From assembly GCF_004297265.1 (NCBI RefSeq), contig NZ_SCUT01000003.1, forward strand, positions 124,001 to 188,000: a stretch of 64,000 nucleotides of DNA. Direction: 5' to 3'. Position numbers and translations under genes: made by a program. This DNA comes from Reyranella sp. (GTDB taxonomy: Bacteria > Pseudomonadota > Alphaproteobacteria > Reyranellales > Reyranellaceae). Of this stretch, positions 1-64,000 are shown piece after piece. The notes under the pieces are model-generated. The model saw only the letters and a list, made by a program, of their open reading frames with translations, did no database searches and was not told the DNA's origin. The first letter of the stretch is position 1. Every line of letters starts with the position of its first letter.

Positions 1-1
1 G

Positions 2-178
2 CTGTCCCTCGGCGGCGACAGCGGCAGTACGCTCGACATTCCTGTGGCAACGCTCGTCACCGCCAGCCGCGACGTCATCGTTCTGCTGGTGTGTCTGGCC
101 GGCCTGGCCGGCCTGATCTCACTGATCCGGCCACGCGGCGGCCAAGGACCCGGATCACGCGCACCGGTCGATCTTTAG
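2..178 (+). CDS. C-terminal end of a membrane protein (partial)
   Basis: An open frame enters from the left edge and stops with TAG at 176-178. The 58 visible residues include one strongly hydrophobic segment (DVIVLLVCLAGLAGLISLI) followed by an Arg/Gly/Pro-rich tail ending in PVDL. This looks like the last transmembrane helix and short cytoplasmic tail of an integral membrane protein, such as a transporter. The family cannot be named from this fragment because the 5' part lies outside the window. Confidence 0.5.
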   Translation: MSLGGDSGSTLDIPVATLVTASRDVIVLLVCLAGLAGLISLIRPRGGQGPGSRAPVDL

Positions 179-193
179 CGCAGGACGCATCAA

Positions 194-269
194 TGGAGCG
201 CGCAACTCCAGTTGCGCTCAAGCTTCGTCCATCGACAAGACATGAGCGCAACTGGAGTTGCGCGCTCCA
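194..269. repeat. REP-like palindrome with perfect 27-bp arms
   Basis: Bases 194-220 and 243-269 are perfect reverse complements separated by a 22-base loop. Each arm also contains a nearly self-complementary core built on GCGCAACT and AGTTGCGC. The element lies between two convergent genes, the partial membrane protein and wrbA. It could act as a bidirectional terminator, but neither side has a clear T-run. No second copy was noticed in the window. Confidence 0.85.
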
Positions 270-319
270 ATGAGCAAGAGCCGGCGTCGCGGATGCGACG
301 CCGGCATCGATCCCGGTGA

Positions 320-919
320 TCAGGCGGCGAGCTTCTTCGCCGTCTCCGCGATCTTGCGGCCCTGGTAGCGGGCGCCGACCAGCTCGTTCTCGGACGGCTG
401 GCGCTGGCCGGTGCCGCCGGCGATCGTGGTGGCACCATAGGGGCTGCCGCCGGTGATCTCGTCGATCGTCATCTGGCCGGCATGGCCATAGTCGAGGCCG
501 ACCACCACCATGCCGAAGTGCAGCAGGTTGGTGATGATGGAGAACAGCGTCGTCTCCTGGCCGCCATGCTGGGTGGCCGTCGAAGTGAAGGCGCCGCCGA
601 CCTTGCCGTTCAGCGCGCCCTTCGCCCACAGGCCACCGGCCTGGTCGAGGAAGCTCGCCATCTGCGAGGACATGCGGCCGAAGCGTGTGCCAGTGCCGAC
701 GATCACCGCATCGTAGTCGGCGAGATCCTCGACCTTGGCGACCGGGGCCTTCTGGTCGAGCTTGAAGTGCGCCGCCTTGGCCGCCGCTTCCGGCACCGTC
801 TCGGGCACGCGCTTGATGTCGACCTGGGCACCGGCTTCGCGGGCGCCGGCGGCGACGGCTTCGGCCATCGTCTCGATGTGGCCGTAGGTCGAATAGTAGA
901 GAACGAGAACCTTGGTCAT
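320..919 (-). CDS. wrbA: NAD(P)H:quinone oxidoreductase WrbA
   Basis: This 199-residue flavodoxin-like protein is of the usual WrbA length. WrbA is a cytoplasmic FMN enzyme that reduces quinones by two electrons and so avoids semiquinone radicals. The FMN-phosphate loop YYSTYGHIE lies at residues 8-16, followed by [12 protein letters not shown] at 75-86 and [12 protein letters not shown] at 111-122, the characteristic WrbA flavin and quinone contacts. It lies 51 bases downstream of the pirin gene on the same strand, so the two may be co-transcribed from the promoter region shared with the LysR gene. Confidence 0.95.
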
Positions 920-970
920 TTCAGTCTCCAGTCGTCGGTTGAGGTTGAAGGGTTGAGGGAAAGAGAAGCG

Positions 971-1840
971 TCAGGCGGGGACTTGGCCCATGCGGCCGGC
1001 GTGGTAGTCGCGGACCGCGCGTTCGAGCTCGTCGATCGAATTCATCACGAAGGGACCGTGACGCAGGATCGGCGCATCGAGCGGATCGCCGCCGACCAAC
1101 AGGACCTCGCTGTCCGCGACTGCCACGACGTCGAGAGAATCGCCCGCCGTCAGGCGCGCGAGCTGGCCCGCCTCGATTCGCCGCTCGTCACCGTCGACAC
1201 GCACGGCGCCCACCATCACATAGAGCCCAAGTTCGGCCGGGCTGCTCGCCGGAAGCTCCGCGCGGGCCCCGGCCTTCAGTGAAGCATGCACGACGAAGGG
1301 AGCCCCGGACGTCGCGATCGGTCCCTTGAGATCGCCCAGGCTGCCGGCCACCAGCCGCGCCACAACTCGACCCTCGTCCGCCGTGATCGTGGGTATCTCC
1401 GACGCCTTCACGTGGCGATAGGCCGGTTCCGCATGCTTCCCGCCCTTGGGCATGTTGATCCAGAGCTGGACGCCGTGGACATGTCCGCCCTCGCGGCGAA
1501 GCTGCTCGTCGGGGCTCTCGTCGTGGACCACGCCGCGCCCGGCGCGCATCCACTGGACCTCGCCCGGCCGCATGCTGCTGACATTGCCGAGACTGTCCTT
1601 GTGCGTCTGGCTGCCTTCCAGCAGCAGGGTCAGCGTCTCGATGCCGGCATGCGGATGTGCCGAGGCGCCCTTGGCCTCGCCCGGCCGGACATCGATCGGG
1701 CCGAACTGGTCGAGGAAGATGAACGGGCCGATCGCCTCGTAGGCGTTCGACGGAATGGCACGGCGCACTTCGAACCCGTCGCCTTCGAGGGTCCGGAATG
1801 CCTCATGGATGGAAACGAGCTGGCGCTTGTTGCTGTTCAT
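971..1840 (-). CDS. Pirin family protein
   Basis: The product has 289 residues and is a bicupin of the pirin family. The N-terminal cupin carries the metal ligands H62 and H64 (in AHPHAGIET), H106 and E108 (in GVVHDE), matching the His-His-His-Glu set of characterised pirins. Bacterial homologues include quercetin 2,3-dioxygenases, but the substrate here is not known. The start at 1840 was chosen because AAGGAGG lies just upstream and the domain begins there; an in-frame extension to 1921 would run into the promoter region. A LysR gene is divergent and wrbA follows on the same strand. Confidence 0.9.
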   Translation of the reverse strand: MNSNKRQLVSIHEAFRTLEGDGFEVRRAIPSNAYEAIGPFIFLDQFGPIDVRPGEAKGASAHPHAGIETLTLLLEGSQTHKDSLGNVSSMRPGEVQWMRAGRGVVHDESPDEQLRREGGHVHGVQLWINMPKGGKHAEPAYRHVKASEIPTITADEGRVVARLVAGSLGDLKGPIATSGAPFVVHASLKAGARAELPASSPAELGLYVMVGAVRVDGDERRIEAGQLARLTAGDSLDVVAVADSEVLLVGGDPLDAPILRHGPFVMNSIDELERAVRDYHAGRMGQVPA

Positions 1841-1931
1841 TGCCGCCTCCTTGGGTGCGACGACTATGTAGAGGCTGCGCTTTTTCCTGAAAATCCGTAT
1901 AATTCTGAACAATCTTTTCAATTTTTTAGAA
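1841..1931. promoter_or_regulatory. Divergent pirin/LysR promoter region
   Basis: This 91-base gap between divergent genes is far richer in A and T than its surroundings, with several T-runs from 1880 onward. It contains the interrupted dyad ATTCTGAACAAT at about 1902-1913. LysR proteins usually bind such dyads between themselves and a divergent target. No convincing -35/-10 pair could be assigned on either strand. Confidence 0.4.
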
Positions 1932-2825
1932 ATGCCTACGACACCCGGTACACCTTCCTTCGCCCAGCTTCAGGTCCTGCTCGCGGTGGCCGATGCGGGC
2001 AGCTTCGCCGCCGCCGCCCGCCGCCTGAACCGCGCGACCTCGGCGATCACCTACGCCATCGACAATCTCGAGGCGCAGCTCGGCCTGCCTCTGTTCGACC
2101 GGGTTGCCACCCGCAAGCCCGAGCTGACGCAGGCTGGGCGGGCAGTGCTGGCCGAGGCCCGCGCCGTAACGCACGGCGTCGACATGCTGCGCGCCAAGGT
2201 GAAGGGACTGCTCGAAGGGCTGGAGGCGGAAGTGTCGCTGGCCGTCGACGTCATGCTGCCGACCGCCCGGCTGGTCGATGCGCTGCAGGGCTTCCAGACG
2301 ACCTTCCCGACCGTCCAGTTGCGGCTTCACGTCGAAACACTGGGCGCCGTCACACAGCTCGTGCTCGACGGCACCGCGAACATCGGTGTGAGCGGACCGA
2401 ACATTGCCGCGGAGGGGACCGAGAGCATCGCCATCGGCGGCGTCCAGCTCGTGCCCGTCGCCGCGCCCTTCCATCCCCTCGCCCGTCTCGGCGGACAGGC
2501 CCGCGGATCAGCGCGCGAGCATATCCAGCTCGTGCTCACCGATCGATCGAAGCTGACCGAAGGCCAGGATTTCGGCGTGGTCGGTCCCAAGACCTGGCGG
2601 CTGGCCGACCTTGGCGCCAAGCATGCACTGCTGCTGGCCGGCGTCGGCTGGGGCAGCATGCCGGCGCCGATGGTCAGGGGCGACATCGAGGCGGGCCGCC
2701 TCGTCGAACTCGATCTCGCCGACTGGTGGGCAGCGATCTATCCGATGCACGTCCTGCATCGCATCGACAGCCCGCCCGGCCCCGCCGCGCAATGGCTGAT
2801 CGAGCGGTTCAAGAGTCAGGTATGA
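1932..2825 (+). CDS. LysR family transcriptional regulator
   Basis: The protein has 297 residues, a normal LysR length. The N-terminal winged helix-turn-helix covers about residues 8-66 (FAQLQVLLAVADAGSFAAAA, then NRATSAITYAIDNLEAQLG). A periplasmic-binding-protein-like effector domain follows from about 90. It is divergent from the pirin-wrbA pair, the usual arrangement for a LysR regulator and its target, so control of quinone or electrophile detoxification genes is the likely role. The inducer is unknown. Confidence 0.93.
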   Translation: MPTTPGTPSFAQLQVLLAVADAGSFAAAARRLNRATSAITYAIDNLEAQLGLPLFDRVATRKPELTQAGRAVLAEARAVTHGVDMLRAKVKGLLEGLEAEVSLAVDVMLPTARLVDALQGFQTTFPTVQLRLHVETLGAVTQLVLDGTANIGVSGPNIAAEGTESIAIGGVQLVPVAAPFHPLARLGGQARGSAREHIQLVLTDRSKLTEGQDFGVVGPKTWRLADLGAKHALLLAGVGWGSMPAPMVRGDIEAGRLVELDLADWWAAIYPMHVLHRIDSPPGPAAQWLIERFKSQV

Positions 2826-2866
2826 CGACGGCACTGCGTCCAACCGTACCGTGGTAGAACCCCAAC

Positions 2867-3772
2867 GTGTCGTTCTTCACCCGCCGTCGCATCGCCTGGG
2901 CGCTGCTGCTGCTCACGCCCGCGATGTTCTCCGTGAACATGCTGGGCGCGCGCTATGCCACGTTCGTGCCGCCGAATGCGTTGGCGCTGGGCCGGTGGTT
3001 CTTCGTCGCCCTGCTGCTGCTGCCCTTCGTCTGGCCTCGTCTGGTGCGCCATCGCCATGCGCTCGGTCGCGAATGGCGCGACCTGCTGGTGCTCGGCGCG
3101 ATCGGCATGTGGATCTGCGGCGCCTGGGTCTATATCGGCGCGCGCTCGGTGCCGGCCCTCAACATCGGCCTGATCTATGCCGCTTCGCCCATTCTGGTCG
3201 TGGCGCTGGGCCGCCTGCTCTATGGCGAGCGGCTGACCACGGGCCGCATCGCCGGCATCGTCCTCTGTCTCGCCGGAGTCGCGGCGGTGTTCGCCAAGGG
3301 CCGGATCGACAACCTCCTGTCGGTGCAGTTCACCGAGGGCGATCTCTGGATTGCCGCCGCATCGGCCTGCTGGGGTCTCTATTCGGTGCTGCTGAAGGCC
3401 CGTCCTAGCACGCTCGATCCGTTGACGCGGCTCTGCGCCATCTCCTTCGCGGGCTCGCTCGTGCTCTTGCCGTTCACCCTGGGGGAGGCGCTGCTGTGGC
3501 AGGCACCGGACCTTGCCGACTGGCGCACCTGGCTCGCCTGGATCGTGCTGGCGATCATTCCCGGCGTCGGCGCCTACGGCGCCTTCGCCTACTGCGTGCG
3601 CGAGCTGGGACCGTCCGTCACCAGCGTGTCGATGTATCTCGGCCCGCTCTATGTCGGCATCCTCGCCTGGCTGATCCTGGGCGAAGCGCCGCAATGGTAT
3701 CATTTGATGGGAACCCTGCTGGTGCTGCCCGGCTTGTTCCTTGCGACCCGTTCCGCCCCCAAGGGAGTCTGA
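2867..3772 (+). CDS. DMT (EamA) family transporter
   Basis: This 301-residue integral membrane protein has about ten hydrophobic helices arranged as two EamA repeats, with the second beginning near ITAAASACWGLYSVLL-type sequence in mid-protein. Members export or import amino acids, nucleosides or other small metabolites across the inner membrane; the substrate cannot be read from sequence. The start is GTG at 2867, where the first helix (WALLLLTPAMFSVNMLGA) follows directly. It lies 41 bases after the LysR gene, and its TGA stop is directly followed by the creA-like gene. Confidence 0.88.
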   Translation: MSFFTRRRIAWALLLLTPAMFSVNMLGARYATFVPPNALALGRWFFVALLLLPFVWPRLVRHRHALGREWRDLLVLGAIGMWICGAWVYIGARSVPALNIGLIYAASPILVVALGRLLYGERLTTGRIAGIVLCLAGVAAVFAKGRIDNLLSVQFTEGDLWIAAASACWGLYSVLLKARPSTLDPLTRLCAISFAGSLVLLPFTLGEALLWQAPDLADWRTWLAWIVLAIIPGVGAYGAFAYCVRELGPSVTSVSMYLGPLYVGILAWLILGEAPQWYHLMGTLLVLPGLFLATRSAPKGV

Positions 3773-3773
3773 C

Positions 3774-4229
3774 ATGATTCGCGCGATCCTCACCGTCCTC
3801 GCTCTGCTCGTCGCGCTCCCCGCCGCGGCAGAGGAAATCGGCTCGGTCGGCTATCGCTTCAAGTGGCTCGGTCCCAACGACAAGATCGTGATCGAGGCGT
3901 TCGACGACCCCGACCTCGCCGGCATCACCTGCTATCTCGCACGCGCCCGCACCGGCGGCCTCAAGGGGATGGTTGGCCTCGCCGAGGATCCGCCCTATGC
4001 CTCGATCTCCTGCCACCAGGTCGGGCCGATCGACGGCGACAAGGCCGAAAGACTCAAGAGCCCGCACGAAGTCTTCAGCGAGCGCGCTTCTCTGATCTTC
4101 AAGACCACCCAGGTCGTGCGCTTCTACGATCCCAAGCGCCGCGCCCTGATCTATCTCACCTATACCGATCGTGTGATCGAGGGCAGTCCCCAGAACTCGA
4201 TCAGCGTCGTGCCCGTCGGCCTGCGCTGA
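3774..4229 (+). CDS. creA: CreA family periplasmic protein
   Basis: The product is a 151-residue protein with a clear signal peptide (IRAILTVLALLVALPAAA, predicted cleavage before EE). The mature part resembles the CreA family (IGSVGYRFKWLGPNDKIV, then a central region with GITCYLAR and SISCHQVG). Two cysteines in these motifs may form a disulfide. CreA homologues are conserved periplasmic proteins of unsettled function. ATG at 3774 follows AAGGGAG and puts the signal peptide at the N terminus; longer in-frame starts upstream would bury it. Confidence 0.85.
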   Translation: MIRAILTVLALLVALPAAAEEIGSVGYRFKWLGPNDKIVIEAFDDPDLAGITCYLARARTGGLKGMVGLAEDPPYASISCHQVGPIDGDKAERLKSPHEVFSERASLIFKTTQVVRFYDPKRRALIYLTYTDRVIEGSPQNSISVVPVGLR

Positions 4230-4250
4230 CTTCTCCCGGAGAGCAATGAA

Positions 4251-5135
4251 ATGACGACCCGTCCCCCACCCAACTGGCGCTCGCTGATGTTCGTGCCGGT
4301 GCTGGCCGAACGCTTCATCGCCAAGGCCCATACGCGCGGCGCCGATGCGCTGATCCTCGACCTCGAGGATTCGATCATTCCCTCCAAGAAAGTCGAAGCG
4401 CGCGCCGCGATCGCCGCCGCCGTGCCGCGGGTGGCGCAGAACGGCGCCGACGTGGTGGTTCGCATCAACCGGCCGCTCGAACTGGCTGTGCCCGATATCG
4501 AAGCCGCTGTGATGCCCGGCGTCTCGGCGCTGATGCTGCCCAAGGTGATGGGGCCGGAGCATGTGCGGCTGCTCGCCGAGCTTGTGACGGAGCGCGAGCA
4601 TCAGCTCGGCATGGAGATCGGCCACACGCGCTTCCTGGTGCTGATCGAGACAGTGGCGGCGCTGCCGCATCTCTTCGCCATCGCCGCAGAGCCGCGCATG
4701 GCCGGAATGTCCGTGGGCGGCGAGGACTTTGCCACCGACATGGGTGCGATCCCGTCCGCCGACAGCATGTACGTCTTCGCCATGCAGGGACTGGCGGCCT
4801 GCCGCGCGGCCGGCATCCTGCCGATGGGCTCGATGGGCCAGCTCGCCAAGATCGACGATCTCGACTCCTATCGCGCCGGCCTGAAGCGCGGCCGCGAGCT
4901 GGGCTTCACCACGGCCTCCTGCATCCACCCCGCCCACGTGCCGATCATCAACGAGGAATACGGCGCGTCCGAAGCCGAGATCGACCGCGCGCGGCGCCTG
5001 CTGGCGGCCTTCGAGGTCGCCAAGGCCAACGGCGAGGGTGCGGTGGCTTTCGAGGGCAGCATGGTCGACCTGCCGATCGTCATCCGGGCGGAACGTTTGC
5101 TCGCCCGCGCCGCTTCCTGGAAGAAGACCGGCTGA
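4251..5135 (+). CDS. HpcH/HpaI aldolase/CitE-family lyase
   Basis: The 294-residue product belongs to the CitE-like branch of the HpcH/HpaI family, TIM barrels that cleave or form C-C bonds in acyl-CoA thioesters such as malyl-CoA or citramalyl-CoA. Visible family features are RSLMFVPV at 10-17, LILDLEDSI at 34-42, VVRINRP near 71, the metal-binding Glu in LIETVAALP and Asp in GGEDFATDMG. The C-terminal GFTTASCIHPAHVPIINE is also typical. The exact substrate is not resolved. It lies 21 bases after creA and 16 before the GST gene, so the three may form one transcript. Confidence 0.88.
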   Translation: MTTRPPPNWRSLMFVPVLAERFIAKAHTRGADALILDLEDSIIPSKKVEARAAIAAAVPRVAQNGADVVVRINRPLELAVPDIEAAVMPGVSALMLPKVMGPEHVRLLAELVTEREHQLGMEIGHTRFLVLIETVAALPHLFAIAAEPRMAGMSVGGEDFATDMGAIPSADSMYVFAMQGLAACRAAGILPMGSMGQLAKIDDLDSYRAGLKRGRELGFTTASCIHPAHVPIINEEYGASEAEIDRARRLLAAFEVAKANGEGAVAFEGSMVDLPIVIRAERLLARAASWKKTG

Positions 5136-5151
5136 ACGGGAGCCATCGGCA

Positions 5152-5811
5152 ATGTCGCTTGCGATCTACGGCCACCTCTTTTCCTCCTACACCCAGAAGG
5201 TGTTGATGGCGCTGTACGAGAACGGCACGCCGTTCGAGTTCCGGACGCTCGGCCAGGACGAAGCCGAGAATGTCGGCGAATGGCTGAAGCGCTGGCCGAT
5301 CGCCAAGTTCCCGCTGCTGGTCGACGGCGACCGCACCGTCGTCGAGACCAGCATCATCATCGAGTATCTGCAGCTCACGCATCCCGGTCCGGTGAAGCTG
5401 CTGCCCACCGATCCGATGAAGGCGCTCGACGTGCGCTTCCTCGATCGCTTCTTCGACCTGCATGTGATGAACATGATGCAGATCGCGGTGAATGGCGCAC
5501 TGACCGGCGATCCGGTGAAGCGCAAGGAGGGCCACGACGAATCCATCGCGAAGCTGGAACGCGCCTACGCCTGGCTGGAGAGCGAACTCGCCGGCCGCAC
5601 CTGGGCCACAGGTGACGATTTCACGATGGCCGACTGCGCTGCCGCGCCGTCGCTGTTCTACGCCGACTGGGTGCATCGGATTCCCGAGACCTATCCGACT
5701 CTGCGCGCCTATCGCACGCGCCTGTTGGCAAGGCCGTCCTTCGCCCGCTGCGTCGACGACGCACGCCAGTATCGCCCGCTGTTCCCGCTGGGCGCACCGG
5801 ACCGGGATTAA
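5152..5811 (+). CDS. Glutathione S-transferase family protein
   Basis: The 219-residue protein has a thioredoxin-like N-terminal domain (about 1-80: LAIYGHLFSSYTQKVLMALY, and the glutathione-contact motif VVETSIIIEYL) and an all-helical C-terminal domain with the N-capping motif TMADCAAAPSLFYADW. GSTs conjugate glutathione to electrophiles in the cytoplasm. Ser residues near SSYTQK may replace the catalytic Tyr, as in bacterial beta- and theta-like classes. Translation starts at ATG 5152; upstream in-frame codons overlap the preceding gene and lack homology. Confidence 0.9.
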   Translation: MSLAIYGHLFSSYTQKVLMALYENGTPFEFRTLGQDEAENVGEWLKRWPIAKFPLLVDGDRTVVETSIIIEYLQLTHPGPVKLLPTDPMKALDVRFLDRFFDLHVMNMMQIAVNGALTGDPVKRKEGHDESIAKLERAYAWLESELAGRTWATGDDFTMADCAAAPSLFYADWVHRIPETYPTLRAYRTRLLARPSFARCVDDARQYRPLFPLGAPDRD

Positions 5812-5820
5812 GAGAAATCC

Positions 5821-5943
5821 GTCGTCTCGACCGAAGCCGCGCGTAGCGCGGCGCAGTGGAGAGACCTTCTCTCGACGAATTGCCGGCTTTCGTGGAGAGA
5901 AGGTCTCTCCACTCCGCGCCTTCGGCGCTTCGGTCGAGACGAC
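5821..5943. repeat. Compound palindromic element, two nested stems
   Basis: Outer arms 5821-5837 and 5927-5943 are perfect 17-bp complements. Inner arms 5856-5873 and 5895-5912 are perfect 18-bp complements around a 21-base loop. The element fills the gap between the convergent GST and 2OG-oxygenase genes. The size and symmetry suggest a mobile or domesticated REP-type unit that could also end transcription from both sides; neither side shows a strong T-run. Confidence 0.85.
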
Positions 5944-5997
5944 GGGTTTTGCTTCAGAAACGTCCGTTGATCAGGTTGGCACCGAGCGCGCCCAGTC

Positions 5998-6720
5998 TCA
6001 CCGATAGAGGAACGTCCCCAGCAGTACCCAGCGACCGGACTTCGGCGTACCGACCAGCGGCGTCGTGTAGTGCCAGAACGGCAGGCGATAGGCCGTCACG
6101 GTCGAAGGGCCTGCCACCGACACGATCTCGCTGAAATGGCCGGCGCGGCTGTAGACCAGCCACTGGTGCTCGACACCGGGGCCGCACAGGCTGAGATGCA
6201 GGTCGATATAGCCGCCCTTCGCGGCCTCGTTCTCGGGATGGTGGTCGTTGTGCGGCCCGGCATAGTCGCCCGGCCCGTAGCGCAGTACCTGCAAGCCCCA
6301 GCCTGACCTGAGCCGGCGTCCCGCCAGCGCCTCGGCGAAGGCGCGGAAGCTTTGTGACCGCATCATGCGCGCGAGGCCGATCCGTTCGGCCGCCTTCACA
6401 CCGGGCTCGCGCCGGCTCTCGAAATAGATCGTGCGCGCGCGGCTGCTCTTGGGCAACAGCTCGGCATAGTCTTCTTCCATCCCGAAGATCGTATCGGGCG
6501 GGATCGGCCGTTCGATCGTCTCCAGCGTGTCCGACAGTTCGGCTTCCAGCGCGCGCCGCACGCGCGCGGCTTTCGCGCGGTCGAGCAGGTCCTCCGCCGC
6601 CAGGAAGCGCGTGCGCGGATTGGCCAGCGCTCCGCACAAAGGATGCGTGCCCGCCAGCACGCGCTTGCCGGCGCGGCTCAGCAGGTCCTCGAACTCCACG
6701 GGAATGCCGTTTGATCTCAT
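5998..6720 (-). CDS. 2OG-Fe(II) oxygenase-like protein
   Basis: The product has 240 residues. The C-terminal half looks like a double-stranded beta-helix oxygenase: HxD iron ligands H157 and D159 in GPHNDHHPE, the distal His H217 in PFWHYTTPL, and R230 in [10 protein letters not shown] as the likely 2-oxoglutarate carboxylate contact. The N-terminal half (1-110) is helical, Arg-rich and not recognised. The substrate is unknown. It is convergent with the GST gene, across the nested palindrome, and its start lies 30 bases from the divergent ubiD start. Confidence 0.75.
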
Positions 6721-6750
6721 CGGTCCGCCCCTCTAAACCGACTGCCTACC

Positions 6751-8268
6751 ATGCCTTACGCCTCGCTTCGCGACTTCATCGACCGGCTGGAAAAGAGCGG
6801 CCGTCTCGTGCGCGTCACCGCGCCGGTCTCGCCGCACCTGGAGATGACCGAGATCCAGACCCGCCTGCTGGCCGAGCAGGGCCCGGCGGTGCTGTTCGAG
6901 AACGTGGTGCGGCCCGACGGGACGCGCTCCGACATCCCGGTGCTGGTCAACCTGTTCGGCACGGTCGAGAGGGTGGCCTGGGGCATGGATCGTGAGCCCG
7001 GCCAGTTGCGCGCGGTCGGCGAGACGCTGGCGTTCCTGCGCCAGCCCGAGCCGCCGGGCGGCTGGCGCGAGGCGCTGGAAATGCTGCCGATGGTGCGCAC
7101 CGTCATGGCGATGAAGCCCAGGACGGTGAGTTCCGCGCCCTGCCAGGAGATCGTCCTCACCGGCGACGACATCGACCTCGGGAAACTGCCGATCCAGAGC
7201 TGCTGGCCGGGCGAGCCGGCGCCGCTCATCACCTGGCCGCTGGTGGTAACGCAGGGGCCGAACCCCAAAGGCGACAGGCAGGACAGTTTCAACCTCGGCA
7301 TCTACCGCCTGCAGGTGACGGGCCGGAACACGACGCTCATGCGCTGGCTGAAGCATCGCGGCGGCGCGCAGCATCACCAGCGCTGGCAGAAGTCGGGCAA
7401 ACGCGAGCCGCTGCCGGCCGCGGTGGTGATCGGCGCCGATCCCGGCACCATCCTCGCCGCCGTGACGCCGGTGCCCGATACGCTGTCGGAGTATCAGTTC
7501 GCCGGCCTCCTCAGGGGCAAGAAGGTCGAGCTGGTCGCGTGCAAGACGGTGCCGCTCAAGGTACCGGCCGAGGCCGAGATCGTGCTCGAGGGCCATGTCA
7601 GCCTCGACGATTACGGCGACGAGGGTCCCTACGGCGACCATACCGGCTACTACAACAGCGTCGAGCAGTTCCCTGTCTTCACGATCAGCGCCATCACGAT
7701 GCGGCGCAAGCCGATCTACCTCTCGACCTTCACCGGCCGGCCGCCCGACGAGCCGAGCGTGCTGGGCGAGGCGCTGAACGAGGTGTTCATCCCCCTCTTC
7801 CAGCAGCAGTTCCCGGAGATCGTCGACTTCTGGCTGCCGCCCGAGGGCTGTTCCTACCGCATCGCCGTGGTGTCGATGAAGAAGGCGTACGCCGGCCATG
7901 CCAAGCGCGTGATGATGGGCGTGTGGAGCTACCTGCGGCAGTTCATGTACACCAAATGGGTGATCGTCGTGGACGCCGACATCGACGCGCGCAACTGGAA
8001 GGACGTGATGTGGGCGCTATCGACCCGCATGGACCCGGCGCGCGACATCACCGTGATCGAGAACACACCCATCGACTATCTCGACTTCGCGAGTCCCGTG
8101 TCGGGCCTCGGCTCCAAGATCGGGCTCGACGCCACCGACAAGTTCCCCGGCGAGAGCAACCGCGAATGGGGCCGTCAGATCAGGATGGACGATGCGGTGA
8201 TCGAGAAGGTCGACGCGATGTGGAGCAAGCTCGGCCTGCCGGGTAGCGGGAAGAAGATCTGGAAGTAG
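6751..8268 (+). CDS. ubiD: UbiD 4-hydroxy-3-polyprenylbenzoate decarboxylase
   Basis: The product has 505 residues, close to E. coli UbiD. UbiD uses prenylated FMN to decarboxylate the ring intermediate in ubiquinone synthesis. Signature blocks are [20 protein letters not shown] at 181-200 (prFMN and metal contacts), [12 protein letters not shown] at 201-212, and [12 protein letters not shown] at 291-302 bearing a catalytic acid. The C-terminal [14 protein letters not shown] is also family-typical. Related UbiD enzymes act on other aromatic acids, but the length and motif set favour the ubiquinone enzyme. The UbiX partner that makes prFMN is not in this window. Confidence 0.9.
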
Positions 8269-8367
8269 CATCCGTCGTCTCTCTCGCACTCGTCGTGACA
8301 GGAGCTAAGCTGCGCTTCAGACGTTGAGCCTCGCACAAAAGTCTCATTGATCCCCTAAAAGACCTGC

Positions 8368-9789
8368 GTGTCGCCCGCCCCCAACAAACTCCTCGAAGGC
8401 CCGATCCTCCGTTCGCTGCTGACGCTCGCCGTGCCGATCGTGACGGCGAACGTGCTGCAATCCGCCTACCAGATCATCGATGCCTTCTGGGTCGGGCGGC
8501 TGGGCGGCGCGGCGGTGGCCGCCGTCTCAATCAGCTTTCCGGTGCTGTTCCTCACCTTCGCCATCGGCTCGGGCCTGTCGCTCGCCGGCTCGACCCTGAT
8601 CGCGCAGTATGTCGGCGCCCGGAACGACAAGATGGTCGCGCATGTCGCGGGCCAAACCCTGCTGATGGTGATCCTGGCCTCGGTCGTGCTGGGAACCGTC
8701 GGCTATTTCTGTTCGCCGGCCCTGCTGCGACTGATGGGCGTGGGATCCGACGTCTATCCCGGTGCGCTGGGCTTCATGCGGGTGTCGTTCATCGGCATCG
8801 TCTTCAATTTCACCTTCTTCGTCTTCCAGTCGATCATGCGCGGCATCGGCAAGCCGACCCTGCCGGTCTACATCGTGCTGGGCACGGTGTTCCTGAACTT
8901 CGTGCTCAATCCGCTGCTGATCTTCGGCTGGGGCCCCGTGCCCGGCTACGGCGTGATGGGGGCCGCCATCACCACGCTGGTCACCCAGGCGATCGCCGCC
9001 ATCATCGGCATCGCCATCCTGCGGCTCGGCCTGCACGGCATCCACGTGCGGCGCCGCGATTTCGTTCCCGACTTCAGTTACATAAAGCGCGCCTTCTTCC
9101 TGGGCCTCCCCGCTTCCGTCGAACTGTCGGCGCGGGCGCTGGGCCTCATGGTGATGACCTTCCTGATCGCGAGCTTCGGCACCCTGACGATCGCCGCCTA
9201 CGGCGTGGGCTCGAATATCCTGCAGGTCGTCATGGTCCCGGCGATGGGCCTGTCGATGGCGATCTCGACGCTGGTCGGCCAGAACATCGGCGCCGGCAAC
9301 ATCGAGCGCGCGGCACAGATCGGCCGCCTGGGCGGGCTGCTGGGCTTCGCCAGCCTCTCCTTCTTCGGCATCATCGTCTTCCTGTTCGCGCCGCAGCTCG
9401 TCGCGTTCTTCGTGCCGGGCGATCCCGCCGTGATCGCCGCCGGCGCCGGGTTCCTGCGCATCATGTCCCTGGCCTGGGGCTTCCTCGGCCTGCAGTTTGC
9501 GCTGACCGGCGTGTTCCGCGCCTCGGGCAACATGGTGCTGACCATGGTGCTGACCCTGGTGTCGCAATGGGTCGTGCAGTTCCCGCTGGCCTATGTGCTC
9601 TCCAAGCACACCGACCTGCACGAGCACGGAATCTGGTGGGCGCTGCCGATCGCCAACATCGCGACCGCGCTGATCACGCTCTGCCTCTACGCCAAGGGCG
9701 ACTGGAAGAAGAAGCGCCTGATCGAGCCGGAGGAAGAGCTGGCCGGCAAGGTGACGGAGGACATCCTGGTCGGCGAGGCGTCGCGCTGA
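8368..9789 (+). CDS. MATE family efflux transporter
   Basis: This is a 473-residue, 12-helix integral membrane protein of the NorM/DinF-like MATE family, which exports drugs or metabolites by H+ or Na+ antiport. N-terminal sequence LLEGPILRSLLTLAVPIV and QSAYQIIDAFWVGRLGG fit the first two helices; the second six-helix half starts near FFLGLPASVELSARALGLM. GTG at 8368 is the first plausible start; it has only a weak ribosome binding site (CTAAAAG) upstream. It ends three bases before the convergent EEP-family gene. Confidence 0.92.
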   Translation: MSPAPNKLLEGPILRSLLTLAVPIVTANVLQSAYQIIDAFWVGRLGGAAVAAVSISFPVLFLTFAIGSGLSLAGSTLIAQYVGARNDKMVAHVAGQTLLMVILASVVLGTVGYFCSPALLRLMGVGSDVYPGALGFMRVSFIGIVFNFTFFVFQSIMRGIGKPTLPVYIVLGTVFLNFVLNPLLIFGWGPVPGYGVMGAAITTLVTQAIAAIIGIAILRLGLHGIHVRRRDFVPDFSYIKRAFFLGLPASVELSARALGLMVMTFLIASFGTLTIAAYGVGSNILQVVMVPAMGLSMAISTLVGQNIGAGNIERAAQIGRLGGLLGFASLSFFGIIVFLFAPQLVAFFVPGDPAVIAAGAGFLRIMSLAWGFLGLQFALTGVFRASGNMVLTMVLTLVSQWVVQFPLAYVLSKHTDLHEHGIWWALPIANIATALITLCLYAKGDWKKKRLIEPEEELAGKVTEDILVGEASR

Positions 9790-9792
9790 GCG

Positions 9793-10779
9793 TCAGCCCT
9801 TCTTCGCGTTCTGCACGATCTGCGTGAGGCGCTCGCCATCGATGTCGGTCTTGATCTGTACCCAGACCGGGAAATGGTCGGAGAGCTGGTAGGTGAACTG
9901 GGTGCGCGTCATCTCCTGCCCCGGGAAGAGCTGCTTGATCGACGCATCGGAGACATGGAAGTCGAGCGTGCCGCCGAAGTTGGTGAAGCGCTTCTTCGCC
10001 GTCGGCAGGTGGAGGATCTGGTCGTAGCGCATCGTCTTGCCGAGATTGGAGCCCTTCACCGCCACGTCGCCCGCCTTGAGCTCGAGCAGCGAGTCGGGCA
10101 CCTGCAGGCCGCGGCGCGTCAGCGCCCTGAAGGTCTTGTCGTCGAGGCTCGGTGTGTTGAAGTCGCCCATCACGATCAGGTCGTGATCCTCGACCGACTT
10201 GTCCTTCTGCCGCGCGTCGATCCAGTCGGCCAGCATGCCGAGTTCGGCCTCGCGGCCTTCGAGACTGTCGCCCCAGCGCGTATGGGTGGCGATGGCGATG
10301 AAGTCGAAGTTGCCGGCGCGGAACGAGCACATATAGGGCGCGCGCCAGAATGACTGCGCGGCGAGATACTCGGTGTCCTTTTTGGCGCGCGGCGCATCGA
10401 CCTCGGCCGCCAGCCCGTTGAAGGTGACGGCGCGGCGATCGTAGAGAAAGCCGGTGCGCTCGCGGTTGCCGCCGGCATCGGACATCCAGTCCGAATAGAC
10501 GAGGTCCCAGCTCGACCCCAGGAACTGGCAGACCCTGCCGAAATCGTCGAGATTGTCGCGCAGCTCGACCAGCGCGATCAGGTCGAACTGACCGAGGATC
10601 TCGGCGATGTAATGCAGCGCCGCCACCGTGCGCCGCTTCTTGCCGAATTCGCGGATGTTCCAGACTGCGACGTTGATCGTCTCGTCGAGCTTCGAGGGTG
10701 GAATCTTCGCGGCATCGATTCGCTTCTTCAGGGCCAGCAGGCCCGCCGCAATCTCCGGTGACACGTCGCCATGGTGCAT
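9793..10779 (-). CDS. Endonuclease/exonuclease/phosphatase family protein
   Basis: The 328-residue product has the DNase I-like EEP fold. Landmarks are VAVWNIREFG at 37-46, the metal-binding Glu in ALVELRD at 69-75 (E72), ATHTRWGDS with a catalytic His, VMGDFNTP, and the terminal LSDHFPV with the conserved Asp-His. Members hydrolyse phosphodiester or phosphomonoester bonds in DNA, RNA, inositides or lipids; the substrate here is undetermined. No signal peptide is seen. The start at 10779 keeps the gene clear of the divergent TetR gene; a longer in-frame extension to 11190 would run antisense through it. Confidence 0.85.
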   Translation of the reverse strand: MHHGDVSPEIAAGLLALKKRIDAAKIPPSKLDETINVAVWNIREFGKKRRTVAALHYIAEILGQFDLIALVELRDNLDDFGRVCQFLGSSWDLVYSDWMSDAGGNRERTGFLYDRRAVTFNGLAAEVDAPRAKKDTEYLAAQSFWRAPYMCSFRAGNFDFIAIATHTRWGDSLEGREAELGMLADWIDARQKDKSVEDHDLIVMGDFNTPSLDDKTFRALTRRGLQVPDSLLELKAGDVAVKGSNLGKTMRYDQILHLPTAKKRFTNFGGTLDFHVSDASIKQLFPGQEMTRTQFTYQLSDHFPVWVQIKTDIDGERLTQIVQNAKKG

Positions 10780-10884
10780 GGGAGCCCCGCCCTCGTCTTC
10801 GCGCAGGCAGAGCGTAGAAACATCCGGCCGGCCGCAACACGGCCCATCTCCGCATATCCCATGGCTGTTGCAGGCGGGGGCTTT

Positions 10885-10905
10885 AATGTAAACTGGCTTA
10901 ACATG
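10885..10905. promoter_or_regulatory. Candidate TetR operator O1 over the tetR start
   Basis: A 21-bp imperfect dyad reads AATGTAAA, five bases, TTAACATG. It has the same layout and near-identical half-sites as the site at 11583-11603. The TetR start codon (10903) is its last three bases, so a bound repressor would block transcription or initiation of its own gene. Confidence 0.6.
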
Positions 10906-11541
10906 AGCTGGAAGCGCAACGACCGTGAGGAGCGGAAGTACCACCACGGCAGTCTGCGCGAGGCGCTGATCAAGGCCGCCCGCGAACTCATCAAGGAAAA
11001 GGGACCGGCAGGCTTCACCTTCGCCGATGCCGCGCGCTCCGCCGGCGTGAGCCCCGCCGCGCCGTACCGCCATTTCCGCGACCGCGACGCGCTGATGGCC
11101 GACGTGGCGCGCGAAGGTTTCGAGCGTTTCGCCGCGATGCTTTCGACCGGCTGGGCCAGCGGCAAGCCCGATCCGGTCACGGCCTTCCACAATATCGGAA
11201 GGGCCTATCTCAGCTTCGCGCGGTCCGAGCCCGCCTACTATGCCGCCATGTTCGAATCCGGCATCTCACCCGATTCCAACCCCGAATTGCGGGCCGCGTC
11301 GGAACGCGCCTTTGCCGTGCTGCGCGCCGCTGCCGACCAGCTCGTCGTCCTGCTCCCGGCCGCCGGGCGCCCGCCGGCACTGATGATGAGCCTGCACATC
11401 TGGTCGATGGCGCACGGCATCGCCTCCCTGTTCGGCCGCGGCGATTCCGGCCGCCGGCCGCTACCCATGTCGGCCGAGGAACTCCTCGAGTCGGAAGTGC
11501 TCATCTACATGCAGGGACTTGGTTTTCCCGCTTCGCGCTGA
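10903..11541 (+). CDS. TetR/AcrR family regulator (WHG-type C-terminus)
   Basis: The 212-residue protein has a TetR DNA-binding domain at about 12-60 (YHHGSLREALIKAARELI, then TFADAARSAGVSPAAPYRHF). The ligand-binding half (GRAYLSFARSEPAYYAAMF) resembles the WHG-type C-terminal domain. ATG 10903 gives a normal TetR N terminus, although no Shine-Dalgarno precedes it, and the message may be leaderless. The dyad at 10885-10905 overlaps its start and a second copy lies before the DUF2852 gene, so autoregulation plus control of that gene is likely. Confidence 0.9.
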   Translation: MSWKRNDREERKYHHGSLREALIKAARELIKEKGPAGFTFADAARSAGVSPAAPYRHFRDRDALMADVAREGFERFAAMLSTGWASGKPDPVTAFHNIGRAYLSFARSEPAYYAAMFESGISPDSNPELRAASERAFAVLRAAADQLVVLLPAAGRPPALMMSLHIWSMAHGIASLFGRGDSGRRPLPMSAEELLESEVLIYMQGLGFPASR

Positions 11542-11582
11542 AAGTTTTGCGCGAGCCCTTGACTCCCCGGGTCGCCGACCCC

Positions 11583-11617
11583 AATGTAAATGTCGTTAAC
11601 ATTCACATCGTTAACAT
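11583..11617. promoter_or_regulatory. Candidate TetR operator O2 upstream of DUF2852 gene
   Basis: Bases 11583-11603 form the dyad AATGTAAA, five bases, TTAACATT, with outer half-sites AATGT/ACATT exactly symmetric. An extra half-site TCGTTAACAT at 11608-11617 repeats bases 11593-11602. It matches the O1 site over the tetR start and lies 21-55 bases before the DUF2852 start codon, where a repressor would block RNA polymerase. Confidence 0.6.
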
Positions 11618-11637
11618 CAGCAAAAGGGGGCTCCCAA

Positions 11638-12060
11638 ATGGGCCTGATCGAAAAAATAGACGACCTCGGCAAGCCGGCGTGGATCGCGCTGATGGTGCTG
11701 AGCTTCATCCTGTTCTGGCCGGTCGGCCTGGCCCTTCTCATCTATCTCAAAGGGAGTGGACGCATGTTTTGCTCGAAGCGCTACGGTCACTGGAACATGC
11801 CGGACGGCCGCTCGTGCCGTGAGGAATTCCGCAGCTGGAAGCGCCGCTCCGGCTGGAGCCGCCGCAACAGCAGTGGCAACGTCGCCTTCGACGAATATCG
11901 CGAGGAGACACTGAACCGCCTCGACGAGGAGCAGCGCGAGTTCCGCGACTTCCTCGACAAGCTGCGCGCCGCCAAGGACCGCGCCGAGTTCGACCAGTTC
12001 ATGGCCGACCGCCGCAACCGCCCGGCGCCCGAGACCCCGCCGGCGCCCAGCGCAGCCTGA
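11638..12060 (+). CDS. DUF2852 family membrane protein
   Basis: The 140-residue protein has one transmembrane helix at about 14-37 (AWIALMVLSFILFWPVGLAL), an aromatic and basic juxtamembrane stretch with GRMFCSKRYGHW, then an Arg-rich linker. A charged, probably coiled-coil helix follows at about 82-128 (EETLNRLDEEQREFRDFLDK), with a Pro/Ala-rich tail. This layout matches the alphaproteobacterial DUF2852 family, whose function is unknown. ATG 11638 follows AAAAGGGGG. The gene lies directly after the TetR gene and behind a copy of its putative operator. Confidence 0.82.
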   Translation: MGLIEKIDDLGKPAWIALMVLSFILFWPVGLALLIYLKGSGRMFCSKRYGHWNMPDGRSCREEFRSWKRRSGWSRRNSSGNVAFDEYREETLNRLDEEQREFRDFLDKLRAAKDRAEFDQFMADRRNRPAPETPPAPSAA

Positions 12061-12090
12061 GACTTCCGGACAGGGCCTGTTCGACGAAGA

Positions 12091-12117
12091 CGCCCGCGGC
12101 TCGACCGCGGGCGTTTT
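12091..12117 (+). terminator. Rho-independent terminator after DUF2852 gene
   Basis: The inverted repeat CGCCCGCGG / CCGCGGGCG (9 bp, 5-base loop) is followed by TTTT, 30 bases after the DUF2852 stop. It also faces the convergent hypothetical gene that ends at 12121. Confidence 0.8.
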
Positions 12118-12120
12118 CCT

Positions 12121-12825
12121 TTAGTGATCGAGCTTCATCGGCAGGCGCTCTGCCTGCGCCCGCTCAGCCAGCTCCGTCAGGACCGCAAAGGCAAAGCGAG
12201 CGCGCTCTTCCACAGTTCCTTCCTCGGTCACAACCCGTCCCCACGCCGCCACATCGGCAGCCGAGGCCTTCCAGGTTGCGGCATTCAGGTCGGCGAGCTG
12301 GCGGCGCAGCGTCGTCACGGAGCCCATGACGACCCGCCGGCCCTCGACATCCTCGCCCTCGAAGGTGATCTCGAAGGCGACCGGCAGCCACATCTCCACG
12401 TTGCGGACCAGATGGGAATAGCGCGAGCGGAAGCCCGCCGTGGTCGACCGCGTCAGCGCGAGGTCGTGGTCCCATTCCTCCGGCAGGGTTTCAGGCAACC
12501 GCAAGGCCGGATGTTCGGCATAGGCCGCCCACAGGACGAGCGACCCGAATCCGTCCCAACCGGGGCGATGGGTGTACCAGGGCGCCGCCTGCGTCTCGTC
12601 CCAATCGAGCGGCGCGGAAAGACGATCGCCCAGCGCCTTCGCGAGTGCGGCGCGCCAGGCGAGCACCCGCGGACGGATACGATCCTGGCTCTTTCCCTCG
12701 TCGGTCGGCTTGGCTGACCGAACGCGATGCGGCGCGCCCCGCGCACGCGCTGCTTTCTCGACGATATTTTCCCAGGCACCGGCATAATATCGCGTAAGCG
12801 ACCCGACATAGACGTCGAGAGCCAT
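12121..12825 (-). CDS. Hypothetical protein, 234 aa
   Basis: The family was not recognised. The protein is soluble, with no signal peptide or transmembrane segment, and rich in Trp, Glu and Arg. It begins MALDVYVGSLTRYYAGAWEN and contains WDETQAAPWYTHRPGWDGFG and a helical C-terminal half. Normal GC-rich codon use and a defined stop beside a terminator support a real gene. The upstream 180-base gap is unusually AT-rich, suggesting its own promoter. It has no operon partners. Confidence 0.7.
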   Translation of the reverse strand: MALDVYVGSLTRYYAGAWENIVEKAARARGAPHRVRSAKPTDEGKSQDRIRPRVLAWRAALAKALGDRLSAPLDWDETQAAPWYTHRPGWDGFGSLVLWAAYAEHPALRLPETLPEEWDHDLALTRSTTAGFRSRYSHLVRNVEMWLPVAFEITFEGEDVEGRRVVMGSVTTLRRQLADLNAATWKASAADVAAWGRVVTEEGTVEERARFAFAVLTELAERAQAERLPMKLDH

Positions 12826-12960
12826 GCAGAGACAGGTTCCTTTCCGTACGGTCGCTGACGCGACTCGCCACCTTCAGTTGACCTACTCGTACAATTTTTG
12901 CGTGCAAAGACGCAATCGCAAAGCAATGCAATCCTACTCAATTTCGATTGCTGACGTGAG

Positions 12961-12983
12961 TCGGGCGAGAACAACCCGCCCGA
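12961..12983 (-). terminator. Hairpin downstream of the Bug receptor operon
   Basis: A 7-bp stem TCGGGCG / CGCCCGA with a 9-base loop lies 26-48 bases beyond the stop of the last Bug receptor gene. No T-run follows, so it may be a Rho-dependent end or a processing stop. The rest of the 12826-13008 gap is AT-rich and probably holds the promoter of the hypothetical gene ending at 12121. Confidence 0.4.
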
Positions 12984-13008
12984 GTGCCTTTCTTCCCGGT
13001 AACTGCGG

Positions 13009-14001
13009 CTACTGAGGCTCGATGTTCAGGCCCTTCACCAGGTCGATCCAGATCGGCCCCTGCTCGGCCACGATCTTCTCGAAGAAGACGTGGTCGCGGG
13101 CGGCATTGTCGATGCCGAAGGTGGCGAGGATCTTCTGGATACGCTCGCTCTTGCCGCCCTCGACCATCATGTCCGAGAGCTTCTGCACGATCTCCTTGGG
13201 CATGCCTGCGGGGCCGACCAGGCCGATCCAGCCCTGAACCTGGAACGCCTTGTCGGTGACGCCCTGCTCGTAGAAGGTGGGGACGTCGGGAAGCTTCTTC
13301 ATGCGCTCCATGGTCGGCACGGCGATGGGCCGGCCGTTGCCCGACTGCAGCACGCCGGTGGCGGCGGCGACGCTGCCGCTGCCGCCCTGCACCGCCCCCG
13401 AGGCCACGTCCTGCCACATCGGCGCCTCGCCACGATAATGCACCGCTTCCATGCCGAGCTTGTAATGGCGGTTCAGCGCCTCGACGGCGACATGGCTGTA
13501 GGAGCCGGCGCCGTAGGTGCCGAGGCTGGTCTTGTTGGCGCGGGCATAGTCGGCGAGTTCCGCAAGGTTCTTCACCGGCAGCTTGCTGTTCACGATCAGG
13601 GGCAGGTGGCCGGCATCCATCCACGAGATCAGGACGAAGTCCTTGTCCGGATCGTAGGGCAGTTTCTTGAACAGCACCTTGTTCATGATCATGGTGGTCG
13701 AGATCGTCCACATCAGCGTGTAGCCGTCGGGCGCCGCCGACTTCACTTGCTCAGCCGCGATGGCGCCGCTGGCGCCGGTCTTGTTCTCGACCGACACCGG
13801 CTGGCCGGTCTTCTGCGAGATGTACTCGCCGTAAACGCGGGCAAAGGTGTCGGTGAGACCGCCCGCCGGATAACCGCAGACAATGCGGATGGGTTTGTTA
13901 GGCCAGGCTCCCTGGCCGATGGCAGGAGCCGGCAGTGCCGCTGCAACCGCAGTGGCAGAGCCATAACGCAGCACATCACGTCGCGACGCACGCACGATCA
14001 T
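13009..14001 (-). CDS. Bug/TctC-family periplasmic solute receptor (first copy)
   Basis: The 330-residue product starts with a Tat-like signal (RASRRDVLRYG, then a hydrophobic stretch to APAIGQ). The mature protein has family hallmarks: WPNKPIRIVCGYPAGGLTD near residues 33-51 and VENKTGASG near 71. Bug receptors bind carboxylates or other small organic solutes for tripartite tricarboxylate transporters, though many are orphans. No TctA/TctB membrane genes are in this window. It is the last gene of a CoA-transferase-Bug-Bug array and closely resembles the preceding copy, including the shared MKKLPDVPTFYEQG motif. Confidence 0.92.
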   Translation of the reverse strand: MIVRASRRDVLRYGSATAVAAALPAPAIGQGAWPNKPIRIVCGYPAGGLTDTFARVYGEYISQKTGQPVSVENKTGASGAIAAEQVKSAAPDGYTLMWTISTTMIMNKVLFKKLPYDPDKDFVLISWMDAGHLPLIVNSKLPVKNLAELADYARANKTSLGTYGAGSYSHVAVEALNRHYKLGMEAVHYRGEAPMWQDVASGAVQGGSGSVAAATGVLQSGNGRPIAVPTMERMKKLPDVPTFYEQGVTDKAFQVQGWIGLVGPAGMPKEIVQKLSDMMVEGGKSERIQKILATFGIDNAARDHVFFEKIVAEQGPIWIDLVKGLNIEPQ

Positions 14002-14081
14002 CGATTGCCTCCCTACGGCGCGATATTTTTATGACGGTCGGGGCCGTCTCGGGCACGCCTCGAAGAAGCATGGCCGCGATT

Positions 14082-14113
14082 TCGCACTGCGTAAAGCCCA
14101 CACCGCAGTGCGA
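14082..14113 (-). terminator. Intercistronic hairpin between Bug paralogues
   Basis: Arms 14082-14091 and 14104-14113 (TCGCACTGCG / CGCAGTGCGA) are perfectly complementary around a 12-base loop. The hairpin starts about 5 bases after the stop of the upstream Bug gene. It lacks a T-run and may stabilise or partly terminate the message between the two receptor genes. Confidence 0.5.
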
Positions 14114-14118
14114 TCAGC

Positions 14119-15105
14119 CTATTGAGGCTCGATTCCCAGGCTCCTGATCACCTCGAGCGAGACCGGGCCTTCCTCGTCGAGAACCTGGCGGAAGTAGGCT
14201 GCGTCTCGCGCGCCCTCGTCGATGGCAAAGGTGTCGTTGACCTTCTGGACACGATCGGTCTTGCCGGCCTCGACCATTAGGGCCGAGAGCTTCCGCACAA
14301 CCTCGGGCGGCGTGCCGGCGGGTGCCGCGCAGCCGACCCAGCCGCGGATCTGGAACGCCTTCTCGGTGAGGCCCTGCTCGTAGAAGGTCGGGACGTCGGG
14401 CAGCTTCTTCATCCGCACCATGGTCGGCACCGCAATCGGCTTCACGCTGCTCGCCTGCAGCACCGACGCGCCCGAAGCGTAGCTGCCGGTCGCACCCTGG
14501 GCGGCGCCCGAAGCAACGTCCTGCCACATCAGCGCCTCGCCGCGATAATGCACCGCCTCCATCCTGAGCCCGTAATGGCGGTTCAGCGTCTCGGTGACGA
14601 TGTGGGCGAAGGAGCCGATACCGTACGTGGCGAGCGAGACCTTCCTGTCCCGCGCCCAGGCCGCGAACTCGGCGACGTTCTTCACCGGGATGTCCTTGTT
14701 CACCATCGTCGGCAGGTGGCCGGTGTTGAACCAGGCGACCAGGGCGAAGTCCCTGTCGGGGTCGTAGGGCAGCTTCTTGAACAGCGCCTTGTTCTGCACC
14801 ATCGTCGTCGAATTGGTGAACATCAGCGTGTAGCCGTCGGGCGGCGACTGCTTGACGATCTCCGCGCCGATCGCACCGGCGGCGCCGGCCTTGTTCTCGA
14901 CGATCACTGGCTGGCCGGTCTTCTCGGCCACGTACTCGCCATAGGCGCGGGCGAAGATGTCGGTGAGGCCGCCCGCCGGATAGGTACAGACGATCTTGAT
15001 CGGTCTGGACGGCCAGGCCTGCGCGATGGCCGGCGCCGGCAGCGCCGCGAGCGCCGAGAGTGATCCGTAACGCAGCAGGTCACGCCGCGTCGTCCGCAAA
15101 ATCAT
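14119..15105 (-). CDS. Bug/TctC-family periplasmic solute receptor (second copy)
   Basis: The 328-residue product has a twin-arginine signal (RTTRRDLLRYGS, then LAALPAPAIAQA). It shares long stretches with the neighbouring receptor: YPAGGLTD, NRHYGLRMEAVHYRGEA and MKKLPDVPTFYEQG. The pair arose by tandem duplication. Differences in the mid-protein binding region (TYGIGSFAHIVTETL against TYGAGSYSHVAVEAL) suggest related but separate ligands. It lies 45 bases downstream of the CoA-transferase gene on the same strand, so the transported acid may be activated by that enzyme. Confidence 0.92.
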   Translation of the reverse strand: MILRTTRRDLLRYGSLSALAALPAPAIAQAWPSRPIKIVCTYPAGGLTDIFARAYGEYVAEKTGQPVIVENKAGAAGAIGAEIVKQSPPDGYTLMFTNSTTMVQNKALFKKLPYDPDRDFALVAWFNTGHLPTMVNKDIPVKNVAEFAAWARDRKVSLATYGIGSFAHIVTETLNRHYGLRMEAVHYRGEALMWQDVASGAAQGATGSYASGASVLQASSVKPIAVPTMVRMKKLPDVPTFYEQGLTEKAFQIRGWVGCAAPAGTPPEVVRKLSALMVEAGKTDRVQKVNDTFAIDEGARDAAYFRQVLDEEGPVSLEVIRSLGIEPQ

Positions 15106-15150
15106 GGTCGTCTCCCCAATGGGCGGCGACCCTTTGTCGAGGCGGCTGTT

Positions 15151-16344
15151 CTAGGCCGTCCTGGTCGCGCCCGACTTGAGCATGGCGTCGATCTCGCCCT
15201 GCGTAAAGCCGGCCTCCTGCAGGACCTCGACGCTGTGCTCGCCCAGTCGCGGCTGCAGGCGCGTGATCTCGGGCTGGGTCTTGCTGAAGCGCGGCGGGAT
15301 GTCAGGCATGCGCAACTTGCCCTCGGTCGGATGCTCGACTTCCTTCCAGAAGCCGGTGGCCTCGAGCTGCGGATCGACGAACAGGTCGTCGAGCGTATTC
15401 ACCGGCCCGTGCGGCACGTTGGAATTCTTGAGCAGTTCCACCCATTCGGCGTTGGTGCGCTCGGCGCACAGGCCCGCCAGGGTCGAATAGTATTGCTCGA
15501 CGTTCTTCAGGCGGTTGGCCATGCCCTGGAACCGCTCGTCCTTCGCGAGATCCTCGCGTCCCACGAGGGTGCAGAACTCACGCCAGTGACCGTCGGTATA
15601 GGGCAGCAGTGCAAAATAGCCGTCCTTCGACGGATAGGGACGCCGCTCCTTGTTGAGCACGCGCTTGTAGCCCGGCGTGTCGAGTGCCGGCTTGAAGGTC
15701 TCGCCGTAGAGATGCTCGACCATCACGAAGGAAACCAGCGTCTCGTACATCGGCACTTCGACCGCCTGGCCCTTGCCGGTGCGCTCGCGCGCGAACAGCG
15801 CGGCGAGCAGCGCCGAGACGACGCCGTTGGAACTCGTCTTGTCGGCCACGATGGTCGGCAGGAAGCGCGGCTGGCCCGCCACGACGGTCTGCAGCGCCGC
15901 GAGGCCGGAGCCGGCCTGGATGATGTCGTCATAGGCCGCCTTCGGGCCCAGCGGGCCGGCCGAGCGATAGCCGTAGGTCGCGACATAAACGATGCGCGGA
16001 TTGATCTTCTCGAACTTCTCGTACTCGACGCCCAGGCGCTTGGCCGGCTCGGGCCGGTAGTTATGCATGATGACGTCGGCGGTCTCGGCGAGCTTGAACA
16101 GCGCGTTGCGGCCGGCCTCCTGCTTGAGGTCGAGCACGATCGAGCGCTTGGAGCGGTTGCAGCCAAGATAGAAGGCCGCCATGCCGGGATTGCGCGCCGG
16201 CCCCAGCACGCGCGTCGTGTCGCCTTCCGGCGGCTCGATCTTGATGACGTCCGCCCCCAAATCGCCCAATTGCTGCGCCGCCCATGGACCCAGCACAACG
16301 GTCGTGCAATCGAGAATGCGAACGCCGTCCAACGGACCTGCCAT
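15151..16344 (-). CDS. CaiB/BaiF (type III) CoA-transferase
   Basis: The 397-residue protein is a family III CoA-transferase, which moves CoA between carboxylic acids. It starts MAGPLDGVRILDCTTVVLGP, has GADVIKIEPPEGDTTR at 30-45, the probable catalytic Asp in PTIVADKTSSNG (D168), and FARERTGKGQAVEVPMYE. The start at 16344 has GGAGG nine bases upstream; the seven-codon in-frame extension overlaps that site. It is the first gene of an array with two Bug receptors, suggesting uptake plus CoA activation of a shared organic acid. The substrate is unresolved. Confidence 0.9.
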   Translation of the reverse strand: MAGPLDGVRILDCTTVVLGPWAAQQLGDLGADVIKIEPPEGDTTRVLGPARNPGMAAFYLGCNRSKRSIVLDLKQEAGRNALFKLAETADVIMHNYRPEPAKRLGVEYEKFEKINPRIVYVATYGYRSAGPLGPKAAYDDIIQAGSGLAALQTVVAGQPRFLPTIVADKTSSNGVVSALLAALFARERTGKGQAVEVPMYETLVSFVMVEHLYGETFKPALDTPGYKRVLNKERRPYPSKDGYFALLPYTDGHWREFCTLVGREDLAKDERFQGMANRLKNVEQYYSTLAGLCAERTNAEWVELLKNSNVPHGPVNTLDDLFVDPQLEATGFWKEVEHPTEGKLRMPDIPPRFSKTQPEITRLQPRLGEHSVEVLQEAGFTQGEIDAMLKSGATRTA

Positions 16345-16463
16345 CTTGAATTTCCTCCGTTTCAAGGGTCCCGCTTACCACAAGTTGGTCACCCGCCGAG
16401 GGCGAATTCACTGGCAACATCGCTCTCCTGCAGGCGTTTCATCCTGCAGCAAAGGAGAGCCAA

Positions 16464-16769
16464 ATGAATTTCGAGGTCTTGCGTCTGGCTGGGTCGCTCG
16501 CGGTCGCGGGTGCGGTCATGCTCACCGCCTCCGCCGCGATGGCCGGCGACTGGAAGAAGGGCCGTGGTCACCACAAGCATCACCACTACTACTACGAGCC
16601 AGAGGTAATCGTCGTGAAGCCCGCACGGCCGGTCTACTATGCACCGCGTCCCGTCATGGTCTATCCTGCCCCGGTCTATGCCCCGCCGGTCGCCTACGCA
16701 CCGGTCTATGGTCCGGCCTATCCGCGCGGCGGAAATCTGAGCATCGGGGTCGACGTTCCCTTGCGGTGA
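16464..16769 (+). CDS. Small secreted His/Tyr/Pro-rich protein
   Basis: The 101-residue product has a signal peptide (LAGSLAVAGAVMLTASAAMA, cleavage before GDW). Next come a basic, His-rich patch (GRGHHKHHHYYYEPE), repeated PVYxPP/PVYAP units and a short conserved-looking end GGNLSIGVDVPLR. The protein is too low in complexity to name. The His cluster could bind metal, and the Tyr/Pro repeats resemble cell-envelope or surface proteins. AAAGGAGAG precedes the ATG. It stands alone between a divergent CoA-transferase gene and the leuA leader. Confidence 0.75.
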   Translation: MNFEVLRLAGSLAVAGAVMLTASAAMAGDWKKGRGHHKHHHYYYEPEVIVVKPARPVYYAPRPVMVYPAPVYAPPVAYAPVYGPAYPRGGNLSIGVDVPLR

Positions 16770-16802
16770 TCCGCTGAAGCCAGCTTCCTCTGAGAAGCCG
16801 GG

Positions 16803-16831
16803 TTGACGGGCGGGACCAAATCGACGATTGT
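16803..16831 (+). promoter_or_regulatory. Candidate promoter of the leu leader
   Basis: TTGACG at 16803-16808 and GATTGT at 16826-16831 are spaced by 17 bases. Transcription would then begin near 16838-16841, at or just before the ATG (16842) of the leucine-rich leader peptide, so the leader could be translated from a leaderless message. The -10 match is weak. Confidence 0.4.
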
Positions 16832-16841
16832 CGCGCCCAAC

Positions 16842-16877
16842 ATGCTGCGACTGATGACGCTACGACTTATTGGCTGA
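16842..16877 (+). CDS. leuL: Leucine-rich leader peptide of leuA
   Basis: A short frame encodes MLRLMTLRLIG, with four Leu in eleven residues read by CTG, CTG, CTA and CTT; CTA and CTT are rare in these GC-rich genes. Its stop codon forms the start of the hairpin at 16875-16918, and leuA begins 145 bases later. This is the arrangement of attenuator leader peptides for amino-acid biosynthesis. No Shine-Dalgarno precedes the ATG, in line with leaderless initiation. Confidence 0.65.
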   Translation: MLRLMTLRLIG

Positions 16878-16918
16878 TCCGCCGCCCGACCGGGAAACCG
16901 GAAGGGCCCTGCGGATCA
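16875..16918 (+). promoter_or_regulatory. Putative leuA attenuator hairpin
   Basis: TGATCCGC (16875-16882) pairs perfectly with GCGGATCA (16911-16918), and the loop can form further pairs (GCCC with GGGC, CCGG with CCGG). The leader peptide stop codon lies in the 5' arm, so ribosome position on the leader would decide whether the stem forms. A strong T-run is absent just after the stem, so control could involve Rho-dependent termination or RNA stability. The remaining gap to leuA shows no other feature. Confidence 0.55.
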
Positions 16919-16986
16919 CTTGTCGTTCGTCTCTGTTCACCCAACCAGTCGCCGCCTCCAATCCATCCATCGCAGTGTTCGTTTGA

Positions 16987-18726
<1,740 letters not shown>

Positions 18727-18759
18727 TCATACGCGACGGCATTGCGAACGATTAGCATC

Positions 18760-18785
18760 ACGGGCGGGGGGGGTTCCCCGCCCGT
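18760..18785 (+). terminator. Terminator after leuA
   Basis: ACGGGCGGGG and CCCCGCCCGT form a 10-bp stem around a 6-base loop, then TTTCCGTTT. It lies 34 bases past the leuA stop and isolates leuA from the small secreted-protein gene. Confidence 0.75.
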
Positions 18786-18803
18786 TTCCGTTTGGAGTGA
18801 GAG

Positions 18804-19046
18804 ATGAAGATCAGTTCGTCCGTGAAGATTTCCGCCGTCAGCCTCGCGATCGGCGCCGTCATCGGCGCCTGCGCCGCCGGCGCCAATCAGCCCAACATGC
18901 AGGCTGCCCTCGGCTCGCTGCAGGCTGCCCGCGCCGAGCTGATCCAGGCGCGTCCAAACAAGGGCGGTCATCGCGACCGAGCCATCAACCTGGTCAATGC
19001 CGCGATCAACGAGACCGAGGCCGGCATCGCCTACGCGGGCGACTAA
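18804..19046 (+). CDS. Small secreted protein, 80 aa
   Basis: The product has an N-terminal signal (KISAVSLAIGAVIGACAAGA). The sequence VIGAC could be a lipobox, giving a lipoprotein starting at Cys23; otherwise cleavage follows AAG. The mature part of about 55 residues is one long amphipathic helix (MQAALGSLQAARAELIQARP, then INLVNAAINETEAGIAYAGD). The family name is not recognised. GGAGTGAGAG precedes the ATG. It lies four bases ahead of the next small membrane-protein gene. Confidence 0.7.
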   Translation: MKISSSVKISAVSLAIGAVIGACAAGANQPNMQAALGSLQAARAELIQARPNKGGHRDRAINLVNAAINETEAGIAYAGD

Positions 19047-19050
19047 GCAC

Positions 19051-19326
19051 ATGCTGCCTCCTGAACCGACAGCTTCATTGCGGCGGCAGGAGGGCCCGAT
19101 CCGGCGCGGCGTCCGTCATGTCTGGAACGCCGCGCTCTCGCTCATGCTGGGTGCGATGATCGGCATCCTCGGCCACCAGTTCGCCGGCGACGCCGTGGCC
19201 CGCCTGTGGCCTGACCAGGCGATGCTCGCCGATCTCGTGCGGGCCCTGTTCTGGACACTCGGCATCGGCGCGACCGGCGTGTTGTTCTTTTCCTACTATC
19301 TCGACGACACGGCCGGATCGCCGTAG
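19051..19326 (+). CDS. Small membrane protein, 91 aa
   Basis: The product is not recognised. It has a short basic N terminus (RRQEGPIRRGVRH) and two hydrophobic helices (NAALSLMLGAMIGILG and LFWTLGIGATGVLFFSYYL), so it is predicted to span the inner membrane twice. It lies four bases after the small secreted-protein gene and nine before pmbA, all on the same strand, so it may be translated from their message. Confidence 0.6.
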   Translation: MLPPEPTASLRRQEGPIRRGVRHVWNAALSLMLGAMIGILGHQFAGDAVARLWPDQAMLADLVRALFWTLGIGATGVLFFSYYLDDTAGSP

Positions 19327-19335
19327 AACGACCGC

Positions 19336-20745
19336 ATGGCCAAATCGAAGAAAAAATCCTCCGGGAAGTCCGCGAAGAAGTCCAGGAAAGCGGCGAAGAA
19401 GAGCGCGGCCGGGGCTCCCGACGCGAACCTCCTGTCCGACCTGCTGAAGTGGGCGAAGGAATTCGGCGCCGATGCGGCCGACGCCCTCTACGTCAACGGC
19501 GAGTCGATCTCGGTGGCGCAGCGGCTGGGCAAGCGCGAGAAGCTCGAGAGCAGCGAGGGACGCGACCTCGGCCTGCGGGTCTTCGTGGGCAAGCGCCAGG
19601 CCTTCGTCTCCTCGACCGACTTCGCGCCCGCCTCGCTGCGGGAACTGGCCAGCCGCGCCGTCGACATGGCGCGCGCGGTGCCGGAGGACCCGACCTGCGG
19701 CCTCGCGCCCGAAGAGCTGCTGGCCCGCAAATGGCCCGACCTCGACCTCGACGACAAGACGCGCCCCTCGGCCAAGAAGCTGCTCGCCATGGCGGGCGAG
19801 GCCGAGGATGCTGCGCGCGCCGTCAAGGGCGTCACCAATTCCGAAGGCGCCGAGGCCGGCTGGGGCCGCACCTCGGTGATGCTGGCGGCCAGCAACGGCT
19901 TCTCCGGCGGCTACCGTCGCAGCGGCTTCTCGCTGTCCTGCTCGGTGCTCGGCGGCGAAGGCACGGGCATGGAGCGCGACTATGAATGGACCAGCGCCGT
20001 CCATCTCGAGGACCTGATGGCGCCCGCCAAGGTCGGCCGCAACGCCGGAAAGTTCGTGGTGCGTCGTCTCAATCCGCGCAAGGCGCAGAGCGCGCGGGTG
20101 CCGGTGATCTATGACCGCCGCGTCTCGGGCGGGCTGATCGGCCATCTCGCCGGCGCCATCAACGGCCGCGCAGTGGCGCGCGGCACCTCGTTCCTGAAGG
20201 ACAGGATGGGCGAGCGCGTCTTCGCCGAGGGCATCCGCATCCTCGACAACCCGCTGCGCAAGCGCGGCCTGGGCAGCCGGCCGTTCGACGCCGAGGGCTT
20301 GGCGACGTCGCGCCGCGCGGTGATCGACGATGGCGTGCTGACCACGTGGCTGCTCGACCTCGCGGCGGCGCGCCAGCTCAACCTCGCACCAACCGGCCAT
20401 GCCTCGCGCGGCGTTTCGGGCCCGCCCTCGCCCACCACCTCGAATTTCTATCTCGAGAAGGGCAAGCTGTCGGTGAAGGAGCTGATCGGCGACATCAAGA
20501 ACGGCCTCTACATCACCGACCTGATCGGCTTCGGCGTCAACGGCGTGACCGGCGACTACAGCCGCGGCGCCTCGGGCTTCTGGATCGAGAACGGCGAGCT
20601 GGCGTGGCCGGTGAGCGGCATCACCGTCGCCGGCAATCTGAAGGATATGTTCCTCAACATGACCGCCGCGAACGACCTCGAATTCAAGAGCTCGACCAAC
20701 GCCCCGACCGTGAGAATTGAAGGGCTGACCGTCGCCGGCTCGTGA
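19336..20745 (+). CDS. pmbA: TldE/PmbA family metalloprotease subunit
   Basis: The 469-residue product matches PmbA (TldE), which with TldD forms a Zn-dependent protease that degrades unfolded peptides and matures some peptide antibiotics. Recognisable blocks are ESSEGRDLGLRVFVGKRQAF, the mid-region NSEGAEAGWGRTSVMLAASN, and the C-terminal NGLYITDLIGFGVNGVTGDY with GASGFWIENGEL. An unusual feature is the first 30 residues, which are almost wholly Lys/Ser/Ala. No tldD is in this window. The gene is 13 bases from the downstream transglycosylase gene. Confidence 0.92.
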   Translation: MAKSKKKSSGKSAKKSRKAAKKSAAGAPDANLLSDLLKWAKEFGADAADALYVNGESISVAQRLGKREKLESSEGRDLGLRVFVGKRQAFVSSTDFAPASLRELASRAVDMARAVPEDPTCGLAPEELLARKWPDLDLDDKTRPSAKKLLAMAGEAEDAARAVKGVTNSEGAEAGWGRTSVMLAASNGFSGGYRRSGFSLSCSVLGGEGTGMERDYEWTSAVHLEDLMAPAKVGRNAGKFVVRRLNPRKAQSARVPVIYDRRVSGGLIGHLAGAINGRAVARGTSFLKDRMGERVFAEGIRILDNPLRKRGLGSRPFDAEGLATSRRAVIDDGVLTTWLLDLAAARQLNLAPTGHASRGVSGPPSPTTSNFYLEKGKLSVKELIGDIKNGLYITDLIGFGVNGVTGDYSRGASGFWIENGELAWPVSGITVAGNLKDMFLNMTAANDLEFKSSTNAPTVRIEGLTVAGS

Positions 20746-20758
20746 TAAACTGCCGGGC

Positions 20759-21979
20759 ATGTCCTTCATGCCCAATGCACGAATTATCGCCGCAACGACG
20801 GCTCTTCTCTGCGGCCCCGTCTTCCTCGGGGCTGCGCCCGCCGAAGCCCAGGATGGCGGCTTTCGCGACTGCCTGAACACCATCAAGGCCGATGCGCTGA
20901 AGCAGGGCGTGCCGGCGCAGGTCATCGATCGCGCCTTCCAGGGCCTGACACCCGACCAGAAGGTCGTCGATCTCGACAACCGCCAGCCCGAATTCTCGCT
21001 GACCTATGCCAAGTATGTCGGCGGCACCGTCTCGCTCGATCGCATCCAGAAGGGCCAGCAGAAGATGGCGCAGCATCGCGCCCTGCTCGACCAGCTGCAG
21101 GCCGAATACGGGGTCCCGCCGCAGTACCTCATGGCCTTCTGGGGCATCGAGACGAACTACGGGACCTACATGGGCGACTTCCGGGTCGTGCGCTCCGTCG
21201 CGACGCTCGCCTGCATGACCAAGCGCCGGGAATTCTTCAGCAACGAGACGGTGCAGGCACTGCGCATCCTCAACATGAATCACATGACCAGCGACCAGAT
21301 GCGCGGCTCGTGGGCCGGCGCCATGGGCAACATGCAGTTCATGCCGTCGACCTTCACCAAATGGGCGGTCGACCGTGACGGCAACGGCAGGATCGACATC
21401 TGGAACAGCCTGCCCGACGCCTTCGCCTCGGCGGCCAACTTCCTGCGCGGCATCGGCTTCAAGCCCGGCCTGCCGTCCAGCGAAGAGGTGATGCTGCCGG
21501 CGAACTTCCCGCTCGAACAGGCCGACACCACGGTCGAGAAGCCGGTGAAGGCCTGGGCCGCGATGGGCGTAAAGAAGATGAACGGTGGCGCCCTGCCCGC
21601 CGTCGACGACGCCGCCTCGATCCTGCTGCCCGCCGGCTTTCGCGGTCCGGCCTTCATCATCTATCCGAACTTCAAGGCTGTGATGAACTGGAACCGCTCG
21701 ACGCTCTACGCGCTGTCGGTCGGCATCCTGGCCCGCCAGATCGCGGGCGGCCCGCCGGTCCAGCAACCGGCACCGGCCGACGATGCGCCGATCTCGCGCG
21801 ACACCGTCATCGACATGCAAATGCGCCTGGCCCGCCTCGGCCTCTACAAGGACGAGGCCGACGGGCTGCTCGGTCCCAAGACCCGCTCCGCCCTGCGCCT
21901 GTTCCAGCAGCAGCAGGCCCTGCCGGCCGACGGCCACCCGACCCAGGAGTCGGTGCGCCGCCTGCAGGCTGTGCGTTAG
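20759..21979 (+). CDS. Lytic murein transglycosylase, MltB type, with PG-binding domain
   Basis: The 406-residue protein has a signal peptide ending about residue 30 (PAEA|QDGG) and no lipobox. The catalytic domain carries E131 in MAFWGIETNYGTYMG, then GAMGNMQFMPSTF, and the EF-hand-like calcium loop DRDGNGRIDIW known from MltB. A C-terminal peptidoglycan-binding domain spans about 345-405 (DMQMRLARLGLYKDEADGLL). It cleaves glycan strands in the periplasm to form 1,6-anhydromuramyl ends. Soluble forms of this kind are often called MltB-like or SltB. Confidence 0.92.
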   Translation: MSFMPNARIIAATTALLCGPVFLGAAPAEAQDGGFRDCLNTIKADALKQGVPAQVIDRAFQGLTPDQKVVDLDNRQPEFSLTYAKYVGGTVSLDRIQKGQQKMAQHRALLDQLQAEYGVPPQYLMAFWGIETNYGTYMGDFRVVRSVATLACMTKRREFFSNETVQALRILNMNHMTSDQMRGSWAGAMGNMQFMPSTFTKWAVDRDGNGRIDIWNSLPDAFASAANFLRGIGFKPGLPSSEEVMLPANFPLEQADTTVEKPVKAWAAMGVKKMNGGALPAVDDAASILLPAGFRGPAFIIYPNFKAVMNWNRSTLYALSVGILARQIAGGPPVQQPAPADDAPISRDTVIDMQMRLARLGLYKDEADGLLGPKTRSALRLFQQQQALPADGHPTQESVRRLQAVR

Positions 21980-22004
21980 CGGGGGAGATCGATCGAAGAG
22001 TCGA

Positions 22005-22703
22005 TCAGACCTCCAGCCATTCCTTGCGGATCGCGGTATTCGCCGTCAGTTCGGCGGGAGATCCGCTGAACACGATGCGTCCGTGGCCCATGACGTAGAG
22101 GCGATGGGAGATTTTGAGCGCGATGGTGAGCTTCTGCTCGACCAGGAGGATCGCCGTGCCGCGTCGGGCGATCTCGTCGAGCAGCCGGCCGACCTGCTCG
22201 ACCAGCCTGGGCGCCAGCCCCTCGGTCGGCTCGTCGATGATCACCAGGTCGGGATCGCCCATCAGCGTGCGACACATGGTGAGCATCTGCTGCTCGCCGC
22301 CCGACAGCACGCCGGCCGGATTGTCCCGCCGCTCGCCGAGATTGGGAAACAGCGCGAACACGTCGTCGAACTTCCAGCGCCCGAACACGCCAGCGCGCTT
22401 CAGCCCGAGTTCGAGGTTCTGCTTCACGGTCAGGCTGGGGAACACCTGCCGGTCCTCGGGGACATAGCCTATTCCGGCATGAGCGATCTGGTCGGGCCTC
22501 AAACCGGCGATCGATCGGCCCTTGAAGCGGATCTGCCCGACCGGCGGCACCAGCCCCATGATCGCCTTGCAGGCGGTCGAGCGGCCGACGCCGTTGCGGC
22601 CCAGCAGGCTCACGATCTCGCCCTCGTCGACCGCGAGATCGACGCCCTGCAGGATGTGGCTCTTGCCATACAGGGCATGCAGGTCACGGACCTCGAGCAT
22701 CAT
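22005..22703 (-). CDS. livF: Branched-chain amino acid ABC transporter ATPase LivF (Walker A variant)
   Basis: The 232-residue product is a LivF-type ATPase. The signature LSGGEQQ lies at 133-139 and Walker B LVIIDEPTEG at 153-162, and the family motif YVPEDRQVFPSLTV is present. Walker A reads GRNGVGRST at 35-43: the invariant Lys that contacts the ATP phosphates is Arg41 (CGC). Such a change usually weakens ATP hydrolysis, so this subunit may be slow, or the LivG partner may carry most turnover. It is the last gene of the liv operon, 10 bases after livG. Confidence 0.9.
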   Translation of the reverse strand: MMLEVRDLHALYGKSHILQGVDLAVDEGEIVSLLGRNGVGRSTACKAIMGLVPPVGQIRFKGRSIAGLRPDQIAHAGIGYVPEDRQVFPSLTVKQNLELGLKRAGVFGRWKFDDVFALFPNLGERRDNPAGVLSGGEQQMLTMCRTLMGDPDLVIIDEPTEGLAPRLVEQVGRLLDEIARRGTAILLVEQKLTIALKISHRLYVMGHGRIVFSGSPAELTANTAIRKEWLEV

Positions 22704-22713
22704 GCCGGCGCCC

Positions 22714-23466
22714 TCATGCCGCGATCGTTCCGAGATAGGCCTCTTGCACGGCGGCGTTGCCGCGGATGGCGGCCGGCGTGTCCGAGGCGATGACCTCGCC
22801 GTAGACCAGCACGCTGATGCGGTCGGCGAGGCCGAACACCACGCTCATGTCGTGCTCGACCATGAGCAGCGTCTTGCCCTCCGACACGCCGCGGATCAGC
22901 TCGACGGCGGCGTCGGTCTCGCTATGGCTCATGCCGGCGGTCGGCTCGTCGAGCAGGATGATGTCGGCGCCACCCGCGATGGTGATGCCGATCTCGAGCG
23001 CCCGCTGCTCGGCATAGGACAGAAGACCCGCCTGCACGTTGCGGCGGTCGCCGAGTTTCAGCCGGTCGAGCAGCCGGTCGACCTCGGCATTCAGCGCCTT
23101 CTGGCCGCCCAGCAAGTGCCAGAAGGAATAGCGATAGCCACGCGACCACAGGAGGCCGCAGCGGATGTTCTCGAACACCGTCATGCGCGGGAAGATCGAG
23201 GTGATCTGGAAACTCCGCGACAGGCCGAGCCGATTGATCTCCTGCGGCGGCAGGCCGGCGGTGGACTTGCCGTTGACGGTGATGGTGCCGGAACTGATCG
23301 GGAACCGTCCGGAGATCAGGTTGAAGAGCGTCGTCTTGCCCGCGCCGTTCGGGCCGATCACGGCATGGCGCTCCCCGCGGGGGATGGCGAGATTGACGCC
23401 CCGGATGATCTCGGTGGGGCCGAAACTCTTGCGGACGTCTCGCAACTCGATCGCAGGCGCGCTCAA
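22714..23466 (-). CDS. livG: Branched-chain amino acid ABC transporter ATPase LivG
   Basis: The 250-residue product is a LivG-type ATPase, the second motor of the transporter. It has Walker A GPNGAGKTT at 38-46, with intact Lys, the family Q-loop region SRSFQITSIFPRMTVFENI, signature LLSYAEQRALEIG and Walker B IILLDEPTAGM. The start is TTG at 23466, overlapping the livM stop as TTGA and giving the usual N terminus SAPAIELRDVRKSFG; no ATG is nearby. The frame stays open upstream but is only a shadow of livM there. Confidence 0.9.
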   Translation of the reverse strand: MSAPAIELRDVRKSFGPTEIIRGVNLAIPRGERHAVIGPNGAGKTTLFNLISGRFPISSGTITVNGKSTAGLPPQEINRLGLSRSFQITSIFPRMTVFENIRCGLLWSRGYRYSFWHLLGGQKALNAEVDRLLDRLKLGDRRNVQAGLLSYAEQRALEIGITIAGGADIILLDEPTAGMSHSETDAAVELIRGVSEGKTLLMVEHDMSVVFGLADRISVLVYGEVIASDTPAAIRGNAAVQEAYLGTIAA

Positions 23467-24740
23467 GAGGCACCCGCCTGCCGCTTGGCGTCTTCCATCA
23501 AGGCGTCCCATCGCAGGCGGAACGCGCGCGCCTCGCGGCGCAGCCATAGCGCGCCCAACCCCAGGGCCACGAGCGCGATCCCCCAGGGTAGCGGCGATGT
23601 GGTGTCGATTGTCCGGCCGGCGATCGCGAAGTGCTTGCCCTGTGCGGCGCCAATGGTGGTGAAGGACGTGAGTTCGACCAGCAGCACGAAGCCCAGCAGG
23701 ACCATCAGGGCCGGCGGCAGGGCCCGCAGATAGGGCAGCAACAGCTCGCGCAGCCTGCCCGCCCGCCAGATCGGCGCGTGCAGGCCGATCAGACCGACGA
23801 GCCCGATCGGCGCATACATCACCATGACGATGAACAGCACACCGACATAGAGCAGCCAGGCGTTGCTGAGCAGGCTGACGCCGCTCTGCAGCAACACCAC
23901 CACGATGGTGCCGAGAATGGGTCCGAAGAACGCCCCGGTGCCGCCGATATAGACGGCCAGCAGGGCATTGGCCGACTTGGCCGCCGAGACGGTGTCGAAG
24001 GTGACGATCTCGTAGATCAGCACGTAGAGGCCGCCGCCGATGCCGGCGAAGAAACCCGCCAGGGTGAACTGTATCCACCGGATCCGCCGCGGGTCGTAGC
24101 CGACGAACTGTGCACGCTCGAAATTGTCGCGCGCGGCGTTTGCCATCCGGCCGAGGGGCGTCTGGGTCTGCAGCCGCATCAGGGCGGCGGCGATGAAGGC
24201 CCAGGCGAGGACGAGGCAGTAGACCTGCCAGGGCGACGTATATCGGACGCCGAGCAGGCTGGTATCCATGACGCGGTCGATGGTGATGCCGCCTTCGCCG
24301 CCGAAGAACCCCATGAACATCAGCGCCGCCGCGGAGACGAGTTCGCCCAGGCCCATGGTGATCATGGCAAAAGCGGTGGCCCGCTGCTTGGTCGCCAGCC
24401 AGCCCAGGACGAAGCCGAAGAACAGGCCGCCCAGCCCGCCGGCCAGCGGCACCAGCTCGGTCGGCAGCCAGATCGTGCCCGCCTTGACCAGGTTGACGAC
24501 ATGGGCGGCACAGTAGGCGCCCAGCCCGAACAGCACGGCATGGCCGAACGAGAGCAGCCCGGCCTGGCCCATCAGCATGTTGAAGGACAGCGCGAAGATC
24601 GCCATGACGCCGATCTCGCTCATCAACGTCAGCGCGAATCCGGAATGGCGGCCCTTCGCCCAGTCGTAGAACAGGAATGGAAACGCCAGCAGGACGACGA
24701 GCGCCAGCAGCCACAGCCAGTTGCGACGCAGCAGGCTCAT
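23463..24740 (-). CDS. livM: Branched-chain amino acid ABC permease LivM
   Basis: The 425-residue polytopic protein is LivM-like. It has about eight to ten helices and the family block FNMLMGQAGLLSFGHAVLFG near residues 53-72, plus GRMANAARDNFERAQFVGYD, the cytoplasmic coupling segment. It is about 100 residues longer than a minimal LivM, with an added C-terminal region of two helices (PALMVLLGFVLLVELTSF and LPWGIALVALGLGALWL) and a basic tail. Its ATG overlaps the livH stop (ATGA), and its stop overlaps livG, so translation is coupled. Confidence 0.92.
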   Translation of the reverse strand: MSLLRRNWLWLLALVVLLAFPFLFYDWAKGRHSGFALTLMSEIGVMAIFALSFNMLMGQAGLLSFGHAVLFGLGAYCAAHVVNLVKAGTIWLPTELVPLAGGLGGLFFGFVLGWLATKQRATAFAMITMGLGELVSAAALMFMGFFGGEGGITIDRVMDTSLLGVRYTSPWQVYCLVLAWAFIAAALMRLQTQTPLGRMANAARDNFERAQFVGYDPRRIRWIQFTLAGFFAGIGGGLYVLIYEIVTFDTVSAAKSANALLAVYIGGTGAFFGPILGTIVVVLLQSGVSLLSNAWLLYVGVLFIVMVMYAPIGLVGLIGLHAPIWRAGRLRELLLPYLRALPPALMVLLGFVLLVELTSFTTIGAAQGKHFAIAGRTIDTTSPLPWGIALVALGLGALWLRREARAFRLRWDALMEDAKRQAGAS

Positions 24741-25684
24741 GTGTCACGCGTTCCCATCAGGCCGCGCGGACGGAACACCAGGATCAGCACCATCATCAGG
24801 AAGGGCAACAGCGCGCCGATTCGCGGCAAGGTCACGGTGAGGATCTCCGCGAAGGGCGTGCTGGCGGTGACGGTGATGCCGAACTTCGCCAGCAGATCGG
24901 CCAGCGATACGTCGAAGACGACGGCAAAGGTCTGGATGAGACCCATGAGGATCGAGGCGATGAAGCAGCCCGTGAGCGAGCCGAGGCCGCCGAACACCAC
25001 GACGACGAACACGATCGGCCCCATGGTGAAGGCCATGGCAGGCTCGGTGACCTGGTAGTTCCCGCCGATCACGCCGGCGAGCCCCGCCAGCGCGGTGCCG
25101 GCGGCGAAGACGAGGGTGAAGATGCGCGGCACGTTGTGGCCCAGCGCGGAGGCCATGTCGGGATGCGTGAGCGCCGCCTGGATGACGAGCCCGACGCGGG
25201 TGCGCGTCAGCCCGAGCCAGATCGCCCCGAACATCAGTGCCGAGATCAGCAGCATGAAGGCGCGGTACGCCGGAAACTGCGTGCCGTAGATGCGGAACAG
25301 CGGGAAATCCAGCAGCTCCGGCACCCGATAGGGAACCGGCAGAAGCCCCCAGGTCATCTGCACGGCCTTCTCGATGATGAGCGCGACGCCGAACGTGAAC
25401 AGCAGTTCGGCGATGTGGCCGTGGCGATGCACCCGCCGCAGGCCCCACATCTCGATGGCCGCGCCGACCAGCCCGCACAACACCGGCGCCACGATGAGGG
25501 CGGGCCAGAAGCCGACATAGAGGCTGATCGTGTAGGCGAAATACGCCCCCAGCATATAGGCGCTGGCATGGGCGAAGTTCAGCACACCCATCATGCTGAG
25601 GATGAGCGTGAGACCGCTCGCCAGCATGAACAGCAGCATGCCGTAGACGAGTCCGTTCAGGAGCGAGACGACGAAGACTTCCAT
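24737..25684 (-). CDS. livH: Branched-chain amino acid ABC permease LivH
   Basis: The 315-residue polytopic protein is LivH-like. The typical opening LLNGLVYGMLLFMLASGLTL is followed by GVLNFAHASAYMLGAYFAY and, at the C terminus, VFRPRGLMG. It forms the membrane channel together with LivM. The start at 25684 (ATG) puts the first helix at the N terminus; ten further in-frame codons upstream run into the hairpin region. The hairpin at 25708-25734 separates it from the receptor gene. Confidence 0.92.
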   Translation of the reverse strand: MEVFVVSLLNGLVYGMLLFMLASGLTLILSMMGVLNFAHASAYMLGAYFAYTISLYVGFWPALIVAPVLCGLVGAAIEMWGLRRVHRHGHIAELLFTFGVALIIEKAVQMTWGLLPVPYRVPELLDFPLFRIYGTQFPAYRAFMLLISALMFGAIWLGLTRTRVGLVIQAALTHPDMASALGHNVPRIFTLVFAAGTALAGLAGVIGGNYQVTEPAMAFTMGPIVFVVVVFGGLGSLTGCFIASILMGLIQTFAVVFDVSLADLLAKFGITVTASTPFAEILTVTLPRIGALLPFLMMVLILVFRPRGLMGTRDT

Positions 25685-25707
25685 GGCACCGGATCGCCGT
25701 GGGAGGG

Positions 25708-25734
25708 CGCCCACTCCCGGATCGGGAGTGGGCG
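25708..25734 (-). terminator. Intercistronic hairpin between livK-type gene and livH
   Basis: CGCCCACTCCC (25708-25718) pairs perfectly with GGGAGTGGGCG (25724-25734), an 11-bp stem with a 5-base loop. On the operon strand no T-run follows. Such stems between a receptor gene and its permease genes often stabilise the upstream message or allow partial termination, so that more receptor than permease is made. Confidence 0.6.
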
Positions 25735-25757
25735 TTTGATGATCGGCCGGGCGGAGA

Positions 25758-26999
25758 TCAGCGCGGGCGCTTCATCTTGCAGGTGTTCGGCTGGTCGACG
25801 TCCTTGGCGAGCACGGTCGCCGCGGTCGCCCAGCCGAGGCCGGTGTTTTCGGCGTCATACTTCACGCCCTTCTTGAAGCTACCGACGAAGTACTCGCTGA
25901 TGAGCTGATGGTCGTCCTTGCGCATCGTCGTCTCGAAACCCAGGAAATCCCGGATCGTCATGCCTTCCAGCGCAAAAGCGATCTTGGTGGCGTCGACGGC
26001 GCCGGCCTTGTTCACCGCCGCCTGGAGATACTCGAAGATCGTACGGTATCCCGCGGCCGAGAAGTCGAACTTGTGCTTGTCGCGGAAGCCCTTGGTGAAT
26101 TCCTCGGCCTCCTTGTTGCCGAGTTCCGGCGCCACGTTCTCGCCGAAGGACATGACCGACAGCACGCGGCCGTCGCCGCCCGCGCCGATCGCCGTCGGGC
26201 CGCCAGCCAGGTGGGCGTAGAAAGTGTAGTAGCGCAGGTCGGCGCCGGCATCGATACCAGCCTTGATCAGCAGGTTCATGTCGGGGCCCCAGTTGCCCGT
26301 CATCAGCGCCTGCGCGCCCGATGCCTTGATCTTCGTGATGTAGGGCGAGAAGTCCTTGATCTTGCCGAGCGGGATGAGTTCGTCGCCGACGATCTGCACG
26401 TCCGGCCGAAGCTTGGCGAGGTAGGTCCTGAGCTCGCGCTGCACGGACTGTCCGAACAGGTAGTCCTGGTTGATGAGATAGACCTTGGTCGTTTCCTTCG
26501 GCAGGGCGCGGACCATCACCTCGGCCTTCATCGCGGCATGGAGGTCGAAGCGGAAGTGCCAGAAGCTGCACTGCTCGTTGGTCAGCTCCGGCGCCACCGC
26601 ACCGCAGTTCAGATAGATGATGCGGTTGTCGGGGTTGCGATCGTTGTGCTTGTTCACGCCGTCGATCAGGGCGGCGGCGATGTTGGAGCCGCTGCACTGC
26701 ATGATGAACGGCATGTTCTGGTCGGTCGCGCTCTTCAGCGCGATCAGCGCATCCGATGGTTGCGACTTGTTATCGAACGGCACGAGCTCGAACTTCTTGC
26801 CGAGCGCGCCGCCCTTGGCGTTGATGAAGTCGATAATGTACTGCATCTGCTTCAGGTTCGCGTCGCCCACCTGGGCGAAGGGACCCGAGAGCGGATCGGT
26901 ATAGGCGACCTTGATCGTCTGCTGCGCCGAGGCGCCGCCCATGCCGGCGATCGCCAGCACCAGGCCAAGAAGAATGGAAATGCCGCTGCGTGCGCGCAT
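25758..26999 (-). CDS. ABC transporter substrate-binding protein (LivK-like)
   Basis: The 413-residue protein has a signal peptide (LLGLVLAIAGMGGASA, cleavage before QQTI) and a type I periplasmic binding fold: IKVAYTDPLSGPFAQVGDAN, NAKGGALGKKFELVPFDNKS and YLINQDYLFGQSVQRELRTY. It differs in the ligand region from true leucine receptors and belongs to the large set that binds amino acids, amides, aromatic acids or short acyls, so the ligand is unknown. It is the first structural gene of the liv operon, 107 bases downstream of a TetR gene. Confidence 0.92.
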   Translation of the reverse strand: MRARSGISILLGLVLAIAGMGGASAQQTIKVAYTDPLSGPFAQVGDANLKQMQYIIDFINAKGGALGKKFELVPFDNKSQPSDALIALKSATDQNMPFIMQCSGSNIAAALIDGVNKHNDRNPDNRIIYLNCGAVAPELTNEQCSFWHFRFDLHAAMKAEVMVRALPKETTKVYLINQDYLFGQSVQRELRTYLAKLRPDVQIVGDELIPLGKIKDFSPYITKIKASGAQALMTGNWGPDMNLLIKAGIDAGADLRYYTFYAHLAGGPTAIGAGGDGRVLSVMSFGENVAPELGNKEAEEFTKGFRDKHKFDFSAAGYRTIFEYLQAAVNKAGAVDATKIAFALEGMTIRDFLGFETTMRKDDHQLISEYFVGSFKKGVKYDAENTGLGWATAATVLAKDVDQPNTCKMKRPR

Positions 27000-27040
27000 G
27001 GTCTCGTTCCTTCCCTAGTGGTTGTTTTCTTCTTTTCTTG

Positions 27041-27063
27041 TTCATTCACTCACTAGTGAATTA
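27041..27063. promoter_or_regulatory. Candidate operator before the liv operon
   Basis: An AT-rich stretch contains the perfect 10-bp palindrome TCACTAGTGA (27050-27059), extended by flanking ATTCAC and GAATTA sequence. It lies 42-64 bases before the start codon of the substrate-binding protein gene and just after the stop of the TetR gene. A TetR dimer could bind here to control the operon. No clear -35/-10 pair was assigned. Confidence 0.45.
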
Positions 27064-27106
27064 ACGCGCACGATGCAAGTGCGACCTGCCCTCCTTTCCT
27101 TCCCGG

Positions 27107-27790
27107 CTAGCTTTTCCGGCGCGAACAGACCGACAGGAAACCGGCCGCCATGAAGGTCGCCATACGCTCCTTCACGGCGGCGTAATCGTCCGAACGGCAG
27201 AGACCGCCGGACAGCTTGTCGATGCGGCCGGTCTTGGCGAGCGTCAGCATCAGGGCGCCGGTCACGAAGTGGTAGCCCCAGAAGATGTCCTCCTCGGCAC
27301 ACTCCGGCAGGGCCTTCTTGAGCAGGCCGATCAACCGCAGCACCACCGGATCGAAATGCTCGTCCATCATCCGGGCGCCCCATTCGGGCGTGCTCGCCAC
27401 CTGGGCACCCAGCGCGCCATAGTTGCGCCAGCCCTCGCCGCCCTCCGTGTATAGATCGAGGTCGGTGTCGAGGAAGGCCCGCAGCGCCCCCTCCACCGTC
27501 GGAGAATTGCCGACCTCATTTTCATAGTCATCGAGCGCCTTCATGCGCCGCTGGCTCGTCACTACCGCCCGCCGCGCGAATACGTCCTCGAAGAGCTTCT
27601 TCTTGTCTTCGAAGTAGTAGTTGATCAGCGTGTGGTGCACGCCGACGGTCTTGGCCACGTCCTTCAGCGTGACGCCGTAGAAGCCATGCTGTGAGAACAG
27701 GTACTCGGCGGTGTCGAGAATCTGATCCATCGTCGCCGCGCGCTGCTCGGCCTTCGCCGAACTCTTGCGCCGATATTTCACTGCTGTAGC
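27107..27790 (-). CDS. TetR/AcrR family regulator
   Basis: The 227-residue protein has a TetR DNA-binding domain near the N terminus (ATMDQILDTAEYLFSQHGF, then TLKDVAKTVGVHHTLINYYF). The C-terminal part is a larger ligand domain with DEHFDPVVLRLIGLLKKALP. The start was placed at TTG 27790, with AAAGG seven bases upstream; GTG 27781 is an alternative. The frame continues upstream to 27907 without homology. It lies directly ahead of the liv-type transporter operon on the same strand, and the palindrome at 27041-27063 lies between them, so it probably regulates that operon. Confidence 0.85.
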   Translation of the reverse strand, partial: ATAVKYRRKSSAKAEQRAATMDQILDTAEYLFSQHGFYGVTLKDVAKTVGVHHTLINYYFEDKKKLFEDVFARRAVVTSQRRMKALDDYENEVGNSPTVEGALRAFLDTDLDLYTEGGEGWRNYGALGAQVASTPEWGARMMDEHFDPVVLRLIGLLKKALPECAEEDIFWGYHFVTGALMLTLAKTGRIDKLSGGLCRSDDYAAVKERMATFMAAGFLSVCSRRKS

Positions 27791-27917
27791 CAAACTGAAG
27801 CCTTTCGATCGGTCGCCGGGTAGACCTCCACGGCGAACGCCCCCCGGTTCAACGCCCTGTGAAGCAAGGATAGACCGTTCGGCGGCGCCCCGCACAGCAC
27901 CGGACAAAAACGTGGAA

Positions 27918-28853
27918 TCAGGCCGGCTTGAGCAGTCGTACGGCCTCGGTCGAAAGACGGATCGACACGGGCAAGGTCAGCGCGTCGTCACCATCGATCT
28001 GGACAGGCTGGCGGCGCCGTTCGCCGGCGTCGTTCAGGACGGAGATCCGAACCTCACGGCCCGCGACGACATGATAGCCCGGCGTTCGCGGCAACGCATC
28101 CAGCAAGAGGGCCGCGCCGAAGCGCAGGGCGTGCATCCAGCCCCAGCGTTCGAACAGGCAGACATGCAGCAGTGGGTCATCGAGCGACGCCTCCGGCGCC
28201 ACGACATAGGGGCCGGCATAGTGACGGGCGTGAGTCACGATCACCGACGCCGCCTCGTGAGCAACGCCGTCGATCTCGACGGCGTAGCGCACCGGCCGAT
28301 AGCGCCTGGCCTCGATCAGCGAGCGCCAGACATAGGCGATCTTTCCCCAGCGGCGCTTCAGGGGCGCACTGACACCCGCCACCACCTTGGCATCGAAGCC
28401 GGCGCCGGCCATCAGGGAGAAGCAACGGGCAAGCCCGCTTCCGCTGGCCCGGCCCGGATGCATGAGAATTTCGCGGCCGTCCGTGATCGCCTCTGCGAGC
28501 GCCGATGCGGTGGAACCCAATCCCAGTTCGTGCGCCAGCACGTTGGCGGTGCCCAGCGGCACGAGGGCGAGCGGCGGCGCCGTGGCGGCGCGGGCGGCAA
28601 GCCCGTTCACCACCTCGTTGATCGTCCCGTCGCCACCGGCAACCGCGATCACGCCGTAGCGTCCGGCATCGCACGTTTCGGCCAGACGGCGCGCATCGCC
28701 CGAGGCTGCCGTCTCCATCACATCGACCGTCCAGCCGAGGGCTCTGACGAGGCGCACGACCTCGTCGACCAGCCCGCGCCGGCGGCGGCCGGCCGTCGGA
28801 TTGAAAATGAGGAGCACCGATTTCGCCGGTCCGGCGGCCGAGGCGAATGTCAT
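27918..28853 (-). CDS. Diacylglycerol kinase family lipid kinase
   Basis: The 311-residue product has the DAGK/sphingosine kinase-type catalytic domain of the YegS/DgkB group: LLIFNPTAG at 14-22, nucleotide-binding AVAGGDGTINEVVNG at 70-84, and PLGTANVLAHELG at 99-111. It probably phosphorylates diacylglycerol or a related lipid with ATP. The start at 28853 was chosen because the domain begins there; 25 more in-frame codons lie in the divergent promoter region. Divergence from a PlcP-like phospholipase and glycosyltransferase suggests shared work on diacylglycerol: recycling it to phosphatidate while the others make or consume it. Confidence 0.88.
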   Translation of the reverse strand: MTFASAAGPAKSVLLIFNPTAGRRRRGLVDEVVRLVRALGWTVDVMETAASGDARRLAETCDAGRYGVIAVAGGDGTINEVVNGLAARAATAPPLALVPLGTANVLAHELGLGSTASALAEAITDGREILMHPGRASGSGLARCFSLMAGAGFDAKVVAGVSAPLKRRWGKIAYVWRSLIEARRYRPVRYAVEIDGVAHEAASVIVTHARHYAGPYVVAPEASLDDPLLHVCLFERWGWMHALRFGAALLLDALPRTPGYHVVAGREVRISVLNDAGERRRQPVQIDGDDALTLPVSIRLSTEAVRLLKPA

Positions 28854-28864
28854 CGAACAGTCAC
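28847..28864 (+). promoter_or_regulatory. Weak Pho-box-like direct repeat
   Basis: ATGTCAT, four bases, CAGTCAC matches the PhoB consensus CTGTCAT-N4-CTGTCAT at 11 of 14 positions and faces the PlcP-like gene, 113 bases from its start. It overlaps the start codon of the divergent lipid kinase gene. No good -10 follows at the expected distance, so this is only suggestive. The rest of the 28854-28977 gap is AT-richer than its surroundings, as expected for a divergent promoter. Confidence 0.3.
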
Positions 28865-28977
28865 AACCGATACACCTCCACGCAACGGCTCCCATACACA
28901 ATCCAATGCGTACCCTGCAATCGCGCACAACATATTTTGTGTCGGTCGACCATTATCCACATGACCGTGCCTTCCAC

Positions 28978-29790
28978 ATGACACTTCACGAACGCCACCA
29001 GCCAGCCCGCCACAGGGCAATCTTCCTGTCCGACATCCATCTCGGTACGCGCGGCTGTCAGGCCGAGTTGTTGCTCGACTTCCTCAGGAAGAACGAAAGC
29101 GAGCATCTCTATCTGGTCGGCGACATCGTCGACGGCTGGCGGCTCAAGCGCTGGTGGTACTGGCCGCAGGCGCACAACGATGTCGTGCAGAAGATCATGC
29201 GCAAGGCCCGTAAGGGCACCAACGTGGTCTACATCCCCGGCAATCACGACGAGGCGGCGAGGCAATATTGCCAGCTCACCTTCGGCGACGTGCGCGTCGA
29301 GGACGAGGCGATTCACGAGACACCCGAAGGCAAGAAGCTGCTGGTCATCCACGGCGACCAGTTCGACGGCATCGTGCGCTACGCCCGCTGGCTCGCCATC
29401 CTGGGCGACTGGGCCTATGCCGCGGCGCTGCGGCTCAACACGATCTTCAACTGGGGACGCCGCAAGCTCGGCCTGCCCTACTGGTCGCTCTCGGCCTTCC
29501 TGAAGCACCGTGTCAAGAACGCCGTGCAATTCATCAACGACTACGAGAACGCGGTCGCGAGCGAGGCCCGGCGCCGCGGCGTCGACGGCGTGGTGTGCGG
29601 CCACATCCATCATGCCGAGATGCGCATGATCGACGGCGTGCTCTACTGCAACGACGGCGACTGGGTCGAAAGCTGCACGGCGCTGGTCGAGGATTTCGAC
29701 GGCCGCCTGCGCATCGTCCACTGGGCGGACGAGGTGGCCCGTCGTTCGTCCCGACTTCCCTTGTCTCACGTTCAACTGGCCGCGGAGTAG
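28978..29790 (+). CDS. Metallophosphoesterase, PlcP/LpxH-like (COG2908)
   Basis: The 270-residue protein carries the full dinuclear metal set: SDIHLG at 18-23, GDIVDGW at 48-54, GNHDE at 88-92, HGDQFD at 125-130 and GHIHHAE at 208-214. By family it is annotated as UDP-2,3-diacylglucosamine diphosphatase. The S. meliloti phospholipase PlcP, which frees diacylglycerol from phospholipids under phosphate starvation, belongs to the same group and is often encoded beside a glycosyltransferase, as here. PlcP function is therefore the better guess; LpxH is the alternative. ATG 28978 directly precedes the domain; no signal peptide is seen. Confidence 0.82.
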   Translation: MTLHERHQPARHRAIFLSDIHLGTRGCQAELLLDFLRKNESEHLYLVGDIVDGWRLKRWWYWPQAHNDVVQKIMRKARKGTNVVYIPGNHDEAARQYCQLTFGDVRVEDEAIHETPEGKKLLVIHGDQFDGIVRYARWLAILGDWAYAAALRLNTIFNWGRRKLGLPYWSLSAFLKHRVKNAVQFINDYENAVASEARRRGVDGVVCGHIHHAEMRMIDGVLYCNDGDWVESCTALVEDFDGRLRIVHWADEVARRSSRLPLSHVQLAAE

Positions 29791-29793
29791 CCA

Positions 29794-30846
29794 TTGCGCA
29801 TTGCCATCGTCACCGATGCCTGGCGACCCCAGATCAACGGCGTCGTCCGCACGCTCGAAATCGTATCGCGCATACTCCGCGCCGCCGGCCACGAGGTCGA
29901 GGTGTTCGGCCCCGACCGCTTCCGCACCGTGCCCTGCCCGACCTATCCCGAGATAAGGCTCTCGCTGTTTCCCTCGTCGCGGCTCAGCCACATGCTCAAG
30001 CTGTTCGCCCCCGATGCCATCCACCTCGTCACCGAGGGACCGCTCGGCTGGGCGGCGCGGGGCTTTTGCCGACGTCGCGGCATTCCCTTCACGACCGCCT
30101 ACCACACGCGCTTCCCCGAATATGTGCGCGCGCGCATCTTCGCGCCGCTCTCGTGGAGCTACGCCTTCGTGCGCCGCTTCCACGCGCCATCCTCGGCGGT
30201 GCTGGTCGTATCGCCGGCGATCCGCGACGAGCTGGCCGAACGCGGCTTCAAGAATCTCGTGCCGTGGTCGCGCGGCGTCGATATCACCGCCTTCAAGCCG
30301 CAGCCGCGCGAGCAATTCGAGGAGCCGCGGCCGATCTGGCTCTATGCCGGCCGCGTCGCCATCGAAAAGAACATCAAGGCGTTCCTCGATCTCGACCTTC
30401 CCGGCACCAAGTGGGTGGTGGGTGGTGGTCCGCAGCTCAAGTCGCTGCAGCGCCGCTATGCGAACGCGCATTTCTTCGGTTCGGTCGACACCGATGAACT
30501 TTCGTATCGTTATTCACAGGCCGACTGCTTCGTCTTCCCGAGCGTCACCGACACGTTCGGCCTGGTCATGGTCGAGGCTCTGGCTTCGGGCGTACCGGTC
30601 GCCGGCTATCCCGTGCCGGGACCGCTCGACGTCGTGACCGACCCCAGAGTGGGCGCCCTCGACAAGGACCTGCGCACCGCCTGCCTGGCCGCGTTCCCGC
30701 GCGATCCCGAGGATTGCCGCCGCCATGCGGAAACCTTCACCTGGCAGCGCTGCGCCCAGCAGTTCGCGGACACGCTGAAGGTCATTCCCCGCAGCCATTG
30801 GCAGCCCTTGCCCAATCGCGTCCTGCCCGACGCCGCCGCGCCCTAG
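29794..30846 (+). CDS. GT4 family glycosyltransferase
   Basis: The 350-residue GT-B protein opens with IAIVTDAWRPQINGVVRTL, the N-terminal acceptor-domain signature of GT4 enzymes. It has the donor-site block FVFPSVTDTFGLVMVEALAS with the conserved E-x7-E-type acidic pair, and LYAGRVAIEKN. The TTG start at 29794 lies three bases after the phosphoesterase stop, so the genes are translationally linked. In several alphaproteobacteria a glycosyltransferase beside plcP (Agt) makes glycolipids from diacylglycerol under phosphate limitation. That role is inferred here; the donor sugar and acceptor are not shown by the sequence. Confidence 0.85.
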   Translation: MRIAIVTDAWRPQINGVVRTLEIVSRILRAAGHEVEVFGPDRFRTVPCPTYPEIRLSLFPSSRLSHMLKLFAPDAIHLVTEGPLGWAARGFCRRRGIPFTTAYHTRFPEYVRARIFAPLSWSYAFVRRFHAPSSAVLVVSPAIRDELAERGFKNLVPWSRGVDITAFKPQPREQFEEPRPIWLYAGRVAIEKNIKAFLDLDLPGTKWVVGGGPQLKSLQRRYANAHFFGSVDTDELSYRYSQADCFVFPSVTDTFGLVMVEALASGVPVAGYPVPGPLDVVTDPRVGALDKDLRTACLAAFPRDPEDCRRHAETFTWQRCAQQFADTLKVIPRSHWQPLPNRVLPDAAAP

Positions 30847-30935
30847 CGACACACGAGGCTCCCTCTCATTGTGGGTTGCAGCCCACCCCCGGGGGAGGGT
30901 AGATGCGGCGTCCGTATTCCTGAAGGCAGACCGGC

Positions 30936-31196
30936 ATGGCCATCCAGTACTTCGCCAAGGTGACCGCATCCGACCATGAGGTGCTGCAGCGCACCGTGAA
31001 GCACTATCCGCTCAGCTCCTATGCCGACTGGCATATGAAGGAGATGAGCCGCATGGCCGACTGGCGCAGCCGCCGCCATGCCATCAAGATGGTGCCCGTG
31101 ACGCCGGATGAGTTCGAAGCCTACTGCAAGAAGAAGGGCGTCCCGAGCGACATCATCACCTTCAAGGCCTTCGTCTGCGAGAAGGGCGGCGGCTGA
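30936..31196 (+). CDS. Hypothetical protein, 86 aa
   Basis: The family was not recognised. The protein is small, soluble and basic, rich in Lys, His, Met and Trp (YPLSSYADWHMKEMSRMADW), with two Cys near the C terminus (EAYCKKKG and AFVCEKGGG). It has no signal peptide or membrane segment. It starts with ATG after a gap that holds a short GC-rich hairpin (about 30875-30897). Codon use is that of neighbouring genes, which supports a real product. Confidence 0.6.
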   Translation: MAIQYFAKVTASDHEVLQRTVKHYPLSSYADWHMKEMSRMADWRSRRHAIKMVPVTPDEFEAYCKKKGVPSDIITFKAFVCEKGGG

Positions 31197-31278
31197 TCCT
31201 CCTGCCGAGCACTGGCGCGTAACCGGTTGAAGTCACCCGCGGCCTGCCTACGTTGAGGGCAGCCCGCAGGAGACTTCC

Positions 31279-31665
31279 ATGCCAGCCCTCAATCACCTGA
31301 TCGTCCATGTGAAGGACAAGGATGCATCGGCCGAATTCCTGGCCGGTATCCTGGGCATCGAGGCCGGCCCGCAATGGGGCCCGTTCCGCCCGGTGCAGAT
31401 GTCGAACGGCGTCACGCTCGATTTCATCGGCACGCCCAATCCCAGCACGACGCACTACGCCTTCCTCGTCGATGACCAGGAATTCGACGCCTCGTTCGAC
31501 AGGATTCAGAAGGCCGGCATCCCCTACTACGCCCACCCCAGCAAGAACGGGCGCGGCGAGATCAACCACCTCTACGGCGGCCGTGGCGTCTACTTCGAGG
31601 ATCCCAATGGCCACCTGCTCGAACTGATTACCAAGCCCTACGGCGATCACCCGGGTCAGGACTGA
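31279..31665 (+). CDS. VOC family (glyoxalase/dioxygenase-like) protein
   Basis: The 128-residue protein has one vicinal-oxygen-chelate domain pair: LNHLIVHVKDKDASAEFLAG at the N terminus with a likely metal-binding His (H6), a second His in NPSTTHYAFLVD, and GRGVYFEDPNGHLLELITKP with the C-terminal Glu. VOC proteins include glyoxalases, fosfomycin-resistance enzymes and extradiol dioxygenases; the substrate is unclear. It lies 13 bases ahead of the RidA-like gene on the same strand. Confidence 0.85.
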   Translation: MPALNHLIVHVKDKDASAEFLAGILGIEAGPQWGPFRPVQMSNGVTLDFIGTPNPSTTHYAFLVDDQEFDASFDRIQKAGIPYYAHPSKNGRGEINHLYGGRGVYFEDPNGHLLELITKPYGDHPGQD

Positions 31666-31678
31666 AAAGGAATCCGAC

Positions 31679-32083
31679 ATGTCAAAGCGCGAAGCCGTCT
31701 TCCCGGCGAACAACAGGCATGCGCTCTACGATACCCACAAATATTCGCCGGCCATCCGCTCCGGCGATCTCCTCTTCGTGTCGGGCCAGGTCGGCAGCCG
31801 CGACGACGGCTCGCCCGAGCCGGTGTTCGAGGACCAGGTCCGGCGCGCCTTCGCCAACCTGCACGCTGTTCTGGCGGCCGCAGGCTGTACCTTCGACGAC
31901 GTGGTGGACGTCACTTCCTTCCACACCGATCCCGAGGCGCAGTTCGAGACGATGATGAAGGTGCGCAGCGAAGAAATCGGCGAGGCGCCCTATCCGAGCT
32001 GGACCGCCGTCGGCGTCAACTGGCTCGCGGGCTTCGACTTCGAGATCAAGGTCATCGCCCGCATTCCCGCGGCGTCCGCCTAA
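31679..32083 (+). CDS. RidA/YjgF-like protein lacking the catalytic Arg
   Basis: The 134-residue product has the Rid fold: SGDLLFVSGQVGSRDDG, then QVRRAFANLHAVLAAAGCTF and VVDVTSFHTD. In imine-deaminating RidA a conserved Arg lies before the last strand, in a TPARxxVxxxxL context; here the equivalent is YPSWTAVGVNWL with no Arg. It is therefore probably one of the other Rid subgroups and may not deaminate enamines. Its stop overlaps by three bases the stop of the convergent lipoprotein gene. Confidence 0.85.
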   Translation: MSKREAVFPANNRHALYDTHKYSPAIRSGDLLFVSGQVGSRDDGSPEPVFEDQVRRAFANLHAVLAAAGCTFDDVVDVTSFHTDPEAQFETMMKVRSEEIGEAPYPSWTAVGVNWLAGFDFEIKVIARIPAASA

Positions 32084-32514
32084 TACTGCGCCGCTCGACT
32101 GCCGCTCATGACGCCCGCCTGCCCCGAGCCGGGATCGGTCTCGCGGATGGTGCAGACATACTGGCCCGGCAGCATCTGGACGTCGACATACCGGATGTTA
32201 CCGGGCGCGATGTTCATGTTTATCGCGTTGGCCGAACCGCCGCCGCGGCAGCGCATCGTATAGGGGCCGGCCGCCAGTTCGGTGCGCATCCAGGTCTGCG
32301 TGCCGAGGCGCCCGATCTCCTGGCCGTTGGCCGTGACGTTCAGCACCGGGCTCGCCGTCGAGGGATTGAAGAAATAGACCGCGCCCATGCCGGGCGGCGG
32401 CGGTGCGAACTGCTTGCCGGCAATATCCTGGCCCGGCGGCGCCATCGCCACGTTCGAGCCTTCGCAGGCCGCAAGCCCGAGCATCAGCAGCACGGCGATC
32501 GATGAAACACGCAT
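32080..32514 (-). CDS. Lipoprotein, DUF2846-like
   Basis: The 144-residue product has a lipoprotein signal with lipobox LGLAAC, and mature sequence from Cys in the form CEGSNVAMAPPGQ. The conserved part (GAVYFFNPSTASPVLNVTAN, GTQTWMRTELAAGPYTMRC) resembles DUF2846, a small beta-rich domain of unknown function found in envelope lipoproteins. The start at 32514 has GAGGAGG six bases upstream; an upstream ATG overlaps the end of the RraA-family gene. Confidence 0.75.
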   Translation of the reverse strand: MRVSSIAVLLMLGLAACEGSNVAMAPPGQDIAGKQFAPPPPGMGAVYFFNPSTASPVLNVTANGQEIGRLGTQTWMRTELAAGPYTMRCRGGGSANAINMNIAPGNIRYVDVQMLPGQYVCTIRETDPGSGQAGVMSGSRAAQY

Positions 32515-32525
32515 ATACGACCTCC

Positions 32526-33257
32526 TCACCCGCCGGCAGGCTCACCGGCCTTGATCCACGCCTGGTAAAGCTTCTTCGTCTCGTCGTTCGGCGGATAGGT
32601 GCCGGCGATCGGGTGCCCCTGGCTCACGCGGATCGCGACGAACTTCTCCAGCCGCTCCTGCTCGAAGGAATCGCGCGCCACCTCGTCGGCCAGATGCCGC
32701 GGCACGACGATGGCGCCATCCTCGTCGGCCACGATGACGTCGCCGGGATAGACCGGGACGCCGCAGATGCCGACCGGCACCTGCACCTCGACGGGCCGCA
32801 GGTTGGCCATGCTGGGTGGAGCGGCGGCGGCCGAGCAGTAGACCGGGAAGTCGAACTTGCCGATCACCGGTGAATCGCGCATCGCCCCGTCGCTCAGGAC
32901 GCCGGCCAGGCCGCGCACCTTGAGGCGCAACGCCAGAATGTCGCCCAGCGTACCGGAGCGCGTATTGCCCTCGGTGCCGATCACCAGCACCGAGCCCGGC
33001 GGCGATTCCTCGATCGCCGTGCGCTGCGCATTCGGCGGATCACTGGGGCTCGGCGCCTTGTCGATGTCCTCGCGGCTCGGAATGTAGCGCAGCGTGTAGG
33101 CCGGCCCGACGATCCGCGCCGCTGCCGGATTGAGCGGCTTCACCCCGTTCACCGCGACATTGCGAAAGCCACGCTTCAGCATCTGCATCGAGACGGTCGC
33201 CGTGCTCGCATACAGGAAGTTCCCGATCGTCTCGGCCGACAGCGGTTCAGCGGTCAT
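32526..33257 (-). CDS. RraA family protein (HMG/CHA-aldolase-like)
   Basis: The 243-residue protein has the RraA fold. The sequence EGNTRSGTLGDILALRLKVR followed by GLAGVLSDGAMRDSPVI holds the conserved Gly-rich and Asp-Arg metal/pyruvate site of class II aldolases of this family. Members cleave 4-hydroxy-4-methyl-2-oxoglutarate or oxaloacetate, or modulate RNase E; the extra N- and C-terminal segments and the catalytic DGAMRD favour an enzyme. The 33257 start follows AAGGGGAAAC. It overlaps the upstream region of the lipoprotein gene, so both may be co-transcribed. Confidence 0.88.
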   Translation of the reverse strand: MTAEPLSAETIGNFLYASTATVSMQMLKRGFRNVAVNGVKPLNPAAARIVGPAYTLRYIPSREDIDKAPSPSDPPNAQRTAIEESPPGSVLVIGTEGNTRSGTLGDILALRLKVRGLAGVLSDGAMRDSPVIGKFDFPVYCSAAAAPPSMANLRPVEVQVPVGICGVPVYPGDVIVADEDGAIVVPRHLADEVARDSFEQERLEKFVAIRVSQGHPIAGTYPPNDETKKLYQAWIKAGEPAGG

Positions 33258-33289
33258 TGGTGTTTCCCCTTGCTTCATTGGGGAAAGCC

Positions 33290-33640
33290 TCAGTCGAAGC
33301 GCCCCTCCATCTCGGGACGATACAGCGCCTCGTAAATCGTTTCGACGACAGAGTCTGTTTGAGAGAGTACGTCCCCATTCCAGAAGCGCAGGACCCTGAA
33401 GCCAGCCGAACGCAGGAAGGCATCGCGATTGGCGTCGTACGGCGCGTCGGTGACATGCTGGCTGCCGTCGAGTTCGACGATCATCGACGCTTCGAGGCAG
33501 ACGAAATCGCAGATGTAGCGACCGATCTCGTGCTGGCGGCGGAACTTGAGGCCGGCCAGTTGGCGGCGTCGGAGACGGTTCCAGAGGACTCGCTCGGGTT
33601 CGGTGGCGTTGTTGCGGAGGTCCTGGGCGTAGCTTTTCAC
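33290..33640 (-). CDS. DUF559 (very short patch repair-like) endonuclease domain protein
   Basis: The 116-residue protein has the DUF559 pattern: NNATEPERVLWNRLRRRQL at the N terminus, KFRRQHEIGRYICDFVCLEA, the acidic VELDGSQH and, near the C terminus, GFRVLRFWNGDVL. The fold is restriction-endonuclease-like, related to Vsr, with catalytic D-x-D/E residues in the middle strands. Its biological role is unknown; such genes often sit near mobile or repeated DNA, and a large palindrome lies upstream. Confidence 0.85.
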   Translation of the reverse strand: MKSYAQDLRNNATEPERVLWNRLRRRQLAGLKFRRQHEIGRYICDFVCLEASMIVELDGSQHVTDAPYDANRDAFLRSAGFRVLRFWNGDVLSQTDSVVETIYEALYRPEMEGRFD

Positions 33641-33701
33641 CTAGTCAGCAAGCCACACCGGTAGGACGAAAGTATGACGGAGAGACAATCACCAGTTGCT
33701 C

Positions 33702-33792
33702 TCCCCCTCCCTAGCCCTCCCCCGTAAGACGGGGGCGGGGACATGATTCTTATTCCCGCCCCCGTCTTACGGGGGAGGGCTAGGGAGGGGGA
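33702..33792. repeat. Large perfect palindrome, 38-bp arms
   Basis: Arms 33702-33739 and 33755-33792 are perfect reverse complements around a 15-base loop. Each arm also contains its own small hairpin (CCCCCGT, AAG, ACGGGGG). The element lies 3 bases past the xseA stop and upstream of the DUF559 gene on the same strand, so it could end xseA transcripts. A shorter sibling is at 36668-36690. Confidence 0.88.
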
Positions 33793-33795
33793 AGG

Positions 33796-35316
33796 CTACA
33801 GCAAAGATCCTTGATTGCCGCCGCCATCACGACGCTTGGGCGGTGCAGCGGGAATCGCAACAGGCTTCGGTGCGCCCGCTCCATCCGTCACGCGCGCACC
33901 CACGCGGCCGTCGCTGAATTCGATGGCGATCGTCTGGCCGGCGCTGGTGCCGGCGGCGGCGAGGACCGGGTGGCCCTCCTGGTCGCGCACCAGGGCAAAA
34001 CCGCGGTTCAGGACGGAGTGGAAGGAGTAGCTCTCCAGCAGCTTGGCGGCCTGGTCGACCTGGCGCTGGCCGTTCAGCAGCAGGTCGTTGCCGTGGCGCT
34101 TCAGCCGGTCCCCGAGCTGGTCGAGCCGGTCGAAGGCGCGCGCGTATTTCTGCAGCGCGTCGCTCTTGAAGCGGTCGACGGCGCGTGTCAGAGCGCGGCT
34201 TTCGGCGACCAGCGCCTGTTCCTTGGCGGCGATCACCGCTTGCGGGCTCACCAGGCGCGCGGCCGAGAGCTGATGCGCCCGCCGCTCCACGAGCTGCCGT
34301 GTAGCGAGCGCCAGGCGTTCCCCACTCACGTCGACCCGCTGCTGGCGCTCTTCGATCAGGCGACGCGGATCGCCCAGGCCACGTGCAAGGCCGGCCAGTT
34401 CCATCGACTGCTCGCGCAGGAGTCGCGTCATGCCGCCGACCAGGCGCTTGGCGTAGTCGAGAGTCTCGGTCATCAGGTCGGCGCGCACCGGCACCGCCAT
34501 CTCGGCGGCCGCGGTCGGCGTCGGCGCACGGCGGTCCGAGGCAAAGTCGATCAGGGTCGTGTCGGTCTCGTGGCCGACGGCGGAGATCAGCGGGATTTCG
34601 GAGTTCGCGGCGGCGCGCACCACGATCTCCTCGTTGAAGGCCCACAGGTCCTCCAGCGAGCCGCCGCCCCGCGCCACGATCAGCACGTCCGGCCGCGGCA
34701 CAGGACCGTCTTCAGACAGTCCGTTGAAGCCGGCGATGGCGCGGGCCACCTCACCCGCCGCCTTTTCGCCCTGCACCGCCACCGGCCAGACCAGCACGTG
34801 GCAGGGGAAGCGGTCGCTGAGGCGATGCAGGATGTCGCGGATGACCGCGCCCGATGGCGAGGTCACGACGCCCACGGTCAGCGGCAGGTAGGGCAGCGAG
34901 CGCTTGCGCTCCGGGTCGAACAGGCCCTCGGCCTGCAGCTTCTTGCGCCGGTCTTCGAGCAGCTTCAGCAGCGCGCCTTCGCCGGCCAGTTCCAGCCGGT
35001 CGACGATGATCTGGTAGCGCGAGGAGCCGGCATAGGTGGTGAGCTTGCCGGTGGCGATGACCTCCAGCCCCTCCTCGATCTTGATACCGAGGCGGGGGAT
35101 CGTGCCCTTCCAGCAGACGCCGTCGATCACGGCGTTCTCGTCCTTGAGGCGGAAGTAGCAGTGGCCGGACCGGGGGAACGACGGCTGGCTGATCTCACCG
35201 CGCACGCGCACCCGCGGGAAGGCGGTCTCGATCTCGCGTTTCAGGGCGAAGGAAAGCTCGGAAACCGAGAATTCCGGAACATTCGAAGGGGGAGTCGGGG
35301 GGTCGAGGTTATCCAT
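33796..35316 (-). CDS. xseA: Exodeoxyribonuclease VII large subunit
   Basis: The 506-residue product is of normal XseA length. XseA is the catalytic subunit of the ATP-independent exonuclease that degrades single-stranded DNA. An OB-fold domain (about 15-115: EFSVSELSFALKREIETAF) is followed by the catalytic core: VGVVTSPSGAVIRDILHRLS, LIVARGGGSLEDLWAFNEE, and SAVGHETDTTLIDFASDRRA. The C-terminal helical coiled-coil region then carries several Gln/Arg-rich helices. The small subunit xseB is not adjacent here. It is divergent from purD across a 57-base gap. Confidence 0.95.
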   Translation of the reverse strand: MDNLDPPTPPSNVPEFSVSELSFALKREIETAFPRVRVRGEISQPSFPRSGHCYFRLKDENAVIDGVCWKGTIPRLGIKIEEGLEVIATGKLTTYAGSSRYQIIVDRLELAGEGALLKLLEDRRKKLQAEGLFDPERKRSLPYLPLTVGVVTSPSGAVIRDILHRLSDRFPCHVLVWPVAVQGEKAAGEVARAIAGFNGLSEDGPVPRPDVLIVARGGGSLEDLWAFNEEIVVRAAANSEIPLISAVGHETDTTLIDFASDRRAPTPTAAAEMAVPVRADLMTETLDYAKRLVGGMTRLLREQSMELAGLARGLGDPRRLIEERQQRVDVSGERLALATRQLVERRAHQLSAARLVSPQAVIAAKEQALVAESRALTRAVDRFKSDALQKYARAFDRLDQLGDRLKRHGNDLLLNGQRQVDQAAKLLESYSFHSVLNRGFALVRDQEGHPVLAAAGTSAGQTIAIEFSDGRVGARVTDGAGAPKPVAIPAAPPKRRDGGGNQGSLL

Positions 35317-35373
35317 CCGGGCCCGAACCTAGCCGCTTGTGCCCCCGGCGCAAACTGTGGTCAAAGCCTCGCC

Positions 35374-36654
35374 ATGCGAATCCTCGTGGTGGGCGGCGGC
35401 GGCCGCGAACATGCCCTGTGCTGGGCGATTTCGGCCTCGCCGCTCTGCACCAAGCTATACTGCGCGCCCGGCAATGCCGGCATCGCGCAGATTGCCGAAT
35501 GCGTCGAGGAAGTCGGTGCCGAGGACATCCCCGGCCAGGTGGCCTTGGCCCAGCGGCTCGCGATCGACTTCGTGGTGATCGCTCCGGACGCCCCGTTGGT
35601 CGCCGGCATGGCCGACGCCTTCGCAGCCGCCGGCATCAGAGCCTGGGGCCCGTCCAAGGCCGCCGCCCGCATCGAGGGCTCCAAGAGCTTCACCAAGGAA
35701 CTCTGTCGCGCCAACAACATCCCGACCGCCGCCTACGAGCGCTTCACCGAAGTGGCGCCCGCCGAGGCCTATATCCGGGCGCAGGGCGTGCCGATCGTCA
35801 TCAAGGCCGACGGGCTCGCCGCCGGCAAGGGCGTGATCATCGCCGAGACGGTCGACCAGGCGATCGAGGCGGTGCGCGACATGCTCTCCGGCAACCGCTT
35901 CGGCGCGGCCGGCGCCTCGGTGGTGATCGAGGAATTCATGCAGGGCGAGGAGGCGAGCTTCTTCGCCCTGACCGACGGCGAGCATGTCCTGCCGCTGGTC
36001 GGCGCGCAGGACCACAAGCGCGCCTTCGACGGCGACAAGGGGCCAAACACCGGCGGCATGGGCGCCTACTCTCCGGCGCCGGTCTTCGACGCCGCCATGC
36101 AGCAGCGCACGATGGATGAGATCGTGCTGCCCACCGTGCGGGCGCTGGCGAAGGCCGGCACGCCGTTCCGGGGCGTGCTCTATGCCGGCCTGATGATCGA
36201 CGCCAAGGGGCCGCGACTGGTCGAATACAATTGCCGCTTCGGCGATCCCGAGACGCAGGTGCTGATGATGCGCCTGAAGTCCGACCTGGTGCCGGCCCTG
36301 CTGGCCAGCGCCGAGGGTGGGCTGAAGCATCTCGACCTGCGCTGGTCGCCCGACGCCGCCGTCACCGTGATCATGGCGACCAGGGGCTATCCCGACTCCT
36401 ACCCGAAGGGCAGCGAAATCCGTGGTCTCGACGAGGCCGCCAAGGTCGAGGGCGTGCAGATCTTCCACGCCGGCACCAAGGCCGGCCCCGACGGGAAGAT
36501 CCTCGCCAATGGCGGCCGCGTCCTGAACGTCAGCGCCATGGCGCCCACCGTCGAGGAAGCCCGCGCCCGCGCCTACCGCGCGATCGGCCTGATCGATTGG
36601 CCCGAGGGCTTCTACCGCAAGGACATCGCCTGGCGGGCGCTGAAGGCCTCGTAA
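35374..36654 (+). CDS. purD: Phosphoribosylamine-glycine ligase
   Basis: The 426-residue product is full-length PurD, which joins glycine to 5-phosphoribosylamine in purine synthesis. The N domain has RILVVGGGGREHALCWAIS; the ATP-grasp part has KADGLAAGKGVIIAET and GGMGAYSPAPVFD; substrate and metal sites include YNCRFGDPETQVLM. ATG 35374 starts exactly at the conserved N terminus; a much longer open frame upstream is antisense to xseA and not coding. A GC-rich hairpin follows the stop. Confidence 0.96.
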   Translation: MRILVVGGGGREHALCWAISASPLCTKLYCAPGNAGIAQIAECVEEVGAEDIPGQVALAQRLAIDFVVIAPDAPLVAGMADAFAAAGIRAWGPSKAAARIEGSKSFTKELCRANNIPTAAYERFTEVAPAEAYIRAQGVPIVIKADGLAAGKGVIIAETVDQAIEAVRDMLSGNRFGAAGASVVIEEFMQGEEASFFALTDGEHVLPLVGAQDHKRAFDGDKGPNTGGMGAYSPAPVFDAAMQQRTMDEIVLPTVRALAKAGTPFRGVLYAGLMIDAKGPRLVEYNCRFGDPETQVLMMRLKSDLVPALLASAEGGLKHLDLRWSPDAAVTVIMATRGYPDSYPKGSEIRGLDEAAKVEGVQIFHAGTKAGPDGKILANGGRVLNVSAMAPTVEEARARAYRAIGLIDWPEGFYRKDIAWRALKAS

Positions 36655-36667
36655 GGCTGGCATGCGC

Positions 36668-36690
36668 CCTCCCCCGGAGACGGGGGCGGG
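36668..36690. repeat. Short sibling of the large palindrome, possible terminator
   Basis: CCTCCCCCG and CGGGGGCGGG-type sequence pairs around GAGA and closely matches one arm of the 33702-33792 element (CCCTCCCCCGTAAGACGGGG there). It falls 14 bases after the purD stop, and T-rich sequence follows at about 36700-36710. It may therefore serve as the purD terminator and also be a truncated copy of the same repeat family. Confidence 0.6.
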
Positions 36691-36711
36691 AGAATCCTCT
36701 AGTTTCGTTTC

Positions 36712-37839
36712 ATGCCTGACGCCCTCTCCGAGTCCCAGCGCCTGCTGGCCCAGCTTCGCTTTCCCTGCGGTGATGTGCCGGAACCCGGCGACATCAAGAA
36801 CGTCGCCCCCGGCATCTACTGGCTGCGCATGCCGCTGCCGTTCCAGCTCAACCACATCAACCTGTGGCTGATCGAGGAGAAGGACGGCTGGACGATCGTC
36901 GACACCGGGATCAATTCGCAGGACACGCGAACCCTGTGGGAGAAGATCTTCGCCGAGAAGCTCCAGGGTAAGCATGTCGTGCGCGTGATCGGCACGCATC
37001 TCCATCCCGACCATATCGGCCTCGCGGGCTGGCTGTGCGAGAAGTGGAATGCGCCGCTCTACATGACGCTCGGCGAGTACATGAGCGCACAGGCCGCGCG
37101 CAACGACTTCGTCGAGAGCGAGGAGACGCGCGCCGCGCATGTCGCGCGCAACGGCGTGCCGGCCGACCGCATCGCCAACTTCCATCGCCACAAGGGCGGC
37201 TATGCCAAGGGCGTGGTGCCGCTGCCCACCGCCTTCCGGCGCATGATCCATGCACACCCGATCACCATCGGCGGCCATCGCTGGGACGTCATCGTCGGCC
37301 GCGGCCATGCACCCGAGCATGCTTCGCTGTGGTGCCCCGAACTCAACGTGATGATCGCGGGCGATCAGGTGCTGCCCAAGATCAGCACCAATGTGGGCGT
37401 GTGGCCGAACGAGCCGCTGGCCGATGCGCTGACCTGGTTCCTCGACGGCTTCTCGCGCTTCCGCCGGCTGCCCGCAGATGCGCTGGTCCTGCCGAGCCAC
37501 GGCTTCCCCTTCATCGGCCTGCACACGCGCCTCGACCAGCTCGTCGCCCATCACGATGCGCGGCTGAACGACATGGAGCTGGCGATCGCGCGCATGGGAC
37601 CGGGGGGCGCCACCGGCTGGGACATGGTGCCGATCCTGTTCCCGCGCCATCTCGACAACAACCAGATCGTCTTCGCCTTCGGCGAGACCCTGGCACACCT
37701 CCATTGCCTTGAGACGCGCGCGCGGGTGAAGAGGATCGTGGTCGACGGCGTGCATCGCTTCGTGGCCCTGGCCGACCTCAATGCTCAGCCGCCCGCCGAC
37801 GATTCGGACGGCGTGGTCATGGACATCGGCCAGACCTGA
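36712..37839 (+). CDS. MBL-fold metallo-hydrolase
   Basis: The 375-residue protein has a metallo-beta-lactamase fold with the metal motif THLHPDHIG near residues 98-106, a downstream His in GRGHAPEHASLW, Asp in MIAGDQVLP, and a final His in LPSHGFPF. The last third (about 270-375) is a helical C-terminal extension containing FGETLAHLHCLETRARVKRI, a winged-helix-like region seen in the LACTB2-like subgroup. The substrate is unknown: a thioester, lactone or RNA are all possible. It lies 57 bases downstream of purD and 21 upstream of queA. Confidence 0.85.
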   Translation: MPDALSESQRLLAQLRFPCGDVPEPGDIKNVAPGIYWLRMPLPFQLNHINLWLIEEKDGWTIVDTGINSQDTRTLWEKIFAEKLQGKHVVRVIGTHLHPDHIGLAGWLCEKWNAPLYMTLGEYMSAQAARNDFVESEETRAAHVARNGVPADRIANFHRHKGGYAKGVVPLPTAFRRMIHAHPITIGGHRWDVIVGRGHAPEHASLWCPELNVMIAGDQVLPKISTNVGVWPNEPLADALTWFLDGFSRFRRLPADALVLPSHGFPFIGLHTRLDQLVAHHDARLNDMELAIARMGPGGATGWDMVPILFPRHLDNNQIVFAFGETLAHLHCLETRARVKRIVVDGVHRFVALADLNAQPPADDSDGVVMDIGQT

Positions 37840-37860
37840 CGCAGGCCAGATCCTCAAACA

Positions 37861-38904
37861 ATGCGCGTCGACCTTTTCGATTTTGCGCTGCCGGACGATC
37901 TGATCGCCCAGCGGCCTGTCTCTCCGCGCGACTCCGCGCGTCTGCTCGATGTCACGGGCGAGACCCTGCACGACCGCACGGTCCGGTCGCTGCCCGGCCT
38001 CTTGCGCCGTGGCGACCTGCTGGTCTTCAACGACACGAAGGTCATTCCCGCACGCCTCAAGGGCACGCGGCCAGGCAACGGCCAGCGCCAGGACGTGGCG
38101 GTCGAGGCGTTGCTGATCCGCGATCTCGGCAACGGCCGCTGGCGTGCTTTCGCCCGCCCCGGGAAGCGGCTGAGGCCAGGCGATGTGCTGGACTTCCCGG
38201 GCCTCCGCGCCCGCGTCGAAGCCAAGGAGGAAGACGGCTCGCTGGTGCTGGACTTCGACCAGGAGGGTCACGCCTTTCTCACGGCACTCGAGCAGGAAGG
38301 CACGGTACCTCTCCCTCCCTACATTCGCGGCGGCACAGCCGACGCGCAGGATCGCAAGGATTACCAGACGCTGTTCGCCAGGAACGACGGCTCCGTCGCC
38401 GCCCCCACCGCCGGCCTGCATTTCACGCCGGAGCTGATGGCGGCCCTCGCCGACAGCGGCATCACCACGGCGGGCGTCACGCTGCATGTCGGCGCGGGTA
38501 CCTTCCAGCCGGTAAGGGTCGAGGATACCGACGCGCACACGATGCATGCCGAATGGGGCGAGGTCTCGGAGGCCACTGCGCGCGCGGTCGAGGCGACGCG
38601 CATCCTGGGGGGCCGCATCGTCTCGATCGGCACGACCTCGCTGCGCCTGCTCGAAACCGTGGCGCGGCAACATGACGGCGCCCTCAAGCCGTGGAGCGGC
38701 GAGACCGACATTTTCATCACGCCCGGATTCCGGTTCCGCGCGGTCGACCTGCTGCTGACGAACTTCCACCTGCCGCGCTCGACCCTGTTCATGCTGGTTT
38801 CGGCTTTCGCGGGCCTGGACCGCATGAAGGCGGCCTATGCGCATGCCGTGAGGGAGCGATACCGCTTCTATTCCTACGGCGATTGTTGTCTGTTGCGCCG
38901 ATGA
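37861..38904 (+). CDS. queA: S-adenosylmethionine:tRNA ribosyltransferase-isomerase
   Basis: The 347-residue product is full-length QueA. It transfers the ribosyl moiety of SAM to 7-aminomethyl-deazaguanine in tRNA, giving epoxyqueuosine. Typical segments are [36 protein letters not shown], the QueA block [20 protein letters not shown], and [20 protein letters not shown]. Its TGA overlaps the tgt ATG (ATGA), as in many alphaproteobacteria, so the queuosine genes are translationally coupled. Confidence 0.96.
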
Positions 38905-40025
38905 GCCTTTCCTACGAGCTGCTGGGCAGCGACGGCGCAGCCCGCCGCGGCCGCATCACGACGGCCCACGGCACGATCGAGACGCCAGCCTTCATGCCGG
39001 TCGGCACCGCCGGCACCGTGAAGGCGATGCTGCCGCAGTCGGTCGCCGAGACCGGCGCGGAGATCGTGCTGGGCAACACCTTCCATCTGATGCTGCGGCC
39101 GGGCGCCGAGCGCGTGGCAGCGCTGGGCGGCCTGCACAAGTTCATGAACTGGCCGGGGCCGATCCTGACCGACTCCGGCGGCTTCCAGGTGATGTCGCTC
39201 AAGGAGCTGCGCAAGCTCGACCCCGACGGCGTCACCTTCCGCTCGCCGATCGACGGCTCGCAGCATCGCCTGACCCCCGAAAGCTCGATCGGCATCCAGC
39301 GCCTGCTCGACGCCGACATCACCATGTCGTTCGACGAATGCACCAGCTGGCCGGTCGAGGAGCCGGAAGCCGCCTTCTCGATGCGGCTTTCCATGAAATG
39401 GGCCGAACGGGGCCGCAAGGCCTTCGTCGAGCGGCCGGGCTACGGCCTGTTCGGCATCGTCCAGGGCAGCATCTTCCCGGCGTTGCGCGAGGAGAGCGCG
39501 AAGGCGCTGATCGACATCGGCTTCGACGGCTATGCGGTCGGCGGCCTCGCCGTGGGCGAAGGCCAGGCGCTGATGTTCGGCACGCTCGACTACACGGTGC
39601 CGATGCTGCCCTCCAACCGGCCGCGCTACCTGATGGGTGTCGGCCGTCCCGGCGACATCGTGGGCGCGGTGAAGCGCGGCATCGACATGTTCGACTGCGT
39701 GATGCCGACGCGTTCGGGCCGTACCGCGCAGGCCTTCACACGGCGCGGCGAGCTCAACATGCGCAACGCCCGCCATCGCGACGATCCGCGGCCGATCGAC
39801 GAGCACTGCGCCTGCCCCGCCTGCAAACACCACAGCCGCGCGTACCTGCATCACCTCATCCGCGCCGACGAGATCCTCGGTGCGATGCTGCTCACGTGGC
39901 ACAATCTCCACTACTATCAGGACGTCATGCGCGGCTTGCGCGGCGCCATCGAGAGCAAGACCCTGGAGTCCTGGATCGCTTCGTTCGAGAGGGACCAGGC
40001 GCTGGGCGACATCCCACCCCTGTAG
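38901..40025 (+). CDS. tgt: tRNA-guanine transglycosylase
   Basis: The 374-residue product is bacterial Tgt, which swaps guanine-34 of GUN anticodons for the preQ1 base. It has catalytic D91 in the [10 protein letters not shown] block, the second Asp region [16 protein letters not shown], and the zinc site [16 protein letters not shown] at the C terminus. The start ATG at 38901 overlaps queA. The nicotinamidase gene follows after 12 bases and may share the transcript. Confidence 0.96.
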
Positions 40026-40037
40026 CGGAGCGTACCG

Positions 40038-40646
40038 ATGCCGAACGAGGCCCTGATCGTCGTCGACGTGCAGAACGACTTCTGCGAGGGCGGTGCGCTG
40101 GCCGTTGCCGGCGCCAATGCCATCGTCCCGCTGGTCAACCGCCTGATCGGCCGTCACGACCATGTGGTGCTGACGCAGGACTGGCATCCGCCCGGCCATG
40201 CCTCGTTCGCGAGTTCGTGGCAGGACGCGGAGCCCTTCACGACCGTGCAGTTCCCCTACGGACCGCAGATCCTGTGGCCGGACCATTGCGTGCAAGGCAC
40301 GCCAGGCGCGGCGTTCCATCCCGATCTGGAGATCACCAAGGCGCAGATGATCGTGCGCAAGGGCTTCCACGCCGGTATCGATTCCTATTCCGCGTTCCGC
40401 GAGAACGACCGCATGACCCGCACCGGCCTCGACGGCTACCTGAAAGCCCGTGGTTTCACGAAACTGGTCTTCTGCGGCCTGGCGCTCGACTACTGCGTCG
40501 CCTGGTCGGCCATCGATGCGCGCCAGGCGGGCTTCGACGTGGCCGTCGTCGTCGAGGCGACGGCCGCCATCGACCTCGAGGACAGCCGCAAGCGCATGAT
40601 GAGCGACATGCGCCGCGCCGGGATCAACCTCAACGCGACGGCCTGA
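40038..40646 (+). CDS. pncA: Nicotinamidase
   Basis: The 202-residue product matches PncA, which deamidates nicotinamide to nicotinate for NAD salvage. Motifs: D10 in VVDVQNDFCEGGALAV, metal ligands in QDWHPPGHASFAS, WPDHCVQGTPGAAFHP, the catalytic-Lys region VRKGFHAGIDSYSAF and the nucleophile in CGLALDYCVAWSAI. It completes an apparent run MBL-queA-tgt-pncA on one strand. Confidence 0.94.
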   Translation: MPNEALIVVDVQNDFCEGGALAVAGANAIVPLVNRLIGRHDHVVLTQDWHPPGHASFASSWQDAEPFTTVQFPYGPQILWPDHCVQGTPGAAFHPDLEITKAQMIVRKGFHAGIDSYSAFRENDRMTRTGLDGYLKARGFTKLVFCGLALDYCVAWSAIDARQAGFDVAVVVEATAAIDLEDSRKRMMSDMRRAGINLNATA

Positions 40647-40659
40647 TATCGGGCGTGTG

Positions 40660-40700
40660 TTGACACGCGCGATACAACCATACATTTTTCCCTCTATACG
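40660..40700 (+). promoter_or_regulatory. Putative promoter of the lipoprotein gene
   Basis: TTGACA at 40660-40665 is a perfect -35 box. The -10 is uncertain: TACATT at 40681 gives a 15-base spacer, and TATACG near 40695 gives about 29. The stretch is strikingly AT-rich for this genome. GACGGAGGGGAG precedes the ATG at 40734. Confidence 0.35.
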
Positions 40701-40733
40701 ATAGATGGCGGGGGCCATCTGACGGAGGGGAGA

Positions 40734-41696
40734 ATGCCACAGGGGCTCATTCCAGCCCGCAGTCGCAACGCGACTGTGGGCTGCGTGTCACTGGTCGTTG
40801 TCTGGCTGACAGGGGGCTGCACTGTGCTGGAGAATCAGTACAGCACCGATCCAGCCTTCGGTGAGTCGACGGGTCGGCGCCAGGTTTCAACACCCGGCGA
40901 CAGTCCGACATTCGATCTCAACAAGGATTGCATTCCCGCAGAACGCGAACCGGATGGCAGTTGCAAGATCTCAACCCTCAAGAAGATAGACAGCCTGAGC
41001 AACCCGGAAGCCGCGGCCATATTGCGCGATCGGCTTCAGGACTACCTGATGATGCGTTCGGATCAGATGTGCGAACGTCACCGCTCCGGTATCCTTTCGA
41101 CGCAGTCCGTAGCGAACTTTGCCATGAGCACGGTCACCACCGGACTCTCGGCAACGGCAGCCATCGTCCTCGCGCCGGCAACGAACATTCTTGCCGCACT
41201 TGGCGCCATCGCCTCGGGTACGCGCGCGGCCTTCAATGCCGACATCTATCAGAAGTATGTCGGGCCTGCGGTCGTGAAGAAAATCAACGATACGCGGGCC
41301 GACAAGCGCAAGGAAATTCTCGCCAAGCGCACGACACAGCCGGTCGACGCTGCCAAACCGCGAACGATCAAGCCGATTTCCGAGTATACGCCTGAAGGCG
41401 CCGTGGGTGACGTCGAGCTCTACAATCAATACTGCTCGTTCGCCTGGGGGCTTGCCTCGCTTGCGGAGACAAATGCGAAGTTCTCCGATACGGCGCTCGG
41501 AATTCAGCAGCGTATCGACGTCCTACGAAAGCAGCAGCTCGACAATTTGAAGCAGGCCGAAGATCTCAAAGCCAAGAAAGACGACGCCGCGGCGGGCAGG
41601 CTCAAGGACGTAAACGCCGACATTTCACGGCAGATCATGGTGTTGCAGCAGCAACTGCTGACAGCGCCTACTTCAGTCGACACGCCAGTGAAATAA
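40734..41696 (+). CDS. Lipoprotein of unknown function, AT-richer gene
   Basis: The 320-residue product starts with a lipoprotein signal and lipobox (VVVWLTGGCT). The family was not recognised. The mature region has a Ser/Thr-rich linker, a central hydrophobic segment (TTGLSATAAIVLAPATNILA) and a C-terminal Lys/Gln-rich helix likely to form a coiled coil (QQRIDVLRKQQLDNLKQAED). Base and codon use is clearly AT-richer than the neighbours (AAA, TCG, CTA mixtures), suggesting recent acquisition. It stands alone, with a palindrome behind it. Confidence 0.75.
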   Translation: MPQGLIPARSRNATVGCVSLVVVWLTGGCTVLENQYSTDPAFGESTGRRQVSTPGDSPTFDLNKDCIPAEREPDGSCKISTLKKIDSLSNPEAAAILRDRLQDYLMMRSDQMCERHRSGILSTQSVANFAMSTVTTGLSATAAIVLAPATNILAALGAIASGTRAAFNADIYQKYVGPAVVKKINDTRADKRKEILAKRTTQPVDAAKPRTIKPISEYTPEGAVGDVELYNQYCSFAWGLASLAETNAKFSDTALGIQQRIDVLRKQQLDNLKQAEDLKAKKDDAAAGRLKDVNADISRQIMVLQQQLLTAPTSVDTPVK

Positions 41697-41720
41697 TTTC
41701 CTGCCAACTCTGAAGTATCA

Positions 41721-41746
41721 CTCCTCCGCAGATGAATGCGGAGGAG
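41721..41746. terminator. Bidirectional hairpin between lipoprotein and thiolase genes
   Basis: CTCCTCCGCA and TGCGGAGGAG form a perfect 10-bp stem with a 6-base loop, midway between two convergent stops. There is no strong T-run on either strand, but the position fits a shared terminator. Confidence 0.6.
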
Positions 41747-41770
41747 CACAATGCCGCTCGCTCACAAACC

Positions 41771-42973
<1,203 letters not shown>

Positions 42974-43051
42974 CTTGGGTACTCCCGACTCAGGCAATCG
43001 TTGGTCTGGGGTTAGCACCCGCCACGGGCGGTTGCCAATGGCCTGCGCGAT

Positions 43052-43068
43052 GCCCCTGGGACAGGGGC
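43052..43068 (-). terminator. Short GC-rich hairpin after btaB
   Basis: GCCCCTG and CAGGGGC pair perfectly around GGA, 26-42 bases beyond the btaB stop on the minus strand. No T-run follows, so it is only a possible terminator. Confidence 0.35.
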
Positions 43069-43093
43069 GCCATGTCTTTGAGGGTATGGCGGA

Positions 43094-43747
43094 CTAGGTC
43101 GCGCGACGGCAGACGGCGTACTGGGCGTAGCCGAGATGCGGTCGTTCGAAGCGCTGGACCTCGATACTGCCGGGCAAGCGCGCCAGGGCGGCCTCCAGCG
43201 CATCGCGCGGGATCACATGGAACAGCGCCAGCCACTGGCGCAGGCCGCCGCGGAACCAGCGCGGCAGCCGCTCCTGTCCGCCGAAGTCGACGAGATGCAG
43301 CTCGCCGCCTGGCTGCAGCCAGACGACCGACTGGGCGAGCGCCTTCTCCCATTCCGGGATCATCGACAGCGTGTAGGAGAAGAAGATGCGGGAGAAACCC
43401 GGCACGCCGAACAGCGGCGCCGGGTCGAAGCGGGTGGCGTCGGCATGGGCCAGGCGGATGCGCATGCCGAGCCCTTCCCGGCCGACGCGGCGACGCGCCG
43501 TGTCGAGCATCTCCAGAGAGAGGTCGATCCCGAACAGCGCCGCGGCGGGATGGCGATGCGCCACCGCGATCAGGTTGCGGGCGGTGCCGCAACCGATCTC
43601 CAGCACGCGGCCGCCGGGCGGCGGCGCCAGCCCGTCGATCAGCCGGTCGCGGCCCAGCAGGTAGTATTTGCGGCTGAGATCGTAGACATGGCGCTGGCGA
43701 CGGTAGATCCGGTCCATGAGACCGGCGTTCGCGAGGGTCGTGCTCAC
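43094..43747 (-). CDS. btaB: Diacylglyceryl-homoserine N-methyltransferase BtaB
   Basis: The 217-residue SAM-dependent methyltransferase has motif I VLEIGCGTARNLIA, LFGIDLSLEMLDTA and the BtaB-like opening MDRIYRRQRHVYDLSRKYYL. Three methyl transfers turn diacylglyceryl-homoserine into the betaine lipid DGTS. The start is GTG at 43747, overlapping the btaA TGA (GTGA), so translation is coupled. The adjacent btaA and the length make the assignment firm. Confidence 0.93.
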   Translation of the reverse strand: MSTTLANAGLMDRIYRRQRHVYDLSRKYYLLGRDRLIDGLAPPPGGRVLEIGCGTARNLIAVAHRHPAAALFGIDLSLEMLDTARRRVGREGLGMRIRLAHADATRFDPAPLFGVPGFSRIFFSYTLSMIPEWEKALAQSVVWLQPGGELHLVDFGGQERLPRWFRGGLRQWLALFHVIPRDALEAALARLPGSIEVQRFERPHLGYAQYAVCRRAT

Positions 43748-44976
43748 GGCTTCAGCACATACAGATGAAAGCCGCCGTAGATCGCCGACCGGTCGCGCGC
43801 GGTGAAGGCGCGCGACGCGTCGGCCTCGTAGTGCCACTGGTCGAGCAGCGCCGGCGCCACGCGGCCGGGCAGCAGCGAGGGCTCGGCGGCGGTACGGAAG
43901 ATCACGCGGGCGCCCGGCCGCGCCGTGCGGGTGATCTCGGTCCACAGCGCATTGAGCTGGGCGTCGGTCATCCAGTCCTGGGCATCCAGCAGCACGTAGC
44001 GGTCGCGCGAGCCGGCAGGACAGGCCGCGAGATAGTCCGTCACCGACCGGTTCATCACCTCGACCCGTTCGGCGCCACGCTTCACCGCGGCGAAATTCTC
44101 CTGCCGGAGGTAGGGCGGCAACGGTCCGTTGGCGTCGCGCGCATAGCCGCGTCCGAAGGCCTGCCAGGCGAAGTAGTTCTCGTCGAGGCTGAAGCCGCAG
44201 GCCAGCCGCTCGACCCGGTCGCGCAGCACCGAGCCCATGTCGCGGCCGCCGGCCAGCGCTTCGTACTGCGCCGGCGGAATGCCGAGACCGTAGAGCGACA
44301 GGCGGTTCGACGTGGCCCAGCGCACGGCCGGCTTGTCGAACAGCGGCGCCAGCACGGTGTCGAAGAAGCGCTGCTGCTCCTCGATCGTCCGCGCGGCGAG
44401 TAACGTGCCGAAATCCACGCCGTAGACGCGCGCAGCAACATGCGCCGCGCCGATGAAGCGGCCGAGCACGCCGTGACGATAGGCGTTCTGCGCGAAGATC
44501 GAGATGCGCCGCCGCCCGCCCCGGTGCAGGCTGCGGCCCTCCCAGTAGGCGCGGCTCGCGTGGTCGAGATGCGGCGCGATGTGCAGGTCGTAGGCGCGCG
44601 GATTGGCGCTGGAATTGGCCGCGCCGAAGAAGCGATAGTACTCCGACCAGGACGGCAGGCGTTGCGCCGCCGTCAGCTTCAGGCGATTGAGAGCGACATG
44701 CGCCTGGCTGAGATCGACGGCGGTGATGCGCGCCGGATCGGCGGTGAGATAGGACAGGACGTTGCAGCCGCCCGACGCGATCGCCACGACGTGGGATTCC
44801 GGTGTCAGCGCCATCGCCTCGAGGTCGACCTCGGGATCTTCCCAGATCTGGGCGTAGACGAGGCCACGGAACAGCCGTTCGAACAGCTTCTCCAGCATCC
44901 CTTCCCGGGACATGAACTTATGGCGGCGCACCGCCTGCTTCAGGAGCGAATTGCTCTCGGCCCGCGGATGGATCAA
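43744..44976 (-). CDS. btaA: SAM:diacylglycerol 3-amino-3-carboxypropyl transferase BtaA
   Basis: The 410-residue DUF3419 protein is BtaA, which transfers the 3-amino-3-carboxypropyl group of SAM to diacylglycerol, the first step to the phosphorus-free membrane lipid DGTS. Motifs include GLVYAQIWEDPEVDLEAM and AIASGGCNVLSYLTADPARI. The start is TTG at 44976: an in-frame stop precedes it by seven codons, the conserved LLKQAVRRHKF needs it, and GGAG lies seven bases upstream. ATG 44913 is a shorter alternative. A Pho-box-like site lies 48 bases ahead. Confidence 0.93.
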   Translation of the reverse strand: MIHPRAESNSLLKQAVRRHKFMSREGMLEKLFERLFRGLVYAQIWEDPEVDLEAMALTPESHVVAIASGGCNVLSYLTADPARITAVDLSQAHVALNRLKLTAAQRLPSWSEYYRFFGAANSSANPRAYDLHIAPHLDHASRAYWEGRSLHRGGRRRISIFAQNAYRHGVLGRFIGAAHVAARVYGVDFGTLLAARTIEEQQRFFDTVLAPLFDKPAVRWATSNRLSLYGLGIPPAQYEALAGGRDMGSVLRDRVERLACGFSLDENYFAWQAFGRGYARDANGPLPPYLRQENFAAVKRGAERVEVMNRSVTDYLAACPAGSRDRYVLLDAQDWMTDAQLNALWTEITRTARPGARVIFRTAAEPSLLPGRVAPALLDQWHYEADASRAFTARDRSAIYGGFHLYVLKP

Positions 44977-45023
44977 CCAACGACTCCGGCTCTACACAGA
45001 CTGGCCGACGCTAGACGTTGTCG

Positions 45024-45041
45024 GTGCCAGTTTGATGACAG
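45024..45041 (-). promoter_or_regulatory. Pho box upstream of btaA
   Basis: Read on the minus strand, the site is CTGTCAT, CAAA, CTGGCAC. It matches the PhoB consensus CTGTCAT-N4-CTGTCAT at 12 of 14 positions with exact spacing. TAGCGT follows 10 bases downstream as a possible -10, and the btaA start codon is 48 bases away. It fits the known phosphate control of betaine-lipid genes in alphaproteobacteria. Confidence 0.7.
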
Positions 45042-45097
45042 CTAACTGTGGGCCGTCCCGACTTGACGGGATGACCGGTTAGGTAGAAAGATCGCCC

Positions 45098-45649
45098 ATG
45101 AGTGCCCAAGGCTTTGCCCTGTTCGATACGCCGATCGGGACCTGCGCCATCGCCTGGAGTGTCCGCGGCATCGCGGGCCTGCAGCTTCCCGAGCCGAGCC
45201 CGGCCGCCACACGCGCGCGCGTGAAGCGGCGCTGGCCGGACGCGGTCGAGGCGGCGTCCGTGCCGGCCGGCGTCCAGCGCGCAGTCGATCGCGTACAGGC
45301 CCTCCTCACGGGCGAGGCCATCGATCTCGCCGACATCCCGCTCGACCTCGAGGCGGCGCCCGAATTCCATCGCAGGGTCTACGAGGTGGCGCGCACCATC
45401 CCGCCCGGCCGCACCATGACCTATGGCGAGATCGCCAGGCGTCTCGGCGTGCCGCATGAATCGCGCGAGGTCGGCCAGGCGCTGGGCAGGAACCCGGTCG
45501 CCATCATCGTGCCCTGCCACCGCGTGCTGGGCGCCGACGGCAGGATGGGCGGCTTCTCGGCCAATGGCGGCGTCTCGACCAAGCGGCGCATGCTGGAGAT
45601 CGAGGGCGCGCCCGAGGTCGGCGCGGGTCCTCTCTTCGCGGCACGATGA
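45098..45649 (+). CDS. ogt: Methylated-DNA-[protein]-cysteine S-methyltransferase
   Basis: The 183-residue product repairs O6-alkylguanine by moving the alkyl group to its own Cys. The active site is IVPCHRVLG, with the DNA-binding helix region TYGEIARRLGVPHESREVGQ and GRNPVAII. The N-terminal domain lacks the Ada regulatory module, so it is Ogt-type. Its TGA overlaps the ATG of the glycosylase gene (ATGA). The divergent btaA gene and its Pho box are just upstream. Confidence 0.93.
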   Translation: MSAQGFALFDTPIGTCAIAWSVRGIAGLQLPEPSPAATRARVKRRWPDAVEAASVPAGVQRAVDRVQALLTGEAIDLADIPLDLEAAPEFHRRVYEVARTIPPGRTMTYGEIARRLGVPHESREVGQALGRNPVAIIVPCHRVLGADGRMGGFSANGGVSTKRRMLEIEGAPEVGAGPLFAAR

Positions 45650-46284
45650 GCGGCTTCCCGTTCAGGCCGGCGAAGGCCGTCGCGCATCTCAGGGCCGCCG
45701 ATCCGGCACTGGCCGCAATCATCGACGCGGTCGGCCCCTTCCGCATGCAACTCAAGGTCTCGCGCAGCCTGTTCGGCTCGCTGGCCGAGGCCATCGTCTA
45801 CCAGCAGCTCTCCAACAAGGCCGCGGCCACGATCTACGGTCGGGTCGAGGCGCTCTATCCAAGCGCCACGGACGGCTTCACGCCGCGCCACATCCTGAAG
45901 ACGCCGGACGAGCACTTGCGCGGCTGCGGCCTGTCGCGCGCCAAGGTGCTGGCGGTGCAGGACCTCGCCCGACGCGTCGATAGCGGCGAACTGCCCACGC
46001 TCGAAGAAGCGCACGCAATAGCCGACGCCGAACTGATCGAACGGCTCGTCAAGGTCCGCGGCATCGGCCGCTGGAGCGCCGAGATGTTCCTGATGTTCCG
46101 CCTCGGTCGTCCCGACATCCTGCCGCTCGACGACTACAGCCTGCGCAAGGCCTATGCGAAGGCGTTCAGGAAGCGGGCGCTGCCGTCGCCGAAGGCGCTG
46201 GAGAAAGCCGGCGAGAAGTGGCGTCCCTATCGCACGGTCGCGAGCTGGTACCTGTGGCGTGTGCTGGATCAGCCGACCGCGTAG
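45646..46284 (+). CDS. DNA-3-methyladenine glycosylase (AlkA-like)
   Basis: The 212-residue HhH-GPD protein removes alkylated bases. It has LAEAIVYQQLSNKAAATIYG, the helix-hairpin-helix VKVRGIGRWSAEMFLMF and the catalytic Asp region RPDILPLDDYSLRKAY. It lacks the N-terminal domain of E. coli AlkA and the Cys cluster of iron-sulfur glycosylases, as in short AlkA/Mag forms. It forms a translationally coupled pair with ogt, a compact alkylation-repair operon. Confidence 0.92.
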   Translation: MSGFPFRPAKAVAHLRAADPALAAIIDAVGPFRMQLKVSRSLFGSLAEAIVYQQLSNKAAATIYGRVEALYPSATDGFTPRHILKTPDEHLRGCGLSRAKVLAVQDLARRVDSGELPTLEEAHAIADAELIERLVKVRGIGRWSAEMFLMFRLGRPDILPLDDYSLRKAYAKAFRKRALPSPKALEKAGEKWRPYRTVASWYLWRVLDQPTA

Positions 46285-46348
46285 CGCGGTAAAGCCGCGT
46301 TCATCTGCCGCCACTGGAGTGACACGTTTGCTGTGACATAATTGGTGC

Positions 46349-47740
46349 ATGGCCCTGCTTTTCTCCAATACCGTCGACCGCACCCTCGAACGACTTCGCA
46401 CTGCCTTCGTCGATACCGCCCGCGGCGCCCGCGAAGCGGTGGGCGCGCCGCTCCGGCCCGATCTTCCCGACGACGACATCCCGCGCTTGAAGAACCGCAT
46501 CGACGCCTGCCTCGAAGGCAAGGGCGGCGAGACGGCGCGTCGCGGGCGCGCGGCGGAGCTGGGACAGGCCTACCTGTCGCTTTCGGCCGCCGGCCGCAGG
46601 AAATTCCTGCTGACGCTCGCGCGCGACTACGGCCTGCCGCGCGAAGCGGCGATGAAGACCGTCGACAAGTGGCGCACCGGGAAGGATCCCGCCCGGGCGT
46701 TGCGCCGCGAACTGGAGCCGCCGGCGGTACGGCTGCTGCGGGAGTTCGTCGGCGTCCCGCAGGGCGTGAAGTTCGTGGTCGACCTGCGCGCCGAACTGCT
46801 GACCCTCGGCCGCACCGATGTCGCGGCCAAGGCGCTGAGCGAGGATCTGCGCTCGCTGCTGGGGGCCTGGTTCGACGTGGCCTTCCTCGATCTTGTACGC
46901 ATCGACTGGGCCTCGCCGGCCTCGCTGCTGGAAAAGCTGGTGACCTACGAGGCCGTCCACGCCATCCGGTCGTGGCGCGACCTCAAGAACCGGCTCGATT
47001 CGGACCGGCGCTGCTTTGCCTTCTTCCATCCGCGCATGCCCGACGAGCCGCTGATCTTCGTCGAAGTGGCGCTGGTCGACGGCATGGCGGGCAACGTGCA
47101 GCGCCTGCTCGATGCGCGCGACGAGACGCACGACCCCAAGCGCGCCAACACGGCGATCTTCTACTCGATCTCCAACTGCCAGCAGGGACTGGCGGGCATC
47201 AGCTTCGGCAACTTCCTGATCAAGCGCGTGGCCGGCCAGCTCTCGCGCGACCTGCCCAACATCAAGGATTTCGCCACCCTGTCGCCAATTCCCGGCCTGC
47301 GCCAGCACGTCGAATACCGGTTCAAGACCGAAGGGGATGGCGCCCTCACCCAGAGCGAGATCGCCTCGCTGGGACCGGTGACCGACGAGGCCTACGGCGC
47401 CGCGGCGGTCCTCAAGCTGCTCGCGCGGCCGAACTGGTGGGAGGTGCCGGCCATCGACAAGGCGCTGCGCCCGATCCTGACCCGGCTCGCCGCCGTCTAC
47501 CTCACCGCCACCGACAAGGGACGCGCGCTCGACCGGGTGGCGCACTTCCATCTCGGCAACGGCGCCGTCGTCGAGCGGCTGAACTGGCTGGGCGACACCA
47601 GCGCCAACGGGTTCAAGCAGTCCTACGGGATGATGGTGAACTACCGCTACAAGCTCTCCGACGTCGACGCCAACCACGAGGCCTATGCCGCCGGCAAGGT
47701 CGTCGCCAGCCGCGAGGTCCGGGCCCAGACGAAAGGGTGA
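46349..47740 (+). CDS. Malonyl-CoA decarboxylase
   Basis: The 463-residue product has the MCD family layout: an N-terminal helical domain (about 1-190) and a C-terminal acetyltransferase-like catalytic domain. The latter has RSWRDLKNRLDSDRRCFAFF, MPDEPLIFVEVALVDGMAGN, AISFYSISNCQ-like sequence at 269-279, and IKDFATLSPIPGLRQHVEYR. It converts malonyl-CoA to acetyl-CoA and CO2. In rhizobia the homologue (MatA) works with MatB, but no matB is seen here. It lies 64 bases after the glycosylase gene. Confidence 0.93.
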   Translation: MALLFSNTVDRTLERLRTAFVDTARGAREAVGAPLRPDLPDDDIPRLKNRIDACLEGKGGETARRGRAAELGQAYLSLSAAGRRKFLLTLARDYGLPREAAMKTVDKWRTGKDPARALRRELEPPAVRLLREFVGVPQGVKFVVDLRAELLTLGRTDVAAKALSEDLRSLLGAWFDVAFLDLVRIDWASPASLLEKLVTYEAVHAIRSWRDLKNRLDSDRRCFAFFHPRMPDEPLIFVEVALVDGMAGNVQRLLDARDETHDPKRANTAIFYSISNCQQGLAGISFGNFLIKRVAGQLSRDLPNIKDFATLSPIPGLRQHVEYRFKTEGDGALTQSEIASLGPVTDEAYGAAAVLKLLARPNWWEVPAIDKALRPILTRLAAVYLTATDKGRALDRVAHFHLGNGAVVERLNWLGDTSANGFKQSYGMMVNYRYKLSDVDANHEAYAAGKVVASREVRAQTKG

Positions 47741-47846
47741 GTTTGGCAGGCGGAGGAACCGGCCTCCACGCGTTAACGAGCAATATGGCCTGGCGGTGCA
47801 ATTGGTAGTTTAGTTACTCTCTCGTGAACTCGGGGGAGATACAGGC

Positions 47847-49316
47847 ATGACTACGCAGCGGTCGCCCGGCAGTGACGGCATGCCCTTGCCGAAACGGCTG
47901 ATCCTTTTGCTCGATGGAACCTGGAACAACTGGGAGTCGGGGGACAACGACACGAATATCGTTCGCCTGGAAGATCTGATCGCAGCGTCCCTCGCGACAG
48001 ATCAAGGCCTGCCGCAAGGCGTCGATGCTCAGGAAAGCACTCCTGCCAGCCCCTCGGAAGCGGGCGGCAAACCCATGGTCAGCGCTTTCAGGACGAAGGA
48101 TGAACGAGAGAACTTCGTCTACTATCAGCGCGGGGTCGGCACCGGCTACGCCGATCGCATCAGCGGCGGCATCTGGGGACAGGGCCTCACCGAGAACATC
48201 CGCCGTGCCTACAAATTCCTGTCCTTCAACTATACCCCTGGCGACGAGATCTTCATCTTCGGCTTCTCACGGGGCGCCTACACCGCGCGATCGGTTATAG
48301 GCTACGTCGCCGCTGCCGGACTCCTGCAGCGAGAGCATTGCTCACGGAAACTCGAGGCGTTGGCATGGAAATACTACCGAACCGCGCCCGCGGATCGACT
48401 CCCCGCCACCTGGACCACGCTCACGCCATTCGTTCATGACCGGGCGCAACTCCGAATTGCGCTAGCCGGCTTGTTCGATACGGTCGGAGCGCTTGGCGTT
48501 CCATTGGAACTCCTCAGAACGAGGAACCGCCAGAAGTACGCATTCCATGACGTCAACCTGTCGTCGATAACCCACGTCAACCTCCATGCCATGGCGATCG
48601 ACGAGCATCGCAAGCCGTTTGGCGCCACGATTTGGCGCAAGCCACGCTTCAAGAAGTACACTTCGAAGACGGAACAGGTCTGGTTTGCCGGCGCGCATGC
48701 CGATATCGGCGGCGGATATGTCTCGGCAAGACATCGAAGAGGCACCATGGCGCTCGACGATATTCCGCTGGACTGGATGATGAAACGCGTTCGGGCTCAC
48801 TATCCCGACTTCCCGCTCTACGAAGAGGCCTGGGGTCGGGTCGTAGGATCGGAATGGGCAACCGCGGAGCAGCACGATTCGCGCGGTCCGCTCTATAAGG
48901 TTTTTCGATTCGCCTTCCGCACGGTCTTCAACATTCCAATCGGCCGTGCCGGCTTCTGGAAGACGGTCGTTTCACACGATCGTCGCGACATTCGGATCGG
49001 AGAGCATCTTCATATATCCGTCATCGAGCGGCTCGGTGAATGGGTGAGCCTCGGCAAAGGATGGACCAGCCACTACCGACCGCGGAATGTGCTGCGTGTC
49101 CTGAAACGAATCCAAGACACCTACGAGAATGGCAAGAACGACGACAAGGAGAACATCCTCCTCGTCGACTGGAGCGGCAAGATTCTGCTACCGGAAGACT
49201 ACGGGGATCGCAGTTGCGTAATACAGGCTCTGGACGCCTCTATCCGACGGCTGAAGCTCGCCAAAGTCATAAAATCGAAGATACCAGACTATGCTGAACA
49301 GCCATCCGTCGCCTGA
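47847..49316 (+). CDS. DUF2235 alpha/beta hydrolase (Tle1-like)
   Basis: The 489-residue protein has the DUF2235 catalytic set: an opening LILLLDGTWNNWESGDNDTN, nucleophile S141 in FGFSRGAYTARS, D211 in LFDTVGALGVP and H284 in WFAGAHADIGGGY. This family includes the Tle1 phospholipases delivered by type VI secretion, as well as housekeeping hydrolases. No T6SS, VgrG or immunity-like gene lies nearby. The gene is AT-richer than its neighbours, has GGGGGAG upstream of the ATG, and ends 8 bases before the convergent SMP-30 gene. Confidence 0.85.
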   Translation: MTTQRSPGSDGMPLPKRLILLLDGTWNNWESGDNDTNIVRLEDLIAASLATDQGLPQGVDAQESTPASPSEAGGKPMVSAFRTKDERENFVYYQRGVGTGYADRISGGIWGQGLTENIRRAYKFLSFNYTPGDEIFIFGFSRGAYTARSVIGYVAAAGLLQREHCSRKLEALAWKYYRTAPADRLPATWTTLTPFVHDRAQLRIALAGLFDTVGALGVPLELLRTRNRQKYAFHDVNLSSITHVNLHAMAIDEHRKPFGATIWRKPRFKKYTSKTEQVWFAGAHADIGGGYVSARHRRGTMALDDIPLDWMMKRVRAHYPDFPLYEEAWGRVVGSEWATAEQHDSRGPLYKVFRFAFRTVFNIPIGRAGFWKTVVSHDRRDIRIGEHLHISVIERLGEWVSLGKGWTSHYRPRNVLRVLKRIQDTYENGKNDDKENILLVDWSGKILLPEDYGDRSCVIQALDASIRRLKLAKVIKSKIPDYAEQPSVA

Positions 49317-49324
49317 ATTTTACG

Positions 49325-50257
49325 CTACTTGTTCAGATACTCGAGCTTCAAACCCGGACGCGGCCATTCGAAGCTGACGAGCTTGCCGGTCATCGAGAGG
49401 GTGGCGTAGGCGGTGCGCAAATCTTTCCCGCCGAAGCAGACGTTGGTCACCATCGCGTCGGGAAGCTTGTACTGCGTGACCGACTTTCCGTCGGGCGAGA
49501 TGTCGGAGACGGCGCCGGTGATCAGGGTCGCGACGCAGACATGGCCGGCCGAATCGACGGCCAGCGAATCGAACATCTGGTAGCCGCCGAGGCCGGCGAT
49601 CACGCGGCCCTTCTCGCCGCGATAGGCGCCGTTGGCGTCCTTGATGGTGCCGGGTGCGGACAGGTCGAAGGCCCAGAGGCGCGCGGTCGGCGTCTCGACG
49701 ACATAGAGCGTCTTGCCGTCGGGCGAGAGGCCGCAGCCGTTGGGACGCTCCAGCGGGAACACCTTCTGCTCGATCTTCGAGCCGTCGGCCCTGGCGTAGT
49801 AGACGGCGCCGCGATCGTTGTCGTACTCGCGCGTCTTGCCGAGATCGGTGAACCAGAAGCCGCCGGCATCGTCGAACACGAGGTCGTTCGGGCCGTTCAG
49901 CTTGCGGCCGTCGCACCTGTCGTAGAGCGTCTCGAATTTGCCGGTCTCGGGATCGACCACCTGGATCGAGCCGCCTTTGTACGAGGCGGGCGCCGTGCCG
50001 GGAAACAACCGGCCGCCCGGCCGTTCGATCCAGTTGAAGCCGCCATTGTTGGTCACGTAGATCTTGCCACCGGGTCCCATCGCCGCGCCGTTCGGGCCGC
50101 CACCCAGCTTTGCAATGACGTGCTGCTTGCCGTCCGGCGTGACCCTCGTGAGCGTCTCGCGCGCGATCTCGACCAGGATGACCGAGCCGTCCGGCATGGC
50201 CACCGGGCCCTCGGGGAATTTGAGGCCCGAGGTGATCTCCGTGAACGGCGTCGTCAT
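49325..50257 (-). CDS. SMP-30/gluconolactonase family protein
   Basis: The 310-residue beta-propeller carries SMP-30 motifs: EITSGLKFPEGPVAMPDGSV at the N terminus, LNGPNDLVFDDAGGFWFTD with metal-binding Asn/Asp, and ERPNGCGLSPDGKTLYVVET. Members hydrolyse aldonolactones or other lactones with one divalent metal. The start at 50257 has GGGAGAG six bases upstream. It is the last gene after the two enoyl-CoA hydratases, so it may act on a lactone from the same pathway. Confidence 0.9.
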   Translation of the reverse strand: MTTPFTEITSGLKFPEGPVAMPDGSVILVEIARETLTRVTPDGKQHVIAKLGGGPNGAAMGPGGKIYVTNNGGFNWIERPGGRLFPGTAPASYKGGSIQVVDPETGKFETLYDRCDGRKLNGPNDLVFDDAGGFWFTDLGKTREYDNDRGAVYYARADGSKIEQKVFPLERPNGCGLSPDGKTLYVVETPTARLWAFDLSAPGTIKDANGAYRGEKGRVIAGLGGYQMFDSLAVDSAGHVCVATLITGAVSDISPDGKSVTQYKLPDAMVTNVCFGGKDLRTAYATLSMTGKLVSFEWPRPGLKLEYLNK

Positions 50258-50288
50258 GGTCGTCTCTCCCGTGTGATTCTTGTCGTTC

Positions 50289-51071
50289 CTACTTGCCCTT
50301 GAAGGCGGGCTTGCGCTTGGCGAGGAAGGCCGCAACGCCTTCCTTGAAATCCTCGCTGCGGCCCAATTCGCGCTGGAAGTCGCGCTCGACGTCGAGCTGC
50401 TGCGAAAGCGTGTTGCCGCTGGCGCGGTTCATCGCCTCCTTGATGCGCGCGAGCGACATGGTCGGGCCGTCCGCCAGGCGCCGCGCGAGGTCGCCGGCCG
50501 TCTTCATGAGATCGGCATCCTCTACCACGTCCCAGATCAGGCCCCAGTCCCTGGCCTGCTGCGCGGTGATCTGCGGCGCCAGCATGGCCAGCGCGCGCGC
50601 CCGCTGCTCGCCCACGAGGCGCGGCAGGAACCAGGTGCTGCCGCCGTCGGGTAGCAGGCCGATGCGTGCGAAGGCCTGCAGGAAGGAGGCCGACTTGCCC
50701 GCGATGGCGATGTCGGACGCGAGCGCGAAGCTCATGCCGACACCGGCCGCCGGGCCGTTCACCGCCGCCACGATGGGCTTGGGCACGCTGCGCATCAGAC
50801 GGATCACGGGATTGAAGAACTTGTCGAGCGCCTCGCCGGAGTCCGACGTGCTGCCCCGGTCGGGATCGGCGAGGTCGGCACCGGCGCAGAAGCCGCGGCC
50901 CGCGCCCGTCAGCAGCACGGCGCGCACCGTATCGTCGGTGGCGAGCTCCTCCCAGCACTGCTTCAGCTCGGCGATCATCTTGCGCGACACGGCGTTCAGC
51001 CGGTCCGGCGCATTCAGTGTCAGCGTGGCGAGCCCGTCTTCCCTGGCGATCTGGATCTTCTCGTAGGTCAT
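50289..51071 (-). CDS. Enoyl-CoA hydratase/isomerase, PaaG-like (first copy)
   Basis: The 260-residue crotonase-fold protein has the oxyanion motifs GRGFCAGADL and GPAAGVGMSF. The second catalytic position reads GLLPDGGSTWFLPRLVG: where rat hydratase has Glu144 and Glu164, only an Asp is seen, as in PaaG-type isomerases. It may therefore shift double bonds or open rings rather than hydrate. It is 11 bases downstream of a paralogue, and both end in SEDFKEGVAAFLAKR. Confidence 0.9.
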   Translation of the reverse strand: MTYEKIQIAREDGLATLTLNAPDRLNAVSRKMIAELKQCWEELATDDTVRAVLLTGAGRGFCAGADLADPDRGSTSDSGEALDKFFNPVIRLMRSVPKPIVAAVNGPAAGVGMSFALASDIAIAGKSASFLQAFARIGLLPDGGSTWFLPRLVGEQRARALAMLAPQITAQQARDWGLIWDVVEDADLMKTAGDLARRLADGPTMSLARIKEAMNRASGNTLSQQLDVERDFQRELGRSEDFKEGVAAFLAKRKPAFKGK

Positions 51072-51082
51072 CTGTCTCTCAA

Positions 51083-51880
51083 CTAACGTCCGGTGAAATT
51101 GGGAGCGCGCTTGGCGAGGAAGGCTGCGACGCCCTCCTTGAAATCCTCGCTCTTGCCGAGCTCGCGTTGATGGTCGCGCTCGAGGTCGAGCTGCTGGTCG
51201 AGCGTGTTGGTGGCGGCCGCACTGATGGCGCCCTTGATCGCTGCATAGGAGCGGGTCGGACCGGTGGCGAGCTTCCGGGCGATCTTGCCGGCCTCGTCCA
51301 TCAGGGCGGCGTCGTCGACCACCTGCCAGACCATGCCCATGCGCGCCGCCTCCTCCGCCGGCACCGAGGTCCCCAGCATCGCGAGCGCGCGGGCGCGGGC
51401 GTCGCCCACCGTGTGCGGCAGGAACCAGGTGCCGCCGAGGTCGGGGATCAGGGAGATGCGGACGAAGGCCTGGTCGAAGCGGGCCGAGCGCGCGGCGATC
51501 ACGATATCGCAGGCCAAAGCGAGGTTGGCACCGCCGCCCGCCGCCACGCCGTTCACCGCGGCGACGATCGGCTTGGGCAGGTCGCGCATGGCCCGGATCA
51601 TCGGGTTGAAGATGCGATCCATCGCGGCGCCGACGTCGCGCGGACCCTGGGACGAGGCATCGCCGGGGCCGCCGCCGGCCAGATCGGCGCCGGCACAGAA
51701 GCCGCGGCCGGTGCCGGTCAGCAGCACGGCACGCACCGCATCATCCTCGCGGGCACGTTTCAGCTGGGCGTTCATGGCGTCGATCAGCTGATGGCTCATG
51801 GCGTTCAGCCGCTGCGGGCGGTTGAGCGTCAGGGTCAGGACGCCGCCCTCGAGGGCGGACAGAACGGGCGTTTCTTCCAT
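51083..51880 (-). CDS. Enoyl-CoA hydratase/isomerase, PaaG-like (second copy)
   Basis: The 265-residue product is a crotonase-fold paralogue of the next gene: GRGFCAGADLAGGG, GVAAGGGANLALACDI, LIPDLGGTWFLPHTVG and the shared tail SEDFKEGVAAFLAKRAP. The Asp in place of the catalytic Glu pair again points to the isomerase group. The start at 51880 was chosen at the conserved N terminus; the open frame extends upstream without homology. It is the first gene of the hydratase-hydratase-lactonase array and divergent from the flavodoxin gene by 81 bases. Confidence 0.9.
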   Translation of the reverse strand: MEETPVLSALEGGVLTLTLNRPQRLNAMSHQLIDAMNAQLKRAREDDAVRAVLLTGTGRGFCAGADLAGGGPGDASSQGPRDVGAAMDRIFNPMIRAMRDLPKPIVAAVNGVAAGGGANLALACDIVIAARSARFDQAFVRISLIPDLGGTWFLPHTVGDARARALAMLGTSVPAEEAARMGMVWQVVDDAALMDEAGKIARKLATGPTRSYAAIKGAISAAATNTLDQQLDLERDHQRELGKSEDFKEGVAAFLAKRAPNFTGR

Positions 51881-51961
51881 GACTGCAAGACTGGCATGGC
51901 CGAATCGGCCGCGCCATCCGGTCGCGTCGCATCGCGGCATTCGCTGCCTTATCCGGGAGAT

Positions 51962-52408
51962 ATGGCCACGATCCTGATCCTGGTCGGCACCGAGTCGGGC
52001 AATGCCCAGATGGTGGCCGACGCGCTGCAGCCCGTGCTGGCGAGTGCCGGACATGCCGTCGACGTCACCGACAAGGCCGCGACCGCCGCCGACCTGCAGG
52101 CGCACGACGTGCTCCTGGTCGTCTGCGCGACCCACGGCTCGGGCGACATCCCGACCAACATCCTGCCGCTGGTCGAGGCGCTGCAGCGCGACAAGCCCGA
52201 CCTGTCGGGCCACCGCTACGGCGTCATCGCGCTGGGCGACATGACCTACCAGGACACGTTCTGCGGCGGCGGCAAGAAGGTCGACCAGGCCCTGGAGCTT
52301 TGCGGCGCCAGGCGGGTCGGCGACCGCCTCGAAATCGACGCCTCCGAACAGCCTTTGCCCGACGAGGAGGCCCTCACCTGGATCGAAGGCTGGAAGACGA
52401 AGGTCTGA
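51962..52408 (+). CDS. Flavodoxin domain protein (MioC-like)
   Basis: The 148-residue protein is a single flavodoxin domain: FMN-phosphate loop VGTESGNAQMVAD, the loop CATHGSGDIPTN near residue 55, and the third FMN loop LGDMTYQDTFCGGGKKVDQA. It resembles MioC and the flavodoxin domain of CysJ/cytochrome P450 reductases, and probably carries electrons to an unidentified partner. A cluster of palindromes follows the stop. Confidence 0.88.
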   Translation: MATILILVGTESGNAQMVADALQPVLASAGHAVDVTDKAATAADLQAHDVLLVVCATHGSGDIPTNILPLVEALQRDKPDLSGHRYGVIALGDMTYQDTFCGGGKKVDQALELCGARRVGDRLEIDASEQPLPDEEALTWIEGWKTKV

Positions 52409-52420
52409 TTTTCTTCACTT

Positions 52421-52541
52421 TCCTCCCCATTCAAATGGGGAGGCGGCGGTGCCTTGCACCGTCGGAGGGGTCATATCGCTGCAACGCCCATGACCCCATC
52501 GCCCCGAAAGACGGGGCACTTCCCCATCTGAATGGGGAAGC
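52421..52541. repeat. Multi-stem palindromic cluster
   Basis: Four hairpins lie in tandem: CCTCCCCAT/ATGGGGAGG (52422-52443), GGGGTCAT/ATGACCCC (about 52467-52497), GCCCCG/CGGGGC (about 52501-52517) and CTTCCCCAT/ATGGGGAAG (about 52519-52540). The first and last are near copies of one another, so the region is a composite repeat between the convergent flavodoxin and adenylate cyclase genes. Confidence 0.8.
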
Positions 52542-52544
52542 AAT

Positions 52545-53726
52545 TCAATCCGGCAGCGTGAAGATCTCGACCGGTTCGCGGACGCCGCGCAGGCGGTGTT
52601 TGCCGAGCGACTTCATCGGGCGCGGGCAATCGGCGTTGAATTCGGCGGAGGCGCAGACGCGGACGCCGAGGGCCTTCGTCAGGCCCTCGAGCCGCGACGC
52701 GCGGTTGACGGCGGAGCCGATGACGGTGAAGTCGAGCCGGTCCTCGGTGCCGATGTTGCCGAAGGTGACCGTGCCGACATGCAGCCCGATGCCGAACCTG
52801 ATGGGCTCGGCGCCGCCCGTGGCACGGGCCTCGTTGGCGGCCTCGGCATCGGCGATCAGCTGGCGCGTGGCGTCGAGCGCGGCCGCCGTCACCATGGGCA
52901 TGAACAGCGCGTCCTCGGCCGGGAAATAGGCCATCACGCCGTCGCCGATGAACTTCAGGATCTCGCCGCCATGTTTGGCCAGCGCGTCACCCACCAGCTG
53001 GAAGTAGTTGTTCAGCAGCTCGAGTACCTGGTCCGGCGGCAGGCGCTCGTTGAGGCCGGTGAAGTCGCGCAGGTCGGAGAACCACAGAACCGCCCGGATC
53101 TCCTCGCCATCGCCGCGCCGGATCATGCCGTGCAGGATGCGCTCGCCCACCTGACGCCCGAGATAGGTCTGGGCGACTGTCTGGGCGACGCTCTCCTCGA
53201 TGTGCATCTCGGTCACCGCGCCCATCATGTCGACCAGCCGCGTCAGGTCGTCGATGTCGGCGTCGCTGAAGCCGCCCTTGCGATCAGTCGCGAAGGCCAC
53301 GACCGGCATCGGCCCGTCGCGGCGGATATGCATCGGCAGCGAGTAGTAGTCGGTGCCGCCACCGCTCCTCACCTCGTGCAGTACCTCGTGATTCTTCTCG
53401 GTCAGCCGGTCGAGTCGGTAACGCACCGGCGCGCCGCCTTCGCGCACTTCCTGGATCGGACTGCCGATATAGGCCTGCGTGAACTGCACGCCATAGGCGC
53501 GTGCAATCGATTCCACACGCTCGCCGCGCCGCCACAGGTAGCCCATCGCCTGGAGCTGCGGATGAACGAGCTGCAAGGCGACATACATGCGCCAGATCGG
53601 CACGCCGGCTTCGAGCACGCGGTTCATCAACTGCCCGATGAAGGCGTCCGGCCTCCGGACGAGCCGGCCCTCCCGCAACAGCCACTTCGCGACCGGCAGC
53701 AGCCGATCCGCTGCCGGTGCGGTCAC
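52545..53726 (-). CDS. Class III adenylate cyclase
   Basis: The 393-residue protein has an N-terminal sensor-like region (1-180, with GAF-like sequence around 125-175) and a C-terminal cyclase domain. Metal ligands are D218 in FSDLRDFTG and D262 in LKFIGDGVMAYF. K258 and D332 (LDFTVIG) are the adenine-specifying pair; N341 and R345 complete the transition-state contacts. All are present, so ATP cyclase activity is expected. The start is GTG at 53726, 17 bases after the SDR stop; it is the third gene of a thiolase-SDR-cyclase array. Confidence 0.9.
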   Translation of the reverse strand: MTAPAADRLLPVAKWLLREGRLVRRPDAFIGQLMNRVLEAGVPIWRMYVALQLVHPQLQAMGYLWRRGERVESIARAYGVQFTQAYIGSPIQEVREGGAPVRYRLDRLTEKNHEVLHEVRSGGGTDYYSLPMHIRRDGPMPVVAFATDRKGGFSDADIDDLTRLVDMMGAVTEMHIEESVAQTVAQTYLGRQVGERILHGMIRRGDGEEIRAVLWFSDLRDFTGLNERLPPDQVLELLNNYFQLVGDALAKHGGEILKFIGDGVMAYFPAEDALFMPMVTAAALDATRQLIADAEAANEARATGGAEPIRFGIGLHVGTVTFGNIGTEDRLDFTVIGSAVNRASRLEGLTKALGVRVCASAEFNADCPRPMKSLGKHRLRGVREPVEIFTLPD

Positions 53727-53743
53727 GGGAGACGTCTCGCCGC

Positions 53744-54640
53744 TCAGGAGCCGCTCACGACGGCGGCGACTTCCTCGCCGGAGGTGCGGAAGACGCGGTT
53801 GGCCGAGACATCGGCGATTTTCTCGATATTGTCGGCCACGTCCTCGATGGTCGGCGCGCGGCCATCGATGCGCAGCCCCGCGGCCTCGCGATACTCGATG
53901 CGGGCGAAGGTGCCGGCGCCGGCGCTCCAGATGTCGCCGGTGCGCTGGCACTGCTCGCTGCACAGATAGGCGACCATCGGCGAGACGAACTCGGGCTTCA
54001 GCTTCGCCAGTGCCTCGGGCGTCATCAGGCTCTCGGTCATGCGCGTGGCGGCGATCGGCGCCAGGGCATTCATCATGATGTTGTACTTCTGGCCCTCGAG
54101 CCTGAGCGCGTTCATGAAGCCCACGACGGCGAGCTTGGCGCCGCCGTAGTTCGACTGACCGAAGGTGCCGTAGATGCCCGAATTCGACGAGGTCACGACA
54201 ACCCGGCCATAGGCCTTGGCGCGCATGATCGGCCAGGCGGCGTGTGTCACGTAGGCGGTGCCGAGGAAGTGGACCTTCACGACGAACTCGAAATCCTCGG
54301 TCGTCATGTTGTGGAAGGTCTTGTCGCGCAGGACACCGGCATTGTTCACCACGATGTCGACCGTGCCGAAGGCATCGACGGCGGTCTTCACGATGTTGGC
54401 GGCCGTCGCGGCCTCGGCGACGGAATCGTAGTTGGCGACGGCGATGCCGCCGGCCGCCTTGATCTCGTCGACCACCTTGTCGGCGGCGGCGTGACCACCA
54501 CCCTTGCCGTCGACCGCGCCACCCGGATCGTTCACCACCACCTTGGCGCCGCGGCTGGCCAGCAGCAGGGCGTGCGCGCGGCCGAGCCCATTGCCCGCGC
54601 CGGTGACGATGGCGACGCGATTGTCGAAGCGGATTGTCAT
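53744..54640 (-). CDS. SDR family oxidoreductase (3-hydroxyacyl-CoA dehydrogenase type)
   Basis: The 298-residue Rossmann protein has TGAGNGLG at 14-21, NNAG in DIVVNNAGVLRDKTF, SSNSG and the catalytic YxxxK in SNYGGAKLAVVG. FHNMTTEDFEFVVKVHFLGT and VVNDPGGAVDGKGGG are like the dehydrogenase domain of multifunctional (HSD17B4-type) beta-oxidation enzymes. It probably oxidises 3-hydroxyacyl-CoA. It lies 9 bases after the thiolase gene, with which it would form consecutive steps. Confidence 0.9.
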   Translation of the reverse strand: MTIRFDNRVAIVTGAGNGLGRAHALLLASRGAKVVVNDPGGAVDGKGGGHAAADKVVDEIKAAGGIAVANYDSVAEAATAANIVKTAVDAFGTVDIVVNNAGVLRDKTFHNMTTEDFEFVVKVHFLGTAYVTHAAWPIMRAKAYGRVVVTSSNSGIYGTFGQSNYGGAKLAVVGFMNALRLEGQKYNIMMNALAPIAATRMTESLMTPEALAKLKPEFVSPMVAYLCSEQCQRTGDIWSAGAGTFARIEYREAAGLRIDGRAPTIEDVADNIEKIADVSANRVFRTSGEEVAAVVSGS

Positions 54641-54649
54641 GTCTTTCCT

Positions 54650-55900
54650 CTACTCTTTCCTGAGAATCACGACCGAGGCCACGGCCTCTTCCATGCCGAT
54701 CACGCCGCCGCCATTTTCGGCCAGCGCGACCTTCGCCCCTTCCACCTGACGCGCGCCGGCCTCGCCGCGCAGCTGCGTGGCGAGTTCGGCCAGCATCGAC
54801 AGGCCGGTGGCGCCGACCGGATGGCCCTTGGAGACGAGGCCGCCCGAGGTGTTGACCGGCAGCCTGCCGCCGGGGCCGGTGGCACCCGACTCGACGAACC
54901 TGCCGCCCTCGCCCTCGGGGCAGAAGCGCAGCATCTCGCACTGGTAGATCTCGCAGAAGCTGGTGGCGTCGTGGACTTCGGCGACGTCGATATCCTCGGG
55001 CCCCAGCCCGGCCATCCTGTAGGCCTTGTCGGCGGCCGCGCGCGTCAGGCCGGGCTCGTCGAGGTTGCGGTACATGCCGCCGGAGAAACCGACACCTGCG
55101 ATCTTCACGGCACGGTCCTGCACGTCCTTCGGCTGCTTCGCAAGATACTCCGCCGAGCACAACAAGGCCGCAGCCGCCCCGTCGCCGATCGGCGCGCACA
55201 TGGCGCGGGTCAGCGGGAAGGACACGGGACGGTCCTCCAGCACCGACTGCGGCGTCATCTGGAAGCGGTACTGCGCCTTCTCGTTCAGCGCGCCGTAATT
55301 ATGGTTCTTGGCGGCGCCGGCCGCGATCTGGGCCTGGGTGGTGCCGTACTTCCACATGTGCCACTTGGCCTGCATGGCGTAGGTATCCATGAAGATCGTG
55401 CGGTCATCGCCCGGCTTGAACTCGGAGCCGACCATCTTGCCGACCCGGTCCATCTCCTCGACCAGCCGGTCGTGCTGGCTGGTGATGTAGCCCTGGTTGA
55501 ACAGACCGGCCGTCCGCTCGGGCGCCTCCGGGCTGAACAGCTTCTCGACGCCCAGACAGAAGGTGAGTTCGTGGGTGCCGGCCAGCACGTCCTTCCAGGC
55601 GCCCATGAAGGCGGTGGAGGCGGTGGCGCAGGCATTCTCGACGTTGAACATCGGCACCCGCGCCGGGAACAGCCCCTCCTCGACCAGCGGCTGGAACAGC
55701 GCCTGGCCGCGGATCGAGTTCTGGCCCCAGAAGCCCATGCCGCAATTGCCCAGCCAGCCGGTCTCGATGTCGGTCCCCTTGTCCATGCCGGCGTCGGCCA
55801 GGGTGCCGAGATAGGCCTCACGGGCCAGGTCGCCGAAGCTCAGGCCGGGGTGCTTCTTGAAGACGGTGGTGTAGGCGCCGATCACGTAGACGTCGCGCAT
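54650..55900 (-). CDS. Thiolase, SCP2/SCP-x-type acetyl-CoA acetyltransferase
   Basis: The 416-residue product belongs to the SCP2/nonspecific thiolase branch, which acts on branched or sterol-like acyl-CoAs. It opens RDVYVIGAYTTVFKKHPGLS, has the nucleophile Cys in FNVENACATASTAFMGAW, and later HDATSFCEIYQ and SKGHPVGATGLSM. The C-terminal NGGGVIGMEEAVASV replaces the usual second Cys motif. It begins the thiolase-SDR-cyclase array and is divergent from the FAD oxidoreductase gene across 71 bases. Confidence 0.88.
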   Translation of the reverse strand: MRDVYVIGAYTTVFKKHPGLSFGDLAREAYLGTLADAGMDKGTDIETGWLGNCGMGFWGQNSIRGQALFQPLVEEGLFPARVPMFNVENACATASTAFMGAWKDVLAGTHELTFCLGVEKLFSPEAPERTAGLFNQGYITSQHDRLVEEMDRVGKMVGSEFKPGDDRTIFMDTYAMQAKWHMWKYGTTQAQIAAGAAKNHNYGALNEKAQYRFQMTPQSVLEDRPVSFPLTRAMCAPIGDGAAAALLCSAEYLAKQPKDVQDRAVKIAGVGFSGGMYRNLDEPGLTRAAADKAYRMAGLGPEDIDVAEVHDATSFCEIYQCEMLRFCPEGEGGRFVESGATGPGGRLPVNTSGGLVSKGHPVGATGLSMLAELATQLRGEAGARQVEGAKVALAENGGGVIGMEEAVASVVILRKE

Positions 55901-55971
55901 GGGGCGGTTTCCTCAGGTTGGCTTTGCCCGCATTTGAGCGTATCCAAACGGCTTACGCTAGGAGAACGAAC

Positions 55972-57375
55972 ATGGCTGTAGCGGCCCAGGCGAGACCCCT
56001 CAACGTCGATGCCACGATCGCCGAGCTGAAGGCGCTTTTCGGCGACCGGGTCAGCACCGCGCATGCCGTGCGCGAACAGCACGGCAAGGACATTTCGTAT
56101 CACGAAGCGCACCTGCCCGACGCGGTGGTCTTCGCCGAATCGACCGAGGAAGTGCAGCAGATCGTCCAGCTCTGCGCCCGCCACAAGACGCCGATCATCC
56201 CGTTCGGCACCGGCACCTCGCTGGAAGGCCATATCAGCGCGCCCAACGGCGGTATCTCGCTCGACGTCAGCCGCATGAACAAGGTGCTGCAGGTCAACGA
56301 GGCCGACCTCGACGTGGTCGTGCAGCCTGGCGTCACCCGCAAGCAGCTGAACGAGTACCTGCGCGCGACCGGTCTCTTCTTCCCCATCGACCCCGGCGCC
56401 GACGCCTCGATCGGCGGCATGACCAGCACCCGCGCCTCCGGCACCAACGCGGTGCGCTACGGCACGATGCGCGAGAACGTGCTGTCGCTGCAGGTCGTGA
56501 CTCCGGACGGGCGGATCATGCAGCTCGGCCGCCGCTCGCGGAAGTCGAGCGCGGGCTACGACCTCGTGAAGCTGTTCGTGGGCTCCGAGGGGACGCTGGG
56601 CGTCATCACCGAGATCACGCTCCGCCTCTACGGCACGCCGGAATCGATGGTCGCCGCGACCTGCGCCTTCGACAGCCTCGAGGGCGCGGTCAACACCGTG
56701 ATCCAGACCATCCAGTCCGGCATTCCGGTGGCGCGCATCGAGCTGATGGACACCTACACCGTCGACACGGTGAACCAGTATTCCAAGCTCTCGCTGCCGC
56801 AGAAGAACCTGCTGCTGCTGGAATTCCACGGCACCGAGGCCGGCACCAAGGAACAGGCCGAGATGGTGCAGGCCATCGCCGCGGAGCATGGCGGCGGCGA
56901 CTTCGCCTGGACCAACCAGGCCGAGGAGCGCAGCAAGATGTGGCAGGCCCGCCATGATGCCGCCTGGGCCGCCAAGGCCTACAAGCCGGGCTGGGGCATG
57001 TGGGCGACCGACGTCTGCGTACCGATCAGCCGCCTGGCCGAATGCATCCTCGAGACGCAGAAGGACATCCAGGCCAACGGCCTCTACGCGCCCATCGTCG
57101 GCCATGTCGGCGACGGCAATTTCCACCTCACGATGATGGTCGATCCGAACGACCCGACTTACCTGCCCAGGGCCGAGGCATTGAACGACCGCATGGTGGC
57201 GCGGGCCCAGAACCTCGGCGGCACCTGCACCGGCGAGCACGGCGTCGGCATCGGCAAGATCAAGTATCTGTACAAGGAGCACGGCGAGGCGATGTCGCTG
57301 ATGCGCGCGATCAAGAAGGCGATCGACCCGGACAACATCATGAACCCGGGCAAGATCATCGGACCGATCAATTAG
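55972..57375 (+). CDS. FAD-binding oxidase, D-lactate dehydrogenase/GlcD-like
   Basis: The 467-residue flavoprotein has a PCMH-type FAD domain (about 40-220: PIIPFGTGTSLEGHISAPNG, DPGADASIGGMTSTRASGTN and VRYGTMRENVL) and a C-terminal cap with the metal/substrate motif VGHVGDGNFHLTMMVD, ending GTCTGEHGVGIGKIKYL. It fits cytochrome-type D-lactate dehydrogenase or 2-hydroxyacid oxidases of the GlcD group. AGGAG precedes ATG 55972. It stands alone, divergent from the thiolase gene, and is followed by a repeat. Confidence 0.9.
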   Translation: MAVAAQARPLNVDATIAELKALFGDRVSTAHAVREQHGKDISYHEAHLPDAVVFAESTEEVQQIVQLCARHKTPIIPFGTGTSLEGHISAPNGGISLDVSRMNKVLQVNEADLDVVVQPGVTRKQLNEYLRATGLFFPIDPGADASIGGMTSTRASGTNAVRYGTMRENVLSLQVVTPDGRIMQLGRRSRKSSAGYDLVKLFVGSEGTLGVITEITLRLYGTPESMVAATCAFDSLEGAVNTVIQTIQSGIPVARIELMDTYTVDTVNQYSKLSLPQKNLLLLEFHGTEAGTKEQAEMVQAIAAEHGGGDFAWTNQAEERSKMWQARHDAAWAAKAYKPGWGMWATDVCVPISRLAECILETQKDIQANGLYAPIVGHVGDGNFHLTMMVDPNDPTYLPRAEALNDRMVARAQNLGGTCTGEHGVGIGKIKYLYKEHGEAMSLMRAIKKAIDPDNIMNPGKIIGPIN

Positions 57376-57406
57376 CTGCGGATCGCCGCCTTAAGGCAGA
57401 AAAGCG

Positions 57407-57504
57407 AAAGGTCCCTCGCTGCGCTCGGGATGACAATCTTCGCGCAGTGGCGCAGTGCGCCGATTCAGCAAGAGATGTCATCCCGAGCGCAGCGAGGGAC
57501 CTTT
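57407..57504. repeat. Perfect palindrome, 29-bp arms
   Basis: Arms 57407-57435 and 57476-57504 are perfect reverse complements around a 40-base loop. It lies between the convergent FAD oxidase and secreted-protein genes. The arm core GGGATGACA is shared with the degraded element at 61221-61315, so both belong to one repeat family. Confidence 0.88.
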
Positions 57505-57527
57505 GAATTGCAGCCGCGACGCCCTGA

Positions 57528-58022
57528 TCACCCGCCCGAGGCGACGACGCATTCCTTGACGCGTTTCCAGGCGGCGGGGGCGCTCTTGCCGAGGTTGACG
57601 TCGTCGCGGTCCTCGCTGCCGCCCAGCAGCATGCTGTAGCCGCCCTTGGCGGCGATGATCTCGATCGCCGCCGGTGGCAGGGCGACCCACATGCGCTTCC
57701 CATCGGCCGCGATCGTGATGTCCCATTGCATGCCGTTCGCCGGTTCGCGCAGGGGAACGACGATGGACTTGGGGAACTTACCGTTGCGGCCTTCGGCGCG
57801 GACGCTGAGATAGGAATAGCCGTCGGTGCGCATCGCCATGATGTCGTCGCGGCCGCCGACGCGGCGGAAGGCCCGGCAGTTCGTGACGCCGCTCGCTTCC
57901 TTCACGCGCGAGAAATTCCAGCTGTCGAAGCCCTTGCCGTAAGGCTGCGGGTCGCCCTGCGCCATCGCCATCGACGACAATCCCGCGAGGCACAGGCCCG
58001 CGAGCACGCTCTTCACCACCAT
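57528..58022 (-). CDS. Periplasmic protein of unknown function
   Basis: The 164-residue product has a signal peptide (VVKSVLAGLCLAGLSSMAMA, cleavage before QGD). The mature domain is probably beta-rich, with paired Cys at TNCRAFRR and KECVVASGG that may form a disulfide and the segment WDITIAADGKRMWVALPPAA. The family name was not recognised. A terminator of the tandem RidA genes lies just upstream. Confidence 0.65.
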   Translation of the reverse strand: MVVKSVLAGLCLAGLSSMAMAQGDPQPYGKGFDSWNFSRVKEASGVTNCRAFRRVGGRDDIMAMRTDGYSYLSVRAEGRNGKFPKSIVVPLREPANGMQWDITIAADGKRMWVALPPAAIEIIAAKGGYSMLLGGSEDRDDVNLGKSAPAAWKRVKECVVASGG

Positions 58023-58090
58023 CTACCCTCTCCCCAGAGTTCGGACGGATAGGAGCCCGCGCCCGCGCGCCGGGTCAAGGCCGGCGCCCC

Positions 58091-58120
58091 AAAAAGCAAA
58101 GGGCCGGCGGATGCCGGCCC
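58091..58120 (-). terminator. Terminator of the RidA pair
   Basis: GGGCCGGC (58101-58108) pairs with GCCGGCCC (58113-58120) around a 4-base loop. On the minus strand it is followed by TTTGCTTTTT, a good T-run. It lies 23 bases past the RidA stop. Confidence 0.85.
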
Positions 58121-58142
58121 TTCTTCTCGAAACAGACGCGCC

Positions 58143-58490
58143 TTACTTGGCGGCCTGGATCATGATCTCGACCGAGAGGCCGGGAGCCGCGAGCTTGGCT
58201 TCGACGGTCGCGCGGGCCGGGGTGTTGCCGGGGGAGACCCAAGCGTCCCAGACTTCGTTCATCTGGCTCCAGGTCGAGATGTCGGTCAGCCAGATGTTGG
58301 CCGAGAGCACCTTCGACTTGTCCGTGCCGGCCTCGGCCAGGAACTTGTCGACCTTGTCGAGGATCTGCTTGGTCTGGCCCTTCACATCGGCCTTGGCGTC
58401 GTCGGCGGTCAGGCCGGCGAGATAGACCGTGTCGCCATGGACCACGGCGCTGCTCATGCGGGCGCCGACGTTGATGCGCTTGATGCTCAT
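58143..58490 (-). CDS. RidA family protein (downstream copy)
   Basis: The 115-residue product is a RidA/YjgF trimer-forming protein. It has YLAGLTADDAKADVKGQTKQ, SANIWLTDISTWSQMN and VSPGNTPARATVEAKL, with the conserved Arg that binds the imine in deaminating RidA. It closely resembles the adjacent upstream copy, showing tandem duplication. RidA hydrolyses reactive enamine/imine intermediates from PLP enzymes; a substrate-specialised role is possible for a duplicated pair. Confidence 0.92.
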   Translation of the reverse strand: MSIKRINVGARMSSAVVHGDTVYLAGLTADDAKADVKGQTKQILDKVDKFLAEAGTDKSKVLSANIWLTDISTWSQMNEVWDAWVSPGNTPARATVEAKLAAPGLSVEIMIQAAK

Positions 58491-58538
58491 ATTCTCTCTC
58501 CTCTGGAAACTGAAAAACGGGCGGGACCTTAGCAGAGG

Positions 58539-58889
58539 CTAGATTGCCGCGACGACCATGATTTCGACCTTCATGTCCGGGTCGTTCAGCCGCGCCTCGA
58601 CGGTGGCGCGGGCCGGCGTGTGGCCGGGCACGACCCAGGCGTCCCAAACTCTGTTCATGGCGGCAAAATCGGAGATATCGCTCAGCCAGATCGTGGCCGT
58701 CAGGATCTTCGACTTGTCGCTGCCGCCCTTGGCCAGCAGGGAGTCGATCTCGGCCAGCGCCTGCCGGACCTGGCCGGTGATGTCGAGGCTCGTATCCTCG
58801 GGGATCATGCCCGAGCAATAAATGCGGTTGCCCAAAGTGACGGCCTCGCTCATGCGCGGACCGACGTCGATTCGGTTAATGCTGCTCAT
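58539..58889 (-). CDS. RidA family protein (upstream copy)
   Basis: The 116-residue product is a RidA-like protein with YCSGMIPEDTSLDITGQVRQ, TATIWLSDISDFAAMNRVWD and VPGHTPARATVEARL, keeping the catalytic Arg. The start at 58889 fits the family N terminus (MSSINRIDVGPRMSEA) and drops 12 doubtful upstream codons. It is followed after 48 bases by its paralogue and is divergent from a CoA-transferase gene. Confidence 0.92.
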   Translation of the reverse strand: MSSINRIDVGPRMSEAVTLGNRIYCSGMIPEDTSLDITGQVRQALAEIDSLLAKGGSDKSKILTATIWLSDISDFAAMNRVWDAWVVPGHTPARATVEARLNDPDMKVEIMVVAAI

Positions 58890-59005
58890 GGCCGGGAACC
58901 TAAAGCGCCTTTTCCGCTCGCACAACGGACCGGGAATGCACTCCGCCCTCCCCGCGCCGCCGGATCGCGATACAGTCTCCCCAGCGCATCGGAGAAAACG
59001 CCCCC

Positions 59006-60241
59006 ATGACCATCCCTACCCCGATTCGACGGCCACTCGACGGGATGCTCGTCCTCGATCTCGGGCAGATCTACAACGGCCCCTATTGCGGCCTGCAGCT
59101 CGCCTTCATGGGCGCGCGCGTGCTCAAGATCGAGCCGCCGGAGGGCGACGTGGTGCGCCGCCGCAAGCGCGAGGTCGAGCCCTGGCCGCTGGTCATGCTG
59201 AACTCCAACAAGGAATCGGTCGTCCTCGACTTCAAGCAGCCGCGCGGCCGGGAGCTGTTCCTCGCGCTGGTCGAGAAGGCCGACGTGCTGATCGAGAATT
59301 TCGCCGCGGGCGTCATGGAGCGCCTCGGCCTCGGCTACGAGGTGCTGAGCAAGCTGAACCCGCGGCTGGTCTATGGCGGCAGTTCGGGCTTCGGCCTCGA
59401 CGGTCCCTATCGCGACCTCGCCGCGATGGACGTCACCATCCAGGCGATGAGCGGCATCACCAACGCCACCGGCGATGCCGACGGGCCGCCGACCAAGGCC
59501 GGCGCCGCCGTGTGCGACTTCCTGGCCGGCATCCATCTCTGCGCCGGCATCCTGGGCGCGCTCGTCCAGCGCGAGCGCACGGGCAAGGGCCAGCGCGTCG
59601 AGGTCGCCATGCACGAGGCCGGCGCGATCTCGATCGCCTCGGCGCTGGGCGCGGTGATGGACGGCGACAAGAACGTGCCGGACCGCACCGGCAACCGGCA
59701 CCCGGCGCTGGCCATGGCGCCCTACAACACCTATCGCTGCCGCGACGGCTATGTCGCGATCTTCACCTCGGCCGAGCGGCACTGGGTATCGATGTGCGAG
59801 ATGCTGGGCCGCCAGGACCTGCTGACCAATCCCGAGTTCATGACGACGCCGGGCCGCGCGAAGAACATGGCAACGATCGACGACATGGTCGGCGCCTGGA
59901 CGTTGCCCAAATCCAAGGACGAAGTGCTGGCCGCACTCACAGAGGCACGTGTGCCCTGCGCCCCGGTGAAGACCGCGCGCGAGGTCGCCTACGACCCGCA
60001 CCTCGAGGCCCGCGGCTTCTGGGTCGATGTCGACCATCCGCGCCGCGGCAAGACCCGCGTGCCGATCTCGCCCATCCGCCTCCACACCGGCGGCAAGTCC
60101 GAGATCAAGCGCCCGGCGCCGACCCTGGGGCAGCATACGGATGCGGTGCTGGGCGAATTGCTGGGCCTCGGCGCCGGCGAGCTGGAGAAGCTGCGCACCG
60201 ATGAAGTCACCGTGCCTGTGACGGAACGGAAGAAGAAGTAA
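59006..60241 (+). CDS. CaiB/BaiF (type III) CoA-transferase
   Basis: The 411-residue product is a second family III CoA-transferase. It opens LDGMLVLDLGQIYNGPYCGL, has VLKIEPPEGDVVRRR at 39-53, the probable catalytic D171 in AAVCDFLAGIHL, and RERTGKGQRVEVAMHE. It is clearly diverged from the copy ending at 15151 (different loops around the active site), so another acid substrate is likely. It is divergent from the RidA pair. A hairpin-rich repeat follows. Confidence 0.9.
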   Translation: MTIPTPIRRPLDGMLVLDLGQIYNGPYCGLQLAFMGARVLKIEPPEGDVVRRRKREVEPWPLVMLNSNKESVVLDFKQPRGRELFLALVEKADVLIENFAAGVMERLGLGYEVLSKLNPRLVYGGSSGFGLDGPYRDLAAMDVTIQAMSGITNATGDADGPPTKAGAAVCDFLAGIHLCAGILGALVQRERTGKGQRVEVAMHEAGAISIASALGAVMDGDKNVPDRTGNRHPALAMAPYNTYRCRDGYVAIFTSAERHWVSMCEMLGRQDLLTNPEFMTTPGRAKNMATIDDMVGAWTLPKSKDEVLAALTEARVPCAPVKTAREVAYDPHLEARGFWVDVDHPRRGKTRVPISPIRLHTGGKSEIKRPAPTLGQHTDAVLGELLGLGAGELEKLRTDEVTVPVTERKKK

Positions 60242-60248
60242 CGTTCAA

Positions 60249-60352
60249 GCTCCTCTCCCCCGATAGGGGGAGAGGCTGGGTGAGGGGGTTGCGCACGAAC
60301 GCCTCTACTCGCCCCCTCACCTAACCTCTCCCCCCGCTAGGGGGAGAGGAAC
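60249..60352. repeat. Nested GC-rich palindrome
   Basis: Left arm 60249-60288 and right arm 60311-60352 are largely complementary with a few mismatches. Each arm also folds alone (CCTCTCCCC with GGGGAGAGG). The element links the CoA-transferase stop to the amidohydrolase start on the same strand. It may be a REP-type unit or a transcription-modulating stem. Confidence 0.75.
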
Positions 60353-60374
60353 ATGAAAAGAGAGAGGAGACGCC

Positions 60375-61214
60375 ATGCCGATCATCGATTCGCAGGTCCA
60401 CGCGTACGAAGCCAACACGCCGAAGCGGCCTTGGGCGACGGTTCCGAACTGGCCGCCTCACGTGACGGGCGACGAGATGGTCGAAGCGATGGACAAGGTC
60501 GGCGTCGACGGCGCGATCTTCATCTCGTCCTTCTCGATGTATCGCTACGACGGCAGCTACGCGGAAGAAGTGGCGCGCCAGCATCCCGGCCGCATGGCCA
60601 TCGTGAAGCCGGTCGACCCGGACGACGCCAACGTCGCCGACGTGGTCGCGAAGTGGAAGGAGACGAAGGGCGCCGTCGGCATCCGCATCTTCCTTCGCGA
60701 GGAGGAGAAACGCGCGCCCGACCATCCCGGCTTCGACCGCATCTGCAAGGCCGCCGTGGACTACGACCTGCCGCTCAACTTCCTCTTCTGGGGCAGGGTC
60801 GACGACGGCATCAAGATCATCGACCGCCATCCCAACACGCGGTTCATCGTCGACCATCTCGGCATCCTGCAGCCGCGTGTCCCGCCGGCGCCGGCCGAAC
60901 CGTGGGCCGACCTGCCGAAGATCCTCGACCTCGCCAAACGCCCGAACGCCGTGATCAAGGTGAGCGGCGCCTGCACGCTGTCGAAGGAGCCCTACCCGTT
61001 CCCCGACATCTGGGATCCGCTGAAGCGCGTGTTCGACGCCTGGGGCTTCGAGCGCTGCCTCTGGGGCACCGACTGGACGCGCGCCTTCGCCGTCGTGAAC
61101 TACGAGAACGCCGTGAAGCCGTTCCTGGAGACCAAGACGCTCAGCGACAGCGAACGCGCCATGCTGATGGGCGGCGCCTGCGCCAAGGCCTACGGCTGGT
61201 CGCCGAAGAGGTAA
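60375..61214 (+). CDS. Amidohydrolase family protein (PDC hydrolase-like)
   Basis: The 279-residue TIM barrel resembles amidohydrolase-2 enzymes such as LigI lactonases: IIDSQVHAYEANTPKRPW at the N terminus with a reduced QVH motif in place of HxH, FIVDHLGILQPR with the mid-barrel His, VIKVSGACTLSKEPYPFP, and the catalytic Asp in LWGTDWTRAF. The missing first His of HxH suggests few or no metals, as in LigI. AGAGAGGAGACG precedes the ATG. The substrate may be a lactone or a decarboxylation target. Confidence 0.85.
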   Translation: MPIIDSQVHAYEANTPKRPWATVPNWPPHVTGDEMVEAMDKVGVDGAIFISSFSMYRYDGSYAEEVARQHPGRMAIVKPVDPDDANVADVVAKWKETKGAVGIRIFLREEEKRAPDHPGFDRICKAAVDYDLPLNFLFWGRVDDGIKIIDRHPNTRFIVDHLGILQPRVPPAPAEPWADLPKILDLAKRPNAVIKVSGACTLSKEPYPFPDIWDPLKRVFDAWGFERCLWGTDWTRAFAVVNYENAVKPFLETKTLSDSERAMLMGGACAKAYGWSPKR

Positions 61215-61220
61215 GAAAAG

Positions 61221-61315
61221 CTCTGTCGTCCTGAGCGCCAGCGAAGGACCTAGCGGATCGACCAAAGCACTCCCTGGCGAGCGATAGATCCTTCGCTTCG
61301 CTCGGGATGACAGAG
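61221..61315. repeat. Degraded palindrome related to the 57407-57504 element
   Basis: Left arm 61221-61251 and right arm 61286-61315 are imperfectly complementary, with several mismatches and one indel. The right arm holds CGCTCGGGATGACAGAG, which shares its core with the perfect 29-bp arms at 57407-57504. It lies between the two convergent amidohydrolase genes. Confidence 0.75.
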
Positions 61316-61325
61316 GGGTTCCGAC

Positions 61326-63041
61326 TCAGGCCGTCGAGCGGACCAGTTTGCCCGGACGCGCGCCGGTCTCGACGCCCTTCTCGAAGATCGGCGTGCCGGA
61401 GCAGATGGTCATGTCATAGCCGTCGACGCTCTGGACCAGGCGGCGGCCGCCGGCCGGCAGGTCGAAGATCATCTTCGGGCTGTGCAGGTTGAGGCCGTCG
61501 AAGTCGATGACGTTGACGTCCGCCTTCTTGCCCACCTGCAGGCGGCCGCGATCCGCGAAGCCGTAGAAGTCGGCGGTGCTGCTGGTCATGCGCTTGACCA
61601 CGAATTCGAGGCCGAGGCGGGGCCCGCGCGTGCGATCACGCACCCAGTGCTGCAGCATCGAGGTGTTGAGCGAGGCATCGCAGATCACGCCGCAATGCGC
61701 GCCGCCGTCGGACAGGCCGAGGATGGTGTGCGGGTCCTCGATCAGCTCGCGCACGACCTCGAGATCGCCATGCACGTAGTTGGTGACGGGGAAATAGACC
61801 ATGCGGTTCTCGGCCCCGACCAGGTAGTCGTAGCAATATTCCTGCGGCGTCACGCCGGCTTCCTTGGCCAGCGCCTCGATGCTGCGCTCCGGCGCGGGCT
61901 CGTAGTCCGGTCTGTCGCCCAGCGGATACATGCGGTCCCAGCGCGTCGCGATCTGGCGCGACAGCGGCGGCAGCACTTCGAGCAGGCGCGGCGAGGCTTC
62001 CTGCGACAGGATCAGGCGGCGCACCTCCGGCGTGCGCAGCTTCGCCAGCATCTCGGCTGGCGGCAGGTGGGCGAGCTCCGCGTAGCCCTCGCGCAGGCCG
62101 AACGGATTGAGCGACGTGTTGAGGCCAAGTGTAAGACCGACCGGACGTCCCGCGACCTGGGCATAGAGCGGCAGGTTGTCGGCGCGCGCGGCGCGCACGC
62201 CGTCCATCAGGCGCTTGTAGCGCTGCGGATCGTAGCTGCGGTCGGTCAGCAGGAACCAGACCGGCCGGCCGCTCTCCCGGGCGACCTGGCGGACCCAGTT
62301 CCATTCCGCCTTCTCGTCGTCGAAGTCGGACAGGAAGCCGAAGGTGCCCACGCCGGCCCGGCCCATCGCCTTGCCAATCGCGATCAGCTCCTCATGCTCG
62401 GCATAGCGGCCGGGCACCAGGTCGCCGGCCAGGGTCTTGTGCTGGTCGGTGCGGCTGGTGGTGAAGCCGACGGCGCCAGCCTTCAGCGCCTCCTCGGTGA
62501 GTCGCGCCATCAGCTCGATGTCCTCGGCGGTCGCCATCTCGCGCTTGATGGCGCGCTCGCCCATCGCATAGACGCGCAGCGGATGGTGGGCGACCTGGGC
62601 GCCGATATCGATGGTGCGCGGCAGGCGCTCCAGCGCGTCGAGATGTTCCGGGAAGCTCTCCCAGTCCCACTTCAGGCCTTCGGTCAGGGTGATGCCGGGA
62701 ATGTCCTCGACCCCTTCCATCATCTCGATCAGCGCCGTCTGGTGCTCAGCTCGCACCGGCGCGAAGCCGACGCCGCAATTGCCGAACACGAGGGTCGTGG
62801 CGCCATGCCAGGAGGACGGCGCCAGCACGGGATCCCAGGTGGCCTGGCCGTCGTAATGGGTATGGACGTCGACCCAGCCCGGCGTGACCAGCCGGCCCTC
62901 GGCCTTGACCTCGCGCCTTCCGGGACCCGCCTTGCCGCCGACCTGGACGATCCTGTCGCCGTCGATCGCAACGTCGCCCTGGAACGCCGGCGCGCCCGTG
63001 CCGTCGACGATGGTGCCGCCCCGGATGACGATGTCGTGCAT
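61326..63041 (-). CDS. N-acyl-D-amino-acid deacylase family amidohydrolase
   Basis: The 571-residue product resembles D-aminoacylases, dinuclear or mononuclear zinc TIM-barrel enzymes that release D-amino acids. Landmarks: VDVHTHYDGQATWDPV (HxH), TTLVFGNCGVGFAPVR, LGLSDGGAHCGVICDAS with the catalytic Asp, and the cap near the C terminus (LQVGKKADVNVIDFDGLNLH). The start at 63041 matches the family opening MHDIVIRGGTIVDGTGAPAF; in-frame codons to 63083 show no homology. No signal peptide is present, so it acts in the cytoplasm. The acyl and amino-acid preferences are unknown. Confidence 0.9.
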   Translation of the reverse strand: MHDIVIRGGTIVDGTGAPAFQGDVAIDGDRIVQVGGKAGPGRREVKAEGRLVTPGWVDVHTHYDGQATWDPVLAPSSWHGATTLVFGNCGVGFAPVRAEHQTALIEMMEGVEDIPGITLTEGLKWDWESFPEHLDALERLPRTIDIGAQVAHHPLRVYAMGERAIKREMATAEDIELMARLTEEALKAGAVGFTTSRTDQHKTLAGDLVPGRYAEHEELIAIGKAMGRAGVGTFGFLSDFDDEKAEWNWVRQVARESGRPVWFLLTDRSYDPQRYKRLMDGVRAARADNLPLYAQVAGRPVGLTLGLNTSLNPFGLREGYAELAHLPPAEMLAKLRTPEVRRLILSQEASPRLLEVLPPLSRQIATRWDRMYPLGDRPDYEPAPERSIEALAKEAGVTPQEYCYDYLVGAENRMVYFPVTNYVHGDLEVVRELIEDPHTILGLSDGGAHCGVICDASLNTSMLQHWVRDRTRGPRLGLEFVVKRMTSSTADFYGFADRGRLQVGKKADVNVIDFDGLNLHSPKMIFDLPAGGRRLVQSVDGYDMTICSGTPIFEKGVETGARPGKLVRSTA

Positions 63042-63186
63042 GGCCCGTCCCGCTGTTCTGTAATGGGACGGTAAGACTTCCACACAAGACCGGGCCCGGA
63101 AAGCCCGGAGCCATGCGTTACGGGCGTGCGGCTATTCTGAGGGCAGCGAAATGCGCAGAGTCTTTCCGCTTCGGCTTCACCCACAA

Positions 63187-63296
63187 CCTCATCCTGAGGA
63201 GGCCGCCCAGCGGCCGTCTCGAAGGATGGGCAACAGACGCGGTGCTCGTTCCCACCCTTCGAGACACGCTCCTGCGGAGCGCTCCTCAGGGTGAGG
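63187..63296. repeat. Palindromic repeat with imperfect 48-bp arms
   Basis: Left arm 63187-63234 and right arm 63248-63296 are reverse complements with several mismatches; both end in CCTCA-type and TCTCGAAGG-type motifs. It fills the 282-base gap between the divergently oriented starts and ends of the deacylase and prfC genes. The gap otherwise holds the deacylase promoter region, where no box was identified. Confidence 0.8.
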
Positions 63297-63323
63297 TGCC
63301 TTTTGGAAGACTGATATAAGACG

Positions 63324-64000
63324 CTAAGAACGTTCCCGAATATCGCTGAACTTCACCTTCGGGCTCTTCTCGGCGATGTAGCCCAGCTCCCAGGCGTTGC
63401 GGGCGAGGAACACCGGCGAGCCGTCGCGGTCCTCGGACATGCCGCCGCGGTTGGCGGACATGAACTCCTCCAGGTCGGCCTTGGTCTCGGCCGAGATCCA
63501 GCGTGCGGTCTCGAACGGCGCGGGCTCGAGATCGATATGGACATTGTACTCGGCTTCGACCCTGGTCTTCAGCACGTCGAGCTGCAGTTCGCCGACCACG
63601 CCCACGATATGGTCGCCGCCGATGACCCGGCGGAACACCTGCGTCACGCCCTCCTCCGCCAGATCCTCCAGCGCGCGCCTGAGCTGCTTGGACTTCATCG
63701 GATCCTCCAGCCGCACGCGGCGCAGGATTTCCGGCGCGAAGTTCGGGATGCCGGTGATCTTCAGCGCCTCGCCCTCGGTCAGCGTGTCGCCGACCCGCAG
63801 CACGCCGTGATTGGGAATGCCGATGATGTCGCCGGGCCAGGCTTCGTCGACGATCTCGCGCTCGCGGGCGAAGAACAGGATCGGCGAGTTGACCGACAGA
63901 ACCTTCGACGTGCCCATCTGCGTCAGCTTCATGCCGCGGCGGAACTTGCCGCTGCACAGGCGCAGGAAGGCGATGCGGTCGCGATGGTTGGGGTCCATGT
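63324..64000 (-). CDS. prfC: Peptide chain release factor 3 (C-terminal part)
   Basis: The stop is at 63324 and the gene runs off the right edge, so only about 225 C-terminal residues are visible. They match RF3 domains II and III: MDPNHRDRIAFLRLCSGKF, KLTQMGTSKVLSVNSPILFF, AWPGDIIGIPNHGVLRVGDT and GVVGELQLDVLKTRVEAEYN. RF3 is a GTPase that releases class I release factors from the ribosome after termination. The N-terminal G domain lies beyond the window, so the ATG at 63998 is internal, not the start. Confidence 0.93.
   Translation of the reverse strand, partial: MDPNHRDRIAFLRLCSGKFRRGMKLTQMGTSKVLSVNSPILFFAREREIVDEAWPGDIIGIPNHGVLRVGDTLTEGEALKITGIPNFAPEILRRVRLEDPMKSKQLRRALEDLAEEGVTQVFRRVIGGDHIVGVVGELQLDVLKTRVEAEYNVHIDLEPAPFETARWISAETKADLEEFMSANRGGMSEDRDGSPVFLARNAWELGYIAEKSPKVKFSDIRERS

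Follow-up and report, generated by a model that had tools for sequence, protein, structure and literature searches.

Genes and operators of the locus

The window, by which we mean the whole 64,000-nucleotide stretch of Reyranella sp. DNA that was analysed, carries on its forward strand a gene for a TetR-family regulator of 212 residues (tetR, 10903–11541) followed by a gene for a 140-residue DUF2852 (PF11014) protein (11638–12060). The tetR product has Pfam matches to TetR_N (PF00440), the N-terminal helix-turn-helix domain (44.7 bits, cut-off 24), and to TetR_C_33 (PF13305; 58.9 bits, cut-off 26.8). Its AlphaFold model (pLDDT 86.1, pTM 0.82) consists of helices only, as in a TetR fold with an all-helical C-terminal ligand domain, and its top PDB matches, both by fold and by profile, were TetR-type or untitled regulators. 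The closest solved structure was 3on2 (profile E 4.9e-24, 28–29% identity; TM 0.72–0.75 by query length and 0.80–0.81 by target length), a TetR-type protein of the actinobacterium Rhodococcus sp. RHA1 whose entry title gives no function. By analogy, control by a ligand, as the earlier note on this DNA had proposed, is expected of a TetR protein carrying a TetR_C_33 domain.

The DUF2852 match is full-length (residues 7–126 against positions 1–116 of the 116-position model; 143.7 bits, cut-off 22.5), and no second Pfam family scored above its cut-off in the four DUF2852 proteins that were run. PF11014 is a family without an assigned function and membership in it therefore explains nothing by itself; a profile search of the PDB gave as its top match only a homeobox protein, at E 0.073. 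The predicted structure, which is of modest confidence (pLDDT 69.3, pTM 0.28), has a membrane helix at approximately residues 11–39, a flexible stretch, a short helix (60–71) and a long helix (82–127), and so agrees, at that low pTM, with the single membrane helix and long C-terminal helix read earlier from the sequence. The best-conserved parts of the protein are the membrane segment with its SGRM end and the C-terminal helix with the motifs FDEYR and EFDQFM. Based on the positive-inside rule, the tail is predicted to be on the cytoplasmic side. Beyond the pair, on the reverse strand, there are a 234-residue frame with no Pfam family (12121–12825), which was found in six of 55 compared loci, all of them Reyranella-type, and two adjoining similar genes (13009–15105) which we take to encode tripartite-tricarboxylate (Bug/TctC) binding proteins.

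The earlier note had described two 21-bp dyads of the same form, one across the tetR start codon and one before the DUF2852 gene. Both are exact and lie where they were placed (AATGTAAACTGGCTTAACAT at 10885–10904 and AATGTAAATGTCGTTAACAT at 11583–11602); however, the site at DUF2852 proved to be a 25-bp double dyad and not a single one. The operator at tetR, O1 (10885–10905), contains a single 19-bp dyad, ATGTAAACTGGCTTAACAT (10886–10904), whose right arm extends into the tetR start codon by two bases. The operator at DUF2852, O2 (11584–11608), reads ATGTAAATGT-CGTTA-ACATTCACAT, that is, it has the form ATGTNAATGT-N5-ACATTNACAT and is in whole ATGTAAATGTCGTTAACATTCACAT, and it comprises two overlapping 19-bp dyads (11584–11602 and 11590–11608) offset by 6 bp. 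The extra half-site reported at 11608–11617 is present there as TCGTTAACAT. Candidate palindromic operators at both the regulator's own promoter and that of its target, as found here, are characteristic of the TetR family.

At up to three mismatches, the dyad pattern had four matches in the window (two places on both strands) versus an average of 0.05 over 100 dinucleotide-shuffled windows, and in the 6.0-Mb genome of this organism ATGTWAAN5TTWACAT occurred at 0 mismatches in these two places only. A third dyad-like site in the same genome, C3:41773 (L011 1501–1519), has two mismatches, which is at chance level as the reversed-pattern control gave four matches per strand. It is located between efflux-type genes and another tetR, judging from the sequence, and we assign it to a separate system outside the regulon.

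The likely -35 box of the DUF2852 promoter is TTGACT (11559–11564), read by eye and from the conservation of TTGAC described below, and O2 stands shortly 3' of it. Based on the spacing between TTGAC and the operator, the -10 box and transcription start of DUF2852 should fall at the left part of O2, a blocking position; this placement is drawn from the spacing and nothing else, since a consensus scan of 10780–12200 found no sigma-70-type promoter (0; shuffles 0.2). The DUF2852 gene has a Shine-Dalgarno-like AGGGGG (11625–11630) and is followed by a terminator-like hairpin with a 9-bp GC stem and TTTT (12091–12117, read by eye; scan site 12099–12112), one of two terminator-like sites in 10780–12200 versus 1.0 in shuffles. 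Because no promoter was found by the scan and the terminator-like sites are near the shuffle level, the transcription units are ones that we infer. No Shine-Dalgarno sequence is visible ahead of the tetR ATG, so the tetR mRNA is perhaps leaderless or near-leaderless.

Conservation of the operator in Alphaproteobacteria

The earlier note had proposed that the dyad be sought in DUF2852–tetR pairs of other Alphaproteobacteria and held that a lack of conservation would count against a shared operator. Instead, among the best 80 of 291 DUF2852 loci (L012–L091), TetR was present upstream of DUF2852 in 79, the remaining locus (L069) ending at a contig edge and being left out of the promoter counts, and all 79 readable promoters carried the 19-bp dyad at 0 mismatches. 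The tetR gene is cut by a contig end in four of the 79 loci (L029, L030, L038, and L062) and ends 640–700 bp before DUF2852 in five (L073, L083, L087, L089, and L090). In the same 79 promoters from the best 80 loci, the 25-bp double dyad had 0 mismatches in 65, 1 in 2, 2 in 11, and 3 in 1, and every one had TTGAC at most 40 bp upstream of the operator, the distance from the start of TTGAC to the operator being 25 bp in 58, 28 bp in 19, 27 bp in 1, and 19 bp in 1. At the other gene, the AT of the ATG forms the end of the dyad in 71 of 75 complete tetR starts at 0 mismatches and in all 75 at up to one (L012–L091; loci with an incomplete tetR start were left out). Of the 59 Reyranella-type loci (L012–L071), 52 have GTTAAC in the stretch from the operator to the start codon, compared with none of the 20 loci L072–L091; the extra half-site is a feature of the Reyranella-type lineage.

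Beyond these loci we used an even set of 385 alphaproteobacterial genomes, 33 of which had the double dyad at up to one mismatch, once each (reversed control 0). All but one of these 33 places adjoin DUF2852 (29 of 30 inspected loci, along with G338, G380, and G042). The match in L098 was taken as chance, based on the fact that neither gene is present, the region is AT-rich and there is one mismatch. TetR was found inside the locus in 28 of the 30 inspected loci and on another contig for L104 (G200). The DUF2852 gene itself was present in 61 of the 385 genomes. A search with the TetR query returned 50 genomes at E ≤ 1e-30, of which 47, at E ≤ 1.1e-35, all fall within the 61 with DUF2852, and the weaker matches (4.8e-32 to 2.0e-31) were in three genomes without it (G004, G081, and G182).

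The operator follows the regulator in these genomes. When the dyad was counted, allowing one mismatch, in the 250 bp upstream of DUF2852, it was present in all 46 readable TetR genomes, representing 24 families (45 at 0 mismatches and one at 1; G070, in which DUF2852 is at a contig end, was left out), and in only one of 14 genomes, from seven families, without a TetR orthologue. The one exception, G222, has a diverged TetR adjoining DUF2852. The difference gives a Fisher p of 2.7e-12, which overstates the certainty because related genomes are not independent; in mononucleotide-shuffled promoters the rate was 0.41%. Within the genus g183, a large genome (G380) has both TetR and operator and two small ones (G212 and G302) have neither, and in Rhizobium sp. 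NLR16a DUF2852 has no TetR within the 5.4-kb stretch and no dyad upstream. Since DUF2852 exists without TetR in 14 of 61 genomes, and in 13 of these 14 also without the operator, the job of the protein does not require TetR control.

The dyad at the tetR start is less general. It was found at up to one mismatch in 35 of the 47 TetR genomes (34 of 46 loci, plus G327) and is missing in 12, namely the four genomes of family f23, G189, G380, G137, G057, G205, G014, G283, and G070. Similarly, Paracoccus ferrooxidans has a linked pair with an exact double dyad at DUF2852 and no dyad at up to three mismatches at its tetR start. Autoregulation is therefore not universal. In Azospirillum thermophilum (L221 4954–8615), a glycosyltransferase gene and an NYN gene stand between tetR and DUF2852, and there is a 0-mismatch dyad at each of the pair. 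In two loci of family f117 (L181 and L182), a diverged DUF2852 is accompanied by a divergently oriented TetR that has itself diverged (33% identity). The dyads separating the two genes are modified, as in AAGTGAACAGCGCTCACAT, and this may be the same switch after drifting independently.

Unlinked regulators and the extent of the regulon

In family f23 the regulator and its putative target are not neighbors: tetR is 78 kb (G154), 441 kb (G022), and 592 kb (G331) away from DUF2852 in three genomes and on another contig in the fourth (G252). Each of the four DUF2852 promoters carries a pair of 0-mismatch dyads, 58–59 bp apart, which flank a TTGAA- or TTGCA-type box on both sides, and the tetR start regions have no dyad (best 3–4 mismatches). 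Pseudorhodobacter turbinis has a layout like that of f23, with one mismatch in the second dyad, its TetR and DUF2852 genes being approximately 465 kb apart on one plasmid. Its TetR shares 77% identity with the G022 protein, so f23 probably belongs to Rhodobacterales. The strongest evidence that TetR acts on the DUF2852 promoter is that the operator has been kept after the two genes became unlinked and is absent where the regulator is absent. One of the f23 genomes has a second, C-terminal-only DUF2852 match (G252:C1:249115–249276) approximately 0.4 kb 3' of the complete gene.

To what extent the operator occurs elsewhere can be judged from the 47 TetR genomes, in which the strict dyad ATGTRAAN5TTNACAT was found at 0 mismatches in 51 places in 36 genomes (reversed control 0), 49 of them at tetR or DUF2852. 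Strict dyads also stand immediately before a nitroreductase-family gene (G331:C1:2380754; L207 2001–2019) and an esterase-family gene (G252:C10:34401; L208 2001–2019); each was seen in one genome only and we do not claim either gene as a target. A looser dyad occurs in 3, 7, 5, and 7 places in the four f23 genomes, two of them in each genome being at DUF2852 (control 0–1). In three of the four it also stands 40, 42, and 42 bp before the gene for a protein that we call P0001 (L196 1501–1519, L201 1501–1519, and L212 2501–2519), and in the fourth there is no looser dyad near this gene. P0001 is a helix-rich protein of 360 residues that is orthologous across f23; two orthologues that were run had no Pfam family. 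A query with P0001 matched all four f23 genomes and none of the 36 other genomes tried, and relatives were found in records of Sinorhizobium, Rhizobium, Shinella, and Vibrio.

From the position of these looser dyads, it is possible that P0001 is a lineage-specific second target of TetR, and the regulon may thus not always be one of two genes. The view that regulator and membrane protein form a self-contained pair is thus almost correct, but in f23 a further gene may share the control.

Control of DUF2852 and its possible role

We conclude that the shared switch is very probably real, because it is conserved across many alphaproteobacterial families and is nearly always located only at tetR and DUF2852. 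Conservation of the operator, its absence without the regulator and its retention after unlinking all argue for the earlier proposal of a regulator and membrane-protein pair with a common operator. The explanation that we favor, and consider highly likely, is a dedicated repressor–target pair in which TetR would be released by a ligand and would usually repress its own gene, with tetR and DUF2852 as the core regulon. In the mechanism that we infer, a TetR dimer would bind the one dyad of O1 and so limit synthesis of the regulator itself, and two dimers, probably acting cooperatively as in QacR and CprB, would fill the double dyad of O2. Occupancy of O2, lying over the predicted -10 box and transcription start of DUF2852, would block RNA polymerase, and a small molecule bound to the TetR_C_33 domain would release the repressor, so that DUF2852, a small membrane protein that presumably spans the bilayer once and has a long helical tail, would be produced on demand.

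Such a mechanism is of a known kind, combining a TetR repressor, which usually has an operator of its own, with an operator at the target that resembles the dimer-of-dimers class. TetR-family autorepressors with a local membrane-protein target are exemplified by TetR/TetA and QacR/QacA, and the pair described here resembles them in the TetR fold, the palindromes at the target promoter, the palindromes at the regulator's own gene (in 35 of 47 genomes) and the target being a membrane protein. Unlike in those systems, the target is the single-span DUF2852 protein and not a multi-span transporter, and the two genes point in the same direction and have separate operators. Among dimer-of-dimers TetR operators are those of QacR (28 bp) and CprB (22 bp) (PMC4150764). 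The two offset dyads of O2, 25 bp in length and shifted by 6 bp, fall within the approximately 22–32 bp of this class, a likeness that we draw from the DNA sequence alone. In contrast to QacR and CprB, there is just one 19-bp dyad at the tetR gene here, and in f23 two dyads stand apart at a distance of 58–59 bp.

It is also conceivable that TetR represses itself but has an activating, or only a modulating, effect on DUF2852, since some TetR proteins are activators. One of the two f23 dyads is upstream of the -35-like box, and the position of O2 relative to the transcription start is deduced from spacing, the scan having returned no consensus promoter. However, in 77 of 79 loci (best 80 of 291) the operator begins 25 or 28 bp 3' of the start of TTGAC, which is a blocking position, and we consider activation improbable. 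More unlikely still, to the point that we give it very little weight, is that the dyad is bound by some other regulator with a wider range of targets, next to which TetR simply happens to lie. The half-site ATGTNA is simple, and the three to seven looser-dyad places per f23 genome, two in each at DUF2852, could be read in this way; against it are the near-exclusive location of the strict sites (49 of 51 at tetR or DUF2852) and the fact that the operator tracks the TetR orthologue even where the two do not adjoin.

What the DUF2852 protein does is a separate matter. The earlier note suggested an envelope-stress or scaffold role, in which case the ligand of TetR could be an envelope-derived or membrane-active compound; we regard this as a tentative idea that is rather doubtful as it stands. 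It is consistent with the predicted membrane helix and with the location of the pair beside ruv and ybgC in 13 loci, from Xanthobacter, Ancylobacter, Rhodoplanes, and their kin; tolQ and tolR are also nearby in 10 of the 13. These genes were sought by tblastn over loci L012–L191, many of which are only about 3 kb long, limiting the neighbors visible. In L078, for example, the neighbors by Pfam are ruvC, ruvA, ruvB, a 4HBT thioesterase, and MotA_ExbB and ExbD proteins. However, in a comparison of the neighbors in 55 loci (L001, L031, L042, L060, L072–L091, and L152–L182), tetR and DUF2852 alone recurred widely and many of the other clusters look like shadow frames, so we dropped conserved neighbors as a clue to function.

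Published data point in more than one direction. In Brucella suis, a DUF2852 protein was lower in a mutant of mapB (a TamB homologue), in keeping with an envelope role, but it was one of several proteins changed and is called periplasmic by the predictor used there (PMC6377625). The Bradyrhizobium diazoefficiens DUF2852 protein, bll7160, instead rises in microoxia, with a log2 fold change of 2.5 for the protein and a 2.1-fold change for the transcript, the latter reaching 4.9-fold in bacteroids; bll7160 is one of 71 that passed the laxer limit alone, and it is annotated as a target of neither NifA nor FixK2 (PMC6515984). Taken with the neighbors, which are circumstantial in the ruv/ybgC/tol loci and different elsewhere, the Brucella observation points only weakly to an envelope-stress or scaffold role. 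In the literature searched, no regulator of DUF2852 was found.

A broader scenario, which we put forward as speculation and think may well be wrong, is that the pair forms a sensor of ancient origin in Alphaproteobacteria, with in essence a single output. TetR would read a metabolite made by the cell, perhaps one linked to the membrane or to respiration, and would switch DUF2852 via the dimer-of-dimers operator, and the Rhodobacterales-type lineage would have rewired the system, with an unlinked regulator and two dyads bracketing the promoter, and gained the 360-residue protein as a second target. If this were true, DUF2852 would count as a previously undescribed effector in the membrane, serving a common stress. 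The operators also provide a clean case of operator evolution, being linked and double, unlinked and bracketing, or lost together with the regulator. A defined operator, its regulator and a regulon of nearly a single gene are together a direct handle on a protein family that has no assigned function: a fusion to the DUF2852 promoter would report the natural signal, and deletion of tetR should make DUF2852 expression constitutive.
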